Source of the DNA: Paludibacterium sp. | GTDB lineage: Bacteria > Pseudomonadota > Gammaproteobacteria > Burkholderiales > Chromobacteriaceae | NCBI RefSeq assembly: GCF_019232825.1 | Contig: NZ_JAFAND010000090.1 | Coordinates: 1 to 64,000 of the forward strand | Direction: 5' to 3' | DNA: 64,000 bases | Part shown: positions 1 to 64,000 of the stretch, one piece after another | Numbering within the stretch: the first letter of the stretch is position 1 | Layout: each line of letters starts with the position of its first letter | The notes under the pieces: model-generated | Seen by the model: the letters and a program-made list of their open reading frames with translations, nothing else | The model's database searches: none | Told to the model about the DNA's origin: nothing | Made by a program: the position numbers and the translations under genes

Positions 1-2
1 TG

Positions 3-107
3 AGTTGGGCGTCGATGCCGGTCGATGCCCAGTCGTCGTGGTTATACCTGAAAAACGCCGCGCGCCTGCGCGAGGTGGCGGGATGCTTGGTGTTGACCGC
101 CGATTAA
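3..107 (+). CDS. C-terminal end of an unidentified protein (truncated by window edge)
   Basis: An open frame enters from the left edge and ends at the TAA at 105-107, giving 34 residues (ending CLVLTAD). A GC-rich hairpin follows 17 bp later, which fits the end of a real gene. The fragment is too short to assign a family. The other forward frames also stay open for some distance, so the choice of frame is an inference. Confidence 0.35.
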   Translation, partial: SWASMPVDAQSSWLYLKNAARLREVAGCLVLTAD

Positions 108-124
108 CACCCTAACCTGGAGGC

Positions 125-142
125 GGGGAGCGAACGCTCCCC
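125..142 (+). terminator. Possible terminator hairpin after the partial gene
   Basis: Perfect 7-bp stem GGGGAGC/GCTCCCC with a GAAC loop. No T-run follows, so intrinsic termination is uncertain. Confidence 0.35.
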
Positions 143-147
143 GAACC

Positions 148-290
148 TGGTGTCACCTACTCCCCACTCCCGCATTCAAGACGTTGCCTTTACTCCCGCA
201 GTGGAAGACTGCGCGATCCTGACAGCGGGAGAAACGGCAAAACCTTAACGGCGAGAGTAAAAACCACTCCCCACTCCCTACTCCCTCGCT
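148..290. repeat. Low-complexity ACTCCC-type intergenic repeat
   Basis: The motif ACTCCCCACTCCC appears near 149-162 and again near 264-284, separated by about 100 bp that contain further ACTCCCGC/GCGGGAG arms. The same word reappears as part of an inverted repeat at 4967-5037, so it looks like a dispersed non-coding element and not chance. The right end touches the stop codon of the Nramp-type gene. Confidence 0.5.
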
Positions 291-1927
291 CAGAAGGCGA
301 CGGCAACCTTGTAGATGACCATCGCCATGGCCACCAGCAGGTAGCCGCGCAACACCGCCATCCACAACTTGCTGCGGCCGGTCAGGATCATCGGCTTGAG
401 TTCGGACAGCGCCGGCATCCGCCAGTCGTACAACGTCTGCCGATCGACCCGCGCCGGCAGATCGCCGCGCGCGGTTTCCTCGCGGGCACCCAGGTATTGC
501 AGCGCCACCACCGTCAGCACGCTGGCCACGCCGCCGCCGATGAGAATGGTCAGGATGGTGCGCTCCGAGATATCCGGGAACAGCACCGCCGCGGTCAGGA
601 TGATCGACATCAACACCAGCACCGCCACGATCAGCGCGGTAAACACGTTGGTCAGGCGCGAGTTCACCCACGGGCCGAGCACGTCGCGGTCGTTGCACAA
701 CAGCAGCAAAAATACCGTTGCGCTTGGCAACAATACCCCGGCCAAGGTTTGCACGGCGTTGGTCAACAGCCCGAGCGGCACGCCGGGGATCAGCACCAAG
801 GCGGCGGCGAAGATGATCAGGCCGCAGTACATCGCATAGAAGCCCAACGCATCGGTCGGCTTGCGGTGCAGCGAATGCTTGAGGCTCAACACGTCGCCCA
901 ACGCATAGGCGGTCGACAGCGATACCGCCATGGCGCCGATGATCGAGGCGTCGATCAACGCGACGGCGAACAGCACGCCCGGCAGACGGCCGTAATATTT
1001 GCCCAGGCCGTGCGCGATCGCGCCGGCATCCTGGAAGTTGCCGAACTCCGGCCGGCCCATGAACACTTGGGCGGTAAAGGCGATCATGGCCACCGCGCCG
1101 ATGATGACCAGCACGATGCCGAGCCACAGATCGGCACGTTCGTAACGGATGAAGCGCGGCGTGATGCGCTTGTCGATCACGTAGCTTTGCTGGAAAAACA
1201 ACTGCCAGGGCGCCACCGTGGTGCCGACGATACCGATGATCAACAGCATCACGTCGGACAATTTGCCGCCGGCCGGCATCGAGGGCACCAGAAAGTCATG
1301 CGCCACCTGGCCAAGCGGCGGGTGGATCATCACCAGAATCGGCACCAGCAGCAGGCTGCCGGCCACCAGCACCAACGACACACGCTCGAAGCGGCGGAAG
1401 TCGCCGGTCGAGGCGGAGAACATGATCAGCAAGGCTGCCAAGCCCACGCCCGCCACTTTGGACACCCCAAGGTATTCCATGCCCAGGCTGATGCCGATGA
1501 ACTCGGTGACGATGGTCAGCGCGTTGAGCACGAACAGGTCGATGGCGCTGAAGGCCCCCCAGAATTTGCCGAAGCGCTCCAAAATCAGCCGCGCGTGACC
1601 GACGCGGGTCACCGACCCCAAGCGCAGCACCATTTCCTGGTTGACGTACAGCACAGGAATCAACAGCGCCATCGTCCACAGCAGCGTGGTGCCGTAATTC
1701 TGACCCGCCTGAGTGTAGGTGCTGAAGGCGCCGGCGTCGTTATCGCCCACCATCACGATCAGGCCTGGGCCGATGATGGCCAACAGGGTCTTCAACTTGG
1801 CGAGCCAGCCGTTTCGCGGCGCGGTGTCGTCGTGACGGATGGTGCCCAATGCGCCGCGGATGTCGCCCAAGTGGGCGCTATCCAACACGGCCGCGGCCGC
1901 GTTGATTTCGTTCTTGTTCAAGTCCAT
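290..1927 (-). CDS. Nramp-family divalent metal transporter, NRMT-like (possible Mg2+ importer)
   Basis: A 545-residue multi-spanning membrane protein with the Nramp fold: hydrophobic segments run from about residue 50 to 495, and a soluble tail ends in one more hydrophobic stretch. The first-helix motif that reads DPGN in Mn/Fe transporters is DAGA here (Asp64-Ala-Gly-Ala67). The sixth-helix MPH motif is APW (239-241), so the soft-metal methionine is absent. Established knowledge: this loss pattern is described for Nramp-related magnesium transporters, which still need the helix-1 aspartate. The start at 1927 was chosen because a GGGGGGAAGG ribosome-binding sequence sits just upstream; an in-frame ATG 29 codons earlier lacks one. 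The gene has a long leader and is divergent from the lysozyme-inhibitor gene. Transport of Mg2+ rather than Mn2+ is an inference. Confidence 0.85.
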   Translation of the reverse strand: MDLNKNEINAAAAVLDSAHLGDIRGALGTIRHDDTAPRNGWLAKLKTLLAIIGPGLIVMVGDNDAGAFSTYTQAGQNYGTTLLWTMALLIPVLYVNQEMVLRLGSVTRVGHARLILERFGKFWGAFSAIDLFVLNALTIVTEFIGISLGMEYLGVSKVAGVGLAALLIMFSASTGDFRRFERVSLVLVAGSLLLVPILVMIHPPLGQVAHDFLVPSMPAGGKLSDVMLLIIGIVGTTVAPWQLFFQQSYVIDKRITPRFIRYERADLWLGIVLVIIGAVAMIAFTAQVFMGRPEFGNFQDAGAIAHGLGKYYGRLPGVLFAVALIDASIIGAMAVSLSTAYALGDVLSLKHSLHRKPTDALGFYAMYCGLIIFAAALVLIPGVPLGLLTNAVQTLAGVLLPSATVFLLLLCNDRDVLGPWVNSRLTNVFTALIVAVLVLMSIILTAAVLFPDISERTILTILIGGGVASVLTVVALQYLGAREETARGDLPARVDRQTLYDWRMPALSELKPMILTGRSKLWMAVLRGYLLVAMAMVIYKVAVAF

Positions 1928-2348
1928 TTTCCTTCCCCCCGATTTTGGCGGCGACGATGGCGCGACGATGGAAAAACGGCCAAACAAGCTTCCGTTCGCC
2001 GCTCCCGGCATCAAACCGGATGTGGAGAATGGAAGCCCGGCGACCCATCATCGATCCGAGGCCGGCGCACGGCCACGTCGAATAGACGACACGCGTCTAT
2101 CCCGACGGATAGATAACAGCGATCCGAAGCTGGTAAAACCCAATTGGTAGAGCGTGCTAGGGATATTGCAGCCGGTCATGACGACCGGTACTCGAAGCGC
2201 GCTAACCCGTTGTAGCGAGTCAGCGGCAGGGGACGAAAGACCCGGTGTGCTTAACTCGCCAGTACTTCGCTGGCCCAAGCCAGCATGCAACTCTGGGAAC
2301 TACTGCCCACGTCGGAGCCCTTATGTCATTGATAACGGTGGAATTATA
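1928..2348 (-). promoter_or_regulatory. Promoter and ~400-nt structured leader of the Nramp-type gene
   Basis: On the minus strand a perfect -10 box TATAAT lies at 2348-2343, placing a likely start of transcription near 2336. About 400 nt then precede the start codon. That RNA has several self-complementary arms: GCTGG/CCAGC (2286-2271), GCGAGT/ACTCGC enclosing the 2260-2212 region, and CCGGTC/GACCGG (2188-2172). I compared it mentally with M-box, yybP-ykoY and ykkC consensus words and found no convincing match. A cis-regulatory RNA is an inference from length, position and hairpins. Confidence 0.4.
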
Positions 2349-2441
2349 GCTATAGGTAAACTATTTGAGAAGCCCTTTAATTAATAATTTACATCGTCAT
2401 AGCGATGCGATTGGTTATCAATATGGTACGGGGAACATACA

Positions 2442-2906
2442 ATGAGACGTTGGCTATTACTATTTTGCTGCGTGCTGGCGCCAGTTAGGCTCTGGGCCGG
2501 CGAACCCGGAAACATGCCGTTGAAAATGCGCTTGGACACCGGCCAGACGCTGGTCGTGGCGGAAGGGGAAGGCGAGGCACGCTCACTCGGCAGCTACAGC
2601 ATCCGGCTCTATCAGGCCGCGCCGGCTGCCGACGATACCACCTTTTTTCAATACGGCATGATCCGGCCGCGCGACGGTTTCCTGCAGGGCATCAACCTGC
2701 TGCGCCTGCCGCAGTACGACACGCGTCTGGTGGTCGTGGTGATGCAAAGCGCCGGCACCGGCAGCTATCTGGCGGCCGATGCCTATTTGCCGGCGCCGGA
2801 TCATCTGACGCTGGTGCGCTGCGTGCGCGGCATCCCGCCGCGGGCGGACTTGGGCGAGGCGCTGCGCCAGGCCCCGAGTGCCGACGTATCCTGCGTCACG
2901 CCTTGA
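2442..2906 (+). CDS. pliI: PliI-like periplasmic inhibitor of i-type lysozyme
   Basis: A 154-residue protein with a signal peptide of about 19 residues (MRRWLL..., cleavage after LWA). The mature part has the PliI features GSYSIRLY, IRPRDG and SAGTGSYLAADAY, the last corresponding to the S-G-x-x-Y lysozyme-binding loop of this family. The two cysteines near the C-terminus could form a disulfide in the periplasm. PliI proteins protect Gram-negative bacteria against invertebrate-type lysozyme. The gene is monocistronic and its last 11 bp overlap the end of the convergent MFS gene. Family assignment rests on remembered motifs; another beta-sheet lysozyme inhibitor is the main alternative. Confidence 0.6.
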   Translation: MRRWLLLFCCVLAPVRLWAGEPGNMPLKMRLDTGQTLVVAEGEGEARSLGSYSIRLYQAAPAADDTTFFQYGMIRPRDGFLQGINLLRLPQYDTRLVVVVMQSAGTGSYLAADAYLPAPDHLTLVRCVRGIPPRADLGEALRQAPSADVSCVTP

Positions 2907-4086
2907 ACGCATGCCGTCTGGATGCCAAAAAGCGGCCGGCCGGCGCGATCAGCACGCAGATGACCAACATCGCCAGCGGCTGATACTGCAAACTGGGCAC
3001 GAAGCACAAGCTGAGCGCGCCCATGCCGGCGGCAATCAACAAGTAATACTTCAAGCCCAGCAGCGCGCCGGCCGTCCCTTGTTCCGCGCGGTATTCGTGC
3101 AGCGCGTCGGCCATCAGATTGGGAACGGCGAAGCTGAAGCCCACCGTGACGACCCCCTGCATCAGAATCAAGCCCGTGGCGGCCGTGCCGCCGGACAGCA
3201 GGCTCAGCGCCAGCCATTGCCCCAGGCAGCCGGCCAGGCTCAAGCGCCAGCCGAGCTGAATCTGCCGGTAGCTGCCTCGCAACGGTTGCAGACTGCGGTT
3301 GAGCCAGGCTCCCCACAGGCCCCCGATCGCGATCACGAGTCCGCTGACCCCGAACACCCAGCCTGGCATCTGCAACGTCGCCAGGGTAAAGGGCGCCAGC
3401 GTGTAATAGCCGAACAGCAGAATATTGAAACCCGCGACCTTCCAAGCCGTGGCCAACACATGACGGTCGCTGCGGGTGCGGCGCCATACCTGGACATAGC
3501 CGGTATTACCCGTATCGCCCTGCGGCCGAGTTTCGCGCCCCCAGACGAAGCTAGCCAGAATCAGCAGCAGCGCCAACGCGCAGACGAATAGGAAGACGCC
3601 ATGAATCCCATGCGCGCCGACGAGCCAAGCGCCCAGTGTCGGTCCAATCGCCGGCGACAGCGCCAACACGCCGCCCACGAGCGAGAACACCGCGGCCAGG
3701 CGCGGGCCGTGATACAGGTCGCGCAGCATGGTCTGGATCACGATCGACCCGGCGCTGGCGCCGAAGGTCAATAGTGCGCGCGAGAGCAGCAGCAGGGTGA
3801 AGGTCGGCGCGAACCAGGTCAGAACAGCGCCCAGCCCATAGCAGAGGAGCGCCGCCAACAGCGCGGGACGGCGCCCCCAACGGTCCGACAACCGGCCCCA
3901 ACATACGACCCCCAAGGCAAAGGCCAAGAAGTCGACACTGACCGTCCACTGCGCGGCGGCGGCCGAAACGTGGAAATAGGCCGCAATGCCGGGCAGCGCC
4001 GGCGCATACAAGGTTTCGCTCAGTTGCGGAAACGCCAGCAGCAGAACCAGCAGGATCAGCGGCGGCGCGGTTTGGCGGCTAGACAT
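2896..4086 (-). CDS. MFS drug-resistance transporter, Bcr/CflA-like
   Basis: A 396-residue inner-membrane carrier with twelve hydrophobic segments. The loop after helix 2 carries the MFS signature G-R-L-S-D-R-W-G-R-R near residue 64, and helix 5 has the drug:H+ antiporter pattern ...GGVLALSPAIGPTLGAWL. The N-terminus (LSETLYAPALPGIAAYF) is typical of Bcr/CflA proteins, which export bicyclomycin, sulfonamides or small metabolites. An AraC regulator starts 97 bp away on the opposite strand, the usual arrangement for a regulator controlling the neighbouring pump. The 3' end overlaps pliI by 11 bp, tail to tail. The substrate cannot be told from sequence. Confidence 0.85.
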   Translation of the reverse strand: MSSRQTAPPLILLVLLLAFPQLSETLYAPALPGIAAYFHVSAAAAQWTVSVDFLAFALGVVCWGRLSDRWGRRPALLAALLCYGLGAVLTWFAPTFTLLLLSRALLTFGASAGSIVIQTMLRDLYHGPRLAAVFSLVGGVLALSPAIGPTLGAWLVGAHGIHGVFLFVCALALLLILASFVWGRETRPQGDTGNTGYVQVWRRTRSDRHVLATAWKVAGFNILLFGYYTLAPFTLATLQMPGWVFGVSGLVIAIGGLWGAWLNRSLQPLRGSYRQIQLGWRLSLAGCLGQWLALSLLSGGTAATGLILMQGVVTVGFSFAVPNLMADALHEYRAEQGTAGALLGLKYYLLIAAGMGALSLCFVPSLQYQPLAMLVICVLIAPAGRFLASRRHAFKA

Positions 4087-4182
4087 GGGGTTTCTCCTGA
4101 TGAAAGTCAGGAGGCCAGTCTATCGGCGGCGTGATGGCTATACTGGCGACATAAGCCATAAAACCATCGAGAAGGTGACAAC

Positions 4183-4983
4183 ATGGCCCATTTTGCCCCC
4201 GGCGCGGCGCCGGATCCCGATCAGTGCCCCTACGACATACTCGGCATGGCGATCGACTCGCCAGCCGCGCACGACTCGGGCGCACACTGTCATCAGCAGG
4301 CGCTGCTGATGTACTGCACCCGCGGCGTGTTGGAGATTCAGATTGGGGAACGCTATTGTCTGTTGCCGCCGACGCTGGCCGCTTGGATTCCCGCCGGCTT
4401 GCCGCACAGCGCGCGCGCCAGCAAGCCCTATTCCTATCGCAGCCTTTACTTCAAGCCGGATCTGCTGACGGGATTGCCGGCTTACGGCACGGTGCTCGGC
4501 ATCAATGCCTTGTCGCGCGAGGTCATCGTGCGCATTGCCGAATGGCCGCTGGCGCCGCCGGACGGCCCGCTGCTGCGGCTGATGCAGGTGTTGGCGGATG
4601 AACTGCGGCTAGCGCCTGAACAAGCGCTGAGTTTGCCGTTGCCGCAGGACCGTCGGCTGGTCAAGCTGTGCGAACGGTTGCTGGCCGATCCGGGCGACCC
4701 GGCCACGTTGGATGCACTGGCCGTATCGGTGGGGGCCAGCCGCAAAACCATCCACCGGCTGTTCGTGCAGCAAACCGGCTTGCACTTCGCCGCCTGGCGG
4801 CAACAACTGCGCATCATGAACGCGCGCAAGCGGCTGGAAGAGGGCGAGCCGGTAGGCCGTGTGGCGGCGGATCTGGGCTATGCGCAGGAAAGCGCCTTCA
4901 TTGCCATGTTCCGCAAAGCGACCGGCATCACGCCCGGCCGGCTGCGCCGCGGCGCATCGAATGGAAGCGGGAGCAGGGAGTAG
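4183..4983 (+). CDS. AraC-family transcriptional regulator, divergent from MFS pump
   Basis: A 266-residue cytoplasmic regulator. Residues ~20-100 form an AraC-type cupin sensor (GVLEIQIGERYCLLPPTLAAWIPAG region). The C-terminal ~100 residues hold two helix-turn-helix motifs: LDALAVSVGASRKTIHRLF, and VGRVAADLGYAQESAFIAMF followed by RKATGITPGRLRR, the AraC signature. It probably binds the 97-bp divergent region and responds to a substrate of the pump. The last codons run into a low-complexity inverted repeat (4967-5037), so the natural C-terminus may have been altered by that element. Confidence 0.88.
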   Translation: MAHFAPGAAPDPDQCPYDILGMAIDSPAAHDSGAHCHQQALLMYCTRGVLEIQIGERYCLLPPTLAAWIPAGLPHSARASKPYSYRSLYFKPDLLTGLPAYGTVLGINALSREVIVRIAEWPLAPPDGPLLRLMQVLADELRLAPEQALSLPLPQDRRLVKLCERLLADPGDPATLDALAVSVGASRKTIHRLFVQQTGLHFAAWRQQLRIMNARKRLEEGEPVGRVAADLGYAQESAFIAMFRKATGITPGRLRRGASNGSGSRE

Positions 4984-5037
4984 GGAGTCGATGGGTTGGG
5001 TTTTCCGACTCCCCACTCCCCACCCTCTACTCCCGCG
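4967..5037. repeat. Imperfect inverted repeat of GGGAGT/ACTCCC words overlapping a gene end
   Basis: Left arm (4967-4990) reads GCGGGAGCAGGGAGTAGGGA...; right arm (5007-5037) is its imperfect reverse complement, with 16 nt between. It covers the stop codon of the AraC gene and ends 5 bp from the stop of the convergent ABC ATPase, so it may work as a bidirectional terminator. The same words occur at 148-290. Confidence 0.55.
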
Positions 5038-5041
5038 GCAA

Positions 5042-6337
5042 TTAAGCCACATCCTCCAAGCCGAACATTTCCGCCTGATCGTCGTAGGAGAAGATTTCGC
5101 CGTAACGGCCCCAGTTGATCACCGAATCGAGCGTTTCTTCCGCGGCTTCGTCACTCAAATAATCCTCCAGCTCCTGCTTGAAGCGGTCGCGCGGCGCGCG
5201 CTGTTTCGGCCGCTCGTTGAGCACCTGTTTGATGTGCGCCGCCAACGGCACCCCGCGCAACAGGCAATCGGCGAACAGCTGCTTGCGCTCTTGCGTGCCG
5301 AAATCGGAGTATTGCCGGCCATAGTAGGTCAGCGTGATGTCGCCTTCGGACATGTCGGCGAGCCCCAGGTGCTGCAACAGCTCGGCCACCGGGAATAGAT
5401 CGTCGACCTCCATGTGCAGCTGCTGGGCGATTTCCGGCATGTCGGCGCGGCCGTTGTACGGCGCCGCGGCCACGGTCTCGATCAGGCCGGCGATCAGGTT
5501 GGTCGACACCTGCGGCAGCCAGCTCTTGAGCTCCAGCCCCATTTTGCGCTGCGCGTCGGCCTGCGGCCGGCGCGTCATCTTGGCGTAGATGTCGTCGACG
5601 AACTGGCGGAACGCCGGATCGAGACGGTTGCGCGGGTGGGCGAACGGCACGGTGACTTCGGAGATCACCCGGCCGGGATTGGACGACAGCAATAGGATGC
5701 GGTCGCACATGAACACCGCCTCCTCGATATTGTGGGTCACGATCAGGATCGACTTGATCGGCAAGCCGCCCTCGTTCCACAAATCGAGCAAATCGGTGCG
5801 CAGCGTTTCGGCGGTCAACACGTCGAGCGCCGAGAACGGTTCATCCATCAGCATCAGCGTCGGGTTGACCACCAGCGCGCGGGCGAAGCCGACCCGCTGG
5901 CGCATCCCGCCCGACAGCTCGCGCGGGTAGGCGCTTTCGAACCCGTCAAGACCGATCAGGTCGATCGCCTTGAGCGCGCGCTCGCGCCGCTCTTTCGCCG
6001 GCACGCCGAGCGCCTCCAGCCCCGCCTCGACGTTTTCCAGCACCGTGAGCCAAGGAAACAGCGCAAAGGTCTGGAACACCATGGCCACGCCTTCGACTGG
6101 ACCGGCGACCGGACGGCCGCAGTAATTGACCTCGCCGTCGGTGGCCGGAATCAATCCGGCGATAATGCGCAGCAGCGTGGATTTTCCCGAACCGGAGCGG
6201 CCGAGCAGGCCGACGATCTCGCCTTCCTTGAGCGTCACGTTGACGCCGTCGAGCACCTTGAGTTCACCCTGCGCCTTTTCGAACCCGCAGCACACTTCAC
6301 GGGCGTCGAGGATGGTTGCATTGCTGTGGTTTTCCAT
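5042..6337 (-). CDS. ABC transporter ATPase, nitrate/sulfonate type, with C-terminal AAA-associated domain
   Basis: A 431-residue cytoplasmic ATPase. The first ~260 residues are a complete nucleotide-binding domain: Walker A GRSGSGKST, signature LSGGMRQR, Walker B LMLMDEPF and the switch histidine in IVTHN. Another ~170 residues follow, as in the AAA-associated C-terminal domain found on some NitT/TauT-class ATPases. It follows the permease gene by 30 bp and surely works with it. The ATG at 6337 is preferred over a GTG three codons earlier because AGAAG lies 10 nt upstream. No substrate-binding protein is adjacent, so the substrate is unknown. Confidence 0.88.
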   Translation of the reverse strand: MENHSNATILDAREVCCGFEKAQGELKVLDGVNVTLKEGEIVGLLGRSGSGKSTLLRIIAGLIPATDGEVNYCGRPVAGPVEGVAMVFQTFALFPWLTVLENVEAGLEALGVPAKERRERALKAIDLIGLDGFESAYPRELSGGMRQRVGFARALVVNPTLMLMDEPFSALDVLTAETLRTDLLDLWNEGGLPIKSILIVTHNIEEAVFMCDRILLLSSNPGRVISEVTVPFAHPRNRLDPAFRQFVDDIYAKMTRRPQADAQRKMGLELKSWLPQVSTNLIAGLIETVAAAPYNGRADMPEIAQQLHMEVDDLFPVAELLQHLGLADMSEGDITLTYYGRQYSDFGTQERKQLFADCLLRGVPLAAHIKQVLNERPKQRAPRDRFKQELEDYLSDEAAEETLDSVINWGRYGEIFSYDDQAEMFGLEDVA

Positions 6338-6367
6338 GAGTCTCACTCTTCTACAGTCAGCCGCGGG

Positions 6368-8098
6368 TCAACGCAGGTGGTTTTCGGCATAAGCGTACAT
6401 CGGCCGCCACAACAGGCGGTTGAACAGCACCACGAACAGCGACATCGTGGCGATGCCGAGAATGATGCGCGGGAAATCCCCCGCGGCGGTCGTTTCGGCA
6501 ATGTAGGCGCCCAAGCCGTGCGCCTTGAGTTTAACGTCGCCCCATTGCACCAGCTCCGAGACGATGCTGGCGTTCCAGGCGCCGCCCGAGGCCGTGATGG
6601 CGCCGGTCACGTAGTAAGGGAAAATGCCCGGCAGAATGACCTTACGCCACCATTGCCAGCCGCGGATGCGGAAGTTGGCCGCCGCCTCGCGGAAATCGTT
6701 GGGGAAGGCAGAGGCGCCGGCGATGACGTTGAACAGGATATACCACTGCGTACCCAGCACGATCAGCGGCGACAGCCAGATATCCACGTTGGCGTGGAAA
6801 TGCACGATGCCAACGACGAACACCGGAAACAGCAGGTTGGCCGGGAAAGCGGCCAAGAACTGCGCCAACGGCTGAATCTTCTCCGCCAGCCGCGGCCGCA
6901 AGCCGATCAGCACGCCGAGCGGCACCCATACGACAGAGGCGAGCACAATGAGCAGCAGCACGCGCACGAGCGTGATGAGCCCCAGGATCTGGACGTGCCA
7001 GACGTCCTGCCAGCTAACGCCGGAGGCGACGTAGCTGATCACCCGCCAAGCCAGCGAACAGGTGCCGACGATGACGAGCACGGCCCACAGCACGTCGGCC
7101 AGCCGGCTCATCGCCGGCGATGCCGGCTTGGTCGCCGCCGGCATCGGCAGCCTGAACGGCGAGCGCGCCATGGCGCGCAGCAGGGCGCCCAGCGGCTGGA
7201 ACAGCTTTTGAATCAGCCGCGTGCGGCGCACCAGGTCGAGCAGCCACGACTCGGGCTCGTTCTGCGAACTGGTGTCCTCCATGCGGAACTTGTCGGCCCA
7301 CGCGACCAGCGGCCGGAACAGAAACTGGTCATAGGCCAGAATCACCAGCGTCATGGCGAGAATGACCCAGCCCACGGCGCTGAGGTTGCGCTCGGCGATC
7401 GCTTGCGCCAGGTAGGCCCCGATGCCGGGCAGGGTGACGGTGTTGTTGCCGACCGTGATCGCCTCGGACGCCACGACGAAGAACCAGCCGCCGGACATGC
7501 TCATCATCATGTTCCAGATCAGGCCGGGCATGGAGAAGGGCACCTCGAGCTTCCAAAAGCGCTGCCAGCCGGTCAGCTGGAAGCCGCGCGACACCTCGAC
7601 CAAATCGCGCGGCACCGTGCGCAGCGATTGGTAGAAGCTGAAGGTCATGTTCCAGGCTTGGCTGGTGAAGATGGCGAAGATCGCCGCGCACTCGGCGCCG
7701 AGCACCCGCCCCGGAAACAGCGCGATGAAAAAGGTCACGGTGAACGAAATGTAGCCCAGCACCGGCACCGACTGCAGGATGTCCAGAATCGGGATCAGCA
7801 CCTTCTCTGCCCGGCGGCTCTTGGCGGCCAGCGTACCGTACACCAGCGTGAACACGAGCGAGGCCAGCATGGCCGCCAGCATGCGCAAAATCGTGCGCAG
7901 CGAATACGCCGGCAGACTAGCGGGGTCGAGCGAGATGACTTGGGTCTTCAGCGTGGCCATCGGCGCCATGGTCTGATGAAACCCCGTGCTGCCGAGCACG
8001 ATGACGCACAAAATCAGCGGGAAGGCGACAAAGTCCCAGCGGTTGGGCAGCAGACGCCGCGCGGAGGCATTGAAGAGGGGCGGCAGAATCATGCGCAT
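6368..8098 (-). CDS. ABC transporter permease, two permease domains fused
   Basis: A 576-residue membrane protein made of two BPD_transp_1 (NitT/TauT-like) permease domains in tandem, about residues 25-275 and 330-570, joined by a charged linker (...DKFRMEDTSSQNEPESW). Each half has its own coupling-helix EAA-type motif: EVSRGFQLTGWQRFWK and EAAANFRIRGWQWWRK. One chain can therefore replace the usual permease homodimer. A good ribosome-binding site (GGGAG) precedes the ATG. It is the first gene of a two-gene operon with the ATPase. The first domain has an unusually long extracytoplasmic loop between its first two hydrophobic segments. Confidence 0.88.
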   Translation of the reverse strand: MRMILPPLFNASARRLLPNRWDFVAFPLILCVIVLGSTGFHQTMAPMATLKTQVISLDPASLPAYSLRTILRMLAAMLASLVFTLVYGTLAAKSRRAEKVLIPILDILQSVPVLGYISFTVTFFIALFPGRVLGAECAAIFAIFTSQAWNMTFSFYQSLRTVPRDLVEVSRGFQLTGWQRFWKLEVPFSMPGLIWNMMMSMSGGWFFVVASEAITVGNNTVTLPGIGAYLAQAIAERNLSAVGWVILAMTLVILAYDQFLFRPLVAWADKFRMEDTSSQNEPESWLLDLVRRTRLIQKLFQPLGALLRAMARSPFRLPMPAATKPASPAMSRLADVLWAVLVIVGTCSLAWRVISYVASGVSWQDVWHVQILGLITLVRVLLLIVLASVVWVPLGVLIGLRPRLAEKIQPLAQFLAAFPANLLFPVFVVGIVHFHANVDIWLSPLIVLGTQWYILFNVIAGASAFPNDFREAAANFRIRGWQWWRKVILPGIFPYYVTGAITASGGAWNASIVSELVQWGDVKLKAHGLGAYIAETTAAGDFPRIILGIATMSLFVVLFNRLLWRPMYAYAENHLR

Positions 8099-8222
8099 CG
8101 GCCAGCTCCCGTCGAGTGGTTATACATAGACGCCTCAGATAGCAAGGTTGTACGACACCAAGGCAAAGCGCCCCAGGCTCGCCAGTCTAGCGCGCTTTGA
8201 TGACAATTCAGCGCGGCCAAGC

Positions 8223-8251
8223 AAAAACGGGCCGGCGTCGATCGCCGGCCC
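8223..8251 (-). terminator. Rho-independent terminator of the efflux operon
   Basis: On the minus strand: 9-bp stem GGGCCGGCG/CGCCGGCCC with an ATCGA loop, followed by GTTTTTGC. It lies 38 bp after the stop codon of the outer-membrane factor gene. Confidence 0.85.
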
Positions 8252-8288
8252 GCTATTCTCGCCGATTGGCGCGTCGCAGAAAACCCCG

Positions 8289-9704
8289 TCAATGCGCGGT
8301 GGCCACCTCGCCGCCCGGCGCCTGATAGCCGCCGCCCAACGCTTTGATCAGGCCGACCGCCGCCGTCAGGCGGCTATTGAGAATATCGAACTCGCTGCGC
8401 ACGCTCGCCTGCCAGGTGGCATTGGCCTGCACCACGCTGAGCATGCCGGCGGTGCCCGCCTTGTACTGATTGAGTGTGATATCGGCCGACTGCCGCGCCG
8501 CCAGCACCGCCTGGTGCTGCATGTCGGCCTCCTGCGCCAGGATGCGCGTAGCCGCCAGATTGTCCTCGACATCCTGGAAGGCGGTCAGCACGGTCTGGCG
8601 ATAGGTGGCCACGCTTTGGTCGTAGCTGGCCACGGCGGCGGCGTTCTGCCCGCTGCGCAGCCCGCCGTCGAACAAGGTGGCCGCAAGGGTCGGCCCGACC
8701 GACCAGACACGGTTGGGCAGCGTGATCCAATTCGCCAGGCTGCCGCTGCGATACCCGCCGCTGGCGCCGAGCGTCAGTTGCGGAAACCACGCCGCGCGCG
8801 CCACGCCGATCTGTGCATTGGCCTCGGCCACCAGCCGCTCGGCGGCGGCCACGTCCGGACGGCGTTCAAGCAAATCGGATGGCACCCCGACGGGCGTGGC
8901 CGGCACGCGCGGCGCTGTCTGACGTTCGCCCAACGAGAAACTGGATGGTGTTTGGCCGATCAGCACGGCAATGGCATGCTCCAGCTGGTCGCGTTGCAAA
9001 CCTTTATCCATCGCCTGCACCTGAATGCTTTGCAATTGGCTTTGCGCCTGAGCGACATCGGCCTGGCCGGCGACGCCGGCCGCATAGCGGTTTTGCGTGA
9101 TCGTCAGTTGTTGCTGGTAGGCCGCCACGCTGTCGTCCAGCGAGCGTTTCTGGCTATCGGCCACGTACAGCTGGAAATAGGCGATCGCCAGTTGGGCCTG
9201 TGCGGACAGCCGCGCGTTCTCCAGGCTGGCGAGGCTCGAGGCCGCCTTGGCTTGGCCCGCCTCGACGCCACGCCGCACCTGACCCCACAAGTCGATTTCC
9301 CAGCTGGCCGACAACGCCGCGTTGTACGCGGTGCTGACGGTGCTCGACCCATCGCTGGAGCCTCCCGAACGAGCATGGGTTTCGCTCGCGGATAGGCCGA
9401 CCGTCGGCAGAAAACCGGCCTGCGCCTCCTGCAACAGCGCCGACGACTGCCGGTACTGCGCCTCGGCCTGCGCGATCGTCAAATTGGCGGCATTGAGCTG
9501 GTCCTCCAGCCGGTCCAGATCCGGATCGTTGAATACCTTCCACCAGGCGCCCTTGGCGATCTGATCGGCCGGCGACGCCGGTTGCCAGCCCTTGGCTTCC
9601 TTGAATTGGTCGGCGGAGGCCACCGCCGGACGGACGTAATCCGGCCCCACCGCGCATCCCGCCAGGGCCAGAACGCACAAGCCGCCGAATAAACGCTTTT
9701 TCAT
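8289..9704 (-). CDS. Outer-membrane efflux lipoprotein, NodT/OprM family
   Basis: A 471-residue outer-membrane channel subunit of the tripartite pump. The N-terminus is a lipoprotein signal with lipobox LALAGC, then the family start CAVGPDYVRP. The body holds the duplicated OEP repeats of long helices (AEAQYRQSSALLQEAQAGFLP...; later half VAAAERLVAEANAQIGVARA). The start at 9704 was chosen because AAGGA sits 7 nt upstream and the signal peptide then begins MKKRLF; an ATG seven codons earlier is less good. It is the last gene of the mdtABC-like operon and gives the complex its own exit duct. Confidence 0.92.
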   Translation of the reverse strand: MKKRLFGGLCVLALAGCAVGPDYVRPAVASADQFKEAKGWQPASPADQIAKGAWWKVFNDPDLDRLEDQLNAANLTIAQAEAQYRQSSALLQEAQAGFLPTVGLSASETHARSGGSSDGSSTVSTAYNAALSASWEIDLWGQVRRGVEAGQAKAASSLASLENARLSAQAQLAIAYFQLYVADSQKRSLDDSVAAYQQQLTITQNRYAAGVAGQADVAQAQSQLQSIQVQAMDKGLQRDQLEHAIAVLIGQTPSSFSLGERQTAPRVPATPVGVPSDLLERRPDVAAAERLVAEANAQIGVARAAWFPQLTLGASGGYRSGSLANWITLPNRVWSVGPTLAATLFDGGLRSGQNAAAVASYDQSVATYRQTVLTAFQDVEDNLAATRILAQEADMQHQAVLAARQSADITLNQYKAGTAGMLSVVQANATWQASVRSEFDILNSRLTAAVGLIKALGGGYQAPGGEVATAH

Positions 9705-9726
9705 GCCTGATTCCTTGCTATTCATG

Positions 9727-12700
9727 TCAGGGGGCCTCCGCGGCCGGCAGCGGTTTCTTGCGCCGCGCCTGGCTCCATAGGCGGAAGCGATCCAGGTATA
9801 GATAGATCACCGGTGTCGTATACAAGGTCAGCACCTGGCTGACCAGCAGGCCGCCGACGATGGAAATACCCAGCGGCTGGCGCAATTCGGCGCCATCGCC
9901 ATGCCCCAGCGCCAGCGGAATGGCGCCGAACAGCGCCGCCATCGTGGTCATCATGATCGGCCGGAAGCGCAGCATGCACGCTTGAAAAATGGCGTCGCGC
10001 GGCGACAGGCCCTGCCGCCGCTCGGCCTCGATGGCGAAGTCGATCATCATGATGGCGTTTTTCTTGACGATGCCGATCAACAGCAGCACACCGATCATGG
10101 CGATGACGCTGAACTCGGTATTGCAGCCCAACAGCGCGAGCAAAGCCCCCACCCCCGCCGAGGGCAGCGTCGACAGAATGGTCAGCGGATGCACCAAACT
10201 CTCGTAGAGCATGCCCAGCACGATATACACCGCCAGGATGGCCGTCAGGATCAGCACCGGTTGACTGGATAACGAGCTTTGGAAGGCGGCGGCCGAACCT
10301 TGGAAACTGCCGATGATGCTGGCCGGCAGCCCGATCTGGCGCACGGCGCCGTCAATGGCGGCGGTGGCGTCGGACAGCGACACGCCGACGGGCAGGTTGA
10401 AGGAGATGGTCACCGCGGCGAATTGCGCCTGGTGGTTGACCGCCAGCGCGGTATTGCCCTGCTCGTAGTGGCTGAACGCCGACAACGGCACCAGCGGGCC
10501 TTTGGTCGATGGCACGTAGATCCATTGCAAGGCGCCGGGGTCCTGCCACCAGCGCGGCGCCACCTCCATCACCACGTGATACTGATTGAGCGGCCGGTAG
10601 ATGGTCGAGACCTGGCGCTGACCGAAGGCATCGTTGAGCGTGCTGTCGACGGCGCTTTGCGTCACGCCCAAGCGCGCCATGGTATCGCGGTCGAACACCA
10701 GATAGGCCTCACGGCCTTTGTCCTGCTGATCGGAGTTGACATCGGCAAGCATTGGCAGCCGCATCAAGGCGCGGCGCACCTTCGGCTCCCAGGCGCGCAA
10801 CGCCGTCAGGTCGTCGCCTTGCAGCGTGTACTGATACTGCGCGTTGCTGGCGCGGCCGCCGATACGGATATCCTGCACCGACTGCAAGTACAGCGTCGCG
10901 CCAGGCTCGTGCGCCAGCGTCTTGCGCAACCGGGCGATCACTTGATCGGCGCTGTCCTGGCGCGCCGACAGCGGTTTGAGCGCAATGAACATATTGGCGG
11001 TATTCAGCTGCGAGCCACCGGTGAACCCCACCACCGAATCGACCGCCGGATCGCGCCGCACTTTGGCGATGAAGATATTGAGCTTGTCCCGCATCGACTG
11101 AAACGAGGTTTGCTGGTCCGCGAGCAGCATGCCGACGACGCGGCCGGTATCCTGCTGAGGGAAAAAGCCTTTCGGCACAGCGCTATACAGGTAGACGTTC
11201 AGACAAACGGTTGCCAACAGCAACAACATCATGGCCCGCCCATGCGCCAGCGACCAGGACAGCGAGCGCCGGTATCCCTCCTGCAGCCAGGTCAACGCGC
11301 GCTGCGCCCACTCGATGACGCGGCCATGCTCGCGCTCGTCATCGTGCACCTTAAGCCAGCGCGCGCACAGCATCGGCGTGGTGGTCAAGGAGACCGCCAG
11401 CGAAATCAGAATGGCCGCCGACAGGCTGATGGCGAATTCGCGGAACAGCCGGCCGATGATGCCGCCCATCAGCAGAATCGGAATGAAGACAGCGATCAGC
11501 GACAAGCTCATCGACAACACGGTGAAGCCGACTTCCTGCGCGCCCTTGAACGCCGCCGCCATCGGCGACAGGCCATTCTCGATATGACGCGAGATGTTTT
11601 CCAGCACCACGATGGTGTCGTCGACCACGAAGCCGGTGGCGATGGTCATGGCCATCAGCGACAGATTGTTCAAACTGAAGCCCGCCAGGTACATCACGCC
11701 GAAGGTGCCGACGAGCGACACCGGCACGGTGATGGCGGGAATCAGCGTGGCGCGGCCGTTGCGCAGGAACAGGAACACCACCATGATCACCAGGGCAATC
11801 GAAATCATCAGCGTGCGTTCGACGTCGGACAGCGAGGCGCGAATGGTCGGCGTGCGATCCAGCGGCACCGACAGATCGATGCCTTTCGGGATCGACGCCT
11901 GCAGTTGCGGCAACAGCGCGCGCACCCGGGCCACGGTCTCGATGATGTTGGCGCCCGGTTGGCGGGTCAACACCAGTACCACCGAATCCTGCCCGTTGAC
12001 CGAACCGGCGTTGCGCAGATCCTGGACCGAATCCACCACCTTGGCCACATCGGCAAGCCGTACCGCGCTGCCGTTGTTGTAGTGGACGATCAGCGGCAGA
12101 TAATCGCTGGCCCGCACCGCCTGGTCGTTGGCCAGAATCTGCCAGCGCTTGTCGCCTTGCTCCAGCGCACCCTTGGGACGGTTGGCGTTATTGCTTGCCA
12201 GCACCGTGCGCACCTGCTCCAGGCTGATGCCGTAGTGGGTGAGCGCTTGCGGTTCGAGCTCGACCCGCACTGCCGGCAACGAGCTGCCGCCGACGTTGAC
12301 GTCGCCCACGCCGTCCACCTGCGCCAGCTTCTGCGCCAGGATGGTCGAGGCGACGTCGTACATCTGCCCGCGGGTAAAGGTTTTCGACGTCAGCGCAATG
12401 ATCATGATCGGCGCATCCGACGGATTCACCTTGCGGTAAGTCGGATTGCTCGGCAGACCGCTCGGCAACAAGGCGCGCGCGCCGTTGATCGCCGCTTGCA
12501 CGTCGCGCGCGGCGCCATTGATATCGCGGTCGAGATCGAACTGCAGCGTAATGCGGGTCGAGCCCAACGCGCTGTTCGACGTCAGCTCGGTCACCCCGGC
12601 GATACGGCCGAGCGAGCGTTCCAGCGGCGTGGCCACGCTGGAGGCCATGGTTTCCGGACTCGCGCCCGGCAGCTTCGCCGAGACCGAGATGGTTGGGTAA

Positions 12701-12822
12701 TCAACCTGCGGCAACGGCGAAACCGGCAAGAGGATGAACGCCAGCCAACCCGCCAGCAGGATCGCCAACGTCAACAGCGCGGTGCCGACCGGACGGCGGA
12801 TAAAGGGCGCGGAGAGATTCAT
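9727..12822 (-). CDS. mdtC: RND multidrug efflux pump subunit, MdtC-like
   Basis: A 1031-residue inner-membrane proton antiporter of the HAE1 RND family. Residues 1-30 are the first membrane helix ([17 protein letters not shown]), followed by the porter domain ([20 protein letters not shown]) and the duplicated 2x6 helix layout. The proton-relay region in helix 4 reads [14 protein letters not shown], keeping the paired aspartates. Its ATG overlaps the stop of mdtB as ATGA, so translation is coupled. Known MdtB and MdtC form a mixed trimer, and the presence of both paralogs supports that here. Confidence 0.92.
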
Positions 12823-15800
12823 GCCGATTTCCGCCAACGCGAGGACAGCCGGTCAAAGGCCAGATAGATCACCGGCGTGGTGAACAGCGTCAATACCTGG
12901 CTGACCATCAAGCCGCCGACCATGGTCAGACCGAGCGGCCGGCGCAGCTCGGCGCCCACGCCAGAGCCCAGCATCAGCGGCAACGCGCCGAGCAGCGCCG
13001 CCATGGTGGTCATCAGAATCGGCCGAAAACGCAGCAGACACGCCTGATAGATCGCCTCGCGCGGCGCCAGCCCCTGATGGCGTTCGGCGTCGAGCGCGAA
13101 GTCGATCATCATGATCGCGTTCTTCTTGACGATACCGATCAACAACACGATACCGATGATCGCCACCATGCCCAGGTCGTTGCCGGACACCATCAGCGCC
13201 AACAGCGCGCCGACGCCGGCGGAGGGCAGGGTGGACAGAATCGTCACCGGATGGATCGTGCTCTCGTAGAGCACGCCCAGCACGATGTACATCGTCACCA
13301 CCGCCGCCAAAATCAACCACAGAGTATTGGACAGCGAGGCTTGGAAGGCCGATGCCGCGCCCTGGAAATGCGTTTGAACCGACAGCGGCAAGCCAAGATC
13401 CGCTTCGGCCTGACCGACGGCCTGCACGGCGCGATCGAGCGCGGCGCCGGGAGCCAAATCAAAGGAAATAGTGGCGGACGGGAATTGCCCTAGATGATTG
13501 ACCGTCAGCGGCGTATTGCGCTCCTCGACATGCACGACGGTCGACAACGGCACCTGCGTGCCGCTGGCGGTCGGCAGATACACCGCGTTGAGCGCGGCCA
13601 AGCCCGCATCGCCCGTCTTCTGTTCCAGCACCACGCGATACTGGCTGGTTTGGGTGAAGATGGTCGAGATCAGCCGCTGGCCGAAGGCGTCGTACAGCGC
13701 ATTGTCGATGGCCGACGGGGTAATGCCGAGCCGCGCCGCGGTATCGCGGTCGATGGTGACGTAGGCCTGCAAGCCGCGATCGAGCAGGTCGCTCGAGACA
13801 TTTTGCAAATCCGGCGATTGTCTCAACCGCTGCACGAGCTTGGGCGTCCACAGGCTCAGATCATCCAGCGTGTTGGCCTGCAGGATGAAGTGGTATTGCG
13901 AGCGGCTGACGCCGGAGTCGATGGTCAAATCCTGCACCGGCTGCAAGTAGCTTGCGATGCCCGGCGTTTGCGCCAGACGGGCGGACAGGCGCGGCAGAAT
14001 ATCGCTCATCGCGTCGCGGCGGTTCCCCGGCTTGAGGTTGACCAGCATGCGGCCGTTGTTGAGCGTGGCGTTGTTGCCATCCACGCCGATGAAGGACGAC
14101 AGACTTTCCACCGCCGGATCGGCCAGCAACACCCGCGCGACTTGTTGCTGACGTTCCGCCATGGCGGCGAAAGAGATCGACTGCGGCGCCTCGGTGATCA
14201 CTTGGATCGCGCCGGTGTCCTGGACCGGGAAGAACCCCTTGGGCACCCAGAGGTACAACAGCGCGGTCAGCGCCAGCGTGCCGACGGCCACCATGAGCGT
14301 GATTTTCTGCCGGTCCAACACCCAGGTCAGCACGCGGCCGTAGGCGGCAATCACCCGTTCGAAAAAGCGGCCGCTGGCGTGATAGAACCATCCCTGCTGC
14401 TCTTCCGGCACGTGCTTCAACAGCCGCGCGCACATCATCGGCGTCAGCGTCAGCGACACGAAGGCGGATATCAGGATCGACACTGCGAGCGTGATGGCGA
14501 ACTCGCGGAACACCCGGCCGACCACGTCGCCCATGAATAGCAGCGGGATCAGCACCGCGATCAGCGAGAAGGTCAGCGAAATGATGGTGAAACCGATCTG
14601 TTCCGATCCCTTCAGCGCCGCTTCGAACGGCTTATCGCCCTCCTCGATGTAGCGGGCGATATTCTCGATCATCACAATGGCGTCGTCGACCACGAAGCCC
14701 GCGGCGATGGTCAACGCCATCAGCGTCAAATTGTTGACGCTGAAGCCGGCCAGATACATGACGGCAAAGGTGCCGACCAGCGACAGCGGCACGGCCACGC
14801 CGGGGATGACGGTCGCCGGCACGCTGCGCAGAAACAGGAAGATCACCATCACCACCAGCGCCACGGCCAGCATCAGCTCGAACTGCACGTCGGCCACCGA
14901 TGCGCGCACCGTGACGGTGCGATCGGTCAACAAACGCACGTCGACGCTGCCGGGCAAGGTGGCTTGCAATGCCGGCAACTGTTGCTTGATGCGATCCACC
15001 ACCTGGATGACGTTGGCGCCAGGCTGGCGCTGGATGTTCAAAATGACCGACGGCGTGGTGTTGGCCCAGGCGGCGAGCTTGTTGTTCTCAGCGCCGTCGT
15101 CCACGGTGGCCACATCGGTCAGACGCAACGGCGCGCCATTTTTATAGCTAAGCACCAGCTTGCGATAATCGTCGGCGGAATTGAGCTGGTCGTTGCCGTC
15201 GATGGTGGCGGCAACCTTCGGCCCATCGAAGCTGCCCTTGGCCTGATTGACGTTGGCGTTGCTCACCGCGGTGCGCACATCGTCGAGGCTCAGGCCGGTG
15301 GCCGCCAGTTGCGGCCCATTGACGCGGATCCGCACCGCCGGCCGCTGGCCGCCGCCGATACTGACAAGCCCGACACCCGGCAACTGCGACAACTTCTGCG
15401 CCAGACGGGTATCGACCAGATCGGTCAGCTGCGGCAGCGGCACGGTCTTGGAGGTAATCGCCAGGGTCACGATCGGGGTATCGGCCGGGTTGACCTTGTT
15501 ATAGATCGGCGGCGAGGGCAGGTCGGTCGGCAGCAGATTGGACGCGGCATTGATCGCCGCCTGAACTTCCTGCTCGGCCACGTCCAGCGTGGTGTCCAAA
15601 CTGAACTGCAGGGTGATGGTCGACGCCCCGCCGGAACTGGACGACGTCATTTGATCCAGGCCGGGCATCTGGCCAAACTGACGCTCCAGCGGCGCGGTGA
15701 CCGAGGAGGTCATCACATCCGGGCTCGCGCCGGGGTACAACGTCACCACCTGGATAGTGGGGTAATCGACTTCCGGCAGCGCCGAAACCGGCAAAAAACG

Positions 15801-15887
15801 GTAACACAGCAAACCGACCAGCAAGATCGCCAGCATGGCAAGCGACGTGGCGACCGGCCTTAAAATGAACTGGCGTGACGGATTCAT
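12819..15887 (-). CDS. mdtB: RND multidrug efflux pump subunit, MdtB-like
   Basis: A 1022-residue RND pump subunit, clearly paralogous to its downstream neighbour. It has [20 protein letters not shown] as helix 1, [20 protein letters not shown] at the porter start, and helix 4 [16 protein letters not shown] with the two relay aspartates. The start overlaps the adaptor stop codon by 4 bp (ATGA) and the stop overlaps the next start likewise, so the three genes read as one coupled unit. Substrates of MdtABC in other bacteria include bile salts, novobiocin and flavonoids; the substrate here is not predictable. Confidence 0.92.
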
Positions 15888-17095
15888 CCCTGGCTAGCTC
15901 CGCTTGCCTTGTGCTTCTTGCCGCCGGCCCCGCCGCCTTGCGGCTTGTCCGCCGCCACGGTCACCTTGGCGCCGTCGCGCAGCTGATCCATGCCGTCGAT
16001 GATCACCCGCTCGCCCGCCTTGAGACCGCCATTGACGATCAGCTGATCGCCCTCGGTCGGGCCGGGCTCTACCACACGCACCGACACCGTGCTATCCGCG
16101 TTGAGCACATACACGAAGGTGCCGGGTTGGCCACGTTGCAGCGCCGATGTCGGAATCACCAGGGCGCCCTTCCTCTCCTCGGTCTGCAGGCGCACGTTGA
16201 CGAACTGATTCGGAAACAACGCATTGTCCTGATTGGCGAATACCGCCTTGAGCTTGACCGTGCCGGTCGTGGTGTCCACTTGATTATCGACGGTCAGCAA
16301 TTTGCCCTGCGCCAGTTTGCTGCGATTGTCTCGGTCATAGGCGACCACCGGCAGCACGGCATCCGCGCGGGAGGAAGGCAGCACCTGGTTGAGCTGGTCC
16401 TCCGGCAAGGCGAACACCACGTTCATCGGCTGCACCTCGGTAATGACCACGACGCCGTTGCTGTCGCTGGCGTGCACGATATTGCCCACGTCCACCTGCT
16501 TCAAACCGACGCGGCCGGACACCGGCGCTGTGATGCGGCTATAGTCCAGCTGCAGCTTGGCGCTTGCGACCGACCCCTTATCCGACAACACCGTCCCTTG
16601 GTATTGCGTCACCAACGCCTCTTGCGTCGCCACCTGCTGCTCGGCGATCGAGTTCTGCGCCAACAGCGTGCGGTAGCGCGCCAGATCGATCTGCGCGTTT
16701 TTCAGCAGCGCCTGATCGCGCGCAAGCTGTCCCTGGGCTTGCGTCAACGCCACCTGGAACGGCCGCGGATCCAACTGGGCGAGCCACTGACCGGCCTTGA
16801 CCATCTGCCCTTCGGTAAATCCCAGCCGCATCAATTGGCCGTCGACGCGGCTATGTACCGTCACCGTATTGTTCGGTGTCGCCGTGCCGAGCGCCGTCAG
16901 ATAGATCGGCATGTCTTGCGCCGTCACCGTGGCGGCCGACACGACCTGAGACGGTTGCTTGTGCCGGCGCGCCTCGGCATTGGCCGCCTGATTGCGCCAA
17001 ACCAGCCAGACGGCCAGCAGGACGAACAGCAATAGGATCGACAGGAAGATGCCTTTGGCGCGGCGGGACGCGGCCTGCGGTTGAGGTGCGGACAT
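15884..17095 (-). CDS. mdtA: Periplasmic adaptor of the RND pump, MdtA-like
   Basis: A 403-residue membrane-fusion protein. One N-terminal membrane anchor (residues ~20-40, [18 protein letters not shown]) precedes the lipoyl/hairpin/beta-barrel modules: [12 protein letters not shown], a helical hairpin rich in Q/L ([18 protein letters not shown]), and [18 protein letters not shown]. The lysine/glycine-rich C-terminus ([16 protein letters not shown]) matches the MdtA style. The ATG at 17095 was chosen; a TTG six codons earlier is in frame, and neither has a strong ribosome-binding site. First gene of the operon. Confidence 0.9.
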
Positions 17096-17195
17096 AGGAT
17101 CAAGAATAATCAAACATGAATAGATGATGATGCAGATATTACCTGAACGGAATGTTAATCAGGCGCGGCGATTATCGGAGGAACCGCTTGCTTCA

Positions 17196-18341
17196 TTAAC
17201 GTTCTTTAACTACGCCGCCCGTCGTTTCACGTGAAACATCGCCCGCGCTTTCCTGATAAACCCGCACGCGGGTGACCCGATCGGGCAGCGGCACGCCCTT
17301 GATCCGATCGGACAACCCAGCCTGGGCCGCCGGTAGACGAATATCGATCTCGATGGCGCCATCCAAATAATGCAGCAGCGCCTGATCCAGCAGGCCCGCC
17401 TGCGTTCCCAATGCCGCGGCGTACGGCAACAGGATATCGCGGCGCGAAGGCAAGCCCAGATTGGCGCCGCCATCCTCCTGATCGGCGTCGATATGAATGG
17501 TGACGTCCGTCAAGCCAAAGTCGCGCAGTAACCGCTCCTGGGCGCGCAAGCTGATCTGGTGGCCTTCGGATACGCTGATGTAGCTGCCAACCAGCAAATG
17601 CGCATCGACGATGACGGCGTCGCCCATTTTGCGCGTACGAATATCGTGCGCGTTGACCACCCCTTCCGTCTGCAGCAAGGACGCGCGCAGCGCTTCGACC
17701 CGCTCAGGCGCCAAGCCGCGGTCCATTAAGTCTTGCAGCGCGTCATAGCCGAAGTGCCAGCCCATGCGCGCCACCATCAAGCCGACGATGGCCGCAGCCA
17801 AGGGGTCGAGCAGCGGCAGGCCGGCAAGATTGCCGGCGATGCCCACGGCGACCACCAGCGACGAAGCCGCGTCGGAGCGCGCATGCCAGGCATTGGCAGT
17901 CAGCATGCCGGACTGCACGCGCCGGGCGACGGCCAACATATAGCGGAACAGACCTTCCTTGGCCAACAGCGCGGCGAGGGCCACCCATAACGCCAGCCAA
18001 TGCACACGCGCAATCTGACCGCCAAACAGCTTTTGGCCGGCGCTCCACCCCATGCTGACAGCGACCGACAGCAGCAGGGCGCCCAACACCAACGAAGCGG
18101 CGGTTTCGAAGCGGAAATGACCGTAGGGGTGATCCTGATCCGCCGCCTTGTGGCTGTAGCGATTGGCAAGCAACACCACGCAATCGGACAGCAAGTCGGA
18201 TAGCGAGTGGATGCCGTCGGCGATCAGACCGCTGGAGTGCGCGAGGAGGCCGGCCAGGATCTGGCCCGCTGCCAGCAGGAGGTTAACCACCACGCTAACC
18301 AGCGTGCTTCGTTGGGCAGCTTGTTGCTTGGTGCGATTCAT
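17196..18341 (-). CDS. Cation diffusion facilitator (CDF) metal efflux transporter
   Basis: A 381-residue protein with six N-terminal membrane helices and a cytoplasmic C-terminal dimerisation domain. The metal-site motifs are in place: HSLSD-LLSD in helix 2 (residues ~44-52) and HARSD in helix 5. HPYGHFRFE follows helix 2, which is common in the MMT1/FieF-like branch. The C-terminal ~100 residues extend beyond the basic FieF length. Such pumps export Zn2+, Fe2+ or Mn2+ using the proton gradient; which metal is unclear. A parS-like palindrome lies inside the final codons. The gene is divergent from uppP across a 152-bp gap. Confidence 0.88.
   Translation of the reverse strand: MNRTKQQAAQRSTLVSVVVNLLLAAGQILAGLLAHSSGLIADGIHSLSDLLSDCVVLLANRYSHKAADQDHPYGHFRFETAASLVLGALLLSVAVSMGWSAGQKLFGGQIARVHWLALWVALAALLAKEGLFRYMLAVARRVQSGMLTANAWHARSDAASSLVVAVGIAGNLAGLPLLDPLAAAIVGLMVARMGWHFGYDALQDLMDRGLAPERVEALRASLLQTEGVVNAHDIRTRKMGDAVIVDAHLLVGSYISVSEGHQISLRAQERLLRDFGLTDVTIHIDADQEDGGANLGLPSRRDILLPYAAALGTQAGLLDQALLHYLDGAIEIDIRLPAAQAGLSDRIKGVPLPDRVTRVRVYQESAGDVSRETTGGVVKER
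17223..17238. other. parS-like ParB binding site (15/16 match)
   Basis: CGTTTCACGTGAAACA differs from the conserved bacterial parS consensus TGTTTCACGTGAAACA at one position. It lies inside the 3' end of the CDF transporter gene, where it encodes D-V-S-R-E-T. Two further sites occur in this window. Confidence 0.7.
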
Positions 18342-18493
18342 GGTGTGCGATTTGGGTCGGGGAATCGGCGTTGAAGATGACAGGCGCCAGCAAGGCGCTG
18401 GTTTGCCTACCCTAAATATATAAGCTATCTGAAAGATTTAACTGTGTCATATAATTCCACTCGATTTTCTGGCTTTCATTTCACAGGAACACC

Positions 18494-19321
18494 ATGTCCA
18501 CTTTACATGCCATTCTTTTCGCCATCATGCAGGGGATCAGCGAGCTGTTCCCAGTCAGCAGCCTTGGGCACGGCGTGATTCTGCCCGACCTGTTGCATTG
18601 GAACCTGGATCGGCAAGACCCGTCTTTCCTGGCCTTCATGGTCATGCTGCATCTGGGTACCGCGTTGGCGCTGTTCATCTATTTCTATCGCGACTGGCTT
18701 TCGCTCTTGGGCGGCTTCATCCGCGCCGGCGGCCGTCCGGTGACGCCGGAATCCCGTTTGGTCTGGCTGCTGATCGCCGGCACCGTGCCGGCCGGCCTGA
18801 TCGGCCTCTTGCTGGAAAAGAAGCTGCGCGCGCTGTTCGGCTCGACCACGTTTGTTCTGGCGGTGCTGATCGTCAACGGCATCATCTTGATCGCCGGCGA
18901 CATGATGCGTCAGAGCGGCCGTGGCCGCACGCTGGACGAGCTGAGCTTCTTCGGTGCGCTGAAAATCGGCCTGGTGCAAGCGCTGGCGCTGATTCCGGGT
19001 ATTTCCCGCTCGGGCGTCACGCTGATTGCCGGCCTGCGCCAAGGACTCAGTTACGCCGCTTCGGCACGCTTCGCCTTTTTGCTGGCCACGCCGATCATTG
19101 GCGCCGCCGGCGTGCTGGAAGTGCCGAAACTGCTGCACGAGAAGAGCCAGATCCCCTTGAGCCTGGCACTGGGCTGCGGCCTGCTGTCCGGTTTCTTCGC
19201 CTATCTCAGTACGTGGGTGTTGATGCGTTACTTCAATAAGCACGAAATCCAGGCTCTGCGGCCGTTTGGCTGGTACTGCATCGGCCTGGGCCTCGTCGGG
19301 CTGTTGTTGCGTTTGCTGTAA
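18494..19321 (+). CDS. uppP: Undecaprenyl-diphosphatase UppP (BacA)
   Basis: A 275-residue integral membrane enzyme that removes a phosphate from undecaprenyl diphosphate to recycle the lipid carrier of peptidoglycan and glycan synthesis. The two active-site motifs are present: the QGISE-L-F-PVSSLGH segment at residues ~14-27 (here Q instead of the more frequent E, and LGH instead of TGH) and PGISRSGVTL near residue 172. Overexpression is known to give bacitracin resistance. A TATAAT -10 box lies at 18450-18455, 38 bp before the ATG. The next gene follows after 20 bp. Confidence 0.93.
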   Translation: MSTLHAILFAIMQGISELFPVSSLGHGVILPDLLHWNLDRQDPSFLAFMVMLHLGTALALFIYFYRDWLSLLGGFIRAGGRPVTPESRLVWLLIAGTVPAGLIGLLLEKKLRALFGSTTFVLAVLIVNGIILIAGDMMRQSGRGRTLDELSFFGALKIGLVQALALIPGISRSGVTLIAGLRQGLSYAASARFAFLLATPIIGAAGVLEVPKLLHEKSQIPLSLALGCGLLSGFFAYLSTWVLMRYFNKHEIQALRPFGWYCIGLGLVGLLLRLL

Positions 19322-19341
19322 CCGGAGAGGGACGTCGAGAG

Positions 19342-19881
19342 ATGGCGGAAGAGAAACAAAAGGAGCCTTGGCTCAACTACCTGGCGCTGGCGACGGTCAT
19401 TTTCGCCATCAGCGCCACCTTGTCGACCTTCAAAGGCGGCGGCTTTTCGACCAAGAGCGTCATCAGCCAAGCGCAGGCCTCGGACCAATGGGCGTTCTAC
19501 CAAGCCAAGGCCATCAAGGGCGATCTGTATCAGGCAGAGCGCGATACGCTGGCGGTGACGCTGGCCGCCCTTCCGGCCAATGCGACAGCCCAGCAGCGCA
19601 AGGTCTACGCCGATAAACTGGCCGAGTACGACAAGAAGATCGCCAAGTACACGGCGGAAAAGGCGCAGATCATGCAGACGGCGCGCGCGCTGGAAGCGAC
19701 GCGCGATGCCGCCCAGCGTCAAGGCAAGCCGTTCGGGATCGCCGTGATCTTTCTACAGGTGGCCATCCTGATTTCGTCGATCGCCGGTTTATTCCATCAG
19801 CGGAAAATCTGGTATCTCGCCTTGCCGGTTGGCCTGGTCGGCTTATTGTACTTCGCGGACGGCTTTTTCCTGTTTCTCTAA
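19342..19881 (+). CDS. DUF4337 membrane protein
   Basis: A 179-residue protein with a membrane segment at residues ~13-28, a long soluble helical stretch rich in A/K/E/Q (~55-130) and two membrane segments at the C-terminus (IAVIFLQVAILISSIAGLF and the last 20 residues). This layout and WLNYLALATVIFAISATL match the DUF4337 family of unknown function. It follows uppP by 20 bp with the ribosome-binding sequence GGAGAGG and probably shares its transcript. Confidence 0.75.
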   Translation: MAEEKQKEPWLNYLALATVIFAISATLSTFKGGGFSTKSVISQAQASDQWAFYQAKAIKGDLYQAERDTLAVTLAALPANATAQQRKVYADKLAEYDKKIAKYTAEKAQIMQTARALEATRDAAQRQGKPFGIAVIFLQVAILISSIAGLFHQRKIWYLALPVGLVGLLYFADGFFLFL

Positions 19882-19901
19882 GCGCCGCCATGCTCGCGAT
19901 G

Positions 19902-19993
19902 TTTGGTGCAATGCCGTGCGCCGCACGGCGATTGCACCCTACGGCCCCGGGCGCGTCTTCGCGTAGGGCGCACTCGCCGAAGGCAGTGCGCCA
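19902..19993. repeat. Two REP-like short palindromic repeats
   Basis: Unit 1 (19902-19944) contains TTTGGTGCAATGCCGTGCG and its inverted partner ending CGATTGCACCCTACGG. Unit 2 (19961-19993) reads GCGTAGGGCGCACTCGCC followed by GAAGGCAGTGCGCC in the opposite orientation. A third copy lies at 62743-62787. The shared core is GTAGGG(C/T)GCA(A/C)TCGCC. They look like REP elements mobilised by RAYT transposases, though no such gene is in the window. Confidence 0.6.
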
Positions 19994-20032
19994 CTGACCC
20001 GCACGCTACCCAACCAACACAAAGTTGTCTCA

Positions 20033-20063
20033 CACAACGAGCCGGCCTGTCCGGCTCGTTGTG
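20033..20063. terminator. Long perfect hairpin between DUF4337 and MATE genes
   Basis: 13-bp perfect stem CACAACGAGCCGG/CCGGCTCGTTGTG with a CCTGT loop, followed by CTTGGTTTTCC. Probably the terminator of the uppP transcript. Confidence 0.65.
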
Positions 20064-20165
20064 CTTGGTTTTCCGTCCTCATCGGCTACAGTTTTTGCCA
20101 GCGTCCGTCATCCTCTGTATTCTAATTAAATATCTATACAAATTATTAAATACATTGGTGGCAGT

Positions 20166-21587
20166 ATGCTGGCTGTTGTGCAAAATCTCTTCTTTCTACT
20201 GTTGCGCCCGCTCGGGCTTGGGCACGCGCGCGTCTGGTTCCGGGAACTGCGTCCCATTCTGCGCATGTCGCTGCCGCTGATCCTGTCGCAGGCGGCACAG
20301 ATCGGCATCATGTTCATCGACTCCATCCTGATGGGACGGCTCGGTCCCGCGATGCTGGCCAGCGGCGCGCTGGCTCTGTCGAGCTATTTCTTCTGCCTGG
20401 TGCTGATCTTCGGTTTGTGCGCCGCCGCCGGCAATCTGGTGGCGCTGGCGCACGGCAGGGACGACAAACGCGCCGTGGTGGCCGCCACCCGCGCGGGCCT
20501 CATGACCACCTTGACGCTCAGCATCCTCATCGGCAGCCTCTTGTGGCACGCCGAGCCCATCATGCTGGCGCTCGGCCAACAACCGGACAACGCCCATCGC
20601 GCGGCCAGCTTCCTGCGCATTCTGGTTTGGGGGCTGCCGTTTAGCATGTTGTTCCTCACCCTGCGCAGCTTCGCCTCGGGGATCGGCAACCCCGGGCCGG
20701 TGCCGTTCATCACCGTCTCGTCGCTATTGATCGCGCCCTGTATCGGCTTTGTCCTGTCGCAAGGCGTGGGCAGTTGGCCGGGGCTGGGATTGAACGGCAT
20801 CGCGATTTCCTCGGTCATCACCTACGCCTACACCGGCCTCGTGTTCGCGCTGGTGGTGACGCGCAATCCGGTGTTCACGCGTTACCATTTGTTCGCGGGC
20901 CTTGCGGCATGCGACTTCGCCGCCATCCGGCCGCTGCTGAAACTCGGCATTCCGACCTCCGGCACGCTGGCGATGGAAAGCGGTCTCTTTTCCTCCGCCG
21001 CCTATTTGATGGGCGCGCTGGGGACGGCCGAGCTCGCGGCGCATCAAAGCATGATGCAGATCGTGATCGCCAGCTTCACCATCCCCATCGGCCTGATGCA
21101 AGGCGTGTCGATGTGTGTCGGCCAAGCGGCGGGCGCGGGCGACTTTTTGCGCGTCAAACACCTGGGCAGCCTGGGTCAGATGCTGGGCGTGCTATGGAGT
21201 CTGTTCACCTGCGCCATTTTGTGGCTGTTTCCGCAGCTGGTGCTGGCGCTGTTTTTGCCGCTGACGCACGCCGGCGCCGCCGCGGCGCGGCAAGTGGCGG
21301 TCACGCTGATACCGCTCGTGGGGCTGCTGCTGATATTCGACGCCTGGCAGACCATCGCCAATGGCGTGCTGCGCGCGCTCAAGGATGCGCACAGCACGCT
21401 CGCGATTTTCGCCTTCGGCTGCTGGGGCGTCGGGATGCCGCTCGCCTGGTGGCTGTCGCGTCACGTCATCGGCGCCATGGGCGTGTGGGCAGGCATGGTG
21501 GTGGGGCTCGCCTGCGTCACGGTGCTGCTGATCATGCGCTTCAGGCGCGTGGCGCGCGAGCTGCAAACGGGCCGGCGGCGTCTATAG
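20166..21587 (+). CDS. MATE family efflux transporter, NorM-like
   Basis: A 473-residue inner-membrane antiporter with twelve hydrophobic segments in two homologous halves. The first half begins ILRMSLPLILSQAAQIGIMFIDSILMGRLG and the second LLKLGIPTSGTLAMESGLF, both typical of the NorM branch. Such carriers export cationic drugs and dyes using Na+ or H+. The ATG at 20166 is preceded by GGTGG; a later in-frame start would remove only ~20 residues. It is a single gene after the hairpin and ends just before the convergent DUF2892 gene. Confidence 0.88.
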   Translation: MLAVVQNLFFLLLRPLGLGHARVWFRELRPILRMSLPLILSQAAQIGIMFIDSILMGRLGPAMLASGALALSSYFFCLVLIFGLCAAAGNLVALAHGRDDKRAVVAATRAGLMTTLTLSILIGSLLWHAEPIMLALGQQPDNAHRAASFLRILVWGLPFSMLFLTLRSFASGIGNPGPVPFITVSSLLIAPCIGFVLSQGVGSWPGLGLNGIAISSVITYAYTGLVFALVVTRNPVFTRYHLFAGLAACDFAAIRPLLKLGIPTSGTLAMESGLFSSAAYLMGALGTAELAAHQSMMQIVIASFTIPIGLMQGVSMCVGQAAGAGDFLRVKHLGSLGQMLGVLWSLFTCAILWLFPQLVLALFLPLTHAGAAAARQVAVTLIPLVGLLLIFDAWQTIANGVLRALKDAHSTLAIFAFGCWGVGMPLAWWLSRHVIGAMGVWAGMVVGLACVTVLLIMRFRRVARELQTGRRRL

Positions 21588-21599
21588 CGCCGCCGCGTC

Positions 21600-21791
21600 T
21601 CACTGCTTGTCGTCGTAGGTGGAAAGTTTGAGCAGCCGGTAGGCGGGGCACCAGCCGATGAGGCCCGTGAACAGCGGAACCAAGCCAAGCCAAGCCCAGG
21701 GAGTGCGCGGTCCGATCACCGCCAGACTGACGATGCCAGCGCCAATGACGACCCGGATGATGCGTTCTGCCTTGCCAACATTGCATTGCAT
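21600..21791 (-). CDS. DUF2892 small inner-membrane protein
   Basis: A 63-residue protein with two membrane helices: MQCNVGKAERIIRVVIGAGI and WLGLVPLFTGLIGWCPAYRLL. The N-V-G-x-x-E-R-x-x-R start and the G-x-C-P-x-Y-x-x-L end are the DUF2892 signature, also seen fused to rhodanese in YgaP. Cys near the end of helix 2 is conserved. It has an AGGAGA ribosome-binding site and follows prfA by 27 bp on the same strand. Confidence 0.85.
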   Translation of the reverse strand: MQCNVGKAERIIRVVIGAGIVSLAVIGPRTPWAWLGLVPLFTGLIGWCPAYRLLKLSTYDDKQ

Positions 21792-21818
21792 GCTGCGCTC
21801 TCCTATGGGCGGCCGCGG

Positions 21819-22895
21819 TCACTCCGACATGGCGGCCAAAAGCTCGGCCTGATGTTCGGCGGTCAAGGCATCGGTCAATTCGCTCATATCGCCGTCCATC
21901 ACATATTCCAGCTTGTACAGCGTCAAATTGATGCGATGGTCGGTCACGCGTCCTTGGGGAAAATTATAGGTGCGGATGCGCTCGCTACGGTCGCCGGATC
22001 CGATCAGACTTTTGCGCGTGGCAGCCTCCTTGGCCTGTGCCTCGCGCAGCTGGACGTCCATGATGCGCGCCGCCAGCACCGACATGGCGCGCGCCTTGTT
22101 CTTGTGCTGCGAGCGGTCATCCTGACACTCGACCACAATGCCCGTCGGCAGGTGGGTAATGCGCACCGCGGAGTCGGTCTTGTTGATGTGCTGCCCGCCG
22201 GCGCCGGAGGCGCGGAAGGTGTCGACGCGGATATCGGCCGGATTGATCTCGACCTCGGCCACTTCGTCGGCCTCCGGCATGACGGCGACGGTACACGCCG
22301 AGGTATGGATGCGTCCCTGGGTCTCGGTCACCGGTACACGCTGCACGCGATGGCCGCCGGATTCGAATTTCAACCGCGAGTAGGCGCCAAACCCGACAAT
22401 ACGGGCGATCACTTCCTTGTAGCCGCCCAGATCCGACTCGGACGCCGAGACGATTTCCACCTGCCACCGTTGACGCTCGGCATAGCGGGTATACATGCGC
22501 AGCAGATCGCCGGCAAACAGCGCGGCTTCGTCGCCGCCGGTGCCGGCGCGGATTTCCAGATAGATATTGCGCTCGTCGTTCGGGTCTTTCGGCAGCAGCA
22601 GTTTCTGCAGCGCGACGTCGAGCTCGTCCATGCGCTCCCGCCCGGCATTGAGCTCCGCCTGGGCGAACTCCTTCATGTCCGGATCGGCGAGCATTTCCTC
22701 GGCCGTGTCGATGTCCACCTGGCACTGTTGCCACGCGTGCCACGCCTCGACCACCGGCGTGAGCTCGGCGTGCTCGCGCGTCAGACGACGGTAGTTATCC
22801 ATGTCGCTGGTGACGCTGGGCTGGGCGAGCAACTGCGTCACTTCCTCGAGCCGGTCGGCCAGTTGAGACAATTTGGCGGCGATCGACGGTTTCAT
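21819..22895 (-). CDS. prfA: Peptide chain release factor 1
   Basis: A 358-residue class-I release factor recognising UAA and UAG. The catalytic loop reads [17 protein letters not shown] with the universal GGQ, and the codon-recognition region lies before it ([17 protein letters not shown], with the P-V-T anticodon-like tripeptide of RF1 at VPVT). Full length. Its ATG overlaps the hemA stop as TGATG, the classical hemA-prfA coupling. The usual next gene prmC, which methylates the GGQ glutamine, is not adjacent. Confidence 0.97.
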
Positions 22896-24145
22896 CAGGA
22901 CTCCGAATGCAAGCGGTAGATCCGCGTCACGGCCTGGCGCATGGCGTCTTGTTCCTCGCCTCGCTGCGACAACGCCTGTGTCGGCGGATGCATCAATTTG
23001 TTGGTCAACTGGACCGATAAGGTTTCCAGCACTTTTTCTGGGGCATCGCCCCGGGCCAATTGTTTCAGCGCGGCCTCGAGCGCCTGCCGTCTCAATCGTT
23101 CGCCCTCGTCGCGCAGCGCGCGGATCAACGGCACGCTCTGACGCTGGCGCAACCAGTGAGCGAATTCGTCCACGCGGGACACGATGATGCCTTCCGCCTG
23201 CTCGGCGGCCACCTGGCGCGCCTCGCGGCCGACCTCTACCACGCCGGCGATGTCGTCGACGGTGTACAGGAATACATCGTTGAGCGTCGCGACCTCGGGC
23301 TCGACGTCGCGCGGCACCGCCAGATCGAGCATGAACATCGGCCGGTGTCGGCGCAATTTGATCGCGCGCTCGACCATCCCCTTGCCGATGATCGGCACCG
23401 GGCTCGCCGTGGAGGTCACCACCACGTCGAAGCGGGCCAGACTATCGTGCAGATCGGCCAGCGTCATGGCCGTGCCGCCGAAACGCGTGGCCAGCGCGCG
23501 GCCGCGCTCGAGCGTGCGGTTGGCCACGGTGATGCCCGCGGGTTGCCTGGCGGCGAAATGGGTGGCCACGAGCTCGATCATTTCCCCCGCGCCGACGAAC
23601 AACACATTCAATTCGCCGATGCTGGCGAAAATCTGCTCGGCCAAGCGCACGCCGGCAGCGGCCATCGAGACCGAGCTCGCGCCGACCGCCGTCTTGCTGC
23701 GCACTTCCTTTGCCACCGAGAACGCCTGTTGAAACAGCGCGTTGAGGTGGGTGCCGAGCGTGCCGGTCTCTTGCGCCACACGCACCGCATCCTTGAGCTG
23801 ACCTAGGATTTGCGTTTCGCCCAGCACCATGGAGTCGAGCCCGCTGGCGACGCGGAAAGCATGCCGCGCCACCTCGTTGGCATCGAGCCGGTACAGATAA
23901 GGCGCGATCTCGTCCGGCGTCATGCGATGGTACTGAGCCAGCCAAGCGATGGCATCCGCCGGATGCGACCCGGCGCAATAGATCTCGGTGCGGTTGCAGG
24001 TGGACACAATGGCCGCCTCGGCGGCAGCCTGGCTTTGCGTCAGCTGACGCAGGGCATCCGGCAGCGCTTCCACCGGGAATGCCAGTTTTTCCCTGATCGA
24101 CAGCGGGGCGGTTTGATGGTTGAGCCCAAAAGCCAGAAGATGCAT
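22895..24145 (-). CDS. hemA: Glutamyl-tRNA reductase
   Basis: A 416-residue cytoplasmic enzyme making glutamate-1-semialdehyde from glutamyl-tRNA, the first committed step of C5 heme synthesis. The N-terminal catalytic domain contains STCNRTE with the nucleophilic cysteine at ~residue 50. An NADPH-binding domain ([14 protein letters not shown]) and the helical dimerisation domain follow. hemL and hemJ of the same pathway are 23 kb away. A near-consensus extended -10 promoter lies about 80 bp upstream. Confidence 0.97.
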
Positions 24146-24225
24146 TGCGTGCGTGCCGGACCGCGAATGAAAGGGGTTAGTTTAACGTATCTTGTATCAC
24201 AAGTCCTGTTGGTACAGGACAACCG

Positions 24226-24234
24226 ATTATATCA
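24226..24234 (-). promoter_or_regulatory. Extended -10 promoter of hemA
   Basis: On the minus strand TGATATAAT, a perfect TGnTATAAT extended -10 element. The predicted 5' leader (~75 nt) contains two small hairpins, TCCTGT-ACCA-ACAGGA and CTTG-TGATA-CAAG. Confidence 0.5.
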
Positions 24235-24275
24235 ATCCCCAGACAAGGCGGCCGGCAGGCCCTTGGGCTCGTTTG

Positions 24276-25457
24276 CTAGAGCACGAGCCCAGCGATCATG
24301 GCCGACAACAGACTGACCAGCGTTGCGCCGTAAACCAGCTTAAGCCCGAAGCGCGACACCATGTTGCCGCGCTCCTCGTCCAGCCCTTTGACCGCGCCGG
24401 CAATGATGCCGATCGAGCTGAAGTTGGCAAAGGACACCAGAAAGACCGACAGCGTGCCGCGGGTATACGGGGTCAAATGCGCGGCCTGATCCTTGAGCGA
24501 CATCATGGCGACGAATTCGTTGGCCACGAGCTTGGTCGCCATGATGCTGCCGGCCGGGACGATGTCCTGGCCGGGAATGCCGATCAGCCAAGCCAGCGGG
24601 TAGAACAGGAAGCCCAGCGCGTGCTGAAAATCGATGCCGAAACATTGGGTGAACACATAGTTGACAGTGGCAATCACCGCGATGAAGCCGATCAGCATGG
24701 CGCCGACGATCACCGCGACCTTGAAGCCGGCCAGGATGTAATCCCCCAGCATTTCAAAGAACGCCATGCGCACCCCGGGCGCGACGATCAGCTGATCCTC
24801 GTCGCTGCCGGCATCGTAAGGGTTGATCAACGACAGAATGATGAACGTGCTCAACAGATTGAGAATCAGCGCCGCCACGACGAAACGCGGGGCGATCAGC
24901 TGCATGTAGGAGCCGACGATCGACATCGATACGGTGGACATGGCCGTCGCGGCCAGCGTGTACATGCGCTTTTCGCTAAAGCCGCCGATGATGTTCTTGT
25001 AGGCGATGAAATTTTCCGATTGGCCGACGATCATCGCGCCGACCGCGTTGAACGATTCGATTTTGCCCATGCCGCTCAGCTTGGCCAACACGAGCCCGAT
25101 CCCGCGGACGAGCCAGGGCAAAATGCGCAGATGCTGCAGGATGCCGATCAGCACGGAAATATAGACGATCGGCATCAGCACCATGAGGAAGAAGCTGAAC
25201 TCGCCCTGGCGCAGCAAACCGCCGAAAACGAAACGCGTGCCCTCCGAGGCGAAACGCATCAGCTGATCAAACACGGCGGCCATGCCGCCGACCACGACCA
25301 AACCGGCTCCGGTGTGCAACAGCGCGTAAGCGACAGCGATTTCGACCAGCAGAAGCTGGGCGACGTAACGGATTTTGATGTGTTTACGGTCGCGGGCGAC
25401 GAGTTGGGTCAGGCCGAAGACGACGATAAGCCCGAGGATGAACTGAACGATATGCAT
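24276..25457 (-). CDS. NupC-family nucleoside transporter (CNT)
   Basis: A 393-residue concentrative nucleoside transporter with about ten hydrophobic segments. Family features are [24 protein letters not shown] (the substrate-binding G-x-x-E-N region, ~145-168) and [11 protein letters not shown] with [16 protein letters not shown] in the second half. It imports nucleosides with Na+ or H+. It is transcribed toward hemA but separated from it by 130 bp with its own promoter signal, so it is probably monocistronic. Confidence 0.93.
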
Positions 25458-25614
25458 GATTCTAAAGCGGGTTCTCGGTTGCCGGGAGGCAAAAGGCGCT
25501 TATGCTACCGTGTCTTGACGTGGAGATAAATCAGCGTTGCGACACGAATCTTGCCGGAACCGGGCTCGCGCCGGTCGGCAACGACACGCTAAGATACGGC
25601 GAGGAGGATTCGTC

Positions 25615-26256
25615 ATGTCGCAGAAACTCGCTGACATCCGCAAGGATTACAGCAAAAAGGAACTGTCTCCGGAAGATTGTCTGCCGGACGCGGTAGCGCA
25701 GTTCGAACACTGGCTCAACGAGGCAATCAGCGCCGAAGTTCCCGAGCCCACGGCCATGCACGTGGCGTCGGTCGATGGCGATGGCCGCCCCAGCGCGCGC
25801 GTGGTGCTGCTCAAGGGCGTGGAGAACGGCCAGTTCCTGTTTTATACCAATTACCTCAGTCGCAAGGGGCGCCAAATTTCGGTCAATCCCTTTGTGTCGC
25901 TGACCTTTTTCTGGCCCGAACTGGAACGCCAGGTACGCATCGAGGGCCAGGCGCGCCAGTTGCCGGGCGAGGTGTCGGATGCTTATTTCGCCAGCCGGCC
26001 TTATCCCAGCCGCCTCGGCGCTTGGGCGTCGGAACAAAGCACAGAAATCCCCTCCAAGGCGGAGCTGATCAAACGTGCGGCGCTCTTTGGCGTGCGTTTC
26101 CCGTTCAAGGTGCCGCGCCCGCCCCACTGGGGCGGCTACGCGGTGACGCCGGACCGCATCGAATTTTGGCAAGGGCGCCCAAGCCGTCTGCATGACCGGG
26201 TGCTGTATACGCTCGCGCCGGATGGCGAATGGCACAGGGTGCGGCTCGCGCCCTGA
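25615..26256 (+). CDS. pdxH: Pyridoxamine/pyridoxine 5'-phosphate oxidase
   Basis: A 213-residue FMN enzyme that forms pyridoxal 5'-phosphate. It starts [22 protein letters not shown] and has the conserved [27 protein letters not shown]-binding segment and the terminal [12 protein letters not shown]...[10 protein letters not shown] signature. The ATG at 25615 has GGAGGA 6 nt upstream and matches the family length; an earlier in-frame start would add 26 atypical residues. A terminator follows at 26344. Confidence 0.96.
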
Positions 26257-26343
26257 GGACCTCGCTCCTCTTAGGGCCAGGGAAGGGTCATTCCATTACA
26301 AGGGACAGCAGCCAAGTCATCGCTTCATCCCGCTAGATAGCAA

Positions 26344-26374
26344 GGCGCGGCCGTCGGCCGCGCCTTTCCTTTTT
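26344..26374 (+). terminator. Rho-independent terminator directly upstream of the M4 protease start
   Basis: Ten-bp palindromic arms GGCGCGGCCG/CGGCCGCGCC with a T-rich tail TTTCCTTTTT. It ends 13 bp before the protease ATG, with the GGAG ribosome-binding site between. It would stop pdxH transcripts and could also attenuate the protease. Confidence 0.85.
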
Positions 26375-26387
26375 ATGCGGAGAATTT

Positions 26388-27845
26388 ATGAAGAAGCGAT
26401 TGTCCATTTGTCTTGTCCTCGCCGCTGGCGTACTGAGCCAGCCGGCTGCGGCCGCCTATCTGGTCGACATTCAGTCCCTGACTCGGCAGGGAATCGTCGC
26501 GACCAACACGTTGCCCGCCGATTTTCAACCGGCACGCAGCCAGACGTTTCCAGGCGGCAAGGTCATCACGCGCTATCAGCAATACTATCAAGGCATTCCC
26601 GTCTGGAATCAGGCGGTCATCGGCGTGCGCGCGCCCTCCATCGTTGGCAACAGCAACCGTTACGACGGCAAGATGGCCGCCGGGCTGCAACAGGATCTGC
26701 CCTCGGTCAAACCGGCGCTGACGGCGAACCAAGCGCTGGCGCAAGCCAAAGGGTTGAAGGCGGCCGGACAGCCGGTCATCAATGAAAAGGCGCAGCTCCT
26801 GGTGCAGCTCGACCGCCACCAGCGGGCGCAACTGGTCTATCTGGTGTCCTTCTTCGTGCCCGCCGCAACGCCTAGCCGGCCGTACTTCGTCATCGACGCC
26901 ATGAGCGGCGCCGTGCTGAAACAGTGGGAAGGCCTGACGCATGTCGATGCCACCGGTCCCGGCGGCAACCGCAAGACCGGCAAATACGAATACGGCAAGA
27001 AATATGGATTTCTTCCCGTCAATGACAACTGCGACATGGACAACGGCGCCGTGCTGGCGATCGACCTGCGCTCGAGCGAGAATACCGACCTGTCCAAGCC
27101 GTTCCATTTCACCTGCCCGCGCAACACCGCCGACCGTGCGGTCAACGGCGCTTACAGCCCGATCAATGACGCCTATTACTTCGGCAACGCGGTGGTCAAG
27201 ATGTATCAGGAATGGCTGGGTCAGCCGCCGCTCAAGGGGCCGCTCTATCTGCACGTCCACTATGGCCGCTACTATGAAAACGCCTTCTGGGACGGCAGCA
27301 GCATGAACTTCGGCGACGGCGGGCGGCTATTCTATCCACTGGTCTCGGCCGACGTCACCGGCCATGAAATCAGCCACGGCTATACGGAACAGAATTCGGG
27401 CCTGGTCTACGACGGCCAGTCCGGCGGCATCAATGAGGCTTTTTCGGATATGGCGGGCGAGGCGACGGAGTACTACGTCAAAGGCAGCAACAGCTGGCTG
27501 GTGGGCAATGACATCACCAAGGGCAAAAAGCCCTTGCGCTATATGGAGAACCCGGCCAAGGACGGCCATTCGATCGACAAGGCCGGCGATTACCGCCACG
27601 GCATGGATCCCCATGAAAGCAGCGGCGTCTACAACCGCGCGTTCTACTTGCTGGCGACATCGCCGGGATGGTCGATCCGGCAGGCATTCCAGGCATTCGC
27701 CGACGCCAACAGGCTGTATTGGAACGCCAACAGCGACTTCAATCAGGCGGCATGCGGGGTGATTCGCGCGGCCGGCGACCGCGGCTATGACGGCAAAGCC
27801 GTCACGGCGGCGTTTGCTCAGGTCGGGGTGGCGTGCAGCCAGTGA
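26388..27845 (+). CDS. Secreted M4-family (thermolysin/vibriolysin-like) zinc metalloprotease
   Basis: A 485-residue preproprotein. A signal peptide (MKKRLSICLVLAAGVLSQPAAA) is followed by an FTP/PepSY inhibitory propeptide up to about residue 180, then the mature protease. The zinc site is His326-Glu-x-x-His330 with Glu350 in GGINEAFSD as third ligand; the proton-donor histidine is in DPHESSGVYNRAFY. The mature domain has cysteines near 216, 245, 456 and 483, suggesting disulfides. No C-terminal PPC domain is present, so it is a minimal form. Secretion beyond the periplasm would need a type II system not seen here. A terminator hairpin sits just before the ribosome-binding site. Confidence 0.93.
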   Translation: MKKRLSICLVLAAGVLSQPAAAAYLVDIQSLTRQGIVATNTLPADFQPARSQTFPGGKVITRYQQYYQGIPVWNQAVIGVRAPSIVGNSNRYDGKMAAGLQQDLPSVKPALTANQALAQAKGLKAAGQPVINEKAQLLVQLDRHQRAQLVYLVSFFVPAATPSRPYFVIDAMSGAVLKQWEGLTHVDATGPGGNRKTGKYEYGKKYGFLPVNDNCDMDNGAVLAIDLRSSENTDLSKPFHFTCPRNTADRAVNGAYSPINDAYYFGNAVVKMYQEWLGQPPLKGPLYLHVHYGRYYENAFWDGSSMNFGDGGRLFYPLVSADVTGHEISHGYTEQNSGLVYDGQSGGINEAFSDMAGEATEYYVKGSNSWLVGNDITKGKKPLRYMENPAKDGHSIDKAGDYRHGMDPHESSGVYNRAFYLLATSPGWSIRQAFQAFADANRLYWNANSDFNQAACGVIRAAGDRGYDGKAVTAAFAQVGVACSQ

Positions 27846-27858
27846 GGCGATCCGTGGC

Positions 27859-27882
27859 GGCGCGGGGGGCGTCCCCCGCGCC
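27859..27882. terminator. GC-only hairpin between convergent protease and parC genes
   Basis: Ten-bp stem GGCGCGGGGG/CCCCCGCGCC with a four-base loop, lying in the 44-bp convergent gap. No T-run on either strand, so termination is inferred from position only. Confidence 0.45.
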
Positions 27883-27889
27883 GAGGGTC

Positions 27890-30259
27890 TCAGAGATCCG
27901 TGATCGCCAGAATGCTCCACTTCTTCGGCAACAGTTTGCCGCGTTTGGCGCGGCGACCGAGGTACTCGGCCAGCGCCAGCTTCTCCTCGCCGGATTTGCC
28001 GCGCGCGGACAGCACCGACAGCAGCACTTTTTCGCCCCGTGCAAGGCCGATGGCGGTCAGCCGTTCGCCCTGGTCGAGCTGTATCAGCATCAAGCCCCGC
28101 CCCTTGGCCAAATCGCGCAGCTCGCCGGCGCTGAAAGCCAGCAAGCGGCCATTGTCGGCGGCGGCGACCAGTTGCAGGTCGACTTGCGCGACATCGGTGG
28201 GCACCGGCACCGGCGCGATCACGCCATCGCCTTCTTCCAGCGTGATGAAGGCCTTGCCGGCCTTGACCCGTCCCGCCATGTCGCCCACCGTGGCGATGAA
28301 GCCATAGCCCGAGGAGCTCGCCACCACGTAGCGCGCGGTCTCCGGACCGGAGAGCATGTGGCAAGGCTTGCCGCCGTCCTGCAGCTCGATCAACGACGCG
28401 ACCGGCACGCCGTCGCCGCGACCCGTGGGCACATCGGCGGCGTTGACGGTATAGGCCCGGCCAAGGTTGTCTAGCACAACAATAGGCCAGACGGTCCGCG
28501 TTTCCACGATGGTGTGCTGCGCGTCGCCGTCCTTGAAGGTCAACGTCGACAAGTCGAGGTTATGGCCGACGCGGGCGCGCAACCATCCCTTCTGGGACAG
28601 AATGATGGTGATCGGCTCATCGGCCACGGTCTGGCTCAATACCGCGCGCTGCGCCGCTTTGATCTCGGTGCGGCGCGCGTCGCCGTATTTCGCGGCGTCG
28701 GCGCGAATCTCCTCGACAATCAGCGCGCGTTTGGCTTCCGGCGTATCGAGCAGATGGCGCAAACCCTCGCGCTCTTCACGCAGTTCCGACAGTTCCTTTT
28801 CCAGCTTGAAGCCTTCCAGGCGCGCCAATTGGCGCAAGCGGATTTCCAGAATGTCCTCGGCCTGCGCCTCGGACAATCCAAACGCTTTGATCAAGTCGGG
28901 CTTGGGCTCGTCCGACTCGCGAATGACCCGGATCACCTCGTCGATATGGATGAAAGCGATCATCCGGCCTTCGAGGATATGGATACGTTTTTCCACCTGC
29001 GCCAGACGGTGCGCCAAACGGCGGGTGACCGTCTCGCTGCGGAAGGCCAGCCAATCTTCCAGGATCGGCTTCAGCCCTCTCTGGCCCGGCCGGCCATCCA
29101 GTCCGATCATCACCAGATTGAGCGAGGCGTTGCCTTCCAGGCTCGTCTGAGCCAACAGCATCTGAACGAACTCGTCCGGGTCCTGCCGGCTGGATTTGGG
29201 CTCGAACACCAGCCGCACCGGCTGATTGCCGTCGGACTCGTCGCGGACGCGGTCGAGCATCGACAGCATCAAGCTCTTGAGGTTTTGCTGGTCCTGGGTC
29301 AGTGCCTTCTTGCCGGGGCGCGGTTTGGGATTGGTGGCCTCTTCGATCTCGGCCAGCACTTTCTGCGCCGAGCTGCCCGGCGGCAGTTCGCTGACGATCA
29401 CTCGCCACTGACCGCGCGCCAAACGCTCGATATCCCAGCGCGCACGCACGCGCACCGAACCGCGGCCGCTTTCGTAGGCGGCCAGGATATCCTCGGCGGG
29501 GGTAATGATCTGCCCCCCGCCCGGAAAATCCGGACCGGGGATGTGCTGCATCAACTCTGCCGTGGTGAGCGCGGGGTTATCCAGCAAGGCCACCGCGGCG
29601 CCGGCCACTTCCGTTAGGTTATGCGGCGGGATCTCGGTGGCGAGGCCCACGGCGATGCCGGAGGCGCCGTTGAGCAGCAGCATCGGCAAGCGCGACGGCA
29701 ACAGCTTGGGTTCCTCGAACGCGCCGTCGTAGTTCGGCACGAAGTCCACCGTGCCCATGTCGATTTCCGATAACAGCAGATCGGCATACGGCGTCAGCCT
29801 TGCCTCGGTGTAACGCATCGCCGCTGCGCCGTCGCCATCCCGGCTGCCGAAGTTGCCCTGGCCATCGATCAATGGGTAGCGCAACGTAAAGTCCTGCGCC
29901 ATGCGCACCATGGCTTCGTAGGCCGAACTGTCGCCGTGCGGGTGGTATTTGCCGAGGATTTCGCCCACCACGCGCGCCGACTTGACCGGCTTGGCGCCGG
30001 CAACCAGCCCCATATCGCGCATCGCGTACAGAATGCGGCGCTGCACCGGTTTCTGGCCGTCGGCGACTTCCGGCAAGGCGCGGCCTTTTACCACGCTCAT
30101 CGCGTATTCGAGATAGGCGCGCTCCGCGTACAGGTCGAGCGCAATCCAGTCGTCGCTCGCAGGCGCCGCTGCCGGCGCCGCCGGAGGAGGGGGGGGCGGC
30201 GCGCCGGTGTCGGAGGCAATATCGAACAGGTCGCCGCTCAAATGATCTTGGTTATTCAT
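27890..30259 (-). CDS. parC: DNA topoisomerase IV subunit A
   Basis: A 789-residue type II topoisomerase subunit that decatenates sister chromosomes together with ParE (not in this window). The breakage-reunion domain has the catalytic tyrosine in [10 protein letters not shown]. The quinolone region [14 protein letters not shown] has serine and glutamate at the positions equivalent to E. coli Ser80 and Glu84, so no resistance change is seen. The C-terminal third is the beta-pinwheel domain. Near the N-terminus is a proline/alanine-rich stretch ([13 protein letters not shown]) before the conserved [13 protein letters not shown]. The start is uncertain: the ATG at 30259 has no clear ribosome-binding site, and a longer frame begins at 30316. 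Confidence 0.93.
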
Positions 30260-30544
30260 GAGACTTGGTCGCAGTCGTGTGGCCAACGGAAATTTCTTAA
30301 GAGCAGAATTGTACATGGCAAGCGGAAGGAATGGGCAATGCCACGTTCCGTCGCCCGTTCACGGATGGCGCGCCCGCGCGGAATCCCCCGGCTGCATATC
30401 TTCACATAAAGAAATATGCGCGGGCTGTAGTTATAAAACTACATGACGACATCGTAGCGCGTTTTTCTCTATAGTCCACGCCGGCGCTTCCTCTAGCACA
30501 AAGACATAAACCGTCTGTTCCTCCATGCAACTCAGGCCCTCGGG

Positions 30545-30574
30545 TTGCCTGACGGAGGGAAAATCGGCGATAAT
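30545..30574 (+). promoter_or_regulatory. Sigma-70-like promoter of the tkt operon
   Basis: TTGCCT (30545-30550), 18-bp spacer, GATAAT (30569-30574). It lies in the 389-bp parC-tkt divergent gap, about 75 bp before the tkt start. Apart from this promoter and AT-rich patches near 30405-30475 I see no gene or RNA in that gap. Confidence 0.45.
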
Positions 30575-30648
30575 TGCATGATTTTTCAACGGTTGACCCT
30601 TCCAGGCCGGCCTTTGTTCACGAACTTCTGTCTCGAGGTTTCTTCCGC

Positions 30649-32637
30649 ATGGTCTCCAGAACCGAGCTCGCCAACGCCATCCGTTTCCTTGCCATGGACG
30701 CGGTGGAAAAGGCCAAATCCGGCCACCCCGGCATGCCGATGGGCATGGCCGACATCGCCGAAGTCTTGTGGCGCGATCAACTGCAGCACAGCCCGCGCCA
30801 TCCGCACTGGGCTAACCGCGACCGCTTCGTGCTGTCCAACGGCCATGGCTCGATGCTGCTCTATAGCCTGTTGCACCTGACCGGCTACAACCTCTCGATC
30901 GACGACCTGAAGAACTTCCGCCAACTGCATTCCAAAACACCGGGGCACCCGGAATACGGCTATGCGGAAGGCGTGGAAACCACGACCGGCCCGCTGGGGC
31001 AAGGCATCTGCAACGCAGTGGGCATGGCATTGGCGGAAAAGCTGCTGGCGGCCGAGTTCAACCGCCCGGGCCACACCATCGTCGATCACCGCACCTGGGT
31101 TTTCCTGGGCGACGGCTGTCTGATGGAAGGGGTTTCGCACGAAGCCTGCTCCTTGGCCGGCACCTGGGGGCTGAACAAGCTCATCGCCTTCTACGACGAT
31201 AACGGCATTTCCATCGACGGCGACGTCGATGGCTGGTTCACCGACGATACGCCGGGACGCTTCGCCGCCTATGGCTGGCTGGTCATCCCCAACGTCAACG
31301 GCCATGACCCGAAGGAAATCGCGACCGCCATCGCCACCGCCAAGAAATCCGACCGTCCGACGCTGATCTGCTGCAAAACCAAGATCGGCTTCGGCGCGCC
31401 CAACAAACAAGGCGGCCACGACGTGCATGGGGCGCCGCTCGGCGCGGCCGAAGTCGCCGCCGCGCGCGAATACTTGAAATGGCCGCACGCGCCTTTCGAA
31501 GTGCCGGCCGATATCTATGCCGCCTGGAACGCCGTCGAGGCCGGCGTGGCGCGCGTACAGGAATGGGACGCGCGTTTCGCCGCTTACCGCGCCCAGTATC
31601 CGCAAGAGGCAGCGGAATTCGAGCGCCGCACGAAGGGCGAACTGCCGGCGGGCTGGGACGCGCACATCGCCGCCAAGATCGCTCAAGCCAACGACAAGGC
31701 CGAAACCATCGCCACGCGCAAGGCATCGCAAAACGCCATTGCCGCCCTGGCCGAAGTGCTGCCGGAACTGGTGGGCGGTTCCGCCGACCTGACGCCGTCG
31801 AATCTGACCAACTGGCCACAGTCCAAGTCGTTCACCGCCGCCGGCGCCGGGAACTACCTCCATTACGGCGTGCGCGAGTTCGGCATGTCGGCCATCATCA
31901 ACGGCATGACGCTGCATGGCGGCGTCAAACCGTTCGGCGCCACCTTCCTGATGTTCAGCGAATACGCGCGCAATGCACTGCGCATGGCGGCGCTGATGAA
32001 GATCAACCCGGTGTTCGTGTTCACGCACGATTCGATCGGCTTGGGCGAAGACGGTCCGACCCACCAGCCGGTAGAACAGATCGCGACCCTGCGCATGATC
32101 CCCAATATGGCCGTGTGGCGTCCCTGCGATACCGTCGAATCGATGGTGGCATGGACCGAGGCGCTGTCCGCCAAAGACCATCCGAGCTGCCTGATCTTCA
32201 GCCGCCAAAACCTGCCGTTCGTCACCCGCGACGCGGCGACGGTCGCCAACATCAAGCGCGGCGGTTATGTGGTGCGCGATGCCCGCGATGCCCGCGCCGT
32301 GTTGATCGCCACCGGCTCCGAAGTCGATCTGGCGCTGAAGGCCGCCGAGCAGCTGGCGGCGCAAGGCGTGGCCGTGCGCGTCGTTTCCATGCCCAACACG
32401 CGCGCCTTCGACCAGCAGGACAAGGCCTACCGCAGCGCGGTGCTGCCGGCAGGGCTGCCGCGTCTGGCCATCGAAGCCGGCGTCAGCGATTTCTGGCGCA
32501 AGTACGTGGGCCTCGAGGGCGACGTCATCGGCATCGATCGCTTCGGCGAATCCGCCCCGGCAGGCGAGTTGTTCAAACTGTTTGGCTTCACAGTGGACAA
32601 CGTGGTCGCCAAGACCCTGTCCTTGATCGGACAATAA
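30649..32637 (+). CDS. tkt: Transketolase
   Basis: A 662-residue thiamine-diphosphate enzyme moving two-carbon units between sugar phosphates (pentose phosphate pathway). ThDP site: [13 protein letters not shown]...[11 protein letters not shown] around residues 155-190. Sugar-phosphate and pyrimidine-domain motifs include GHPGMPMG and [19 protein letters not shown]. The ATG at 30649 gives the family length (E. coli TktA 663); an upstream in-frame ATG would add 25 atypical residues. It heads a tkt-gap-pgk-LysE-fba block on one strand, with a terminator after it. Confidence 0.97.
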
Positions 32638-32650
32638 GCAAGCACCCACA

Positions 32651-32677
32651 GCCGCCCCTGACCCGGGCGGCTTTTTT
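32651..32677 (+). terminator. Rho-independent terminator after tkt
   Basis: 7-bp stem GCCGCCC/GGGCGGC followed by TTTTTT. Located 14 bp after the tkt stop codon; it separates tkt from gap at least partly. Confidence 0.9.
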
Positions 32678-32683
32678 ACACCA

Positions 32684-32699
32684 GGTTTCACGTGAAACC
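32684..32699. other. parS-like ParB binding site (14/16 match)
   Basis: GGTTTCACGTGAAACC keeps the TTTCACGTGAAA core of parS and lies inside a longer perfect 20-bp palindrome (32682-32701). It is placed between the tkt terminator and the gap ribosome-binding site. Confidence 0.65.
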
Positions 32700-32727
32700 T
32701 GCCAGCACTTTGGGGAGAGAAGAGAGC

Positions 32728-33738
32728 ATGACCATCCGTATCGCGATCAATGGCTATGGCCGTATCGGCCGTCAGGTTCTACGCGCCATCTACGAGTACG
32801 ATCTCGACAAGGAATTCGAGGTCGTAGCCGTCAATGCCAGCGGAGACCTTGCCACCAACGCGCACATCACCAAATTCGATACGGTTCACGGGCGATTCCC
32901 GGCTGACATCGGTCACGACGAACACCATTTGATCGTCAATGGCAAATCGATCCCGTTCTTCAGCACGCGCGATCCCTCTCTATTGCCCTGGAAGGATCTG
33001 AAGGTCGATATCGTCATGGAGTGCACCGGCGCCTTCACCAGCAAGGCCAAATGCCAAGCCCACCTGCAGGCGGGCGCCAAGAAGGTGCTGATTTCCGCCC
33101 CCGGCGGCGACGACGTCGACGCCACCATCGTGTATGGGGTCAATCATTCCGTGTTGAAGCCGGAAATGACTGTCGTCTCCAACGCATCCTGTACCACCAA
33201 CTGTCTGGCGCCGGTGGCCAAGGCGCTCCACGACAAGATCGGCATCGTCAAAGGGCTGATGACCACCATTCACGCCTTTACCAACGACCAAGTGCTGACC
33301 GACGTGCGTCACAAGGATTTGCGCCGGGCGCGCTCGGCGGTCCAAAACATGATTCCGACCAAAACGGGCGCCGCCAAGGCGGTGGGACTCGTGCTGCCGG
33401 AACTGGCCGGCCGCCTCGACGGCTTTTCCGTCCGCGTACCGACCATCAACGTGTCGCTGATTGACCTCACTTTCGAATCCGCGCGCCATACCAGCAAAGA
33501 CGAAATCAACGAGGTGGTCCACGCCGCGTCGGAAGGGGAAATGAAAGGCATCCTGGGCTACAACACCATGCCCTTGGTGTCGATGGACTTCAATCACACC
33601 ACCGAACCGTCCACATTTGACGCCACACTGACAAAAGTCACTCACGGAAATATGGTGAAAGTTCTCGCTTGGTACGACAATGAGTGGGGGTTCAGCTGCC
33701 AAATGCTGAACACCGCCCGCGCCATGTTCGCCGCCTGA
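32728..33738 (+). CDS. gap: Glyceraldehyde-3-phosphate dehydrogenase, possibly NADP-tolerant
   Basis: A 336-residue tetrameric enzyme interconverting glyceraldehyde-3-phosphate and 1,3-bisphosphoglycerate. The dinucleotide fold starts [16 protein letters not shown], the catalytic cysteine is in SNASCTTNC, and the C-terminus has WYDNEWGFS. At the end of beta-strand 2, where strictly NAD-dependent enzymes have N-D (the aspartate binds the ribose), this protein has Asn36-Ala37-Ser38. GapB-type enzymes with N-A-S there can use NADP, so dual cofactor use is inferred. Start chosen at 32728 with a GGGGAGAGAAG ribosome-binding region. Confidence 0.95.
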
Positions 33739-33752
33739 GCCGGAGAGCTCGC

Positions 33753-33779
33753 AAAAAGGCCCCGCCTCGAGGTGGGGCC
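33753..33779 (-). terminator. Hairpin between gap and pgk oriented to stop antisense transcription
   Basis: Stem GGCCCCGCC/GGTGGGGCC with a TCGA loop. The A-run (AAAAA) is on the left, so a T-run follows only when read on the minus strand. No minus-strand gene needs it; it may stabilise or process the operon mRNA. Confidence 0.5.
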
Positions 33780-33832
33780 AATGTCGGTGGGCGCGGGAAT
33801 TCTAGACTCATCTGAACAACCAGGACTGAAAA

Positions 33833-35011
33833 ATGGAATTCAAAAAATTGACTGATCTGGATCTGCACGGCAAGCGCGTGCTGATCCGCGTGGACATGAA
33901 CGTGCCGGTCAAGGATGGCGTTATCGGCGACGATACCCGTATCCGCGCCTCGCTGCCGTCGATCCAGCACGCGCTGGGGCAGGACGCCGGCGTGCTCTTG
34001 ATGACCCACCTCGGCCGTCCGACCGAAGGCGAACCCAAGCAGGAAGACAGTCTGGCCCCGGTAGCCGCACGGCTGGCCGAACTGCTGGGCCGCCCGGTGC
34101 GTCTGGCCGCCGAGTGGCAGGCCGGCGTCCCCGTCGCCGCGGGAGAAGTCGTCATGCTGGAAAACGTACGGCTGAACAAGGGCGAGAAGAAGAACAACGC
34201 CGAGCTGGGCCAAGCTTATGCCCGCTTGTGCGACGTCTTCGTCAACGACGCCTTCGGTACCGCCCACCGCGCCGAAGCCTCGACGCATGCCGTTGCCGCC
34301 GCCGCGCCGGTGGCATGCGCCGGTCTGTTGCTGTCCGCTGAATTGGACGCGCTGGGCAAGGCGCTCGAGCATCCGGCCCACCCGCTGGTGGCGATTGTCG
34401 CCGGTTCCAAGGTGTCGACCAAGCTGACCATTCTGGAAGCCCTGGCCGACAAGGTCGATCAGCTGATCGTCGGCGGCGGCATCGCCAACACGTTCCTGCT
34501 GGCCGAAGGCCACACCATCGGCAAGTCGCTGGCCGAGCCGGATCTGGTCGAGCAAGCCCGCACCGTGATCGCCAAGATCCGCGCCCGCGGCGGCGACGTG
34601 CCGTTGCCGACCGACGTGGTCTGCGCCAGCGAATTCGCCGAAACCGCTACCGCCACGCTGAAGAACGTCAAGGACGTCAGCGCCGACGATATGATCCTCG
34701 ACATCGGTCCGGACTCGGCCGCCGAGCTAGCCAAGCTGATCGCCAAGGCTGGCACCGTGGTATGGAACGGCCCGGTCGGCGTGTTCGAGTTCGAGCAATT
34801 CAGCCACGGCACCCGTCTGCTGGCGCAAGCCATCGCCGACGCGGACGCCTTCTCGATCGCCGGGGGCGGCGACACGTTGGCGGCGATCGCCAAGTTCGGC
34901 ATTACCGAGCGCATCAGCTACATCTCCACCGGCGGCGGCGCCTTCCTCGAGTTCCTCGAAGGCAAGACGCTGCCCGCCGTGGCGATTCTGGAAGAACGCG
35001 CCCGCGCTTAA
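33833..35011 (+). CDS. pgk: Phosphoglycerate kinase
   Basis: A 392-residue two-domain kinase transferring phosphate from 1,3-bisphosphoglycerate to ADP. The signature [15 protein letters not shown] is near the N-terminus, the substrate-binding basic patch includes [10 protein letters not shown], and the nucleotide-binding domain has [17 protein letters not shown] and GGGDTLAA. It lies in the glycolytic/gluconeogenic block, 94 bp after gap and 33 bp before the LysE-type gene. Confidence 0.97.
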
Positions 35012-35044
35012 GCGGACGCCAGGAAACGACGGAGGAGGGACGCG

Positions 35045-35668
35045 ATGACGCTGAATATCTGGTTGTTGTTCATCGCCACCACCTTCTTCGTTTCCGCCAC
35101 ACCCGGCCCCAACATGCTGCTGGCGATGACGCACGGCATTCATCACGGGGTACGGGCGACGCTGGTGACCTGTGCCGGCCTGATGGCCGGCCTATTTCTC
35201 TACATACTGGTCTCGGCCGCCGGGCTCGGCGCGCTGTTGACGACTTCCCCGCGCTTGTTCGCCGTCATTACCTACGCCGGCGCGGCCTATCTGTTATACC
35301 TGGGCATACGCACTTGGCGCGCCCGGCCGGTCACGCCGCAAGAGGCGCGCGTCGATGGCGGCCTGTCGGCGCCGACGCGTTTCCGCAATGGCTTCCTGGT
35401 TGCGCTATCCAATCCGAAGGCGGTGATTTTTTTCGCCGCCTTGTTTCCGCAGTTCATGAATCCGCGCGCGCCGCAACTGCCGCAGCTGATGATTCTGACT
35501 GCCTCGTTTTACGTGATTGAAGCCTGCTGGCAATTCGCTTACGCCAGTGGCGGCGCCAAGCTTTCCGGCTGGCTGCAATCGCCCCGGCACATCCGTTTGG
35601 TCAACCGCCTGTCCGGCGGCGCCTTCGTCTGTGCCGGCATCGTTTTAACCGGTGTGACACACCACTGA
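35045..35668 (+). CDS. LysE/RhtB-family amino-acid exporter
   Basis: A 207-residue membrane protein with about six hydrophobic segments. It begins [21 protein letters not shown], carrying the family signature T-P-G-P-N, and has [22 protein letters not shown] in the middle. Members export homoserine, threonine, leucine or lysine. It sits between pgk and fba with short gaps (33 and 59 bp) on the same strand, a place where many betaproteobacteria carry pyruvate kinase, and has its own GGAGGAGGG ribosome-binding region. The substrate is unknown. Confidence 0.88.
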
Positions 35669-35727
35669 AGCAACGCCGCGGGTCTCGCGACCGGCGGTCT
35701 ATCATCTGCGCCCTGAGGGAGAAATTC

Positions 35728-36792
35728 ATGGCACTCGTTTCAATGCGTCAATTGCTGGATCACGCGGCCGAATTCGGCTATGGCTTGCCGGCTTTCAACG
35801 TCAACAACCTGGAGCAAATGCGCGCCATCATGGAGGCCGCCGACAAGGTCGATGCGCCGGTCATCGTTCAGGCCTCCGCCGGCGCGCGCAAATACGCCGG
35901 CGCGCCCTTCCTGCGCCACATGATCCTGGCGGCGGTGGAAGAGTTTCCGCACATCCCGGTGGTCATGCACCAAGACCACGGCGTCAGCCCCGACATCTGC
36001 CAGCGCTCGATCCAACTGGGCTTCAGCTCGGTGATGATGGATGGCTCGCTCAAAACCGACGGCAAGACGCCCGCCGATTACGATTACAACGTCGGCGTCA
36101 CCCGCACCGTGGTCAACTTCTCGCACGCTTGCGGCGTGTCGGTGGAAGGTGAAATCGGCTGCCTGGGTTCACTGGAAACCGGCAAGGCCGGCGAAGAGGA
36201 CGGCGTCGGCGCCGAGGGCACGCTCGACCACAGCCAGCTCCTGACCGACCCGGAAGAAGCGGCGCGCTTCGTGCGCGATACTGGCGTGGACGCGCTGGCC
36301 ATTGCCATCGGCACGAGCCACGGCGCCTACAAATTCAGCCGCAAGCCGACCGGCGACGTGCTGCGCATCGACCGCATCAAGGAAATTCACGCCCGCATCC
36401 CCAACACCCACCTGGTCATGCACGGCTCGTCGTCAGTGCCGCAGGAATGGCTGGCGATCATCAATCAATACGGCGGCGAGATTCCGGAAACCTACGGCGT
36501 GCCGGTCGAGGAAATCGTCGAGGGCATCAAGCACGGCGTGCGCAAGGTCAACATCGACACCGACCTGCGCCTGGCCAGCACCGGCGCGATCCGCCGTTTC
36601 CTCGCCACGCATCCGGGCGAGTTCGACCCGCGCAAATACTTGGCCGAAACCATCAAGGCCATGCGCGATATCTGCATCGCCCGCTACGAGGCGTTCGGCA
36701 CCGCGGGTCAAGCCAGCAAGATCAAGCCGGTCGGTCTGGAAGCCATGGCGAACCGCTATACCAAGGGTGAACTGGCGCAGATCGTCAAATAA
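35728..36792 (+). CDS. fba: Class II fructose-bisphosphate aldolase (Calvin-cycle subtype)
   Basis: A 354-residue zinc enzyme cleaving or forming fructose-1,6-bisphosphate. Metal and substrate motifs: HQDHG (~residues 81-85), [34 protein letters not shown] and KVNIDTDLR. The sequence style matches the CbbA/Fba subtype common in betaproteobacteria. The ribosome-binding site GAGGGAG is close to the ATG. It is the last gene of the carbon block, followed by a strong terminator. Confidence 0.97.
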
Positions 36793-36811
36793 GCGCCACA
36801 GCCGCCATAGC

Positions 36812-36847
36812 AAAACGGCAGCGCCCTCGCGGGCCGCTGCCGTTTTT
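36812..36847. terminator. Bidirectional terminator between fba and aroG
   Basis: 12-bp arms AAAACGGCAGCG/CGCTGCCGTTTT around an 11-nt loop, followed by TTTTTCTC on the plus strand and TTTTGC on the minus strand. It serves both convergent genes. Confidence 0.9.
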
Positions 36848-36864
36848 CTCGTCCGCCGCGCGGC

Positions 36865-37920
36865 CTAACGCGCGCGACGCTCCCGTACCGCGCGCGCCAG
36901 CTGGTCCAACAGCGCCTCGGTATCGTCCCAGCCGATACAACCGTCGGTAATGCTCTGGCCATAGACCAGCTCGCAGCCCGGTTTCAAATCTTGCCGCCCC
37001 GCGACCAGATGACTCTCGACCATGACGCCGAAAATATGTTTATCGCCTGCGGCCAATTGGTCGGCCACATCCTGGCCTACCTGCATTTGCCGGCGGTAGT
37101 CCTTGCGGCTATTGGCATGGCTGAAATCGACCATCACCTTTTGCCCAAGGCCGACGGCTGCGAGCTCGGCCGCCGCGGCAGCGACATGCTCGCTGCTGTA
37201 GTTGGGCTCCTTGCCGCCACGGAGAATCACGTGGCAGTCAGGGTTGCCGCCGGTGGAAACGATGGCGGAATGACCGGTCTTGGTGACCGATAGGAAATGG
37301 TGCGGCTGGCCGGCGGCGCGGATGGCGTCGATGGCGATGCGCAGATTGCCGTCGGTGCCGTTTTTAAAGCCAACCGGGCACGACAGGCCCGACGCCAGTT
37401 CACGGTGAACCTGCGATTCCGTCGTGCGCGCGCCGATGGCGCCCCAGGCGATCAGATCGGCGAAGTACTGCGGCGTAATCATGTCGAGGAATTCGGTGGC
37501 CGCCGGCACACCCAGATTATTCAGTGTCAAAAGCAACCGGCGCGCGAGGCGCAAACCGGCATTGATGTCGTAGGACTCGTCCAGATGCGGATCGTTGATC
37601 AACCCTTTCCAGCCGACGGTGGTGCGAGGCTTTTCAAAATAGACCCGCATGACGATGACCATCTCCTGGGCATATTTTTCGCGCAAAGGCAGCAAGCGGC
37701 GGGCGTATTCCTCGGCGGCGGCGACATCGTGGATGGAACAGGGACCGATCACCACCAGCAGGCGGTCATCTTCGCCGCGCACCAAGGCGGCGATTTCGCG
37801 CCGGGTGTTGAAGATCAGCTCTGAAGCCATATCGTTGATCGGCAGCTCATACAAATGGGCAATCGGTGGCAATAACTCCTTGATTTCCCGAATTCGCACA
37901 TCATCGGTCTGGTGTTGCAT
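36865..37920 (-). CDS. aroG: 3-deoxy-7-phosphoheptulonate (DAHP) synthase, class I
   Basis: A 351-residue AroG/AroF/AroH-type enzyme condensing phosphoenolpyruvate and erythrose-4-phosphate in the first step of aromatic synthesis. Motifs: LLVVIGPCSIHD, MRVYFEKPRTTVGWKG, GARTTESQVHRE, GFKNGTDG and VMVDFSHANS. The N-terminal ~50 residues correspond to the region that binds the feedback-inhibiting amino acid; which one cannot be told. AAGGGA precedes the ATG. A weak promoter TTGTAC-N18-TATCTT lies at 37989-37960 on the minus strand. Its substrate erythrose-4-phosphate is made by the nearby transketolase. Confidence 0.96.
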   Translation of the reverse strand: MQHQTDDVRIREIKELLPPIAHLYELPINDMASELIFNTRREIAALVRGEDDRLLVVIGPCSIHDVAAAEEYARRLLPLREKYAQEMVIVMRVYFEKPRTTVGWKGLINDPHLDESYDINAGLRLARRLLLTLNNLGVPAATEFLDMITPQYFADLIAWGAIGARTTESQVHRELASGLSCPVGFKNGTDGNLRIAIDAIRAAGQPHHFLSVTKTGHSAIVSTGGNPDCHVILRGGKEPNYSSEHVAAAAAELAAVGLGQKVMVDFSHANSRKDYRRQMQVGQDVADQLAAGDKHIFGVMVESHLVAGRQDLKPGCELVYGQSITDGCIGWDDTEALLDQLARAVRERRAR

Positions 37921-38025
37921 TGAGAATCCCTTGACATCTGTTTTTTGGCGACTTAGAGCAAGATACCCTCATTCGAACGGCCAGTACAAGCGTTTTTCCG
38001 ACAGATTTGTGCGGCGCAAAAAGCA

Positions 38026-38050
38026 AAACGCCACCTCGTCGGTGGCGTTT
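38026..38050 (-). terminator. Rho-independent terminator of dksA
   Basis: 10-bp stem AAACGCCACC/GGTGGCGTTT; the minus strand continues TGCTTTTTGC. Located 20 bp after the dksA stop. Confidence 0.85.
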
Positions 38051-38069
38051 CGCTGGCCTTGGGTGTGAT

Positions 38070-38480
38070 TCAGTCGGCGTATTGACGCTTCATGCGCTCG
38101 CGCCGTTCCTGCGCTTCGACCGACAACGTAGCGGTCGGGCGGGCAATCAACCGTTTCAGGCCGATCGGTTCCCCGGTGTCTTCACAGAAACCGTAGGAGC
38201 CGTCCTCGATCTGACGCAGCGAAGCTTGAATCTTTTGCAGCAGCTTGCGCTCGCGGTCCCGGGTACGCAGTTCCAGCGCATATTCCTCTTCGAGGGTTGC
38301 GCGGTCAGCCGGGTCAGGGGTGGCCTCCTGCTCCTGCAGATGATTGGCAGTCGCGCTGGCGTTCACCAGCAGCTCTTGCTGCATCTGCAACAAACGGTCT
38401 TTAAAGAACTCAAGATGGTCGGCGTTCATATAATCGTCGCCGTCCCAGTTGAGGATATCCTGTTCGGTCAGCTTGGCCAT
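38070..38480 (-). CDS. dksA: RNA polymerase-binding transcription factor DksA, cysteine-poor form
   Basis: A 136-residue factor acting with ppGpp at RNA polymerase's secondary channel. The coiled coil spans about residues 30-100 with the tip motif DPADRATLEEE, which holds the functional aspartates. The C-terminal zinc-finger region reads YGFCEDTGEPIGLKRL...TATLSVEAQ, so only one of the four zinc cysteines remains. Such forms are known to fold without zinc. The ATG at 38480 has GGAAG upstream and gives the normal length; a longer frame to 38549 is unlikely. A sigma-70 promoter lies at 38620-38592. Confidence 0.94.
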   Translation of the reverse strand: MAKLTEQDILNWDGDDYMNADHLEFFKDRLLQMQQELLVNASATANHLQEQEATPDPADRATLEEEYALELRTRDRERKLLQKIQASLRQIEDGSYGFCEDTGEPIGLKRLIARPTATLSVEAQERRERMKRQYAD

Positions 38481-38591
38481 AGTGGGTGCTTCCAGCTTAG
38501 AGTTGGCAGACAGGCGGAGAAGATTACCTACAGCACAGGCTTTGTGCAACTATCTCACTCAAGCCCTGTAACATTCCTGCTGCTGAAAACT

Positions 38592-38620
38592 TGTATAGCG
38601 TCATTCTGAGGCAGCTACAA
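38592..38620 (-). promoter_or_regulatory. Sigma-70 promoter of dksA
   Basis: On the minus strand TTGTAG, 17-bp spacer, TATACA. It gives a leader of about 105 nt before the dksA ATG. Confidence 0.55.
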
Positions 38621-38640
38621 GGTTTTTTGTCATAAAACAA

Positions 38641-38661
38641 AGGCGGCCGCCGTGGCCGCCT
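38641..38661 (-). terminator. Terminator of the cytochrome c gene
   Basis: 8-bp stem AGGCGGCC/GGCCGCCT; read on the minus strand it is followed by TTGTTTTATG. Located 22 bp after the stop codon. Confidence 0.75.
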
Positions 38662-38682
38662 ATTCATGCCTTCTTCTCCGGC

Positions 38683-38994
38683 TTATTTCAACGCCAGGAT
38701 GCCTTTGACCAGCGTCTTGACATCGGCGTCGGAAACTTGGCTGTTCGGCGGCATCGGCACTTGGCCCCATACCCCGACGCCACCCGCCTTGACCTTGGCG
38801 ATCAGCTTGGCTTCGGCGGATTTGTCGCCCTTGTATTTCTTGGCAACGTCTTTCCAAGCCGGGCCGACGACCTTGTGGTCGATCGAGTGACAGGCAAAAC
38901 AACCATCCTTTTGCGCCATCGGCACGATGTCGGCCATGGCCGGCGCGATCATCACGCCACTAACGACCGCTGCCAGAAGGATTTTCTTCATCAT
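38683..38994 (-). CDS. Small periplasmic class I cytochrome c
   Basis: A 103-residue precursor with a signal peptide (MMKKILLAAVVSGVMIAPAMA) and a mature protein of ~82 residues. One heme site C-F-A-C-H lies near the N-terminus, and a methionine in QVPMPPNSQVS is the probable sixth ligand. The size and VGPAWKDVAKKY match cytochrome c-551/c5-type electron carriers. It would carry electrons between the bc1 complex and a terminal oxidase or peroxidase. AGGGAG is 8 nt before the chosen ATG; adjacent ATG codons make the start uncertain by a few residues. Confidence 0.9.
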   Translation of the reverse strand: MMKKILLAAVVSGVMIAPAMADIVPMAQKDGCFACHSIDHKVVGPAWKDVAKKYKGDKSAEAKLIAKVKAGGVGVWGQVPMPPNSQVSDADVKTLVKGILALK

Positions 38995-39063
38995 CTGCAT
39001 TTCTCCCTGTTTAGGTTTGCACAACCAGTCAATTTCGCAGAGTATGACAAATAACCATAAAAA

Positions 39064-39645
39064 TTATACAAGAATCTTGAGTTGCATCAACAAACCGCTC
39101 TCCAACAAACGGACCGGCAACATCAAAATAACCTGAATAATCAAAAATAGAATGATCGGCGACAAGTCGACACCCCCCACCACCGCACGCCGGAAAGGGC
39201 GCAGGTAGGGACGCGTCAGGGAGTCGAGGATCGGCGCAAGCGGATTATAAGGATTGATCCAACTCATCACCGCCTGGACGATCACAGCGCCCATCAACAA
39301 GAACAGCGACTGCTTGAACAGGTAGAGCACGGTCAATAGCGCCAATGCCAGCAGCGTCTGCGGCGCGGCGAAATTGTACGGCAACGGGTTAAGGGCCAAC
39401 ACCAGCGCGTTGGCGATCATTCCCACGAACCATGCAGTCAGCAGCGTCGCCATATCGTAACTGCGAAAGCTCGGCACGACACGCCGCATCGGTAGCACGG
39501 CGAAGTTGGTGACCGCCATGACGAACTGGCACAACGGATGTCTGAACGGCGCGTGCGCGACCTGCAGATAGAAGCGCAAGAGCAGCACCAGCACGAAGAG
39601 GTCGGATAACGTCTTGATCAAGAACTGCAGCGTTTCGAAGATCAT
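39064..39645 (-). CDS. yggT: YggT family membrane protein
   Basis: A 193-residue protein with two YggT repeats, each with a pair of membrane helices: TLSDLFVLVLLLRFYLQVA...PFRHPLCQF and LFLLMGAVIVQAVMSWINPYNP...YLRPFRR. The P-Y-N-P and R-P-Y-L-R-P-F motifs are characteristic. Function is not firmly established; it has been linked to osmotic stress and cell-division or envelope processes in other organisms. One base separates it from proC, so they are co-transcribed. Confidence 0.92.
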   Translation of the reverse strand: MIFETLQFLIKTLSDLFVLVLLLRFYLQVAHAPFRHPLCQFVMAVTNFAVLPMRRVVPSFRSYDMATLLTAWFVGMIANALVLALNPLPYNFAAPQTLLALALLTVLYLFKQSLFLLMGAVIVQAVMSWINPYNPLAPILDSLTRPYLRPFRRAVVGGVDLSPIILFLIIQVILMLPVRLLESGLLMQLKILV

Positions 39646-39646
39646 G

Positions 39647-40450
39647 TCAGTCCTGACTTAGCTGTTGGCCCATTTCAATGGAACGGGCGCGACAATCCAT
39701 GGCGCCGGCGACAATCGCCGCCTTGACGTCCCCCTGGTCGAAGCGGGCGATAGCCCGTTCGGTCGCGCCCCCTTTCGAGGTCACGTTGCTGCGCAGCTGA
39801 TCGATCGGCAGCGGCGACTGGCGCGCCAATGCGACCGCGCCGTCGAAGGTGTCCAGTACCAATGAGCGCGCCGCGTCATCGTCGAAGCCGACTTGGCGCG
39901 CAGCCTGCATCATTGCCTCGATGAAGTAGAAGACATACGCCGGACCGCTACCGCTGACGCAGGTAATGTCGTCCAACCCGCGTTCCTGATCCATCCAGAC
40001 TACGGCGCCCACCGACGCAAGAATCGTCTGCGCCGCCTCCCGGTCAGCCAGCGACACCGCCGGCGCGGCAAAGAGCCCCGTCACGCCCTTGCCCACCATC
40101 GACGGCGTATTGGGCATGCTGCGCACAACGCGATCGCTGTCGAGCCAGCGCGCCAGCGCCTCGCTACGGATGCCGGCGGCGATCGATACCACCAACGCGC
40201 CGCCTAGGCGCGGGGCCAATTCCAGACACAGCGCTTTCAGCTGTTGCGGTTTGATGGCCAGCACGACCACATCCTGCGGCGTGAATTGCGCCGGCAAAGC
40301 CGTCAAACTCAGCGTACCGTATTGTGTGGCCAGTTTGTCCAGCTTGTCCTGATTGCGGTCCAGCACGCCGATGGTATAGCCCGGCTGCTGACAAAGTCCC
40401 GCGATAATGGCGGCGGCCATGTTGCCGCCACCGATAAAAGTAATCTGCAT
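39647..40450 (-). CDS. proC: Pyrroline-5-carboxylate reductase
   Basis: A 267-residue NADPH enzyme for the last step of proline synthesis. The Rossmann start is ITFIGGGNMAAAIIAGL; further motifs are VLAIKPQQ, RSMPNTPSMVGKGVTGLFA and CVSGSGPAYVFYFIEAM. The C-terminal helical domain ends with the pattern NVTSKGGATERAI. It is the middle gene of yggS-proC-yggT. Confidence 0.96.
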   Translation of the reverse strand: MQITFIGGGNMAAAIIAGLCQQPGYTIGVLDRNQDKLDKLATQYGTLSLTALPAQFTPQDVVVLAIKPQQLKALCLELAPRLGGALVVSIAAGIRSEALARWLDSDRVVRSMPNTPSMVGKGVTGLFAAPAVSLADREAAQTILASVGAVVWMDQERGLDDITCVSGSGPAYVFYFIEAMMQAARQVGFDDDAARSLVLDTFDGAVALARQSPLPIDQLRSNVTSKGGATERAIARFDQGDVKAAIVAGAMDCRARSIEMGQQLSQD

Positions 40451-40453
40451 GGA

Positions 40454-41164
40454 TCAATTCCCCATTTGTTTCTGGCTGTAATCGCGCGCGCCGAAAATGG
40501 CTGTGCCGATACGGACCATGGTGGCGCCTTGGCCAATTGCAAGACCCATATCCGACGACATGCCCATCGACAGCACATCCAGATCGAAACCCTCCTGCCG
40601 CAATCGATCGCGCAAATCGCGCAACAAGGCGAAACGGCGGGCCAACAGCGCCTCGTCCGGCGTCGGCTCGGGAATGCACATCAAGCCGCGCACGCGGACG
40701 TTGGGCAATGCCGCAATCTGACGCGCCAGCGTGCCGACCTCCTCGGGCGCACAGCCGCTTTTGCTGGCCTCCCCGGACACGTTGACCTGGATGCATAGAT
40801 TCAATTGCGGCATGTGGTGCGGGCGCTGCGCGGACAGCCGCTCCGCAATCTTATGTCTATCTATCGAATGAACCCAGTGCGCATATTCTGCCACGATGCG
40901 CGTCTTGTTGGATTGAATCGGGCCGATAAAGTGCCACTCGATATCCAGATCCGCCAGCTGCGTTGCTTTGGCGGAAAATTCCTGCACGTAGTTTTCTCCG
41001 AAGGCGCGCTGGCCGGCAGCGTAGGCTTCGCGGATGGCGTCCGCGGGAAATGTTTTACTGACCGCGATCAGTTGTACGGCCCCGGCGGGCCGATTAGCCT
41101 CTGCTTCGGCGCCAACGATCTGTTGCCGGACCAGCTCCAGCGCCATTTTGACGGTTTGCGACAT
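40454..41164 (-). CDS. yggS: YggS/PROSC-type PLP homeostasis protein
   Basis: A 236-residue single-domain PLP-binding protein with the alanine-racemase fold. The lysine that carries PLP is in LIAVSKTFPADAI, the central region has GENYVQEFSAKA and WHFIGPIQSNKT, and the phosphate-binding end has LSMGMSSDMGLAIGQGATMVRIGTAIFG. YggS controls free PLP and amino-acid balance and has no known catalysis. The ATG at 41164 is preferred (AGGA at the right distance, family length). It is divergent from the PilT-like gene, the classical neighbourhood. Confidence 0.95.
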   Translation of the reverse strand: MSQTVKMALELVRQQIVGAEAEANRPAGAVQLIAVSKTFPADAIREAYAAGQRAFGENYVQEFSAKATQLADLDIEWHFIGPIQSNKTRIVAEYAHWVHSIDRHKIAERLSAQRPHHMPQLNLCIQVNVSGEASKSGCAPEEVGTLARQIAALPNVRVRGLMCIPEPTPDEALLARRFALLRDLRDRLRQEGFDLDVLSMGMSSDMGLAIGQGATMVRIGTAIFGARDYSQKQMGN

Positions 41165-41228
41165 TGTCATTCCTGTCTGGGTTCTAAGGCCCCGGCAAAC
41201 TGCGCCTTTGCCGGTGAGGAGATTATAA

Positions 41229-42248
41229 ATGCAATTGACCGCGCTTCTTAAACACTGCGCCAGTCTACGCGCCTCCGATCTGCACCTGTCGCCACGGGAG
41301 CCGCCCATCATGCGCTTGCACGGCCAATTGCACCGTCTCGTCGGTCCGGCGCTGGAAGCCGAGTCATTGGCGGCGGCGCTGCTAGACTGGCTGCCTCAGA
41401 CCGCGCGCGCGCGTCTCGCGGACGCGCTGGCTTGCGACTTCCGCCTTTCCGTTCCGGAAGGCACCTGCCGCGTGCATGTCTACCAGCAGCAGCATGGCCT
41501 CTCGGCGGCCATACGTCTGTTGCCGCCGGACATGCCGGATCTGGACGCCCTGGGTTTGCCGGCCACGGTAGCCGAGTGGGCGCAAGCCCCCCACGGGTTG
41601 ATCTTGATCTGCGGCGCCACCGGCAGCGGCAAATCCACCACGTTGGCGGCACTGATCCATCGCATCAACCAACAGCGCGCTTGCCACATCCTCACCCTGG
41701 AGGATCCGATCGAATTTCAACATCGCGGCATCCGCGCGCTCGTGACGCAACGCGAGGCGGATACCACGCACGGCGGTTTCGCCGCTGTGTTACGCGCCGC
41801 GCTGCGAGAAGATCCGGACGTCATCATGGTCGGGGAGATGCGTGATCGGGAGACCGTTCGGCTGGCGCTAGAGGCCGCCGAGACCGGCCATCTCGTGCTC
41901 GCGACATTACACACGCGCAGTGCCGCTAGCGCCATCACACGGATTTGCGGCAGCTTTCCCACTGAAACGCAGCATGCAGTCAGATTGCAATTGGCGCAGT
42001 CGCTCCATGCGATCATCGCCCAGGCCTGGCTGCCTTGCAGGCGCAACTGTGGCCGGGTGCTGGCGCACGAGGTTCTGCTGGCGACACACGCTGTGCGCCA
42101 TCTGATCCGCGAAAATCGCCTGGAGCAGATTGAAACGCTATTACAGACCGGCCAGCAGCAGGGCATGCACACGATGCGCCAATGTATCGACCACCTAGCC
42201 GCACTGCACGATATCGCCGTGGATTCGGCGCGCTGGAGCAGCGAATAA
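41229..42248 (+). CDS. PilT-like type IV pilus retraction ATPase (divergent member)
   Basis: A 339-residue hexameric secretion ATPase. The N-terminal PAS-like domain (SDLHLSPREPPIMRLHGQL) is followed by the RecA-like core with Walker A GATGSGKST (~129-137), Asp box LTLEDPIEF, Walker B DPDVIMVGEMRD, His box ETGHLVLATLHT, and the PilT-specific C-terminal motif read here as AVRHLIREN. The second domain is less conserved than in canonical PilT, and no pilU follows. It would drive pilus disassembly, but whether it is the main retraction motor or a paralog cannot be decided here. It ends ten bases before a parS-bearing terminator. Confidence 0.85.
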   Translation: MQLTALLKHCASLRASDLHLSPREPPIMRLHGQLHRLVGPALEAESLAAALLDWLPQTARARLADALACDFRLSVPEGTCRVHVYQQQHGLSAAIRLLPPDMPDLDALGLPATVAEWAQAPHGLILICGATGSGKSTTLAALIHRINQQRACHILTLEDPIEFQHRGIRALVTQREADTTHGGFAAVLRAALREDPDVIMVGEMRDRETVRLALEAAETGHLVLATLHTRSAASAITRICGSFPTETQHAVRLQLAQSLHAIIAQAWLPCRRNCGRVLAHEVLLATHAVRHLIRENRLEQIETLLQTGQQQGMHTMRQCIDHLAALHDIAVDSARWSSE

Positions 42249-42278
42249 AAAACCGCCTGTTCCACGTGAAACAGGCGG
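42247..42278 (-). terminator. Terminator of rsmA, containing a parS-like site
   Basis: On the minus strand: CCGCCTGTT ... AACAGGCGG stem (9 bp) followed by TTTTTT. It lies 21 bp after the rsmA stop in the convergent gap with the pilT-like gene. Confidence 0.85.
42258..42273. other. parS-like ParB binding site (15/16 match)
   Basis: TGTTCCACGTGAAACA differs from the parS consensus by one base. It forms the top of the rsmA terminator hairpin. Confidence 0.7.
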
Positions 42279-42298
42279 CACCACTTTGAGCGAACCGT

Positions 42299-43072
42299 TT
42301 AGCGCGCGCTCAGCAGATTGGCCATGGCCACGTACTGTTCGACGCGAATATTTTCCGGACGCAATGTCGGATCGATGCCCAGCGCGGAAAAATCGCCATC
42401 CTCCAACGTACCCTTCAAGTTGTTGCGCAATGTCTTGCGCCGCTGCGCAAATGCCTGCGTCACCACCTTTTCCAGCACGCTCTCGTCAGCGGCGATGCCG
42501 CAACGACCCCGTGCGGGGATCATGCGCACCACAGCGGAGTCCACCTTGGGTGGTGGCCAAAACGCTTGCGGCGGCACGACAAATAGGTTTTCCATCTCAA
42601 ACCGGTACTGCAGCATCACGCTCAGGCGCCCGTAATCGGCGCAGGAGGGTTCCGCGACCATCCGCTCGACCACTTCCTTCTGCAACATGAAATGCATATC
42701 GACCACCCGTTCACCAAAAGATGCCAGGTGAAACAACAAGGGGGTGGAAATGTTGTACGGCAGGTTGCCGACGATCTTGAACCGGCCCGGCACGGAGCAG
42801 AAATCGAATGCCAGGGCGTCACCTTCGTGGATCACCAACCGTTCGGCGGGATAATGCTGCTTTAACCGGGAAATGATATCGCGGTCGATCTCTACCACAT
42901 GCAATTGGTGCAAACGATCGAGCAACGGCTGCGTCAAAGCACCCAAACCCGGGCCGATTTCGATGACAGTGTCGTCGGCAATGGGATGGACGGCATCGAC
43001 AATGCTTTCGATAACATGCGCGTCTTGCAGGAAGTTTTGCCCGAAGCGTTTGCGGGGAATGTGTTGAGTCAT
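42299..43072 (-). CDS. rsmA: 16S rRNA dimethyladenosine transferase RsmA (KsgA)
   Basis: A 257-residue SAM-dependent methyltransferase that dimethylates the two adjacent adenines in the loop at the 3' end of 16S rRNA. It starts [11 protein letters not shown], has the SAM motif [16 protein letters not shown], the catalytic NLPYN ([14 protein letters not shown]), and a C-terminal helical domain with [12 protein letters not shown]. Full length, single gene, convergent with the pilT-like gene. Confidence 0.96.
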
Positions 43073-43132
43073 GATGCACCAATCGTTGAGGCCGACATTT
43101 TACCCGCTAAGGCCCCGTATTGCCGAGACTTA

Positions 43133-43456
43133 TTACCCGGCTTGCCAGGAAAACGCGCCGCCGGACGACCGCGCGATCAGCGCCGACAACGTGGCGCCCA
43201 ACTCGCCGCCATCACGCGCATTGATCCAGGTGCCTTGCGGCGTCAGCTTGAAATGGAATCCGCCGCTTTTGGCCGCCACCCACATTTCCTGATTCGGCGC
43301 ATGGCGGTTGATGATCATTTTTTCGCCCGAGTCGAATTCAATTTCCAGCACGCCGCCGTTCAGTTCATAATCGAGATCAAGCGCGCTGTCATCCAGCGCC
43401 GCCTGAAGCGAATACAGCAATGCATCGGTCAGATCGAGAAACTCGCTTTCGGTCAT
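43133..43456 (-). CDS. cyaY: Frataxin-like iron protein CyaY
   Basis: A 107-residue acidic protein of the frataxin family that binds iron and modulates Fe-S cluster assembly by IscS. The first helix is rich in Asp/Glu (MTESEFLDLTDALLYSLQ), strand 1 reads ALDLDYELNGGVLEIEFDSGEKMIINRH, and the NRHAPNQEMWVA segment is the conserved core. It is divergent from lptM, as in many proteobacteria. Confidence 0.93.
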   Translation of the reverse strand: MTESEFLDLTDALLYSLQAALDDSALDLDYELNGGVLEIEFDSGEKMIINRHAPNQEMWVAAKSGGFHFKLTPQGTWINARDGGELGATLSALIARSSGGAFSWQAG

Positions 43457-43530
43457 AGTTATTCCTTGGTCATGCGCTGCGACAAGGCGCTTTGTTAGTA
43501 TCCTTATTTTGCCACAGCGGATTTCATTGT

Positions 43531-43689
43531 ATGCGATACCTCGTTACTTCTCTGATTCTTGCAGGATGCCTGAGCGCATGCGGCTATAAAGGCCCGCTGT
43601 ATCTGCCATCCAACAACCAACCAGCTCCCGCCGCCGCGAGCCAGCCGGCCGCAACCGTTCAACCCCATCAGGACGCCAGCCAGCCGTGA
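43531..43689 (+). CDS. lptM: Small lipoprotein LptM (YifL)
   Basis: A 52-residue lipoprotein: signal peptide MRYLVTSLILAGC with lipobox LSAC and then the hallmark CGYKGPLYLP. The rest is a P/A/Q-rich tail. LptM helps oxidative maturation of the LPS translocon LptDE at the outer membrane. The ATG at 43531 fits the signal peptide; an earlier in-frame start would add 13 residues ahead of it. The stop codon overlaps the GTG start of lysA, so the two are translationally coupled. Confidence 0.93.
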   Translation: MRYLVTSLILAGCLSACGYKGPLYLPSNNQPAPAAASQPAATVQPHQDASQP

Positions 43690-44936
43690 AGCCGACCCAT
43701 TATCGCGAGAACGACCTCTATATCGAAGATTTGCCGCTTGCCGACATTGCCGCGCAGTACGGCACGCCTGCCTACGTGTATTCGCAAGATGCGTTAACCG
43801 CGGCATATGATGACTACCGCGCCGCGTTCGCCGAACTCGATCCGTTGCTGTGCTACGCGGTCAAGGCCAATTCGAACCTGTCGATACTGCGTCACTTCGC
43901 GCATCTCGGCGCCGGTTTCGACATCGTTTCCGGCGGCGAGCTGGCGCGCGTGCTAGCAGCTGGCGCCGATGCCGGCAAGGTCGTGTTTTCCGGTGTGGGT
44001 AAATCCGAAAGCGAAATGCTGGCCGCGCTGGACGCCGGCATCAAATGTTTCAATGTCGAGTCGCTCAACGAACTCTTGAAGCTCAACGCGGTGGCGGGGC
44101 TTGCCGGCAAGGTCGCGCCGATTTCACTGCGCGTGAACCCGGATGTCGACGCGCAAACCCATCCTTACATCTCCACCGGCCTCAAGGACAATAAATTCGG
44201 CATCGCCTACGATGCGGCGCTCGCCATCTATCAACAGGCACAATCGCTGCCCAACTTGCGCATTATCGGCATCGATTGCCATATCGGCTCGCAACTGACC
44301 GACGCCGCGCCGCTCATCGATGCGCTCGACCGGCTCTTGGCCTTGATCGACCAGCTGGCCAAGGCCGGCATCACCTTGCATCACCTGGATATCGGCGGCG
44401 GACTCGGCATCCGTTATCGCGATGAAACACCGCCGGATCTCGCCGCGTTCTCCACCGCGCTGGCCGAGCGTCTGCAAGGACGCGCCCTGCAGTTGGTAAT
44501 GGAGCCGGGCCGCTCGCTGGTGGGCAATGCCGGCATTTTGCTGACCAAGGTGGAATACCTGAAGCTTGGCGAACACAAGAATTTTGCCGTGGTGGACGCG
44601 GCCATGAACGACCTCATGCGTCCTTCCCTTTATTCGGCTTATCACAGCATCCTGCCGGTGAAGCGCCACGCGCACCTGGTTCCGGTCACCGTCGACGTGG
44701 TCGGGCCCATCTGCGAATCCAGCGATTTTCTCGGCAAGGACCGGCAACTTGCGGTGGCGGAAGGCGAACTGCTGGCGATCATGTCCTGTGGCGCCTACGG
44801 CTCCACCATGGCCAGCAATTACAACACCCGTACCCGTGCGGCGGAAATCATGGTCAGCGGCGGCGATAGCCGCGTGATCCGCCAGCGGGAAACGCTCGAG
44901 CAGCTATTGGCCAACGAAAAAGCCTGTCTTGACTAA
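43686..44936 (+). CDS. lysA: Diaminopimelate decarboxylase
   Basis: A 416-residue PLP enzyme (fold III) making lysine from meso-diaminopimelate. The PLP lysine is in LCYAVKANSN (~residues 56-65), the HIGSQ motif is at ~199-203, GGGLGIRY is the phosphate-binding glycine loop, and the C-terminal catalytic cysteine region reads VGPICESSDFLG. It starts with GTG overlapping the lptM stop. The frequent downstream partner dapF is absent; a 200-bp gap with a GTGCGTT/AACGCAC hairpin (45031-45052) follows. Confidence 0.96.
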   Translation: MKPTHYRENDLYIEDLPLADIAAQYGTPAYVYSQDALTAAYDDYRAAFAELDPLLCYAVKANSNLSILRHFAHLGAGFDIVSGGELARVLAAGADAGKVVFSGVGKSESEMLAALDAGIKCFNVESLNELLKLNAVAGLAGKVAPISLRVNPDVDAQTHPYISTGLKDNKFGIAYDAALAIYQQAQSLPNLRIIGIDCHIGSQLTDAAPLIDALDRLLALIDQLAKAGITLHHLDIGGGLGIRYRDETPPDLAAFSTALAERLQGRALQLVMEPGRSLVGNAGILLTKVEYLKLGEHKNFAVVDAAMNDLMRPSLYSAYHSILPVKRHAHLVPVTVDVVGPICESSDFLGKDRQLAVAEGELLAIMSCGAYGSTMASNYNTRTRAAEIMVSGGDSRVIRQRETLEQLLANEKACLD

Positions 44937-45136
44937 GAATCTCTGACAAAAGTACCGGCAAGGCATCCGCTCAGGTCTTGTAGCGTACATTCGCCGCAGG
45001 CAATGCACGTCTTGAGCGAATCCTAAGGCCGTGCGTTGCTTCGCGAACGCACGCTATCCAACCGCGAAATGTGTTCTGTTAGAGGTTCTAATTCTTGTTA
45101 TTGACAAGTAATCTGACGAACAGGGGAAAGTCCACC

Positions 45137-46222
45137 ATGCGCTTCGCCCGTCATCTGCAGGAACATAGCATTCATAATCCGTTTCCAGGTATCGTGCGCC
45201 TGGAACAGAAAATCGGCCGCGACATTATCACGCGCATCGGTTCCAACGAAAGTCAGCCGCTGCCGTCCCCTGCGCTGACCACGTTCTTGGGTGAAACGGC
45301 GGTCACAATGGCAAGCCTGTATCCCGATCCCTACGCGCACGACATCCGCCGTCTGGCCGCTGCGATCAACCTTGTGGACGAAAGCGAAGTCATTGTCGAC
45401 AGCGGCGCGGACAGCTTGATCCTGTTGTCGCTGCGCTTGTGCTGCAATGTTGGCGATACAGTCATCACCAGCGCGGGCAGCTACCCGACGTTTCGCTACT
45501 TCGCCGAGGGGTGCGGTCAGCGCGTGGTGGAGGTCAGCCTGCAAAGCGGTACGGACGGCGCATTGCAAGCCGACCTCGGTGCGCTGGCCTTCAATGCGCA
45601 TCAATACAAGGCCAGCCTGGTGTATTTAGCCAACCCGGACAATCCCACCGGCCACTATCATTCGCAAACCGAAATCGAACGTTTCCGCCAAAGCCTACCC
45701 GCGGACTGCGTTTTACTCTTGGACGAGGCCTATCTGGAGTTCGCCGAACCGCGCCACGCTGCGAGCCCGGTCATGGATAACACACTGCGGTTGCGTACCT
45801 TATCCAAAGCCTATGCGCTGGCGGGGCTGAGGGTTGGTTACGCTATCGCACCAGCTGAAGCGATAGCCAAAGCCGACGAGATCCGTCCGCAATTCGCCGT
45901 TTCCTCGTTAGCGCAACAGGCCGCTATTCTGGCCTTGCAAGCCCGAGAAGCCGCCGAATCTTTGCTTTCAACAACTATATCGCTCAGGGAAAAGCTGCGC
46001 GACGCGCTGTTGGCGCGCCGCTTACGGGTGCTCGATAGTCATACCAATTTCGTCAGCATCCCGTATCCCGACTCGCAAGCAGCCGAACAGGTGCAACGCC
46101 GTCTGTTCGCCATGGGGGTGGCCGTACATCGCCCCGCCCACCCCGCCACCAGCCATCTCATCCGTATAACCGCCCATCCCGCGGCGCTGGACGAAGCCAT
46201 TCTCGACATGCTGATCCTTTGA
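45137..46222 (+). CDS. HisC-like class I/II aminotransferase
   Basis: A 361-residue PLP enzyme of the histidinol-phosphate aminotransferase group. The PLP lysine is in RTLSKAYALAGLRVGYAIA, preceded by LLDEAYLEFAE and YLANPDNPTGHY; the C-terminal arginine is in HLIRITAHP. It stands alone, outside any his operon, so it may serve histidine, aromatic amino acids or another pathway. AGGGGAAAG precedes the ATG at 45137; a TTG farther upstream is also in frame. The gene ends at a palindromic terminator next to a 155-bp repeat. Confidence 0.85.
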   Translation: MRFARHLQEHSIHNPFPGIVRLEQKIGRDIITRIGSNESQPLPSPALTTFLGETAVTMASLYPDPYAHDIRRLAAAINLVDESEVIVDSGADSLILLSLRLCCNVGDTVITSAGSYPTFRYFAEGCGQRVVEVSLQSGTDGALQADLGALAFNAHQYKASLVYLANPDNPTGHYHSQTEIERFRQSLPADCVLLLDEAYLEFAEPRHAASPVMDNTLRLRTLSKAYALAGLRVGYAIAPAEAIAKADEIRPQFAVSSLAQQAAILALQAREAAESLLSTTISLREKLRDALLARRLRVLDSHTNFVSIPYPDSQAAEQVQRRLFAMGVAVHRPAHPATSHLIRITAHPAALDEAILDMLIL

Positions 46223-46234
46223 ACACGCCAACAA

Positions 46235-46258
46235 AAAGGGGGCATGCATGCCCCCTTT
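46235..46258. terminator. Perfect 24-bp palindromic terminator (copy 1)
   Basis: Palindrome of arms AAAGGGGGCATG/CATGCCCCCTTT, just after the HisC-like gene. An identical copy lies at 46423-46446. Confidence 0.8.
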
Positions 46259-46413
46259 CAGGCTGTTGATTTAGTGGTTTGTAGCGGTCCCGGAGGACCC
46301 GGCAAAGCCGGGCCTCAGTGGCAACTTACTGATTTCGCAGCCTGATCATCGATTCCCACTCCCCCCGCCCTCTCCCTGAGAGGGGGTGCTCGCTTCGCGA
46401 GCATGGGTTTGTC
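46259..46413. repeat. 155-bp dispersed intergenic repeat, copy A
   Basis: Begins CAGGCTGTTGATT and ends GCATGGGTTTGTC. It contains small hairpins such as CCCGGCAAAGCCGGG, CCCTCTCCCTGAGAGGG and GCTCGCTTCGCGAGC. A copy of the same length, roughly 88-90% identical by eye, is present in reverse orientation at 54976-55130. No open frame or transposase; MITE-like or structural-RNA element. Confidence 0.8.
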
Positions 46414-46422
46414 AACACACTA

Positions 46423-46446
46423 AAAGGGGGCATGCATGCCCCCTTT
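46423..46446. terminator. Perfect 24-bp palindromic terminator (copy 2)
   Basis: Identical to copy 1. It lies 18 bp from the hemL stop, with TTTTAGTG following on the minus strand, and probably terminates hemL. Confidence 0.8.
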
Positions 46447-46464
46447 GCAAACTACGCCACGGCA

Positions 46465-47742
46465 TTACAAAGACGCCAAAACCGCCGCCGCCAGAGAAAT
46501 AGTTTCCTCGATCAACGAATCGCTGTGCGCGTCGGAAACAAAACCCGCCTCAAAAGCCGACGGCGCAAGGTAAACGCCCTTTTCCAGCATGCCATGGAAG
46601 AAACGTCGGAAAGCGGCAACATCGCAAGCCGATACCTCTGCAAACGATGCGGGAACGCGCTCGGCCATATACAGACCGAACATGCCGCCGACGCTATCGG
46701 CGCACATCGGCACGCCGGCGGCGCGAGCGGCGCTGCTGATGCCTTGCGCCAAGCGCGCGGTGCGCTTGCTCAACTCGGCATGAAAGCCAGGCCGTTGAAT
46801 CAAGCGCAAGGTAGTCAACCCAGCAGCGACCGCCAACGGATTCCCAGACAGCGTCCCCGCCTGATACACCGGCCCCAGCGGCGCGATGCAAGCCATGATG
46901 TCGGTTCGGCCACCGAACGCGGCGAGCGGCATGCCGCCCCCGACCACCTTGCCCAGCGTGGTCATATCCGGCGTGATGCCGTGCAGGTGCTGCGCGCAAT
47001 GCAAATCGACGCGGAAGCCGGTCATCACTTCGTCGTAGATCAACACCGCGCCATGCTGGGCGGTGAGCGCGCGCAAAGCATGCACAAACGCTTCGCTTGG
47101 CTTGACCAGGTTCATATTGCCGGCAAACGGCTCCAGGATGACGCACGCGATCGTTTCGCCGATCTCCTCGAACGTCCGTTGCAGCTGTTCGACGTTGTTG
47201 TACTCCAACACCAGCGTGTGCTTGGTGAAATCTTGCGGTACACCGCCCGAAGAAGGCGTGCCGAAGGTCAAGAGACCGGAGCCCGCCTTCACCAGCAGGC
47301 TATCGGAATGACCGTGATAACAACCCTCGAACTTGACGATGGTATCGCGGCCCGTATAGCCGCGCGCCAGCCGGATCGCGCTCATCGTCGCTTCGGTGCC
47401 GGAGGATACCAGCCGTACTTGCTCGATCGACGGCACCAGACGGCAGATTTCTTCCGCCAGATCAACCTCTCCGGCCGTCGGCGCACCGAAGGATAGGCCT
47501 CCCGTGGCCGCCTCTTGAACAGCGGACACAACTTCCGGATGGGCATGACCCAGAATCGCCGGTCCCCAGGAACCGACGTAATCGATAAAGCGCTGGTCAT
47601 CGGCATCCCACACGTACGGCCCCGTGGCGCGAACGATGAAGCGCGGCGTGCCGCCCACCGAGCCGAAAGCCCGAACCGGCGAGTTCACTCCGCCGGGAAT
47701 GCGCAGCTTGGCGCGGTCAAACAACTGCTGATTGCGCGACAT
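46465..47742 (-). CDS. hemL: Glutamate-1-semialdehyde 2,1-aminomutase
   Basis: A 425-residue PLP/PMP enzyme making 5-aminolevulinate, the second C5-pathway step after HemA. It starts [20 protein letters not shown]; the PLP lysine is in [18 protein letters not shown], with [16 protein letters not shown] after it and [11 protein letters not shown] before it. Full length. It is the last gene of a minus-strand unit with CYTH, hemJ and rubredoxin genes (gaps 24, 12 and 45 bp). Confidence 0.97.
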
Positions 47743-47766
47743 GATGAATCCTGTCTTCTATACACG

Positions 47767-48243
47767 TTATTCGGAATGGTCCACCCAACTGGCGTACGGA
47801 TGATCCGCCAGCCAAGCGTTGGTGAAACGCCCATCGGCCGTCACTTCGCCGCCAAGCCAATCCGGACTGGCGAACGGCGTCTGCTCGCTCGGCAATTCGA
47901 TCTCCGCCAATACCAAGCCGGCATTGGCGCCAAAAAATTCATCCACTTCCCAGATCATGCCCGCGTGGGTCAAACGAGTACGTTGTTTGTCCACTTGCAT
48001 CGGACACATAACATTCAATATCTCTTCAGCGTCTTTGAGTGGAATATCGTATTCAAACTCATAACGCGACGTATCGGTAAGCTTGGCCTTGATCGTCAGC
48101 CAAGCCTGGTCTCCCACCACGCGCACCCGTACCGTGCGTGCCGGGTCGACCGACAAATACCCCTGGCGATAGCGTTCCGTTTTCCCCTGGCCACGCCAGC
48201 CATCGCCGTTAACCAAGAAACGGCGTTCAATCTCCATGCCCAT
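47767..48243 (-). CDS. CYTH-domain triphosphate tunnel metalloenzyme
   Basis: A 158-residue single-domain CYTH protein. The signature E-x-E-x-x is MEIERRFLV at the N-terminus. Alternating charged strands RVRVVGDQAWLTIKAK, YEFEYDIP and IWEVDEFFG...LVLAEIELPSE line the tunnel that binds triphosphate and two metal ions. Small bacterial CYTH proteins of this type hydrolyse inorganic triphosphate; adenylate cyclase activity is a less likely alternative. It lies between hemJ and hemL with short gaps, suggesting co-transcription without proving a link to heme synthesis. Confidence 0.88.
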   Translation of the reverse strand: MGMEIERRFLVNGDGWRGQGKTERYRQGYLSVDPARTVRVRVVGDQAWLTIKAKLTDTSRYEFEYDIPLKDAEEILNVMCPMQVDKQRTRLTHAGMIWEVDEFFGANAGLVLAEIELPSEQTPFASPDWLGGEVTADGRFTNAWLADHPYASWVDHSE

Positions 48244-48255
48244 TTTTCAACTCGC

Positions 48256-48687
48256 CTAAAATGGCTTGACCACCACCAAAAGAATAATGGCCAACAAAAG
48301 AAACGTCGGAATCTCATTGAATACGCGAAACCACACATGCGTGCGACGATTCCGTCCAGCGGCAAAATCGTGGTACAGACGCCCGCAGTACCACTGATAA
48401 CCCAACAGCAGCAGCACCAAGGCGAGTTTTGCGTGCATCCAACCGCCGCCAATGCCGTAGCCCAGCCACAACGCGACGCCAAAAATAACCGTCAGCAACG
48501 ATAACGGCAGCATGAAACGATACAGTTTGCGGGCCATGACCAACAGGCGTTGATACTCCGCGCCGGGATCGGCCAGCGCCAGATTGACGAACAGCCGTGG
48601 CAGATAGAACAGGCCGGCAAACCAGGAAACCACGAAAAAAATATGAAGCGCCTTGACGAACAAATAACCCAAAATTGCCTCCCGCAT
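48256..48687 (-). CDS. hemJ: Protoporphyrinogen oxidase HemJ
   Basis: A 143-residue membrane protein with four helices (UPF0093). Helix 1 reads YLFVKALHIFFVVSWFAGLF with the conserved histidine; YLPRLFV follows. Later come YRFMLPLSLLTVIFG, WMHAKLALVLLLLGYQ with the conserved lysine, and NEIPTFLLLAIILLVVVKPF. HemJ converts protoporphyrinogen IX to protoporphyrin IX in bacteria without HemG or HemY. The operon with hemL supports this role. Confidence 0.9.
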   Translation of the reverse strand: MREAILGYLFVKALHIFFVVSWFAGLFYLPRLFVNLALADPGAEYQRLLVMARKLYRFMLPLSLLTVIFGVALWLGYGIGGGWMHAKLALVLLLLGYQWYCGRLYHDFAAGRNRRTHVWFRVFNEIPTFLLLAIILLVVVKPF

Positions 48688-48732
48688 CGATCGTAGAGCG
48701 ATCCATGCCCTCGCGCCGGTTAGAATGCCGTT

Positions 48733-48897
48733 TTAGATTTCGACCATTTCGAAATCATCTTTGTGTGCGCCGCACTCGGGGCAGGTCCAGTTAGGGGGAA
48801 CATCTTCCCAACGCGTGCCTGGCGCAATGCCATCCTCGGGGTGGCCGGATGCTTCGTCGTAGATGAAACCGCAAATCAGACACATCCAAGTGCGCAT
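48733..48897 (-). CDS. Rubredoxin
   Basis: A 54-residue protein beginning [16 protein letters not shown] and containing two iron-binding pairs, C-L-I-C-G and C-P-E-C-G, with the conserved central [18 protein letters not shown]. It binds one iron and carries single electrons in the cytoplasm. It is the first gene of the hemJ-CYTH-hemL unit and faces thiD across 60 bp, an arrangement common in proteobacteria. Confidence 0.95.
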
Positions 48898-48957
48898 TTG
48901 TCTTCCCTTTGTAAGTTAGAATGACAATTCTATATCCAGACTGGATGGAGGTTAACC

Positions 48958-49806
48958 TTGGCAGGCAAAAACACGCAGGTGGAAGTTCCACCGGTAGTCA
49001 TGACTCTGGCCGGCTCCGATCCAAGCAGCGGCGCCGGCATCCAGGCGGACATTTTGACGCTCGCAAGCCTGGGATGCCACCCCCTGTCCGTCATCACGGC
49101 GCTCACCATCCAGGATAGCGCCAGCGTGCACGATCTGATGGTGCTCGACGCCGACTGGGTCAACGATCAGGCACGTCTGCTTCTGGAAGACATGCCGATC
49201 GCCGCCTTCAAGGTCGGCCTGATCGGCAGCGTCGAAAACGTGGCGGTTATCGCTCAACTCGCCGCCGATTATCCCGACATTCCCCTGATTCTCGATCCCG
49301 TGTTGGCCAGTGGGGGCGGCGACAGTTTTGCCGACGACGATCTCATCGACGCCATGCGCGACATCCTGTTGCCGCAGGTAACCATCCTGACGCCCAACAG
49401 CATCGAGGCGCGCCGGCTTGCCAGCAACGACCCCGATGAAGAGGACGATCTGACGCTTGACGAATGCGCGTCGCGCCTGCTGACGCTCGGCACGGAATAT
49501 GTCTTGATTACCGGCACGCATGAGAATACCGCTGACGTCATCAACACCCTGTACACCAGTGACGGTACGGCGCGCGCTCAGCATTGGGAGCGACTGCCCG
49601 CAAGCTACCACGGCTCGGGCTGCACACTCGCTTCGGCGCTTGCCGGCATGCTGGCCTGCGGCGCCCCCGTGCTGGAAGCCGTCAACGACGCTCAGGAATA
49701 TACCTATCAGACATTATTGAACGCCTATCGCCCGGGCATGGGACAACATATTCCCGACCGCATGTTCTGGGCGCGCGATATGGATGACGATGAACAAGCG
49801 CCATAA
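48958..49806 (+). CDS. thiD: Hydroxymethylpyrimidine/phosphomethylpyrimidine kinase
   Basis: A 282-residue ribokinase-fold enzyme that phosphorylates the pyrimidine precursor of thiamine twice. Motifs: TLAGSDPSSGAGIQADI at the N-terminus, VLASGGGDS in the middle and YHGSGCTLASALA with the catalytic cysteine/anion hole. It starts with TTG, supported by GGAGG seven bases upstream; the first possible ATG lies only 14 codons later, at the edge of the fold. It overlaps thiE by 23 bp. No TPP riboswitch is visible upstream. Confidence 0.94.
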   Translation: MAGKNTQVEVPPVVMTLAGSDPSSGAGIQADILTLASLGCHPLSVITALTIQDSASVHDLMVLDADWVNDQARLLLEDMPIAAFKVGLIGSVENVAVIAQLAADYPDIPLILDPVLASGGGDSFADDDLIDAMRDILLPQVTILTPNSIEARRLASNDPDEEDDLTLDECASRLLTLGTEYVLITGTHENTADVINTLYTSDGTARAQHWERLPASYHGSGCTLASALAGMLACGAPVLEAVNDAQEYTYQTLLNAYRPGMGQHIPDRMFWARDMDDDEQAP

Positions 49807-50416
49807 CGTCCGCGGCCTTTACGCCATCACACAAGATGTTGACGACGACAACCATCTTGCCGGACAGGCGCGCCTGGTATTGCAAGGCGGCGCCAGCGTG
49901 CTGCAATACCGCAGCAAATCGTCCGACGGCCGCTTGAAATACCGGCAGGGACGGCTTCTAAAAACCTTGTGTCGCGAATTTGGCGCGCTGTTCATCGTCA
50001 ATGACGATCTGGATCTAACGATCAAGCTCAAAGCCGACGGCGTTCATCTCGGCCATAACGACATGACCGTTCGCCAGGCCCGCGTGGCGCTCGGCGCAAA
50101 CTGCATCATTGGCGCTTCCTGCTACAACAGCCTGGTGATCGCGCATAAGGCCAAACAGGACGGCGCCGATTATTTGGCCTTTGGCACCGTGTTTCCTTCC
50201 CTCACCAAACCGGGAGCCGTCCACGCGCCGCTTGAGCTGTTTGCCCAAGCCCGCGTTCTTGAACGGCCCCTCGTCGCCATCGGCGGCATCCATGCCGGCA
50301 ACGCGCAAAGCGTCATTCAAGCAGGCGCGGATGCATTAGCAGTCATTAACGGCCTATTTGCGCAACCCGACCCCACCGAGGCCGCTTCTGCGATTGCTCG
50401 GCTATTCACCATCTGA
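49784..50416 (+). CDS. thiE: Thiamine-phosphate synthase
   Basis: A 210-residue TIM-barrel enzyme joining the pyrimidine and thiazole parts of thiamine. Motifs: GLYAITQD, LQYRSKSSD, FIVNDDLDLTIKLKADGVHLG, IIGASCYN, YLAFGTVFPSLTKP and LVAIGGIHAGN. Two ATGs six bases apart (49784, 49790) can serve as start; both lie inside thiD, so the genes are coupled. Its end overlaps waaA, which is convergent, by 15 bp. Confidence 0.95.
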   Translation: MTMNKRHNVRGLYAITQDVDDDNHLAGQARLVLQGGASVLQYRSKSSDGRLKYRQGRLLKTLCREFGALFIVNDDLDLTIKLKADGVHLGHNDMTVRQARVALGANCIIGASCYNSLVIAHKAKQDGADYLAFGTVFPSLTKPGAVHAPLELFAQARVLERPLVAIGGIHAGNAQSVIQAGADALAVINGLFAQPDPTEAASAIARLFTI

Positions 50417-51658
50417 CAAACGCGCATCGATCAAGGCGACAATGCGCTGGCTGGCGCCGCGATGCATCTGGCTGAAAGCCAGACCAGCAAGCCCCATGCG
50501 CTGACGGCTTTCCGTATCGGCAAGCAATTGTTTGATTACGACAACCAATTCCTTTGCATCCGCGACTTGGCGAGCCGCGCCGCAGTCGAACGCTTTTTGA
50601 CTGGCGTCGGAGAAGTTGAAACACGAAGGTCCTATCAGCACCGGCTTGCCAACGCTGGCCGGCTCGATCAAGTTCTGCCCGCCGAGCGGCAGGAGACTGC
50701 CGCCGATGAACACCAGATCGGCAGCATGATAATAGGCGAACATCTCTCCCATGCTGTCGCCAACCCACACCTGCGTATCCGGTGAGACCGGCTGTTCGTC
50801 GCCACGCATCTGCACCTTGAAACCCTGCGACTGCGCGAGCTCAGCCACTTCGGAGAAGCGTTCCGGATGGCGCGGCACCATCACAAGCAACGCCGACGAA
50901 GCGTTGGCCCGCCACGCGGCCAAAATCAGCGCTTCCTCTCCTTCACGGGTGCTAGCGCATACGACAACGGGGCGATCGCCCAAACGTTGCTTGAACATAA
51001 CGCCTAATTGAGCCTGCTCGGCCGGCGGCGTGATGTCGTACTTGGTATTGCCGCATACCTGCGGCTCGGCCGCGCCAAGCGCGGCAAGCCTTGCGGCATC
51101 TTCAGCCGTCTGCGCCGCAATGGCGGTCAACTGGCGCAAAGCCGGGCGGATCAAGCCGATGAATCGCCGGTAGCCACGATAGGATTTATCCGACAGCCTG
51201 GCGTTGGCCAGAAACAACGGCACGGCCAAGTGGTCCGCGGCCGCGATCAAATTGGGCCAAAGCTCAGTTTCCATCAACACGCCGAAGCGTGGACGGTACG
51301 CCCGCAAAAAGGCGCGCACCGCCTTTGGATAGTCATAAGGGAGATAGCGAATTTCAGCGATATCACCGTACAGGGCCTCGGCGCAGGCCCTGCCGGTCGG
51401 CGTCATCTGCGTGATCAACAGGGGGGCGTCTTGCCAGCGTGTGCGCAATGCGTGTATCAACGGCAGCGCCGCGCGCGTTTCACCGACGGATACCGCGTGG
51501 ATCCAGATGACGCCTTGGCGGCCACTCGGTGCCGCGCGGCCGAACCGTTCGTCCCAATGCGCTAAATAAGCCGGCGCTTTTTGGCCGCGACGGCGCAGAT
51601 AACGGCGGATAAACGGCGTCGCCAGCCACCACAACAACGAATAGAGCACGCGCCACAT
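50402..51658 (-). CDS. waaA: 3-deoxy-D-manno-octulosonic acid (Kdo) transferase
   Basis: A 418-residue GT-B glycosyltransferase adding Kdo to lipid A at the inner-membrane face. It starts with a membrane-associated segment WRVLYSLLWWLATPFIRR, followed by VIWIHAVSVGETRAALPL, GVLMETELWPNLIAAA, and in the second domain FIGGSLLPLGGQNLIEPASVGKPVL, the nucleotide-sugar site. Its ATG overlaps the waaC stop as TGATG. Confidence 0.95.
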   Translation of the reverse strand: MWRVLYSLLWWLATPFIRRYLRRRGQKAPAYLAHWDERFGRAAPSGRQGVIWIHAVSVGETRAALPLIHALRTRWQDAPLLITQMTPTGRACAEALYGDIAEIRYLPYDYPKAVRAFLRAYRPRFGVLMETELWPNLIAAADHLAVPLFLANARLSDKSYRGYRRFIGLIRPALRQLTAIAAQTAEDAARLAALGAAEPQVCGNTKYDITPPAEQAQLGVMFKQRLGDRPVVVCASTREGEEALILAAWRANASSALLVMVPRHPERFSEVAELAQSQGFKVQMRGDEQPVSPDTQVWVGDSMGEMFAYYHAADLVFIGGSLLPLGGQNLIEPASVGKPVLIGPSCFNFSDASQKAFDCGAARQVADAKELVVVIKQLLADTESRQRMGLAGLAFSQMHRGASQRIVALIDARLSDGE

Positions 51659-52617
51659 CAGCCAAAGCCTCCACGTCCGGTCAACGCGGCCAATACCGCG
51701 TCCACCGAAGGCATTTGTCCGATACCACCGATATTGACCGCACAGGACGTTTCGCAAACCCCAGTGAGCTGGGGATCGGTATCGGTATAGATGGCGACCT
51801 GCGGCACATCCAGCGCATTGGCCAGATGACTCAAGCCGGTATCCACGCCGACCACCGCTTTGGCATGACCCAACGCGCTCGCCGCTTCAATGAGCGTCAT
51901 GCGCGGCGCCACCATGGCGTGAGAAAGCGCACCGGCCAAGCGCATCGCGCGCTGGCGCTCTTTTTCGTTCCCCCAGGGAAAGACCGCCGTCAGTCCATGG
52001 TCCGCATAGAGCCTGCGTGCCAAGTCGATCCAATGAGACTCCGGCCACTCCTTGCTGGCGCGACTGGTTGCGTGAAGCAACATTACATAACCATCCGCCG
52101 GCAACCAATCGGCACGCTCTCCCGGGGTGATGCCGAACTTTGCCTCGCCATCGACGCTATAACCAAATGCTTGGGCAAATAGCTGACGATTGCGCGCAAC
52201 CGCCGATTGCCGGCGTTCGACGCGATAGGTCTTGCTATACAACAGGCTGGCCAACGGCTCGCGGCTGCTTCGCCAATCGAAGCCCGCAATCGGCCCGCCG
52301 GCCATGCGCGCAGGGATGGCGCTCTTAAGCAACCCCTGCGAATCAATCACGACATCCCAATGCTCGGCCCGCAGCTGTTGTTTCATCTGTCGGATCTCAT
52401 GCCAGGTGCCCGGCGACAGAATATGTTGACGCCAGCGCCGCCAAGCCAAGGGAATAACCGTATTCACGGCCGGATGCAGCGTGGCGATATCGGCAAAATT
52501 TTCTTCCGCGAGCCAGCTGAGGTTGAGATTGGGGTAGTGCTTGACCAATTCGGTAATGGCAGGCCAGGTGTGTATCAGGTCTCCCATCGACGAGGTCCGC
52601 ACAATCAAGACTTTCAT
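51658..52617 (-). CDS. waaC: Lipopolysaccharide heptosyltransferase I
   Basis: A 319-residue GT-9 enzyme adding the first heptose to Kdo2-lipid A. Motifs: VLIVRTSSMGDLIHTWPAI at the N-terminus, IDSQGLLKSA, LLHATSRASKEWPESHWIDLA, and VGVDTGLSHLANALDVPQVAIYTDTDP near the end. Three in-frame ATGs (52629, 52620, 52617) without strong ribosome-binding sites leave the start open; 52617 gives the family N-terminus. It is transcribed away from the DnaA-box region into waaA. Confidence 0.94.
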   Translation of the reverse strand: MKVLIVRTSSMGDLIHTWPAITELVKHYPNLNLSWLAEENFADIATLHPAVNTVIPLAWRRWRQHILSPGTWHEIRQMKQQLRAEHWDVVIDSQGLLKSAIPARMAGGPIAGFDWRSSREPLASLLYSKTYRVERRQSAVARNRQLFAQAFGYSVDGEAKFGITPGERADWLPADGYVMLLHATSRASKEWPESHWIDLARRLYADHGLTAVFPWGNEKERQRAMRLAGALSHAMVAPRMTLIEAASALGHAKAVVGVDTGLSHLANALDVPQVAIYTDTDPQLTGVCETSCAVNIGGIGQMPSVDAVLAALTGRGGFG

Positions 52618-52699
52618 CATGGGCGGCATTGTATACGAGCGGACAAGTGGTTAACCACGCCGTTTTCGTCTTATTGAACTGTGCGTAACTCACCGTAAC

Positions 52700-53080
52700 G
52701 GCGGCCGTGTCAATTTATCCACATGCTGTCCCTGCGATGCCAGGTTATCCACCCCCTCAGGTATGAACAAGACAACATCCTGATCTGACATGGAAATCCG
52801 ATGTTACCCACAGCTATGACTAGGCTTCATCTCAATCATCAATTTTAAAAAGGGCATAATAGTTAACAGTTCCTGGCAAAATGGCATGCGAAAAATCCAT
52901 GCACAATAGACAACAGGTCAACCGCAACGAGCCTGTGTATAAGCTACCGTTTTTCCACAGCACACTATTTATCCACAAGCCATCCGCTGTCAAAACATAC
53001 TGCTGAACACAGGAAATAGATTGTTGCAACTATATGAAATGTAAAAAAAATAGGCTGTTGTCCACAGCCTGTTGCATCCT
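52700..53080. other. Candidate replication origin: cluster of DnaA boxes in AT-rich intergenic DNA
   Basis: DnaA boxes matching TTATNCACA exactly: TTATCCACA at 52715 and 52969 and, on the minus strand, TTATACACA at 52942-52934. One-mismatch boxes: TTATCCACC at 52745, TTACCCACA at 52804, TTTTCCACA at 52951, TTGTCCACA at 53058. All but one point the same way. AT-rich tracts lie at about 52832-52870 and 53015-53055 and could be unwinding sites. The ~500-bp gap is flanked by waaC going left and a glycosyltransferase going right, so both sides are transcribed away from it. A further perfect box lies inside the next gene at 53418. No coding signal in the gap is convincing. Confidence 0.6.
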
Positions 53081-53121
53081 TCTACTAGTCTCATCAAATA
53101 TAAAAAGGGCTACAAGATACA

Positions 53122-53880
53122 ATGCGGCACTCTCTCAGCGTCGTTGTGATTACCCTCAATGCTGCAGCACATCTTGAGCAATGCTTGCAAAGCTGCAACT
53201 TCGCCGACGAGATCGTCGTGGTCGATTCCGGCAGCACGGATGGGACACAGCAAATTGCCGAACGCCATGGCGCCCGTTTTCTGCAACAACCGTGGCTTGG
53301 CTTCGGCCCTCAGAAACAGTTTGCTGTCGCGCAGGCTTCACACGATTGGGTTCTGTGTTTGGATGCGGATGAGTGGCTGTCGATAGAATTAATAAGTAAT
53401 ATCAATGATATATTGAGTTATCCACAGCACGAAAGCTATCATTTCCCCCGTTGCAACAAATTCATGGGGCGCTTTCTGCGCCATGGCGAGGGTTACCCGG
53501 ATCTCTGCTTACGCCTCTTCGACCGGCGCAAGGCCAACTGGTCGGACGACCTTGTCCATGAATACGTGCAGAGCCAAACCAAGCCAGGCCGGCTGCGTGG
53601 CGATTTGATGCATGAATCGGGCGAGGATATTGAACGGTATCTCGCCAAGCAAAATCGCTATACCAGCTTACAGGCCAGACAGCTCTACGAACGCCGTAAA
53701 CGGGTTTCCGTGGCCAAGATGCTGTTAAGCCCGTTGATTCGCTTCTTCAAGTTCTATGTTGTCCGTCAAGGATGGCGAGACGGTTTGCCCGGGCTTGTGC
53801 ATATCTCGATCGGTTGCATCAACTCATTTATCAAGTATGCAAAGCTGCGTGAGCTTTACCGCTTGGAGCAACAATCATGA
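53122..53880 (+). CDS. Glycosyltransferase family 2, WaaE/LgtF-like LPS core glucosyltransferase
   Basis: A 252-residue GT-A enzyme. The N-terminus SVVVITLNAAAHLEQCL is followed by DEIVVVDSGSTDGTQQIAE and the metal-binding DxD region WVLCLDADEWLS. The middle RWxxDLVHE-like segment reads NWSDDLVHEYV, typical of the WaaE/LgtF group that adds beta-1,4-glucose to heptose I. The downstream epimerase start overlaps its stop (ATGA). A perfect DnaA box lies in its coding sequence at 53418-53426. Confidence 0.87.
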   Translation: MRHSLSVVVITLNAAAHLEQCLQSCNFADEIVVVDSGSTDGTQQIAERHGARFLQQPWLGFGPQKQFAVAQASHDWVLCLDADEWLSIELISNINDILSYPQHESYHFPRCNKFMGRFLRHGEGYPDLCLRLFDRRKANWSDDLVHEYVQSQTKPGRLRGDLMHESGEDIERYLAKQNRYTSLQARQLYERRKRVSVAKMLLSPLIRFFKFYVVRQGWRDGLPGLVHISIGCINSFIKYAKLRELYRLEQQS

Positions 53881-54845
53881 GGGTGTTAGTTACCGGCGCT
53901 GCAGGATTTATCGGACGCGCCGTTTGCGAGGCGTTGCTCGATACCGGCCAATATTCGGTATGGGCTGTGGATAATTTGAGTGATTACTACGACGTTTCGC
54001 TGAAACAAGCCCGTTTATCCACTTTAGCGGGACGTGAGGGCTTCTTCTTTCAACAGATGGACATCGCGGATGCCGCAGCCCTGGAAAACCTGTTTAAAGC
54101 CGAGGAAATCGATTATGTGATCCACCTGGCGGCGCAAGCGGGGGTGCGTTATTCCCTGGCGCATCCACAGGCATTTGCGCAGACCAATTTGCTTGGCATG
54201 GCAAATCTGCTCGATTTGTGTCATCGCTACGCCGTCAAACATTTGCTGTTTGCCAGTTCGAGTAGCGTGTACGGCCAAAACGGCAAACTGCCGTTCGCCG
54301 AGGATGATCGTACCGATTACCCGGTCAGTTTTTATGCCGCCACCAAAAAGGCTGGCGAAATCATGGCGTACAGCTATGCGCACATGCATCGCCTGCCAAT
54401 TACCGCGATGCGGTTTTTTACGGTGTATGGTCCATGGGGACGCCCCGACACCGCTCCCTGGTTGTTTACAGAATCTATTATTAATGGAAATGAAGTTAAG
54501 ATATTTAATAATGGTGATCTGCAGCGCGATTTCATTTACATCGACGATCTTGTCGCCGGTATCCTCCAAGTGATGCGCCACGTTCCCGACACGGCCGTGC
54601 CTTTTGCGTTGTTCAATATCGGCAACAACAACCCGATCAAATTGATGGATTTTATTCAGTGCATCGAAAAGGCCTGCGGCCGCAAGGCGAACAAGGTTTA
54701 TCTACCGATGCAGGAAGGGGACGTGCCGGTGACTTATGCCGATACCAGTCGGCTAGGCGCCGTCACGGGGTTTTCGCCGACCACGTCGCTGGAAGAGGGG
54801 ATGCGTCGTTTCGTTTCTTGGTATCGTGAATTTCATCATCTATGA
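53877..54845 (+). CDS. NAD-dependent sugar epimerase, UDP-glucuronate 4-epimerase-like
   Basis: A 322-residue extended short-chain dehydrogenase. The Rossmann start is VLVTGAAGFIGRAVCEALL; the catalytic triad is Ser in LLFASSSSVYG and Y-A-A-T-K in FYAATKKAGE. The RFFTVYGPWGRPDTAPWLF and IFNNGDLQRDFIYIDD segments are typical of CapI/GalE-like UDP-glucuronate 4-epimerases. Translationally coupled to the upstream glucosyltransferase, so it probably supplies a nucleotide sugar for surface glycans. Exact substrate is inferred. Confidence 0.87.
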   Translation: MRVLVTGAAGFIGRAVCEALLDTGQYSVWAVDNLSDYYDVSLKQARLSTLAGREGFFFQQMDIADAAALENLFKAEEIDYVIHLAAQAGVRYSLAHPQAFAQTNLLGMANLLDLCHRYAVKHLLFASSSSVYGQNGKLPFAEDDRTDYPVSFYAATKKAGEIMAYSYAHMHRLPITAMRFFTVYGPWGRPDTAPWLFTESIINGNEVKIFNNGDLQRDFIYIDDLVAGILQVMRHVPDTAVPFALFNIGNNNPIKLMDFIQCIEKACGRKANKVYLPMQEGDVPVTYADTSRLGAVTGFSPTTSLEEGMRRFVSWYREFHHL

Positions 54846-54975
54846 ATTGATACCGATTGCCGGGACGCTAAGGCATCTACAGGCGTTCCAATGGTTTTTT
54901 TATACCCGTGCCTTGCCGGTAGGTAGATCGTTGAATAGCGCGCCTTGCTGAAGGTGGGATTTTACTGCTGATATA

Positions 54976-55130
54976 GACAAACCCATGCTCGCGAAGCGAG
55001 CGCTCCCTCTCAGGGAGAGGGCAGGGGGAGTGGGAATCGATGGGCAGGCTGCGAAATCAGTCAGTTGTCACTGAGGCCCGGCTTTGCCGGGGCCTCCGCA
55101 ACCGCTGCAAACCACTTAATCAACAGCCTG
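54976..55130. repeat. 155-bp dispersed intergenic repeat, copy B (inverted)
   Basis: Reverse complement of copy A at 46259-46413, same length and about 88-90% identical by eye. Its CAGGCTGTTGATT end abuts a terminator, as in copy A. The rest of the 329-bp gap (54846-55174) holds no gene that I can support. Confidence 0.8.
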
Positions 55131-55131
55131 A

Positions 55132-55157
55132 GGCAAGACAGCCGTCTTGCCCTTTTC
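55132..55157 (+). terminator. Terminator between the epimerase and petC genes
   Basis: 8-bp stem GGCAAGAC/GTCTTGCC with an AGCC loop followed by CTTTTCC. Read on the plus strand it ends the glycan gene pair; it may also serve petC. Confidence 0.75.
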
Positions 55158-55174
55158 CCATGAAGCGTCGCCGC

Positions 55175-55930
55175 TCAATGCACGTCGCGCCAATATTCCT
55201 TCTTCAGGAAGTAGGCCAACGGCAACAACAGCAAGGCCAGGAACATCAACACGCCATAGCCGATCTGCAGCCGATGCACCTGGGCCGGTTCCGACATGAA
55301 GACCAGGTAATTGGTCAGATCCGCCATGCGCTGATCAAATTCCAGCGTATTGGCGTGGCCATTTTCCAGTTTGGTCATCGTGCCGGCCTTCACCAGCACC
55401 AGCTTCTGCTCTTGCGCGCCATCGCCGTTCTTCACGGTTTGCAGTTGCTGCTCGCCCTGCCATTGCCACAATACGTGCGGCATGGCGACCTTATCGAACA
55501 CGATGTTGTTCCAGCCGGTCGGCCGGGTATCGTCGCGATAGAAGCCGCGCAGATAGGCATACAGCCAGTCGGCGCCACGCGCGCGCGCCTCGACCGACAA
55601 GTCCGGCGGATTGTTGCCGAGCCAAGTCTTGGCGTCCTGGGCGGTCATCGTCACGTGCATGGTGTCACCGACCTTGTCGCTGGCGAACATCAGATTCTTT
55701 TTAATCTGATCCTCCGTCAAACCGATATCGGTCAGCCGGTTATAGCGCATGGCGGTGGCCGAATGGCACGACAGGCAGTAGTTGACGAAAATCTGCGCGC
55801 CGCGCTGCAGCGATTCGGTGTCCTGAATATCGATCGGTGCCTTCGGCAGAACCGGGCCTTCCTCGGCGGCGGCCACAAGCGGCAGCACCAGCGCCAGCGC
55901 CGCGAGCAGATGACGAATTTGCTTTTTCAT
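55175..55930 (-). CDS. petC: Cytochrome c1 of the bc1 complex
   Basis: A 251-residue membrane-anchored c-type cytochrome. A signal peptide (MKKQIRHLLAALALVLPLVAAA) precedes the heme motif C-L-S-C-H (~residues 52-56), and a C-terminal anchor (IGYGVLMFLALLLLPLAYF) ends in KKEYWRDVH. The probable methionine ligand is in KVAMPHVL. It passes electrons from the Rieske protein to soluble cytochrome c. The ATG at 55930 has AAGGG at good distance; 17 bp separate it from petB. The frequently downstream sspA/sspB genes are not present. Confidence 0.95.
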   Translation of the reverse strand: MKKQIRHLLAALALVLPLVAAAEEGPVLPKAPIDIQDTESLQRGAQIFVNYCLSCHSATAMRYNRLTDIGLTEDQIKKNLMFASDKVGDTMHVTMTAQDAKTWLGNNPPDLSVEARARGADWLYAYLRGFYRDDTRPTGWNNIVFDKVAMPHVLWQWQGEQQLQTVKNGDGAQEQKLVLVKAGTMTKLENGHANTLEFDQRMADLTNYLVFMSEPAQVHRLQIGYGVLMFLALLLLPLAYFLKKEYWRDVH

Positions 55931-55947
55931 GATGGTCATCCCTTCGG

Positions 55948-57291
55948 TCAGATATTCTTGGCGAACAACACTGCGGCGGCGATCAGCACGGCCCACAGCA
56001 CGAAGAACAGCGCCTTGCCGCGCGCGGTCGACTCGGTCACGCGCGTCGGCACCGGGATCTTGCCCGCGTCGTTCTTGGTATAGAACGGCATGCCGATGAA
56101 GAAGGCGAAGTAGATCACCGACAACGTGCGCGCCACATAGGTGCGCACATCGGTCGGCGGCAGGGCGCCAAGGATACCCAGACCCACGAAGGCGATCACG
56201 AACAGCGTCAGCATGACCTTGAATTTCGAGCCGCGATAACGCACCGACTTGATCGGCGAGCGGTCGAGCCACGGCAGGAAGACGATCAGCACCACCGCCG
56301 CGCCCATGGCCAGCACGCCCCACACCTGGGTGCCCATGAACGACGGCACCGCACGCAAAATGGCGTAGAACGGCGTGAAGTACCAGACCGGCGCGATATG
56401 CGGAGGCGTCTTCAACGGGTCGGCCGGGAAGAAGTTGTTGGCTTCCAGGAAATAGCCGCCCATCTCCGGCATGAAGAATACGATCGAGGAGAACACGATC
56501 AGGAACACCGCCACCCCCAGCACGTCCTTCACCGTGTAATACGGATGGAACGGAATGCCGTCGAGCGGCAAGTGCGTCTCGGGGTCCTTGTACTGCTTGA
56601 TTTCGACACCATCCGGATTGTTCGAGCCGACCTCGTGCAACGCCATCAGGTGCGCCACCACCAGCGCCAACAGCACCAGCGGCACGGCAATCACGTGCAG
56701 CGCGAAGAAGCGGTTGAGCGTCGCGCCTGACACGACGAAGTCGCCGCGGATGAACACCGACAAATCGGGGCCGATCACCGGAATGGAGCTAAACAGGTTG
56801 ACGATCACCTGCGCGCCCCAGAACGACATCTGTCCCCACGGCAGCAGGTAGCCCAGGAAGGCTTCGGCCATCAGGCATAGGAAGATCAGCATGCCGAAGA
56901 TCCACACCAGCTCCCGCGGCTGCTTGTAAGAGCCGTAAATCAAACCGCGGAACATGTGCAAATAGACGACGATGAAGAACATCGACGCGCCGGTGGAGTG
57001 CATGTAGCGGATGATCCAGCCGCCGCTCACGTCGCGCATGATGTATTCGACCGAGGCGAACGCCACCGACATCTTGGTGCCGGGCACGAGCGTCGCGTCC
57101 GGCATGTAGTTCATGGTCAGGAAAATCCCGGTCAACAGCTGCATCACCAGCACCAACAGCGCCAGCGAACCGAAGAAGTACCAGAAATTGAAATTCTTGG
57201 GCGCGTAATATTCAATTACGTGCTCCTTGAGCATCGACGTCAGCGGGAAGCGCGCGTCGATCCAGTTCAGCAATTTTTGTCCCTTGCTCAT
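55948..57291 (-). CDS. petB: Cytochrome b of the bc1 complex
   Basis: A 447-residue protein with eight membrane helices holding both b hemes and the quinol sites. Heme-ligand histidines are in the helix starting GGWIIRYMHSTGASMFF and in LNRFFALHVIAVPLVLLALVVAHLMALHEVG. The Qo-site P-E-W loop corresponds to the region around AEAFLGYLLPWGQMSFWGAQV and HIAPVWYFTPFYAILRAVP. It is the full fused form, not split as in b6f. Middle gene of petABC. Confidence 0.97.
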   Translation of the reverse strand: MSKGQKLLNWIDARFPLTSMLKEHVIEYYAPKNFNFWYFFGSLALLVLVMQLLTGIFLTMNYMPDATLVPGTKMSVAFASVEYIMRDVSGGWIIRYMHSTGASMFFIVVYLHMFRGLIYGSYKQPRELVWIFGMLIFLCLMAEAFLGYLLPWGQMSFWGAQVIVNLFSSIPVIGPDLSVFIRGDFVVSGATLNRFFALHVIAVPLVLLALVVAHLMALHEVGSNNPDGVEIKQYKDPETHLPLDGIPFHPYYTVKDVLGVAVFLIVFSSIVFFMPEMGGYFLEANNFFPADPLKTPPHIAPVWYFTPFYAILRAVPSFMGTQVWGVLAMGAAVVLIVFLPWLDRSPIKSVRYRGSKFKVMLTLFVIAFVGLGILGALPPTDVRTYVARTLSVIYFAFFIGMPFYTKNDAGKIPVPTRVTESTARGKALFFVLWAVLIAAAVLFAKNI

Positions 57292-57306
57292 GGTTTCGCC
57301 CTCAGC

Positions 57307-57891
57307 TTATTTGTCGTCGCCGACCAGGATGCGCGAGTCGGACAGGTATTTGTGGGGGGGAACAAGCAGATTCTTCGGCGCCGGCATGCTCTTGTAGACC
57401 CGCGCGGCCAAATCGTACTTGGAGCCATGGCAGGGGCAGTAGAAGCCGCCGAGCCAATCCGGCCCGAGATCCGCTGGCGCGAGGTCCGGCCGGAACGTCG
57501 GCGAACAGCCCAGGTGGGTGCAAATGCCGACCGTCACGAGCAAGCCCGGCTTGATGGAGCGATGACGGTTCTTACAGTAGTCGGGCTGCTGATCCATGTC
57601 CGACGTCGGGTCGGCCATCTGATCGTCGAGCTTGGCCAGGTTGGCGATCTGGGTGGGCGTGCGCGACAACAGCCACACCGGCTTGCCCTGCCATTCGACG
57701 TTGATCATCTGCCCCGGCTCGATCTTGCTGATATCCACTTCCACCGGCGCGCCCGCTGCTTTGGCCCGCTCGGACGGCAGGAAGCTCAGTACAAACGGCG
57801 CGGCCACCCCGACCACCGCCACTCCCCCGACCGCGCTGGTTGCCACCGTCAGAAAACGGCGACGTCCTGCATCGACTTGTTGTTCACTCAT
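57307..57891 (-). CDS. petA: Rieske iron-sulfur subunit of the bc1 complex
   Basis: A 194-residue protein exported folded by Tat: the N-terminus has RRRFLTVATSAVGGVAVVGVAAPFV, which stays as the membrane anchor. The [2Fe-2S] ligands lie in CTHLGC and CPCHGS. The ATG at 57891 has GAGG nine bases upstream. First gene of petABC; it takes electrons from quinol at the periplasmic face and moves them to cytochrome c1. Confidence 0.96.
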   Translation of the reverse strand: MSEQQVDAGRRRFLTVATSAVGGVAVVGVAAPFVLSFLPSERAKAAGAPVEVDISKIEPGQMINVEWQGKPVWLLSRTPTQIANLAKLDDQMADPTSDMDQQPDYCKNRHRSIKPGLLVTVGICTHLGCSPTFRPDLAPADLGPDWLGGFYCPCHGSKYDLAARVYKSMPAPKNLLVPPHKYLSDSRILVGDDK

Positions 57892-58008
57892 TACAGTCAT
57901 CCTCAATCATGGAAACTCGAGCGTTTATCCCCGCGAATTTTACCTGATTATCCCTATTTACTTGAAGGGTTTATGCAAATAAATTGTTTTAACCCGATAT
58001 AAATAACG

Positions 58009-58755
58009 TTATACCGGGTTCTCCAGGTCGACAAACACCACTTCAATGCCAAGATCATCAGCAGCCTGACGGCCGAGCGCCTGAATGCCAAAGCGTTCGG
58101 TGGCATGATGCCCGGCGGCGACAAAAGCGCAACCAGACTCCATCGCCATATGCTGATTTTGCTCGGAAACCTCGCCCGTCAAAAATGCATCCACCCCCAT
58201 GGCAATGGCGGCATCGAAGAAGCCCTGCGCGCCGCCGCTGCACCAGGCGACACGCCGCACCGGTCTGTCCGCATCGCCCAACAGCAACGCCGGACGCCCT
58301 AGCCGGCGCGAGACGTCATCGCGCCACGCGCCGGCCGACACGGGCGCGGCGAGATGGCCGTGCCACAGCAGATCCTGCTCGCCCCCCTGCCCCTCCACGG
58401 CCAGCCCCAGCACTTCGGCCAGCTGAGCGTTGTTGCCCAGCGTCGGATGCGCGTCCAGCGGCAGATGATAGGCAAGCAGGCTGATATCGTGCAGCAGCAG
58501 GGCCTGCAGCCTGCGCTTCTTGAATCCCAGCACCCGGCTATCCTCGCCCTTCCAGAAATAACCGTGATGCACCAGAATCGCATCCGCACGCCGCGCCACC
58601 GCCTCATCGATCAGCGCCTGCGATGCCGTCACGCCGCAAACGACGCGCGACACCTCGCCGCGGCCCTCCACTTGCAGGCCGTTGGGTGCATAGTCATTGA
58701 AACGCCAGGGTTCCAGCAGATGATCGAGATACGCCGTTAATTCTGCCAACTGCAT
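58009..58755 (-). CDS. Nif3-like dinuclear metal-centre protein (YbgI family)
   Basis: A 248-residue protein forming toroidal hexamers with a two-metal site. Motifs: DYAPNGLQVEG, AILVHHGYFWKGE with the metal-binding histidines, LLAYHLPLDAHPTLGNNAQLA and AGHHATERFGIQAL near the C-terminus. It has been linked to tetrahydropyranopterin/GTP cyclohydrolase-like chemistry, but the role is not settled. GAGG precedes the ATG at 58755. Located just upstream of petA on the same strand, as in many betaproteobacteria. Confidence 0.92.
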   Translation of the reverse strand: MQLAELTAYLDHLLEPWRFNDYAPNGLQVEGRGEVSRVVCGVTASQALIDEAVARRADAILVHHGYFWKGEDSRVLGFKKRRLQALLLHDISLLAYHLPLDAHPTLGNNAQLAEVLGLAVEGQGGEQDLLWHGHLAAPVSAGAWRDDVSRRLGRPALLLGDADRPVRRVAWCSGGAQGFFDAAIAMGVDAFLTGEVSEQNQHMAMESGCAFVAAGHHATERFGIQALGRQAADDLGIEVVFVDLENPV

Positions 58756-58829
58756 ATCCACCTCAAGATTTGAAAATTCATGTCATTAAAGCCTACCCTG
58801 ACCGGAAACGGAAGTCTCACCCTGCCAAT

Positions 58830-58856
58830 AAAAAAAGCGCACTCTGCGGTGCGCTT
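58830..58856 (-). terminator. Rho-independent terminator of ompW
   Basis: On the minus strand stem AAGCGCAC/GTGCGCTT with a six-base loop, then a run of T. Located 21 bp after the ompW stop. Confidence 0.9.
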
Positions 58857-58876
58857 CGCCGGCTTGCGGTCAAATC

Positions 58877-59479
58877 TCAGAACTTGGTGCCGATACCGAT
58901 ACCGTAGACCCACGGATCGAGCTTCAGCGTACCGATCGGCGCGCCATTCAGTTGGGCGTCCGTGCGGATGTACAGCTTCTTCACGTCGACGTTGACGAAC
59001 CAGTCCTTGGTAATCGCATAGTCGGCGCCAACCTGCAGAGCAGGACCCCAGCTATCCCGATTGACCGTCACCTTGCTGGCGCCCACATGCAGGTCGTTGT
59101 CGTAGAAATAGGTGTAGTTGATACCGGCACCGACATACGGACGGAAGGTCGCTTGCGGGGTAAAATGGTATTGCAGCGTCAGCGTCGGCGGCAGCACGCT
59201 GATCTTGCCCAGGTCTGCGCCGAGCGCGTCAAGGTGCGCGTCGTGACGCGAAGTGCCCAAAATCAGTTCGGCGCCGACATTGTTGGTGATCATGTAGGTA
59301 AAGTCGACTTCCGGCACCGTATCGCTCTTAACACTCGGGTTAAGAGTGGCGAGGTAACCGTCCGCACCCGTTTGGGGCGCAACGTCGATCACACGGAAAC
59401 GTGCCAGAATATCGCCTTGATCGGCGAAAGCGGAAGCGGACAACAGACCAGCCACAGCGACGAAAGCGAACTTTCTCAT
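58877..59479 (-). CDS. ompW: OmpW-family outer-membrane protein
   Basis: A 200-residue precursor with signal peptide MRKFAFVAVAGLLSASAFA and a mature eight-stranded barrel. Family features: GDILARFRVIDVAPQ at the mature start, VDFTYMITNNVGAELILGTSRH, LPPTLTLQYHFTPQATFRPYVGAGINYTYF, and a C-terminal phenylalanine (GIGIGTKF) for BAM recognition. OmpW forms a narrow hydrophobic channel and is often stress-regulated. CAGGAGA precedes the ATG at 59479. Confidence 0.93.
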   Translation of the reverse strand: MRKFAFVAVAGLLSASAFADQGDILARFRVIDVAPQTGADGYLATLNPSVKSDTVPEVDFTYMITNNVGAELILGTSRHDAHLDALGADLGKISVLPPTLTLQYHFTPQATFRPYVGAGINYTYFYDNDLHVGASKVTVNRDSWGPALQVGADYAITKDWFVNVDVKKLYIRTDAQLNGAPIGTLKLDPWVYGIGIGTKF

Positions 59480-59617
59480 TATGTTTTCTCCTGGATACAA
59501 TAGTGGGGAATCCCGCCGCGCATGTTCTTAGATGACGATGCTACGGCTGCGCAGCGTTCAGGCGTCACTGTAGAGAACGCCAAATTTTAAGACTTTGTCC
59601 TAGATCATGAGAGCGTC

Positions 59618-61093
59618 ATGAAATATACGGATCTACGTGATTTTGTTGCACAACTAGAACAACAGGGTGAGTTGCGCCGTATCAGCCGGCCGGTTTCCCC
59701 GCGCCTCGAGATCACGGAGATCAGCGATCGCGTGTTGAAGGCCGGTGGCCCCGCGCTCTTGTTCGAACAGCCGCGCACGGATAACAGTCGATACGACTTT
59801 CCGGTGCTGGCCAATCTATTCGGCACCCCCCGTCGCGTCGCCATGGGCATGGGCGCCCAGGACGTGGCGGCCCTGCGCGAAATCGGCCAACTGCTCGCCT
59901 ATCTGAAAGAGCCGGAGCCGCCGCGCGGTTGGCGCGATGCGTGGGACAAACTGCCGCTGCTCAAGCAGGTGCTGAGCATGGCGCCGAAGGAAGTGACCAA
60001 GGCGCCGTGCCAGCAAATCGTCTGGGAAGGCGACGACGTCGACTTGTCGCGGCTGCCGATCCAGCACTGCTGGCCGGGCGACGTCGCGCCGCTGATCACC
60101 TGGGGGCTGACCGTCACCCAAGGGCCGCACAAGAAACGTCAGAATCTCGGCATCTACCGCCAACAGGTGATCGGCAAGAACCGCGTCATCATGCGTTGGC
60201 TCGCGCATCGCGGCGGCGCACTCGACTTTCGCGACTTTCAGCGCGCGCATCCCGGCCAACCCTTCCCCGTGGCCGTGGTGCTCGGCTGCGATCCGGCTAC
60301 GATTCTCGGCGCCGTCACCCCGGTGCCGGACACCTTGTCCGAGTACCAGTTCGCCGGCCTGCTGCGCGGCGGACGCACCGAACTCACCCGTTGCATCGGT
60401 TCGGCATTGCGCGTGCCGGCGCGCGCCGAAATCGTGCTCGAAGGCCACATTCATCCGGATGACATGGCGCTGGAAGGCCCCTATGGCGACCATACCGGCT
60501 ATTACAACGAACAAGACCATTTCCCGGCGTTCACCATCGACCGCATCACCATGCGCGAGAACCCGATCTACCACAGCACCTACACCGGCAAGCCGCCGGA
60601 TGAGCCGGCCGTGCTTGGCGTGGCGCTCAACGAAGTGTTCGTGCCGATCCTGCAAAAGCAGTTTCCGGAGATCGTCGATTTCTATCTGCCGCCGGAGGGT
60701 TGCAGCTATCGCATGGCGGTGGTCAGCATCAAGAAGCAATACCCCGGTCACGCGCGGCGCATCATGATGGGCTGCTGGAGTTTCCTCCGACAGTTCATGT
60801 ACACCAAGTTCATCGTCGTGGTGGACGACGACATCGATACGCGCGATTGGAAGGAAGTCATCTGGGCCATCACCACGCGCATGGACCCTGTGCGCGACAC
60901 GATGCTGGTGGACAATACGCCGATCGACTATCTCGACTTCGCAAGCCCTATCTCCGGGTTGGGCGGCAAAATGGGGCTCGACGCCACCAACAAGATGCCG
61001 GGGGAGACCCAACGCGAATGGGGCCGCCCCATCGAGATGGATCAAACGGTCAAAGCGCGGGTCGACGCCATGTGGCACGAACTGGGACTATGA
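59618..61093 (+). CDS. ubiD: 3-octaprenyl-4-hydroxybenzoate decarboxylase UbiD
   Basis: A 491-residue prenylated-FMN decarboxylase acting in ubiquinone synthesis. It starts [20 protein letters not shown]; the prFMN-binding region has [26 protein letters not shown]; the catalytic Glu/Arg region is [12 protein letters not shown]. Full length for the family. The prFMN-producing partner UbiX is not in the window. It provides quinone for the bc1 complex encoded nearby. Confidence 0.96.
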
Positions 61094-61148
61094 CCCGCCC
61101 GGGCGGCAACGCTGGTATGATTCGCGCATCGAATAACAGGAAGTCATC

Positions 61149-61514
61149 ATGCGAAATACCCGTAACCCCGCCCTCCCCAGCCACGTCAAGCGTATGAGTC
61201 CGCGCCTGCGCAAGAAACTGCGTGTCGGCCAATTCCGCGAATGGGGCTTCAACCTCAAGGCCATTCTGAACGATGGTCTCGACGATGCGGCGCAGGATAG
61301 CTTGTTGGAAGCCTGGCTTGGCGCCGTCGATGCCCAAGCCGTCAGCTTCGGCGGCCAATTCGACGCACGCGGCACGCTGGAGGGCATGGTTTTCCCGGTA
61401 GGCAAACAGCCGGTCGACGACGCCGTGCGCATCGCGCTGCTCGACTGGCTCAAAGCCCGCGCCGAAGTCGCCAGTCTGCAAGCAAGCGAACTGATCGACA
61501 TCTGGCACGGTTAA
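61149..61514 (+). CDS. YggL-family protein (DUF469)
   Basis: A 121-residue small protein. The basic N-terminal part KRMSPRLRKKLRVGQFREWGF is the family hallmark; the C-terminal half is acidic with SFGGQFDARGTLEGMVF. E. coli YggL binds the 50S ribosomal subunit. CAGGAAG precedes the ATG. The MFS gene follows after 12 bp and may be coupled to it. Confidence 0.85.
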   Translation: MRNTRNPALPSHVKRMSPRLRKKLRVGQFREWGFNLKAILNDGLDDAAQDSLLEAWLGAVDAQAVSFGGQFDARGTLEGMVFPVGKQPVDDAVRIALLDWLKARAEVASLQASELIDIWHG

Positions 61515-61526
61515 GCCAATCTCCCC

Positions 61527-62732
61527 ATGCGCGCTCCCCGCGAGGCTTCGCAACGCGCCGCCATTCCGCCTGCCATCTGGGTGCTTGGCGGCGTCAGCCT
61601 GCTGATGGACGTCTCCTCGGAGATGATCCACAGCCTACTGCCACTCTTCATGGTCACCAGTTTGGGGGCCAGCGCCTTGGCCGTCGGGCTGATCGAGGGA
61701 TTGGCAGAGTCCACGGCGCTGATCGTCAAGGTCTTTTCCGGCGTGCTGAGCGACTACTGGGGCAAACGCAAAAGCTTGGCCCTGTTCGGCTACGCGATGA
61801 GCGCGCTGACCAAGCCACTGTTCGCGCTGTCGTCGTCGCTGAGCCTGGTGCTGACCGCCCGGCTGCTTGATCGCGTCGGCAAAGGCGTACGCGGCGCACC
61901 GCGCGATGCCTTGGTGGCCGATATCGCGCCGCCAGCCATCCGTGGCGCGGCTTTTGGTCTGCGCCAGGCGCTCGATACCGTCGGCGCCTTTCTCGGCCCG
62001 CTCTTCGCCGTCGGTCTGATGCTGCTGTGGCAGGACCGATTCCGCGCCGTATTCTGGGTCGCCTTATTGCCGGGCGCTGCCGCTGTCGTCTTGCTGACGC
62101 TCGGCATGTCGGAGCCCGATCGGGCGGAAACGGCGGTTAAAACGGGCAACCCGATCCGTCGCGACAATCTGCGTCAGCTTAGCGCCGCCTATTGGCAGGT
62201 GGTCACGGTCGGCGCGATCTTCACGTTGGCTCGCTTCAGCGAGGCATTTCTGGTTTTGCGCGCGCAGCAGACGGGCGTGGCCATCGCCTTCGTGCCGCTG
62301 ATCATGGTGGCGATGAACATCGTCTACGCGCTCAGCGCCTACCCGTTCGGCAAGTGGTCGGACCGGATGAACCCCTACTCGTTGCTGGCGCTCGGCCTCC
62401 TGGCGCTCTTCGGCGCCGATCTGCTCTTGGCCACCGCGCATCGTTGGCCACAGGTGCTCGCCGGCGTCACGCTATGGGGCATCCACCTAGGCATCACACA
62501 GGGACTCTTGGCCGCTATGGTGGCGGCGACCGCGCCGGCCACGCTGCGCGGCACCGCATTTGGCGTTTTCAATCTGATCAGCGGCGGCGCCATGCTGCTA
62601 GCCAGCCTATTTGCGGGATTCTTGTGGGACCGGTACGGCGCGTCGTACACCTTTTTCACCGGCGCGGTCTTCTGCCTCGTCACGCTGACTACTTTGGCTT
62701 GGAACCGTCAAAACGTGGTTAACAGACACTAG
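61527..62732 (+). CDS. MFS transporter of unknown substrate
   Basis: A 401-residue carrier with about twelve hydrophobic segments. Loop 2-3 reads GVLSDYWGKRKSLALFGYA, a variant of the MFS signature, and helix 1 is WVLGGVSLLMDVSSEMIHSLLP. LLDRVGKGVRGAPRDALVADI in the loop before helix 5 is characteristic of a group of uncharacterised MFS permeases found in many proteobacteria. No ribosome-binding site is visible before the ATG, so translation may depend on the yggL gene 12 bp upstream. Substrate unknown. Confidence 0.85.
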   Translation: MRAPREASQRAAIPPAIWVLGGVSLLMDVSSEMIHSLLPLFMVTSLGASALAVGLIEGLAESTALIVKVFSGVLSDYWGKRKSLALFGYAMSALTKPLFALSSSLSLVLTARLLDRVGKGVRGAPRDALVADIAPPAIRGAAFGLRQALDTVGAFLGPLFAVGLMLLWQDRFRAVFWVALLPGAAAVVLLTLGMSEPDRAETAVKTGNPIRRDNLRQLSAAYWQVVTVGAIFTLARFSEAFLVLRAQQTGVAIAFVPLIMVAMNIVYALSAYPFGKWSDRMNPYSLLALGLLALFGADLLLATAHRWPQVLAGVTLWGIHLGITQGLLAAMVAATAPATLRGTAFGVFNLISGGAMLLASLFAGFLWDRYGASYTFFTGAVFCLVTLTTLAWNRQNVVNRH

Positions 62733-62742
62733 GAGTCCCGTT

Positions 62743-62787
62743 GCGTAGGGCGCAATCGCCGTGCGACGCGCGGCATTGCGCCAAACA
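62743..62787. repeat. REP-like palindromic repeat, third copy
   Basis: GCGTAGGGCGCAATCGCC, then GTGCGACGCGCGGCATTGCGCC in inverted relation. Same family as 19902-19993. It lies between the convergent MFS and DUF218 genes. Confidence 0.6.
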
Positions 62788-62810
62788 CCTGACGATAGAC
62801 CCTAGGGACC

Positions 62811-63413
62811 CTAGGACACCATGCGGAAAATACGATAGCCGACGTATAGCCAGGTTTCGCGCGAGAGGAACGCCACGCGGGCAGAGAGTGTGCGGTAACG
62901 CGTCGAGCGCGTGGGGGAAGGGGAAGCGGCCAGACCGAGATCGCGCGCCATCAGCACGGCGCGGCGCATATGCCACGGATCGCTAACCAGCAGATAGGTA
63001 TGAATGCCAAACGGTTCGGCCAGCTTCTTGGCGTTTTGCAGGTTTTCCCACGTCGTGCGCGAGTCGGGCTCGGCCAACATGGCCGTCATCGGCACGCCGG
63101 CCTTGAGCGCATAGTCGCGGCCGACGTCGGCTTCGGAAGGATAGCCGGGCACCGGCGTGCCGCCGGTGAAGACGATCCAGTGCACTTGGCCGGTCTTGTA
63201 GAGTTCCACCGCATGGCGGATGCGCTCGCGGAATACCGGTGACGGCTTGTCGCCCCAGGCGGCGGCGCCCAGCACCAGCGCGGCATCGGCGTTCGCCGGA
63301 TAGTCCGGCGGCTCGCCATAGCTCACGATGCTCCATGCCACGCCGCCCATTGCCATCAACACCAGCAAGAAAGCCAGCAGCACGCCTTTGAGCACCAGCC
63401 AGAGATAATGCAT
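62811..63413 (-). CDS. YdcF/SanA-type DUF218 protein
   Basis: A 200-residue protein with one N-terminal membrane helix (LWLVLKGVLLAFLLVLMAMGGVAW) and a DUF218 domain outside or behind it. Conserved pieces: ADAALVLGAAAWGDKPSPVFRERI, WIVFTGG, EPDSRTTWENLQNAK and LLVSDPWHMRRAV. SanA relatives affect envelope permeability to vancomycin. The ATG at 63413 is chosen; one six codons earlier is also possible. Confidence 0.85.
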   Translation of the reverse strand: MHYLWLVLKGVLLAFLLVLMAMGGVAWSIVSYGEPPDYPANADAALVLGAAAWGDKPSPVFRERIRHAVELYKTGQVHWIVFTGGTPVPGYPSEADVGRDYALKAGVPMTAMLAEPDSRTTWENLQNAKKLAEPFGIHTYLLVSDPWHMRRAVLMARDLGLAASPSPTRSTRYRTLSARVAFLSRETWLYVGYRIFRMVS

Positions 63414-63455
63414 TGTCGACCCGTTGTGCAAAAACCAACGGATATTATAAACGGC

Positions 63456-63833
63456 TTACCCACGCTCCGGGTCGATTCCGGCCGCGAGATGGCCGAATGG
63501 CTGCCGGCGGCCAAGCTCAAGCAGACCATCCAACGCCAGCCGCTGAGCGTGCGTCACCGACGCGAGCCACGGCTGCCACACATCGTCGCCCGGCGCCAGC
63601 CGGATATAGCCGCGGTGGTGCGCTTCGCCGCAGTCATACCACAGCGACAGCACATCGGCATGCCAGCGCTGCTGCATGCGCCAAAGCTTATCGGACCACG
63701 GCGCCGCGCCGCAGAGGGTGCGTCCGTTGTAGAACCATTGCGACCGCCAAAACACCTGCTGGCGACGCAGACAATCGAGCTGGCAGGAAAAGGCGATGGG
63801 CACCGCGTCTGCCAGTAAACGTAAGGTGGGCAT
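63456..63833 (-). CDS. Hypothetical protein rich in tryptophan
   Basis: A 125-residue soluble protein with eight tryptophans and four cysteines, without signal peptide or membrane segment. I do not recognise the family. The ATG at 63833 has GGAG six bases upstream, which supports translation; a longer frame reaching 63983 lacks this. It ends 42 bp before the DUF218 gene on the same strand and may be its operon partner. Confidence 0.6.
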   Translation of the reverse strand: MPTLRLLADAVPIAFSCQLDCLRRQQVFWRSQWFYNGRTLCGAAPWSDKLWRMQQRWHADVLSLWYDCGEAHHRGYIRLAPGDDVWQPWLASVTHAQRLALDGLLELGRRQPFGHLAAGIDPERG

Positions 63834-63921
63834 GGCAAACTCCGATGTTGCGTTGCAACATACTGAGTGTATGCCGCACTGGAATCGCAGATCAAGCCCG
63901 CCGACATGCGTCACCGGCGCC

Positions 63922-64000
63922 TTATTCTTTCGACGCGGCCAGCGAGACCCAATCCTGGGTGAATTCGGCGGCGTTGAATTCATGCACCACCTCGCGCATC
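63922..64000 (-). CDS. C-terminal end of an unidentified protein (cut by window edge)
   Basis: An open frame comes from the right edge and ends at the TAA at 63924-63922, giving about 25 residues (…EFTQDWVSLAASKE). It is on the same strand as the two preceding genes. Too short to identify. Confidence 0.45.
   Translation of the reverse strand, partial: MREVVHEFNAAEFTQDWVSLAASKE

Follow-up and report, generated by a model that had tools for sequence, protein, structure and literature searches.

A probable translation-dependent attenuator with two mutually exclusive helices ahead of Mg2+-uptake genes in Burkholderiales

The locus considered here raises the question of what a leader of about 410 nucleotides does in front of a metal transporter gene. 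It lies on the minus strand of a 64,000-nucleotide stretch of DNA from Paludibacterium sp., the whole of which is called the window below, and an earlier note had read it as a metal-sensing or other cis-regulatory RNA, possibly of an undescribed class. The computational analysis of the locus and of its relatives suggests, with a probability of about three in four, that the element controls a Mg2+-uptake gene as a translation-dependent attenuator, working like the enterobacterial mgtL and corL leaders. The idea of a metal-tied regulatory RNA outside the described classes is well supported by covarying helices, recurrence before Mg2+ genes and the lack of an Rfam match, while its kind does not seem to be that of an aptamer: the likely signal is Mg2+ instead of Mn2+, and the likely sensor is the translating ribosome.

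In its general organization the leader agrees with the earlier note. The TATAAT at 2348-2343 is present and follows a TTCTCA at a distance of 17 nucleotides, and the resulting promoter (2343-2371, minus strand, as all leader features below) agrees with the consensus at 10 of 12 positions; two promoter-like sites were found in the leader region, against 0.5 expected. From the transcription start, predicted near 2336, about 410 nucleotides extend to the transporter ATG at 1927, ahead of which the leader ends in GGGGGGAAGG, with the ribosome-binding region of the gene at 1931-1940. Nested inverted repeats exist as well, but the folding of the whole leader exceeds chance only modestly (z -1.75, equalled by 5 of 100 shuffles), so that the repeats alone are not evidence, which came from the relatives instead. 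A hairpin CCGGUC-loop-GACCGG (2172-2188), just 3′ of the switch described below, occurs also in two congeners (L112, L113). A gene-proximal hairpin, CUUCCAUUC...GAACGGAAG (1985-2038), is common to the three Paludibacterium leaders and one Glaciimonas NRMT gene (L034), where L112, L113 and L034 preserve the arms and have a changed inner stem; when the collected loci were searched by pattern, no leader beyond these four had it. No intrinsic terminator was found in 1850-2450.

The product of the downstream gene (290-1927, 545 amino acids) matches PF01566, as expected of the Nramp relative named in the earlier note; it also matches three NCBIfam Nramp/MntH models, each at a score under the cut-off. 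Its nearest relative in the PDB is the Mg2+ transporter EleNRMT (7qia; E 1.2e-50, the next 1.8e-16), and in this comparison it is closer to NRMT than to the Mn2+ NRAMPs. The NRMT ion-site motifs are given as DxxG and TxxA/T in PMC8806188; in the window protein TTVA agrees with TxxA/T, and DAGA (DxxA) stands where NRMTs have DxxG. A second NRMT gene, 75% identical, is present in the same genome. The divergent gene of the window (2442-2906, plus strand) encodes a PliI-type lysozyme inhibitor (PF16743).

Known RNA families do not account for the leader. The covariance search that the earlier note had proposed was run, and over the whole window no Rfam family reaches its threshold; the M-box (RF00380) and the yybP-ykoY Mn2+ riboswitch (RF00080) have no window match at gathering and none at E up to 10 in 1850-2450, where the sole match, ncS035 at 2051-2081 (E 6.7), is taken as chance. 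The RF00080 model works in this setting, as it matched a Mn2+ riboswitch on the opposite strand near a porin locus (L173, 666-834, minus). No Rfam family was found at the element in 40 related loci, 34 of them with the element. In both actinobacterial loci scanned (L054, L108) an M-box takes the place of the element upstream of NRMT, and that these relatives of the transporter carry an M-box points to Mg2+. Further along, L054 carries a short ORF, MEPGSSC..., and two Mg2+ devices may thus be arranged one after the other there. A Rhizobiales-2 RNA was also found, roughly 1.1 kb upstream of the NRMT gene of a Bradyrhizobium (L049, 270-367).

A DNA similarity search of 60 other genomes gave strong matches (E <1e-80) only in two congeners, the best elsewhere having E 0.003 or worse, and further relatives were therefore gathered through the protein. 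In the two congeners 139 and 135 of 149 nucleotides are identical from 2342 to 2194. The best-conserved stretches fall in the leader and not in the gene: they are 2310-2251, the ORF described next, and 2225-2194 (30 and 31 of 32 identical), compared with 495 and 466 of the first 600 nucleotides of the gene.

Just after the promoter, about 25 nucleotides past the predicted transcription start, lies a short ORF of 19 codons (uORF1, 2310-2251), which starts with GUG 7 nucleotides after a Shine-Dalgarno-like AAGGG (2318-2322) and is identical at 60 of 60 and 58 of 60 nucleotides in the congeners; the arrangement is of the kind known for leader-peptide attenuators, and the predicted translation would give MGSSSQSCMLAWASEVLAS. 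Counterpart short ORFs, started mostly by UUG, are found in many NRMT leaders of other genera, and the leader ORFs of Paraburkholderia (MDSCSSRPSKSFSA), of Chromobacterium (MESCSSSWLSTGSC) and of the NRMT paralog in the genome of the window (MESCPSCRFGELN) may serve as examples. Among the leaders compared, the nearest relative of the window peptide belongs to Glaciimonas (L034, L188), in which a GUG-started MGISSQSSMLAWASDLIAR precedes mgtC, with NRMT further downstream. The spacing to the promoter recurs too, a TANAAT being placed 33-40 nucleotides before the leader ORF in 26 of 48 non-redundant leaders (base shuffles: mean 0.44, maximum 2), and no further TANAAT was found in the 80 nucleotides upstream of the ORF in those 48.

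A candidate leader ORF was picked in 93 of 96 distinct element matches, in a table assembled by hand from which some weaker matches, such as the minus-strand ones of L061, L062 and L093, were left out. The starts are UUG in 66, AUG in 17 and GUG in 10, and the second residue is D in 69, E in 13, G in 6 and another in 5, figures that come from a picker with a preference for GA at the second codon and a requirement for a Shine-Dalgarno match of at least 3 bases. The stop codon falls at model position 14 in 77 of the 93. The window peptide, MGSSSQSC..., is without the acidic second residue carried by 82 of the 93, and the early acidic and proline residues of the MgtL type were not found in it (GSSSQS). 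A scan for ATG-started acidic/proline uORFs, whose criteria were fixed after examples had been seen, scored 43 of 105 distinct upstream regions, where the reverse strand gave 7 and 20 shuffles gave 5.6 (maximum 12); it missed the window because the ORF there begins with GUG.

The codon content of the leader ORFs is peculiar. In 48 non-redundant ORFs, from which L034 was excluded since the picker had chosen an ORF other than its GUG one, serine AGU makes up 93 of 108 AGY codons and arginine CGA 24 of 58 arginine codons, against 72 of 644 and 32 of 1350, respectively, in the NRMT genes of 55 loci. Among the ORFs counted, 79 of 81 Asp codons are GAC and 59 of 97 Cys codons are UGC; with no wobble shift for Asp and a partial one for Cys, the bias is not toward wobble codons generally, which counts against the slow-codon idea taken up below. 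Over the first 11-12 codons, frame 0 is open in all 48 ORFs, by selection, frame 1 in 37 and frame 2 in 14, and the substitution pattern in the 48 was not decisive as proof of coding.

The stop codon of the leader ORF is also where a three-segment switch begins. Segment 1 (2249-2260), which holds the UAA at 2253-2251, is separated by a pyrimidine-rich spacer (C 0.41, G 0.21 over 48 leaders) from segment 2 (2214-2227), and segment 3 (2197-2209) follows. Helix 1:2 joins 2260-2253 with 2221-2214, all 8 of its 8 pairs forming in the window row of the first alignment below, and helix 2:3 joins 2225-2216 with 2209-2200; as both need segment 2, they cannot coexist. Duplex energies in the window are -15.4 (1:2) and -17.2 kcal/mol (2:3). 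Mutually exclusive helices with one arm at the ORF are thus present, as in ribosome-controlled attenuators. No conserved fourth segment was found (mean longest helix 8.24, compared with 8.01 in shuffles, n=68; 12 of the 68 reach 10 bp).

The alignment of relatives' leaders, the other check proposed in the earlier note, was carried out on two sets of sequences and revealed conserved stems, namely these two exclusive helices. A1 is a MAFFT alignment of 28 sequences gathered by the leader-ORF pattern or by eye, and A2 consists of 44 further sequences, none from A1, which are matches of a covariance model (R1) whose sole helix is 2:3. Segment 1 enters R1 as sequence without pairing, so that A2 tests 1:2 free of any bias toward the helix, though not of a bias toward the consensus. 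Covariation was judged by five measures against shuffles that ignore the relatedness of the sequences. In A1, helix 1:2 has 87.1% of cells paired, 18 doubly changed cells and a covariation score of 0.352 (0.242 shuffled, 0/500), and helix 2:3 has 87.9% paired and 25 doubly changed cells; for either helix none of 500 shuffles reached the pairing, the doubly changed cells or the covariation score. Pairs changed on both sides were unremarkable in A1 (reached in 265/500 shuffles for 1:2 and 62/500 for 2:3), and so were further pair types (243/500 and 94/500). In A2, helix 1:2 is 86.4% paired, with 44 doubly changed cells, a covariation score of 0.375 (0.230 shuffled, 0/500), 7 of 8 pairs compensated (2/500) and further pair types at 52/500, and helix 2:3 is 94.4% paired, with 43 doubly changed cells, 7 of 12 pairs compensated (5/500) and further pair types at 1/500. 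When the partners are slid by 1-3 columns, pairing in A1 falls to 28-57% (1:2) and 31-55% (2:3), and in A1 and A2 together to 28-60%, a comparison in which the drawing of the helices from single members of each alignment favours the unslid position.

Model R1, trained with the window element, gives it 39.7 bits. Model R2, built from A2, finds it at 2194-2278 with 30.2 bits (E 6.2e-6 over 72,719 bases); R2 was made without the three Paludibacterium leaders of the window's kind and includes the mgtC leader of the window's own genome (L148) and two window-like leaders (L034, L086). Three further R2 matches in the window have E 0.035 to 0.7. Two candidates were set aside as chance, 35897-35979 (R2, E 0.0056), antisense inside the ORF 35728-36792, and 9824-9899 (R1, E 0.15), inside a 1036-aa ORF on the same strand (9727-12837).

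With stricter filters, R1 matches 27 of 399 genomes of the order, the window's included (26 of 398 others), and in a sample of the class the window's genome alone of 369 (0 of 368 others). The order scan gave 31 matches, 30 of them with a locus and two of these from the window's genome. When each locus is assigned by the reference gene that comes first on its strand, within some 1.5 kb, 28 of the 30 have NRMT (15), an OprB-like porin (6), MgtC (2), an MgtA-type ATPase (2), an ABC permease (1) or a Pfam-less protein followed by MgtA (2), and the remaining two have no reference gene, one lying at a contig end. Seven of the 15 NRMT cases are in the R1 training alignment and three more share a genus with its members, the other families being outside the training, and the proteins of L148, L177, L175, L165, L166, L178 and L202 were themselves the references, which makes their rows self-matches; Pfam gives a family for all seven except L178. 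Gene families were checked on examples with Pfam and NCBIfam. The MgtA piece, being a fragment, does not reach the TIGR01524 cut-off for whole proteins, and an ABC permease is followed by its ATPase in L221 and in L215, where the permease is cut short. Starting from protein, 13 NRMT genes in 12 of 300 genomes of the order have the element with E <1e-5 in 10 cases, 0.0011 in two and 0.2 in one.

A second set comprised the 17 genomes behind the fetched loci, 12 of them with a match. Its tally of 31 rows, that is, 30 of 33 matches with a locus plus the mgtC match of the window's genome, lists NRMT 11, MgtC 4, ABC permease 3, ABC ATPase 2, OprB 1 and none 10. The mgtC match is the third best of the window's genome (23.1 bits, E 0.02), with a UUG-started ORF MDSQSCQPHRLFVPQA and the MgtC gene 117 nucleotides on.

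Two gene families behind the switch may gain a function from it. OprB-family porins (PF04966) are found there in L158, L160, L161, L165, L166, L173 and L202, and a Pfam-less protein in L172 and L178. Five of the six OprB loci of the order scan were extended: MgtA lies behind the porin in L211, NRMT in L210 and a weak NRAMP-like match (24% identity) in L212, and no Mg2+ transporter gene was found behind it in L209 or in L213, where the contig ends; MgtA is also next to the Pfam-less protein in L219. The Mg2+ transporters that follow in L210, L211 and L219 make the porins and the Pfam-less protein candidate outer-membrane Mg2+ channels. Near the NRMT gene of the window, an ABC ATPase with an AAA_assoc_C domain (PF09821) and a two-part permease are encoded at 5042-8098 (minus strand), and since homologues stand behind the same switch in Paraburkholderia and another relative (L155, L181, L191, L192, L199, L200), this transporter may be a Mg2+ importer. 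In front of the window's own copy the search gave no convincing element.

The leader of the paralogous NRMT gene (L137) has features of its own. About 300 nucleotides before the gene it carries a leader ORF of another type, MDEDPSSWPVTLTGMGPPGSKEN; the core of this ORF, GGUCACGCUG, is complementary to CAGCGUGACC some 80 nucleotides on. A corresponding helix of 8-14 bp is found in 11 of 13 loci examined, L137 and Pseudomonas included, a count made with no control comparison, and tandem attenuators are suggested. In L137 (at -453), L114, L124, L125 and L138, NRMT is also preceded by a small ORF, some 40-60 codons long and beginning with M[HSN]Y[GA]xLL, which lies between the two leader ORFs; the L137 copy has no Pfam match.

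As for the mechanism, a ribosome that has reached the stop would lie over segment 1, and its position would thereby decide between 1:2 and 2:3. The genes served are mostly uptake genes and should be ON at low Mg2+, and in mgtL and corL, according to PMC11552253 and PMC11282234, efficient uORF translation at high Mg2+ turns expression OFF, in Salmonella via Rho. This published logic suggests, by analogy, that 2:3 is the OFF fold and 1:2 the ON fold, and that the leader probably switches Mg2+-uptake genes on when Mg2+ is short. Transcription would begin near 2336, and a ribosome would initiate at the weak start (GUG here, mostly UUG in the relatives) of the 19-codon ORF. With sufficient Mg2+ it would finish the ORF, sit on the stop and mask segment 1, so that 2:3 pairs, the pyrimidine-rich spacer and the RNA behind it stay free and transcription ends early, most likely via Rho. 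At low Mg2+, translation of the ORF would fail early, the free segment 1 would capture segment 2, and RNA polymerase would read on into the NRMT gene. Given no intrinsic terminator, no conserved fourth segment and a spacer rich in C and poor in G, we infer that Rho is the likeliest means of termination.

In MgtL, acidic and proline residues make ribosomes drop off. Such drop-off may also hold for the many relatives with D or E at residue 2, and not plainly for the window peptide with its G; the rare AGU and CGA codons would be an alternative source of slow translation. A rather doubtful extension of the attenuator reading builds on the latter, and sees in the element a new Mg2+-sensor class common to an order, in which slow decoding of AGU and CGA in a weak-start leader ORF, and not acidic residues or an aptamer, reports cytoplasmic Mg2+ and throws the 1:2/2:3 switch, with a regulon including an unrecognised ABC-type Mg2+ importer and OprB-family outer-membrane Mg2+ channels.

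The same features can be read in other ways. The richness of the leader ORFs in Ser, Cys and Arg and in rare codons would also suit a similarly built attenuator that responds not to Mg2+ itself but to charged tRNA (Ser, Arg or Cys) or ATP, as reported for mgtP and mgtM of Salmonella, such signals being described for the mgtC operon in PMC8092293; the genes served, however, are for Mg2+ uptake and not serine, cysteine or arginine genes, and this signal is regarded as unlikely. Quite improbable is a true metal-binding riboswitch, in which Mg2+ binding to the RNA would drive the exchange of the two helices and the ORF would be incidental or a mere translation readout. The similar stability of the window helices and the Mg2+ gene context are compatible with it, and the near-identical ORF nucleotides of the congeners could reflect a constraint on the RNA. 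Yet neither A1 nor A2 has a junction or loop conserved in the manner of an aptamer, Rfam gives no match at the element, and what is conserved is an ORF with its start and Shine-Dalgarno sequence and the segments at its stop, a core that points to the ribosome, not a metal-binding aptamer, as the likely sensor.

The near-invariance of part of the leader in the congeners might, finally, be that of promoter-proximal DNA, an operator or a processing site, with the helices coincidental. Against this stand the doubly compensated pairs of both helices in two sets of sequences and the loss of pairing on sliding, which leave such a coincidence hardly credible. The translation-dependent attenuator remains the preferred reading, although several results weigh against it: the window peptide without the MgtL-type residues, the failure to find an intrinsic terminator or a conserved fourth segment, the two unremarkable covariation measures in A1, the ten of 31 rows in the second set with no reference gene downstream, and the modest folding of the leader as a whole.

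Among known systems, mgtL/mgtA and corL/corA of Enterobacteriaceae share with the element a short leader ORF, a pair of exclusive RNA folds and a Mg2+ importer downstream, and the corL of E. coli has a weak UUG start as well (PMC11552253). The element differs in that its peptides are of another kind (MDSCSSR..., MGSSSQS...), the MgtL motif being EPDP (PMC11282234), in that its segments sit at the ORF stop codon and in that the genes behind it also include NRMT, OprB-like porins and an ABC transporter; comparison with those leaders at the sequence level was via Rfam alone. According to PMC8092293, mgtQ has a short ORF with an acidic residue 2 and 1:2 against 2:3 pairing, as here, but its fourth segment sequesters the mgtB ribosome-binding site, whereas the element has none conserved and is promoter-proximal. 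The M-box (RF00380) likewise controls the NrmT transporter class (PMC4072509; L054 and L108 here), yet it is an aptamer without a leader ORF as sensor and is absent from the window. The nearest recent work found, on a Mycobacterium tuberculosis M-box with a uORF and Rho (PMC12810186), concerns a different element. No published description of the element was found in a literature search, which covered few subscription journals. In trp-type attenuators, the position of the ribosome on the leader ORF picks between overlapping helices. They too are mentioned in PMC8092293, and for the element, unlike them, no intrinsic terminator or fourth segment was found. The element is read as a probable further form of the enteric-type leader-ORF attenuators, outside the Rfam families, before Mg2+ genes in Burkholderiales.

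The published leader-ORF controls of Mg2+ genes that were found are from enteric bacteria. If the same logic is found in another build, with two exclusive helices that covary, ahead of at least five families of genes in Burkholderiales, recruitment of the ribosome as a Mg2+ sensor would seem to have happened more than once. The element is, moreover, a marker for Mg2+ regulons, and it gives a testable role to the ABC transporter, of which the window neighbour at 5042-8098 is a homologue, and to the OprB-like porins.
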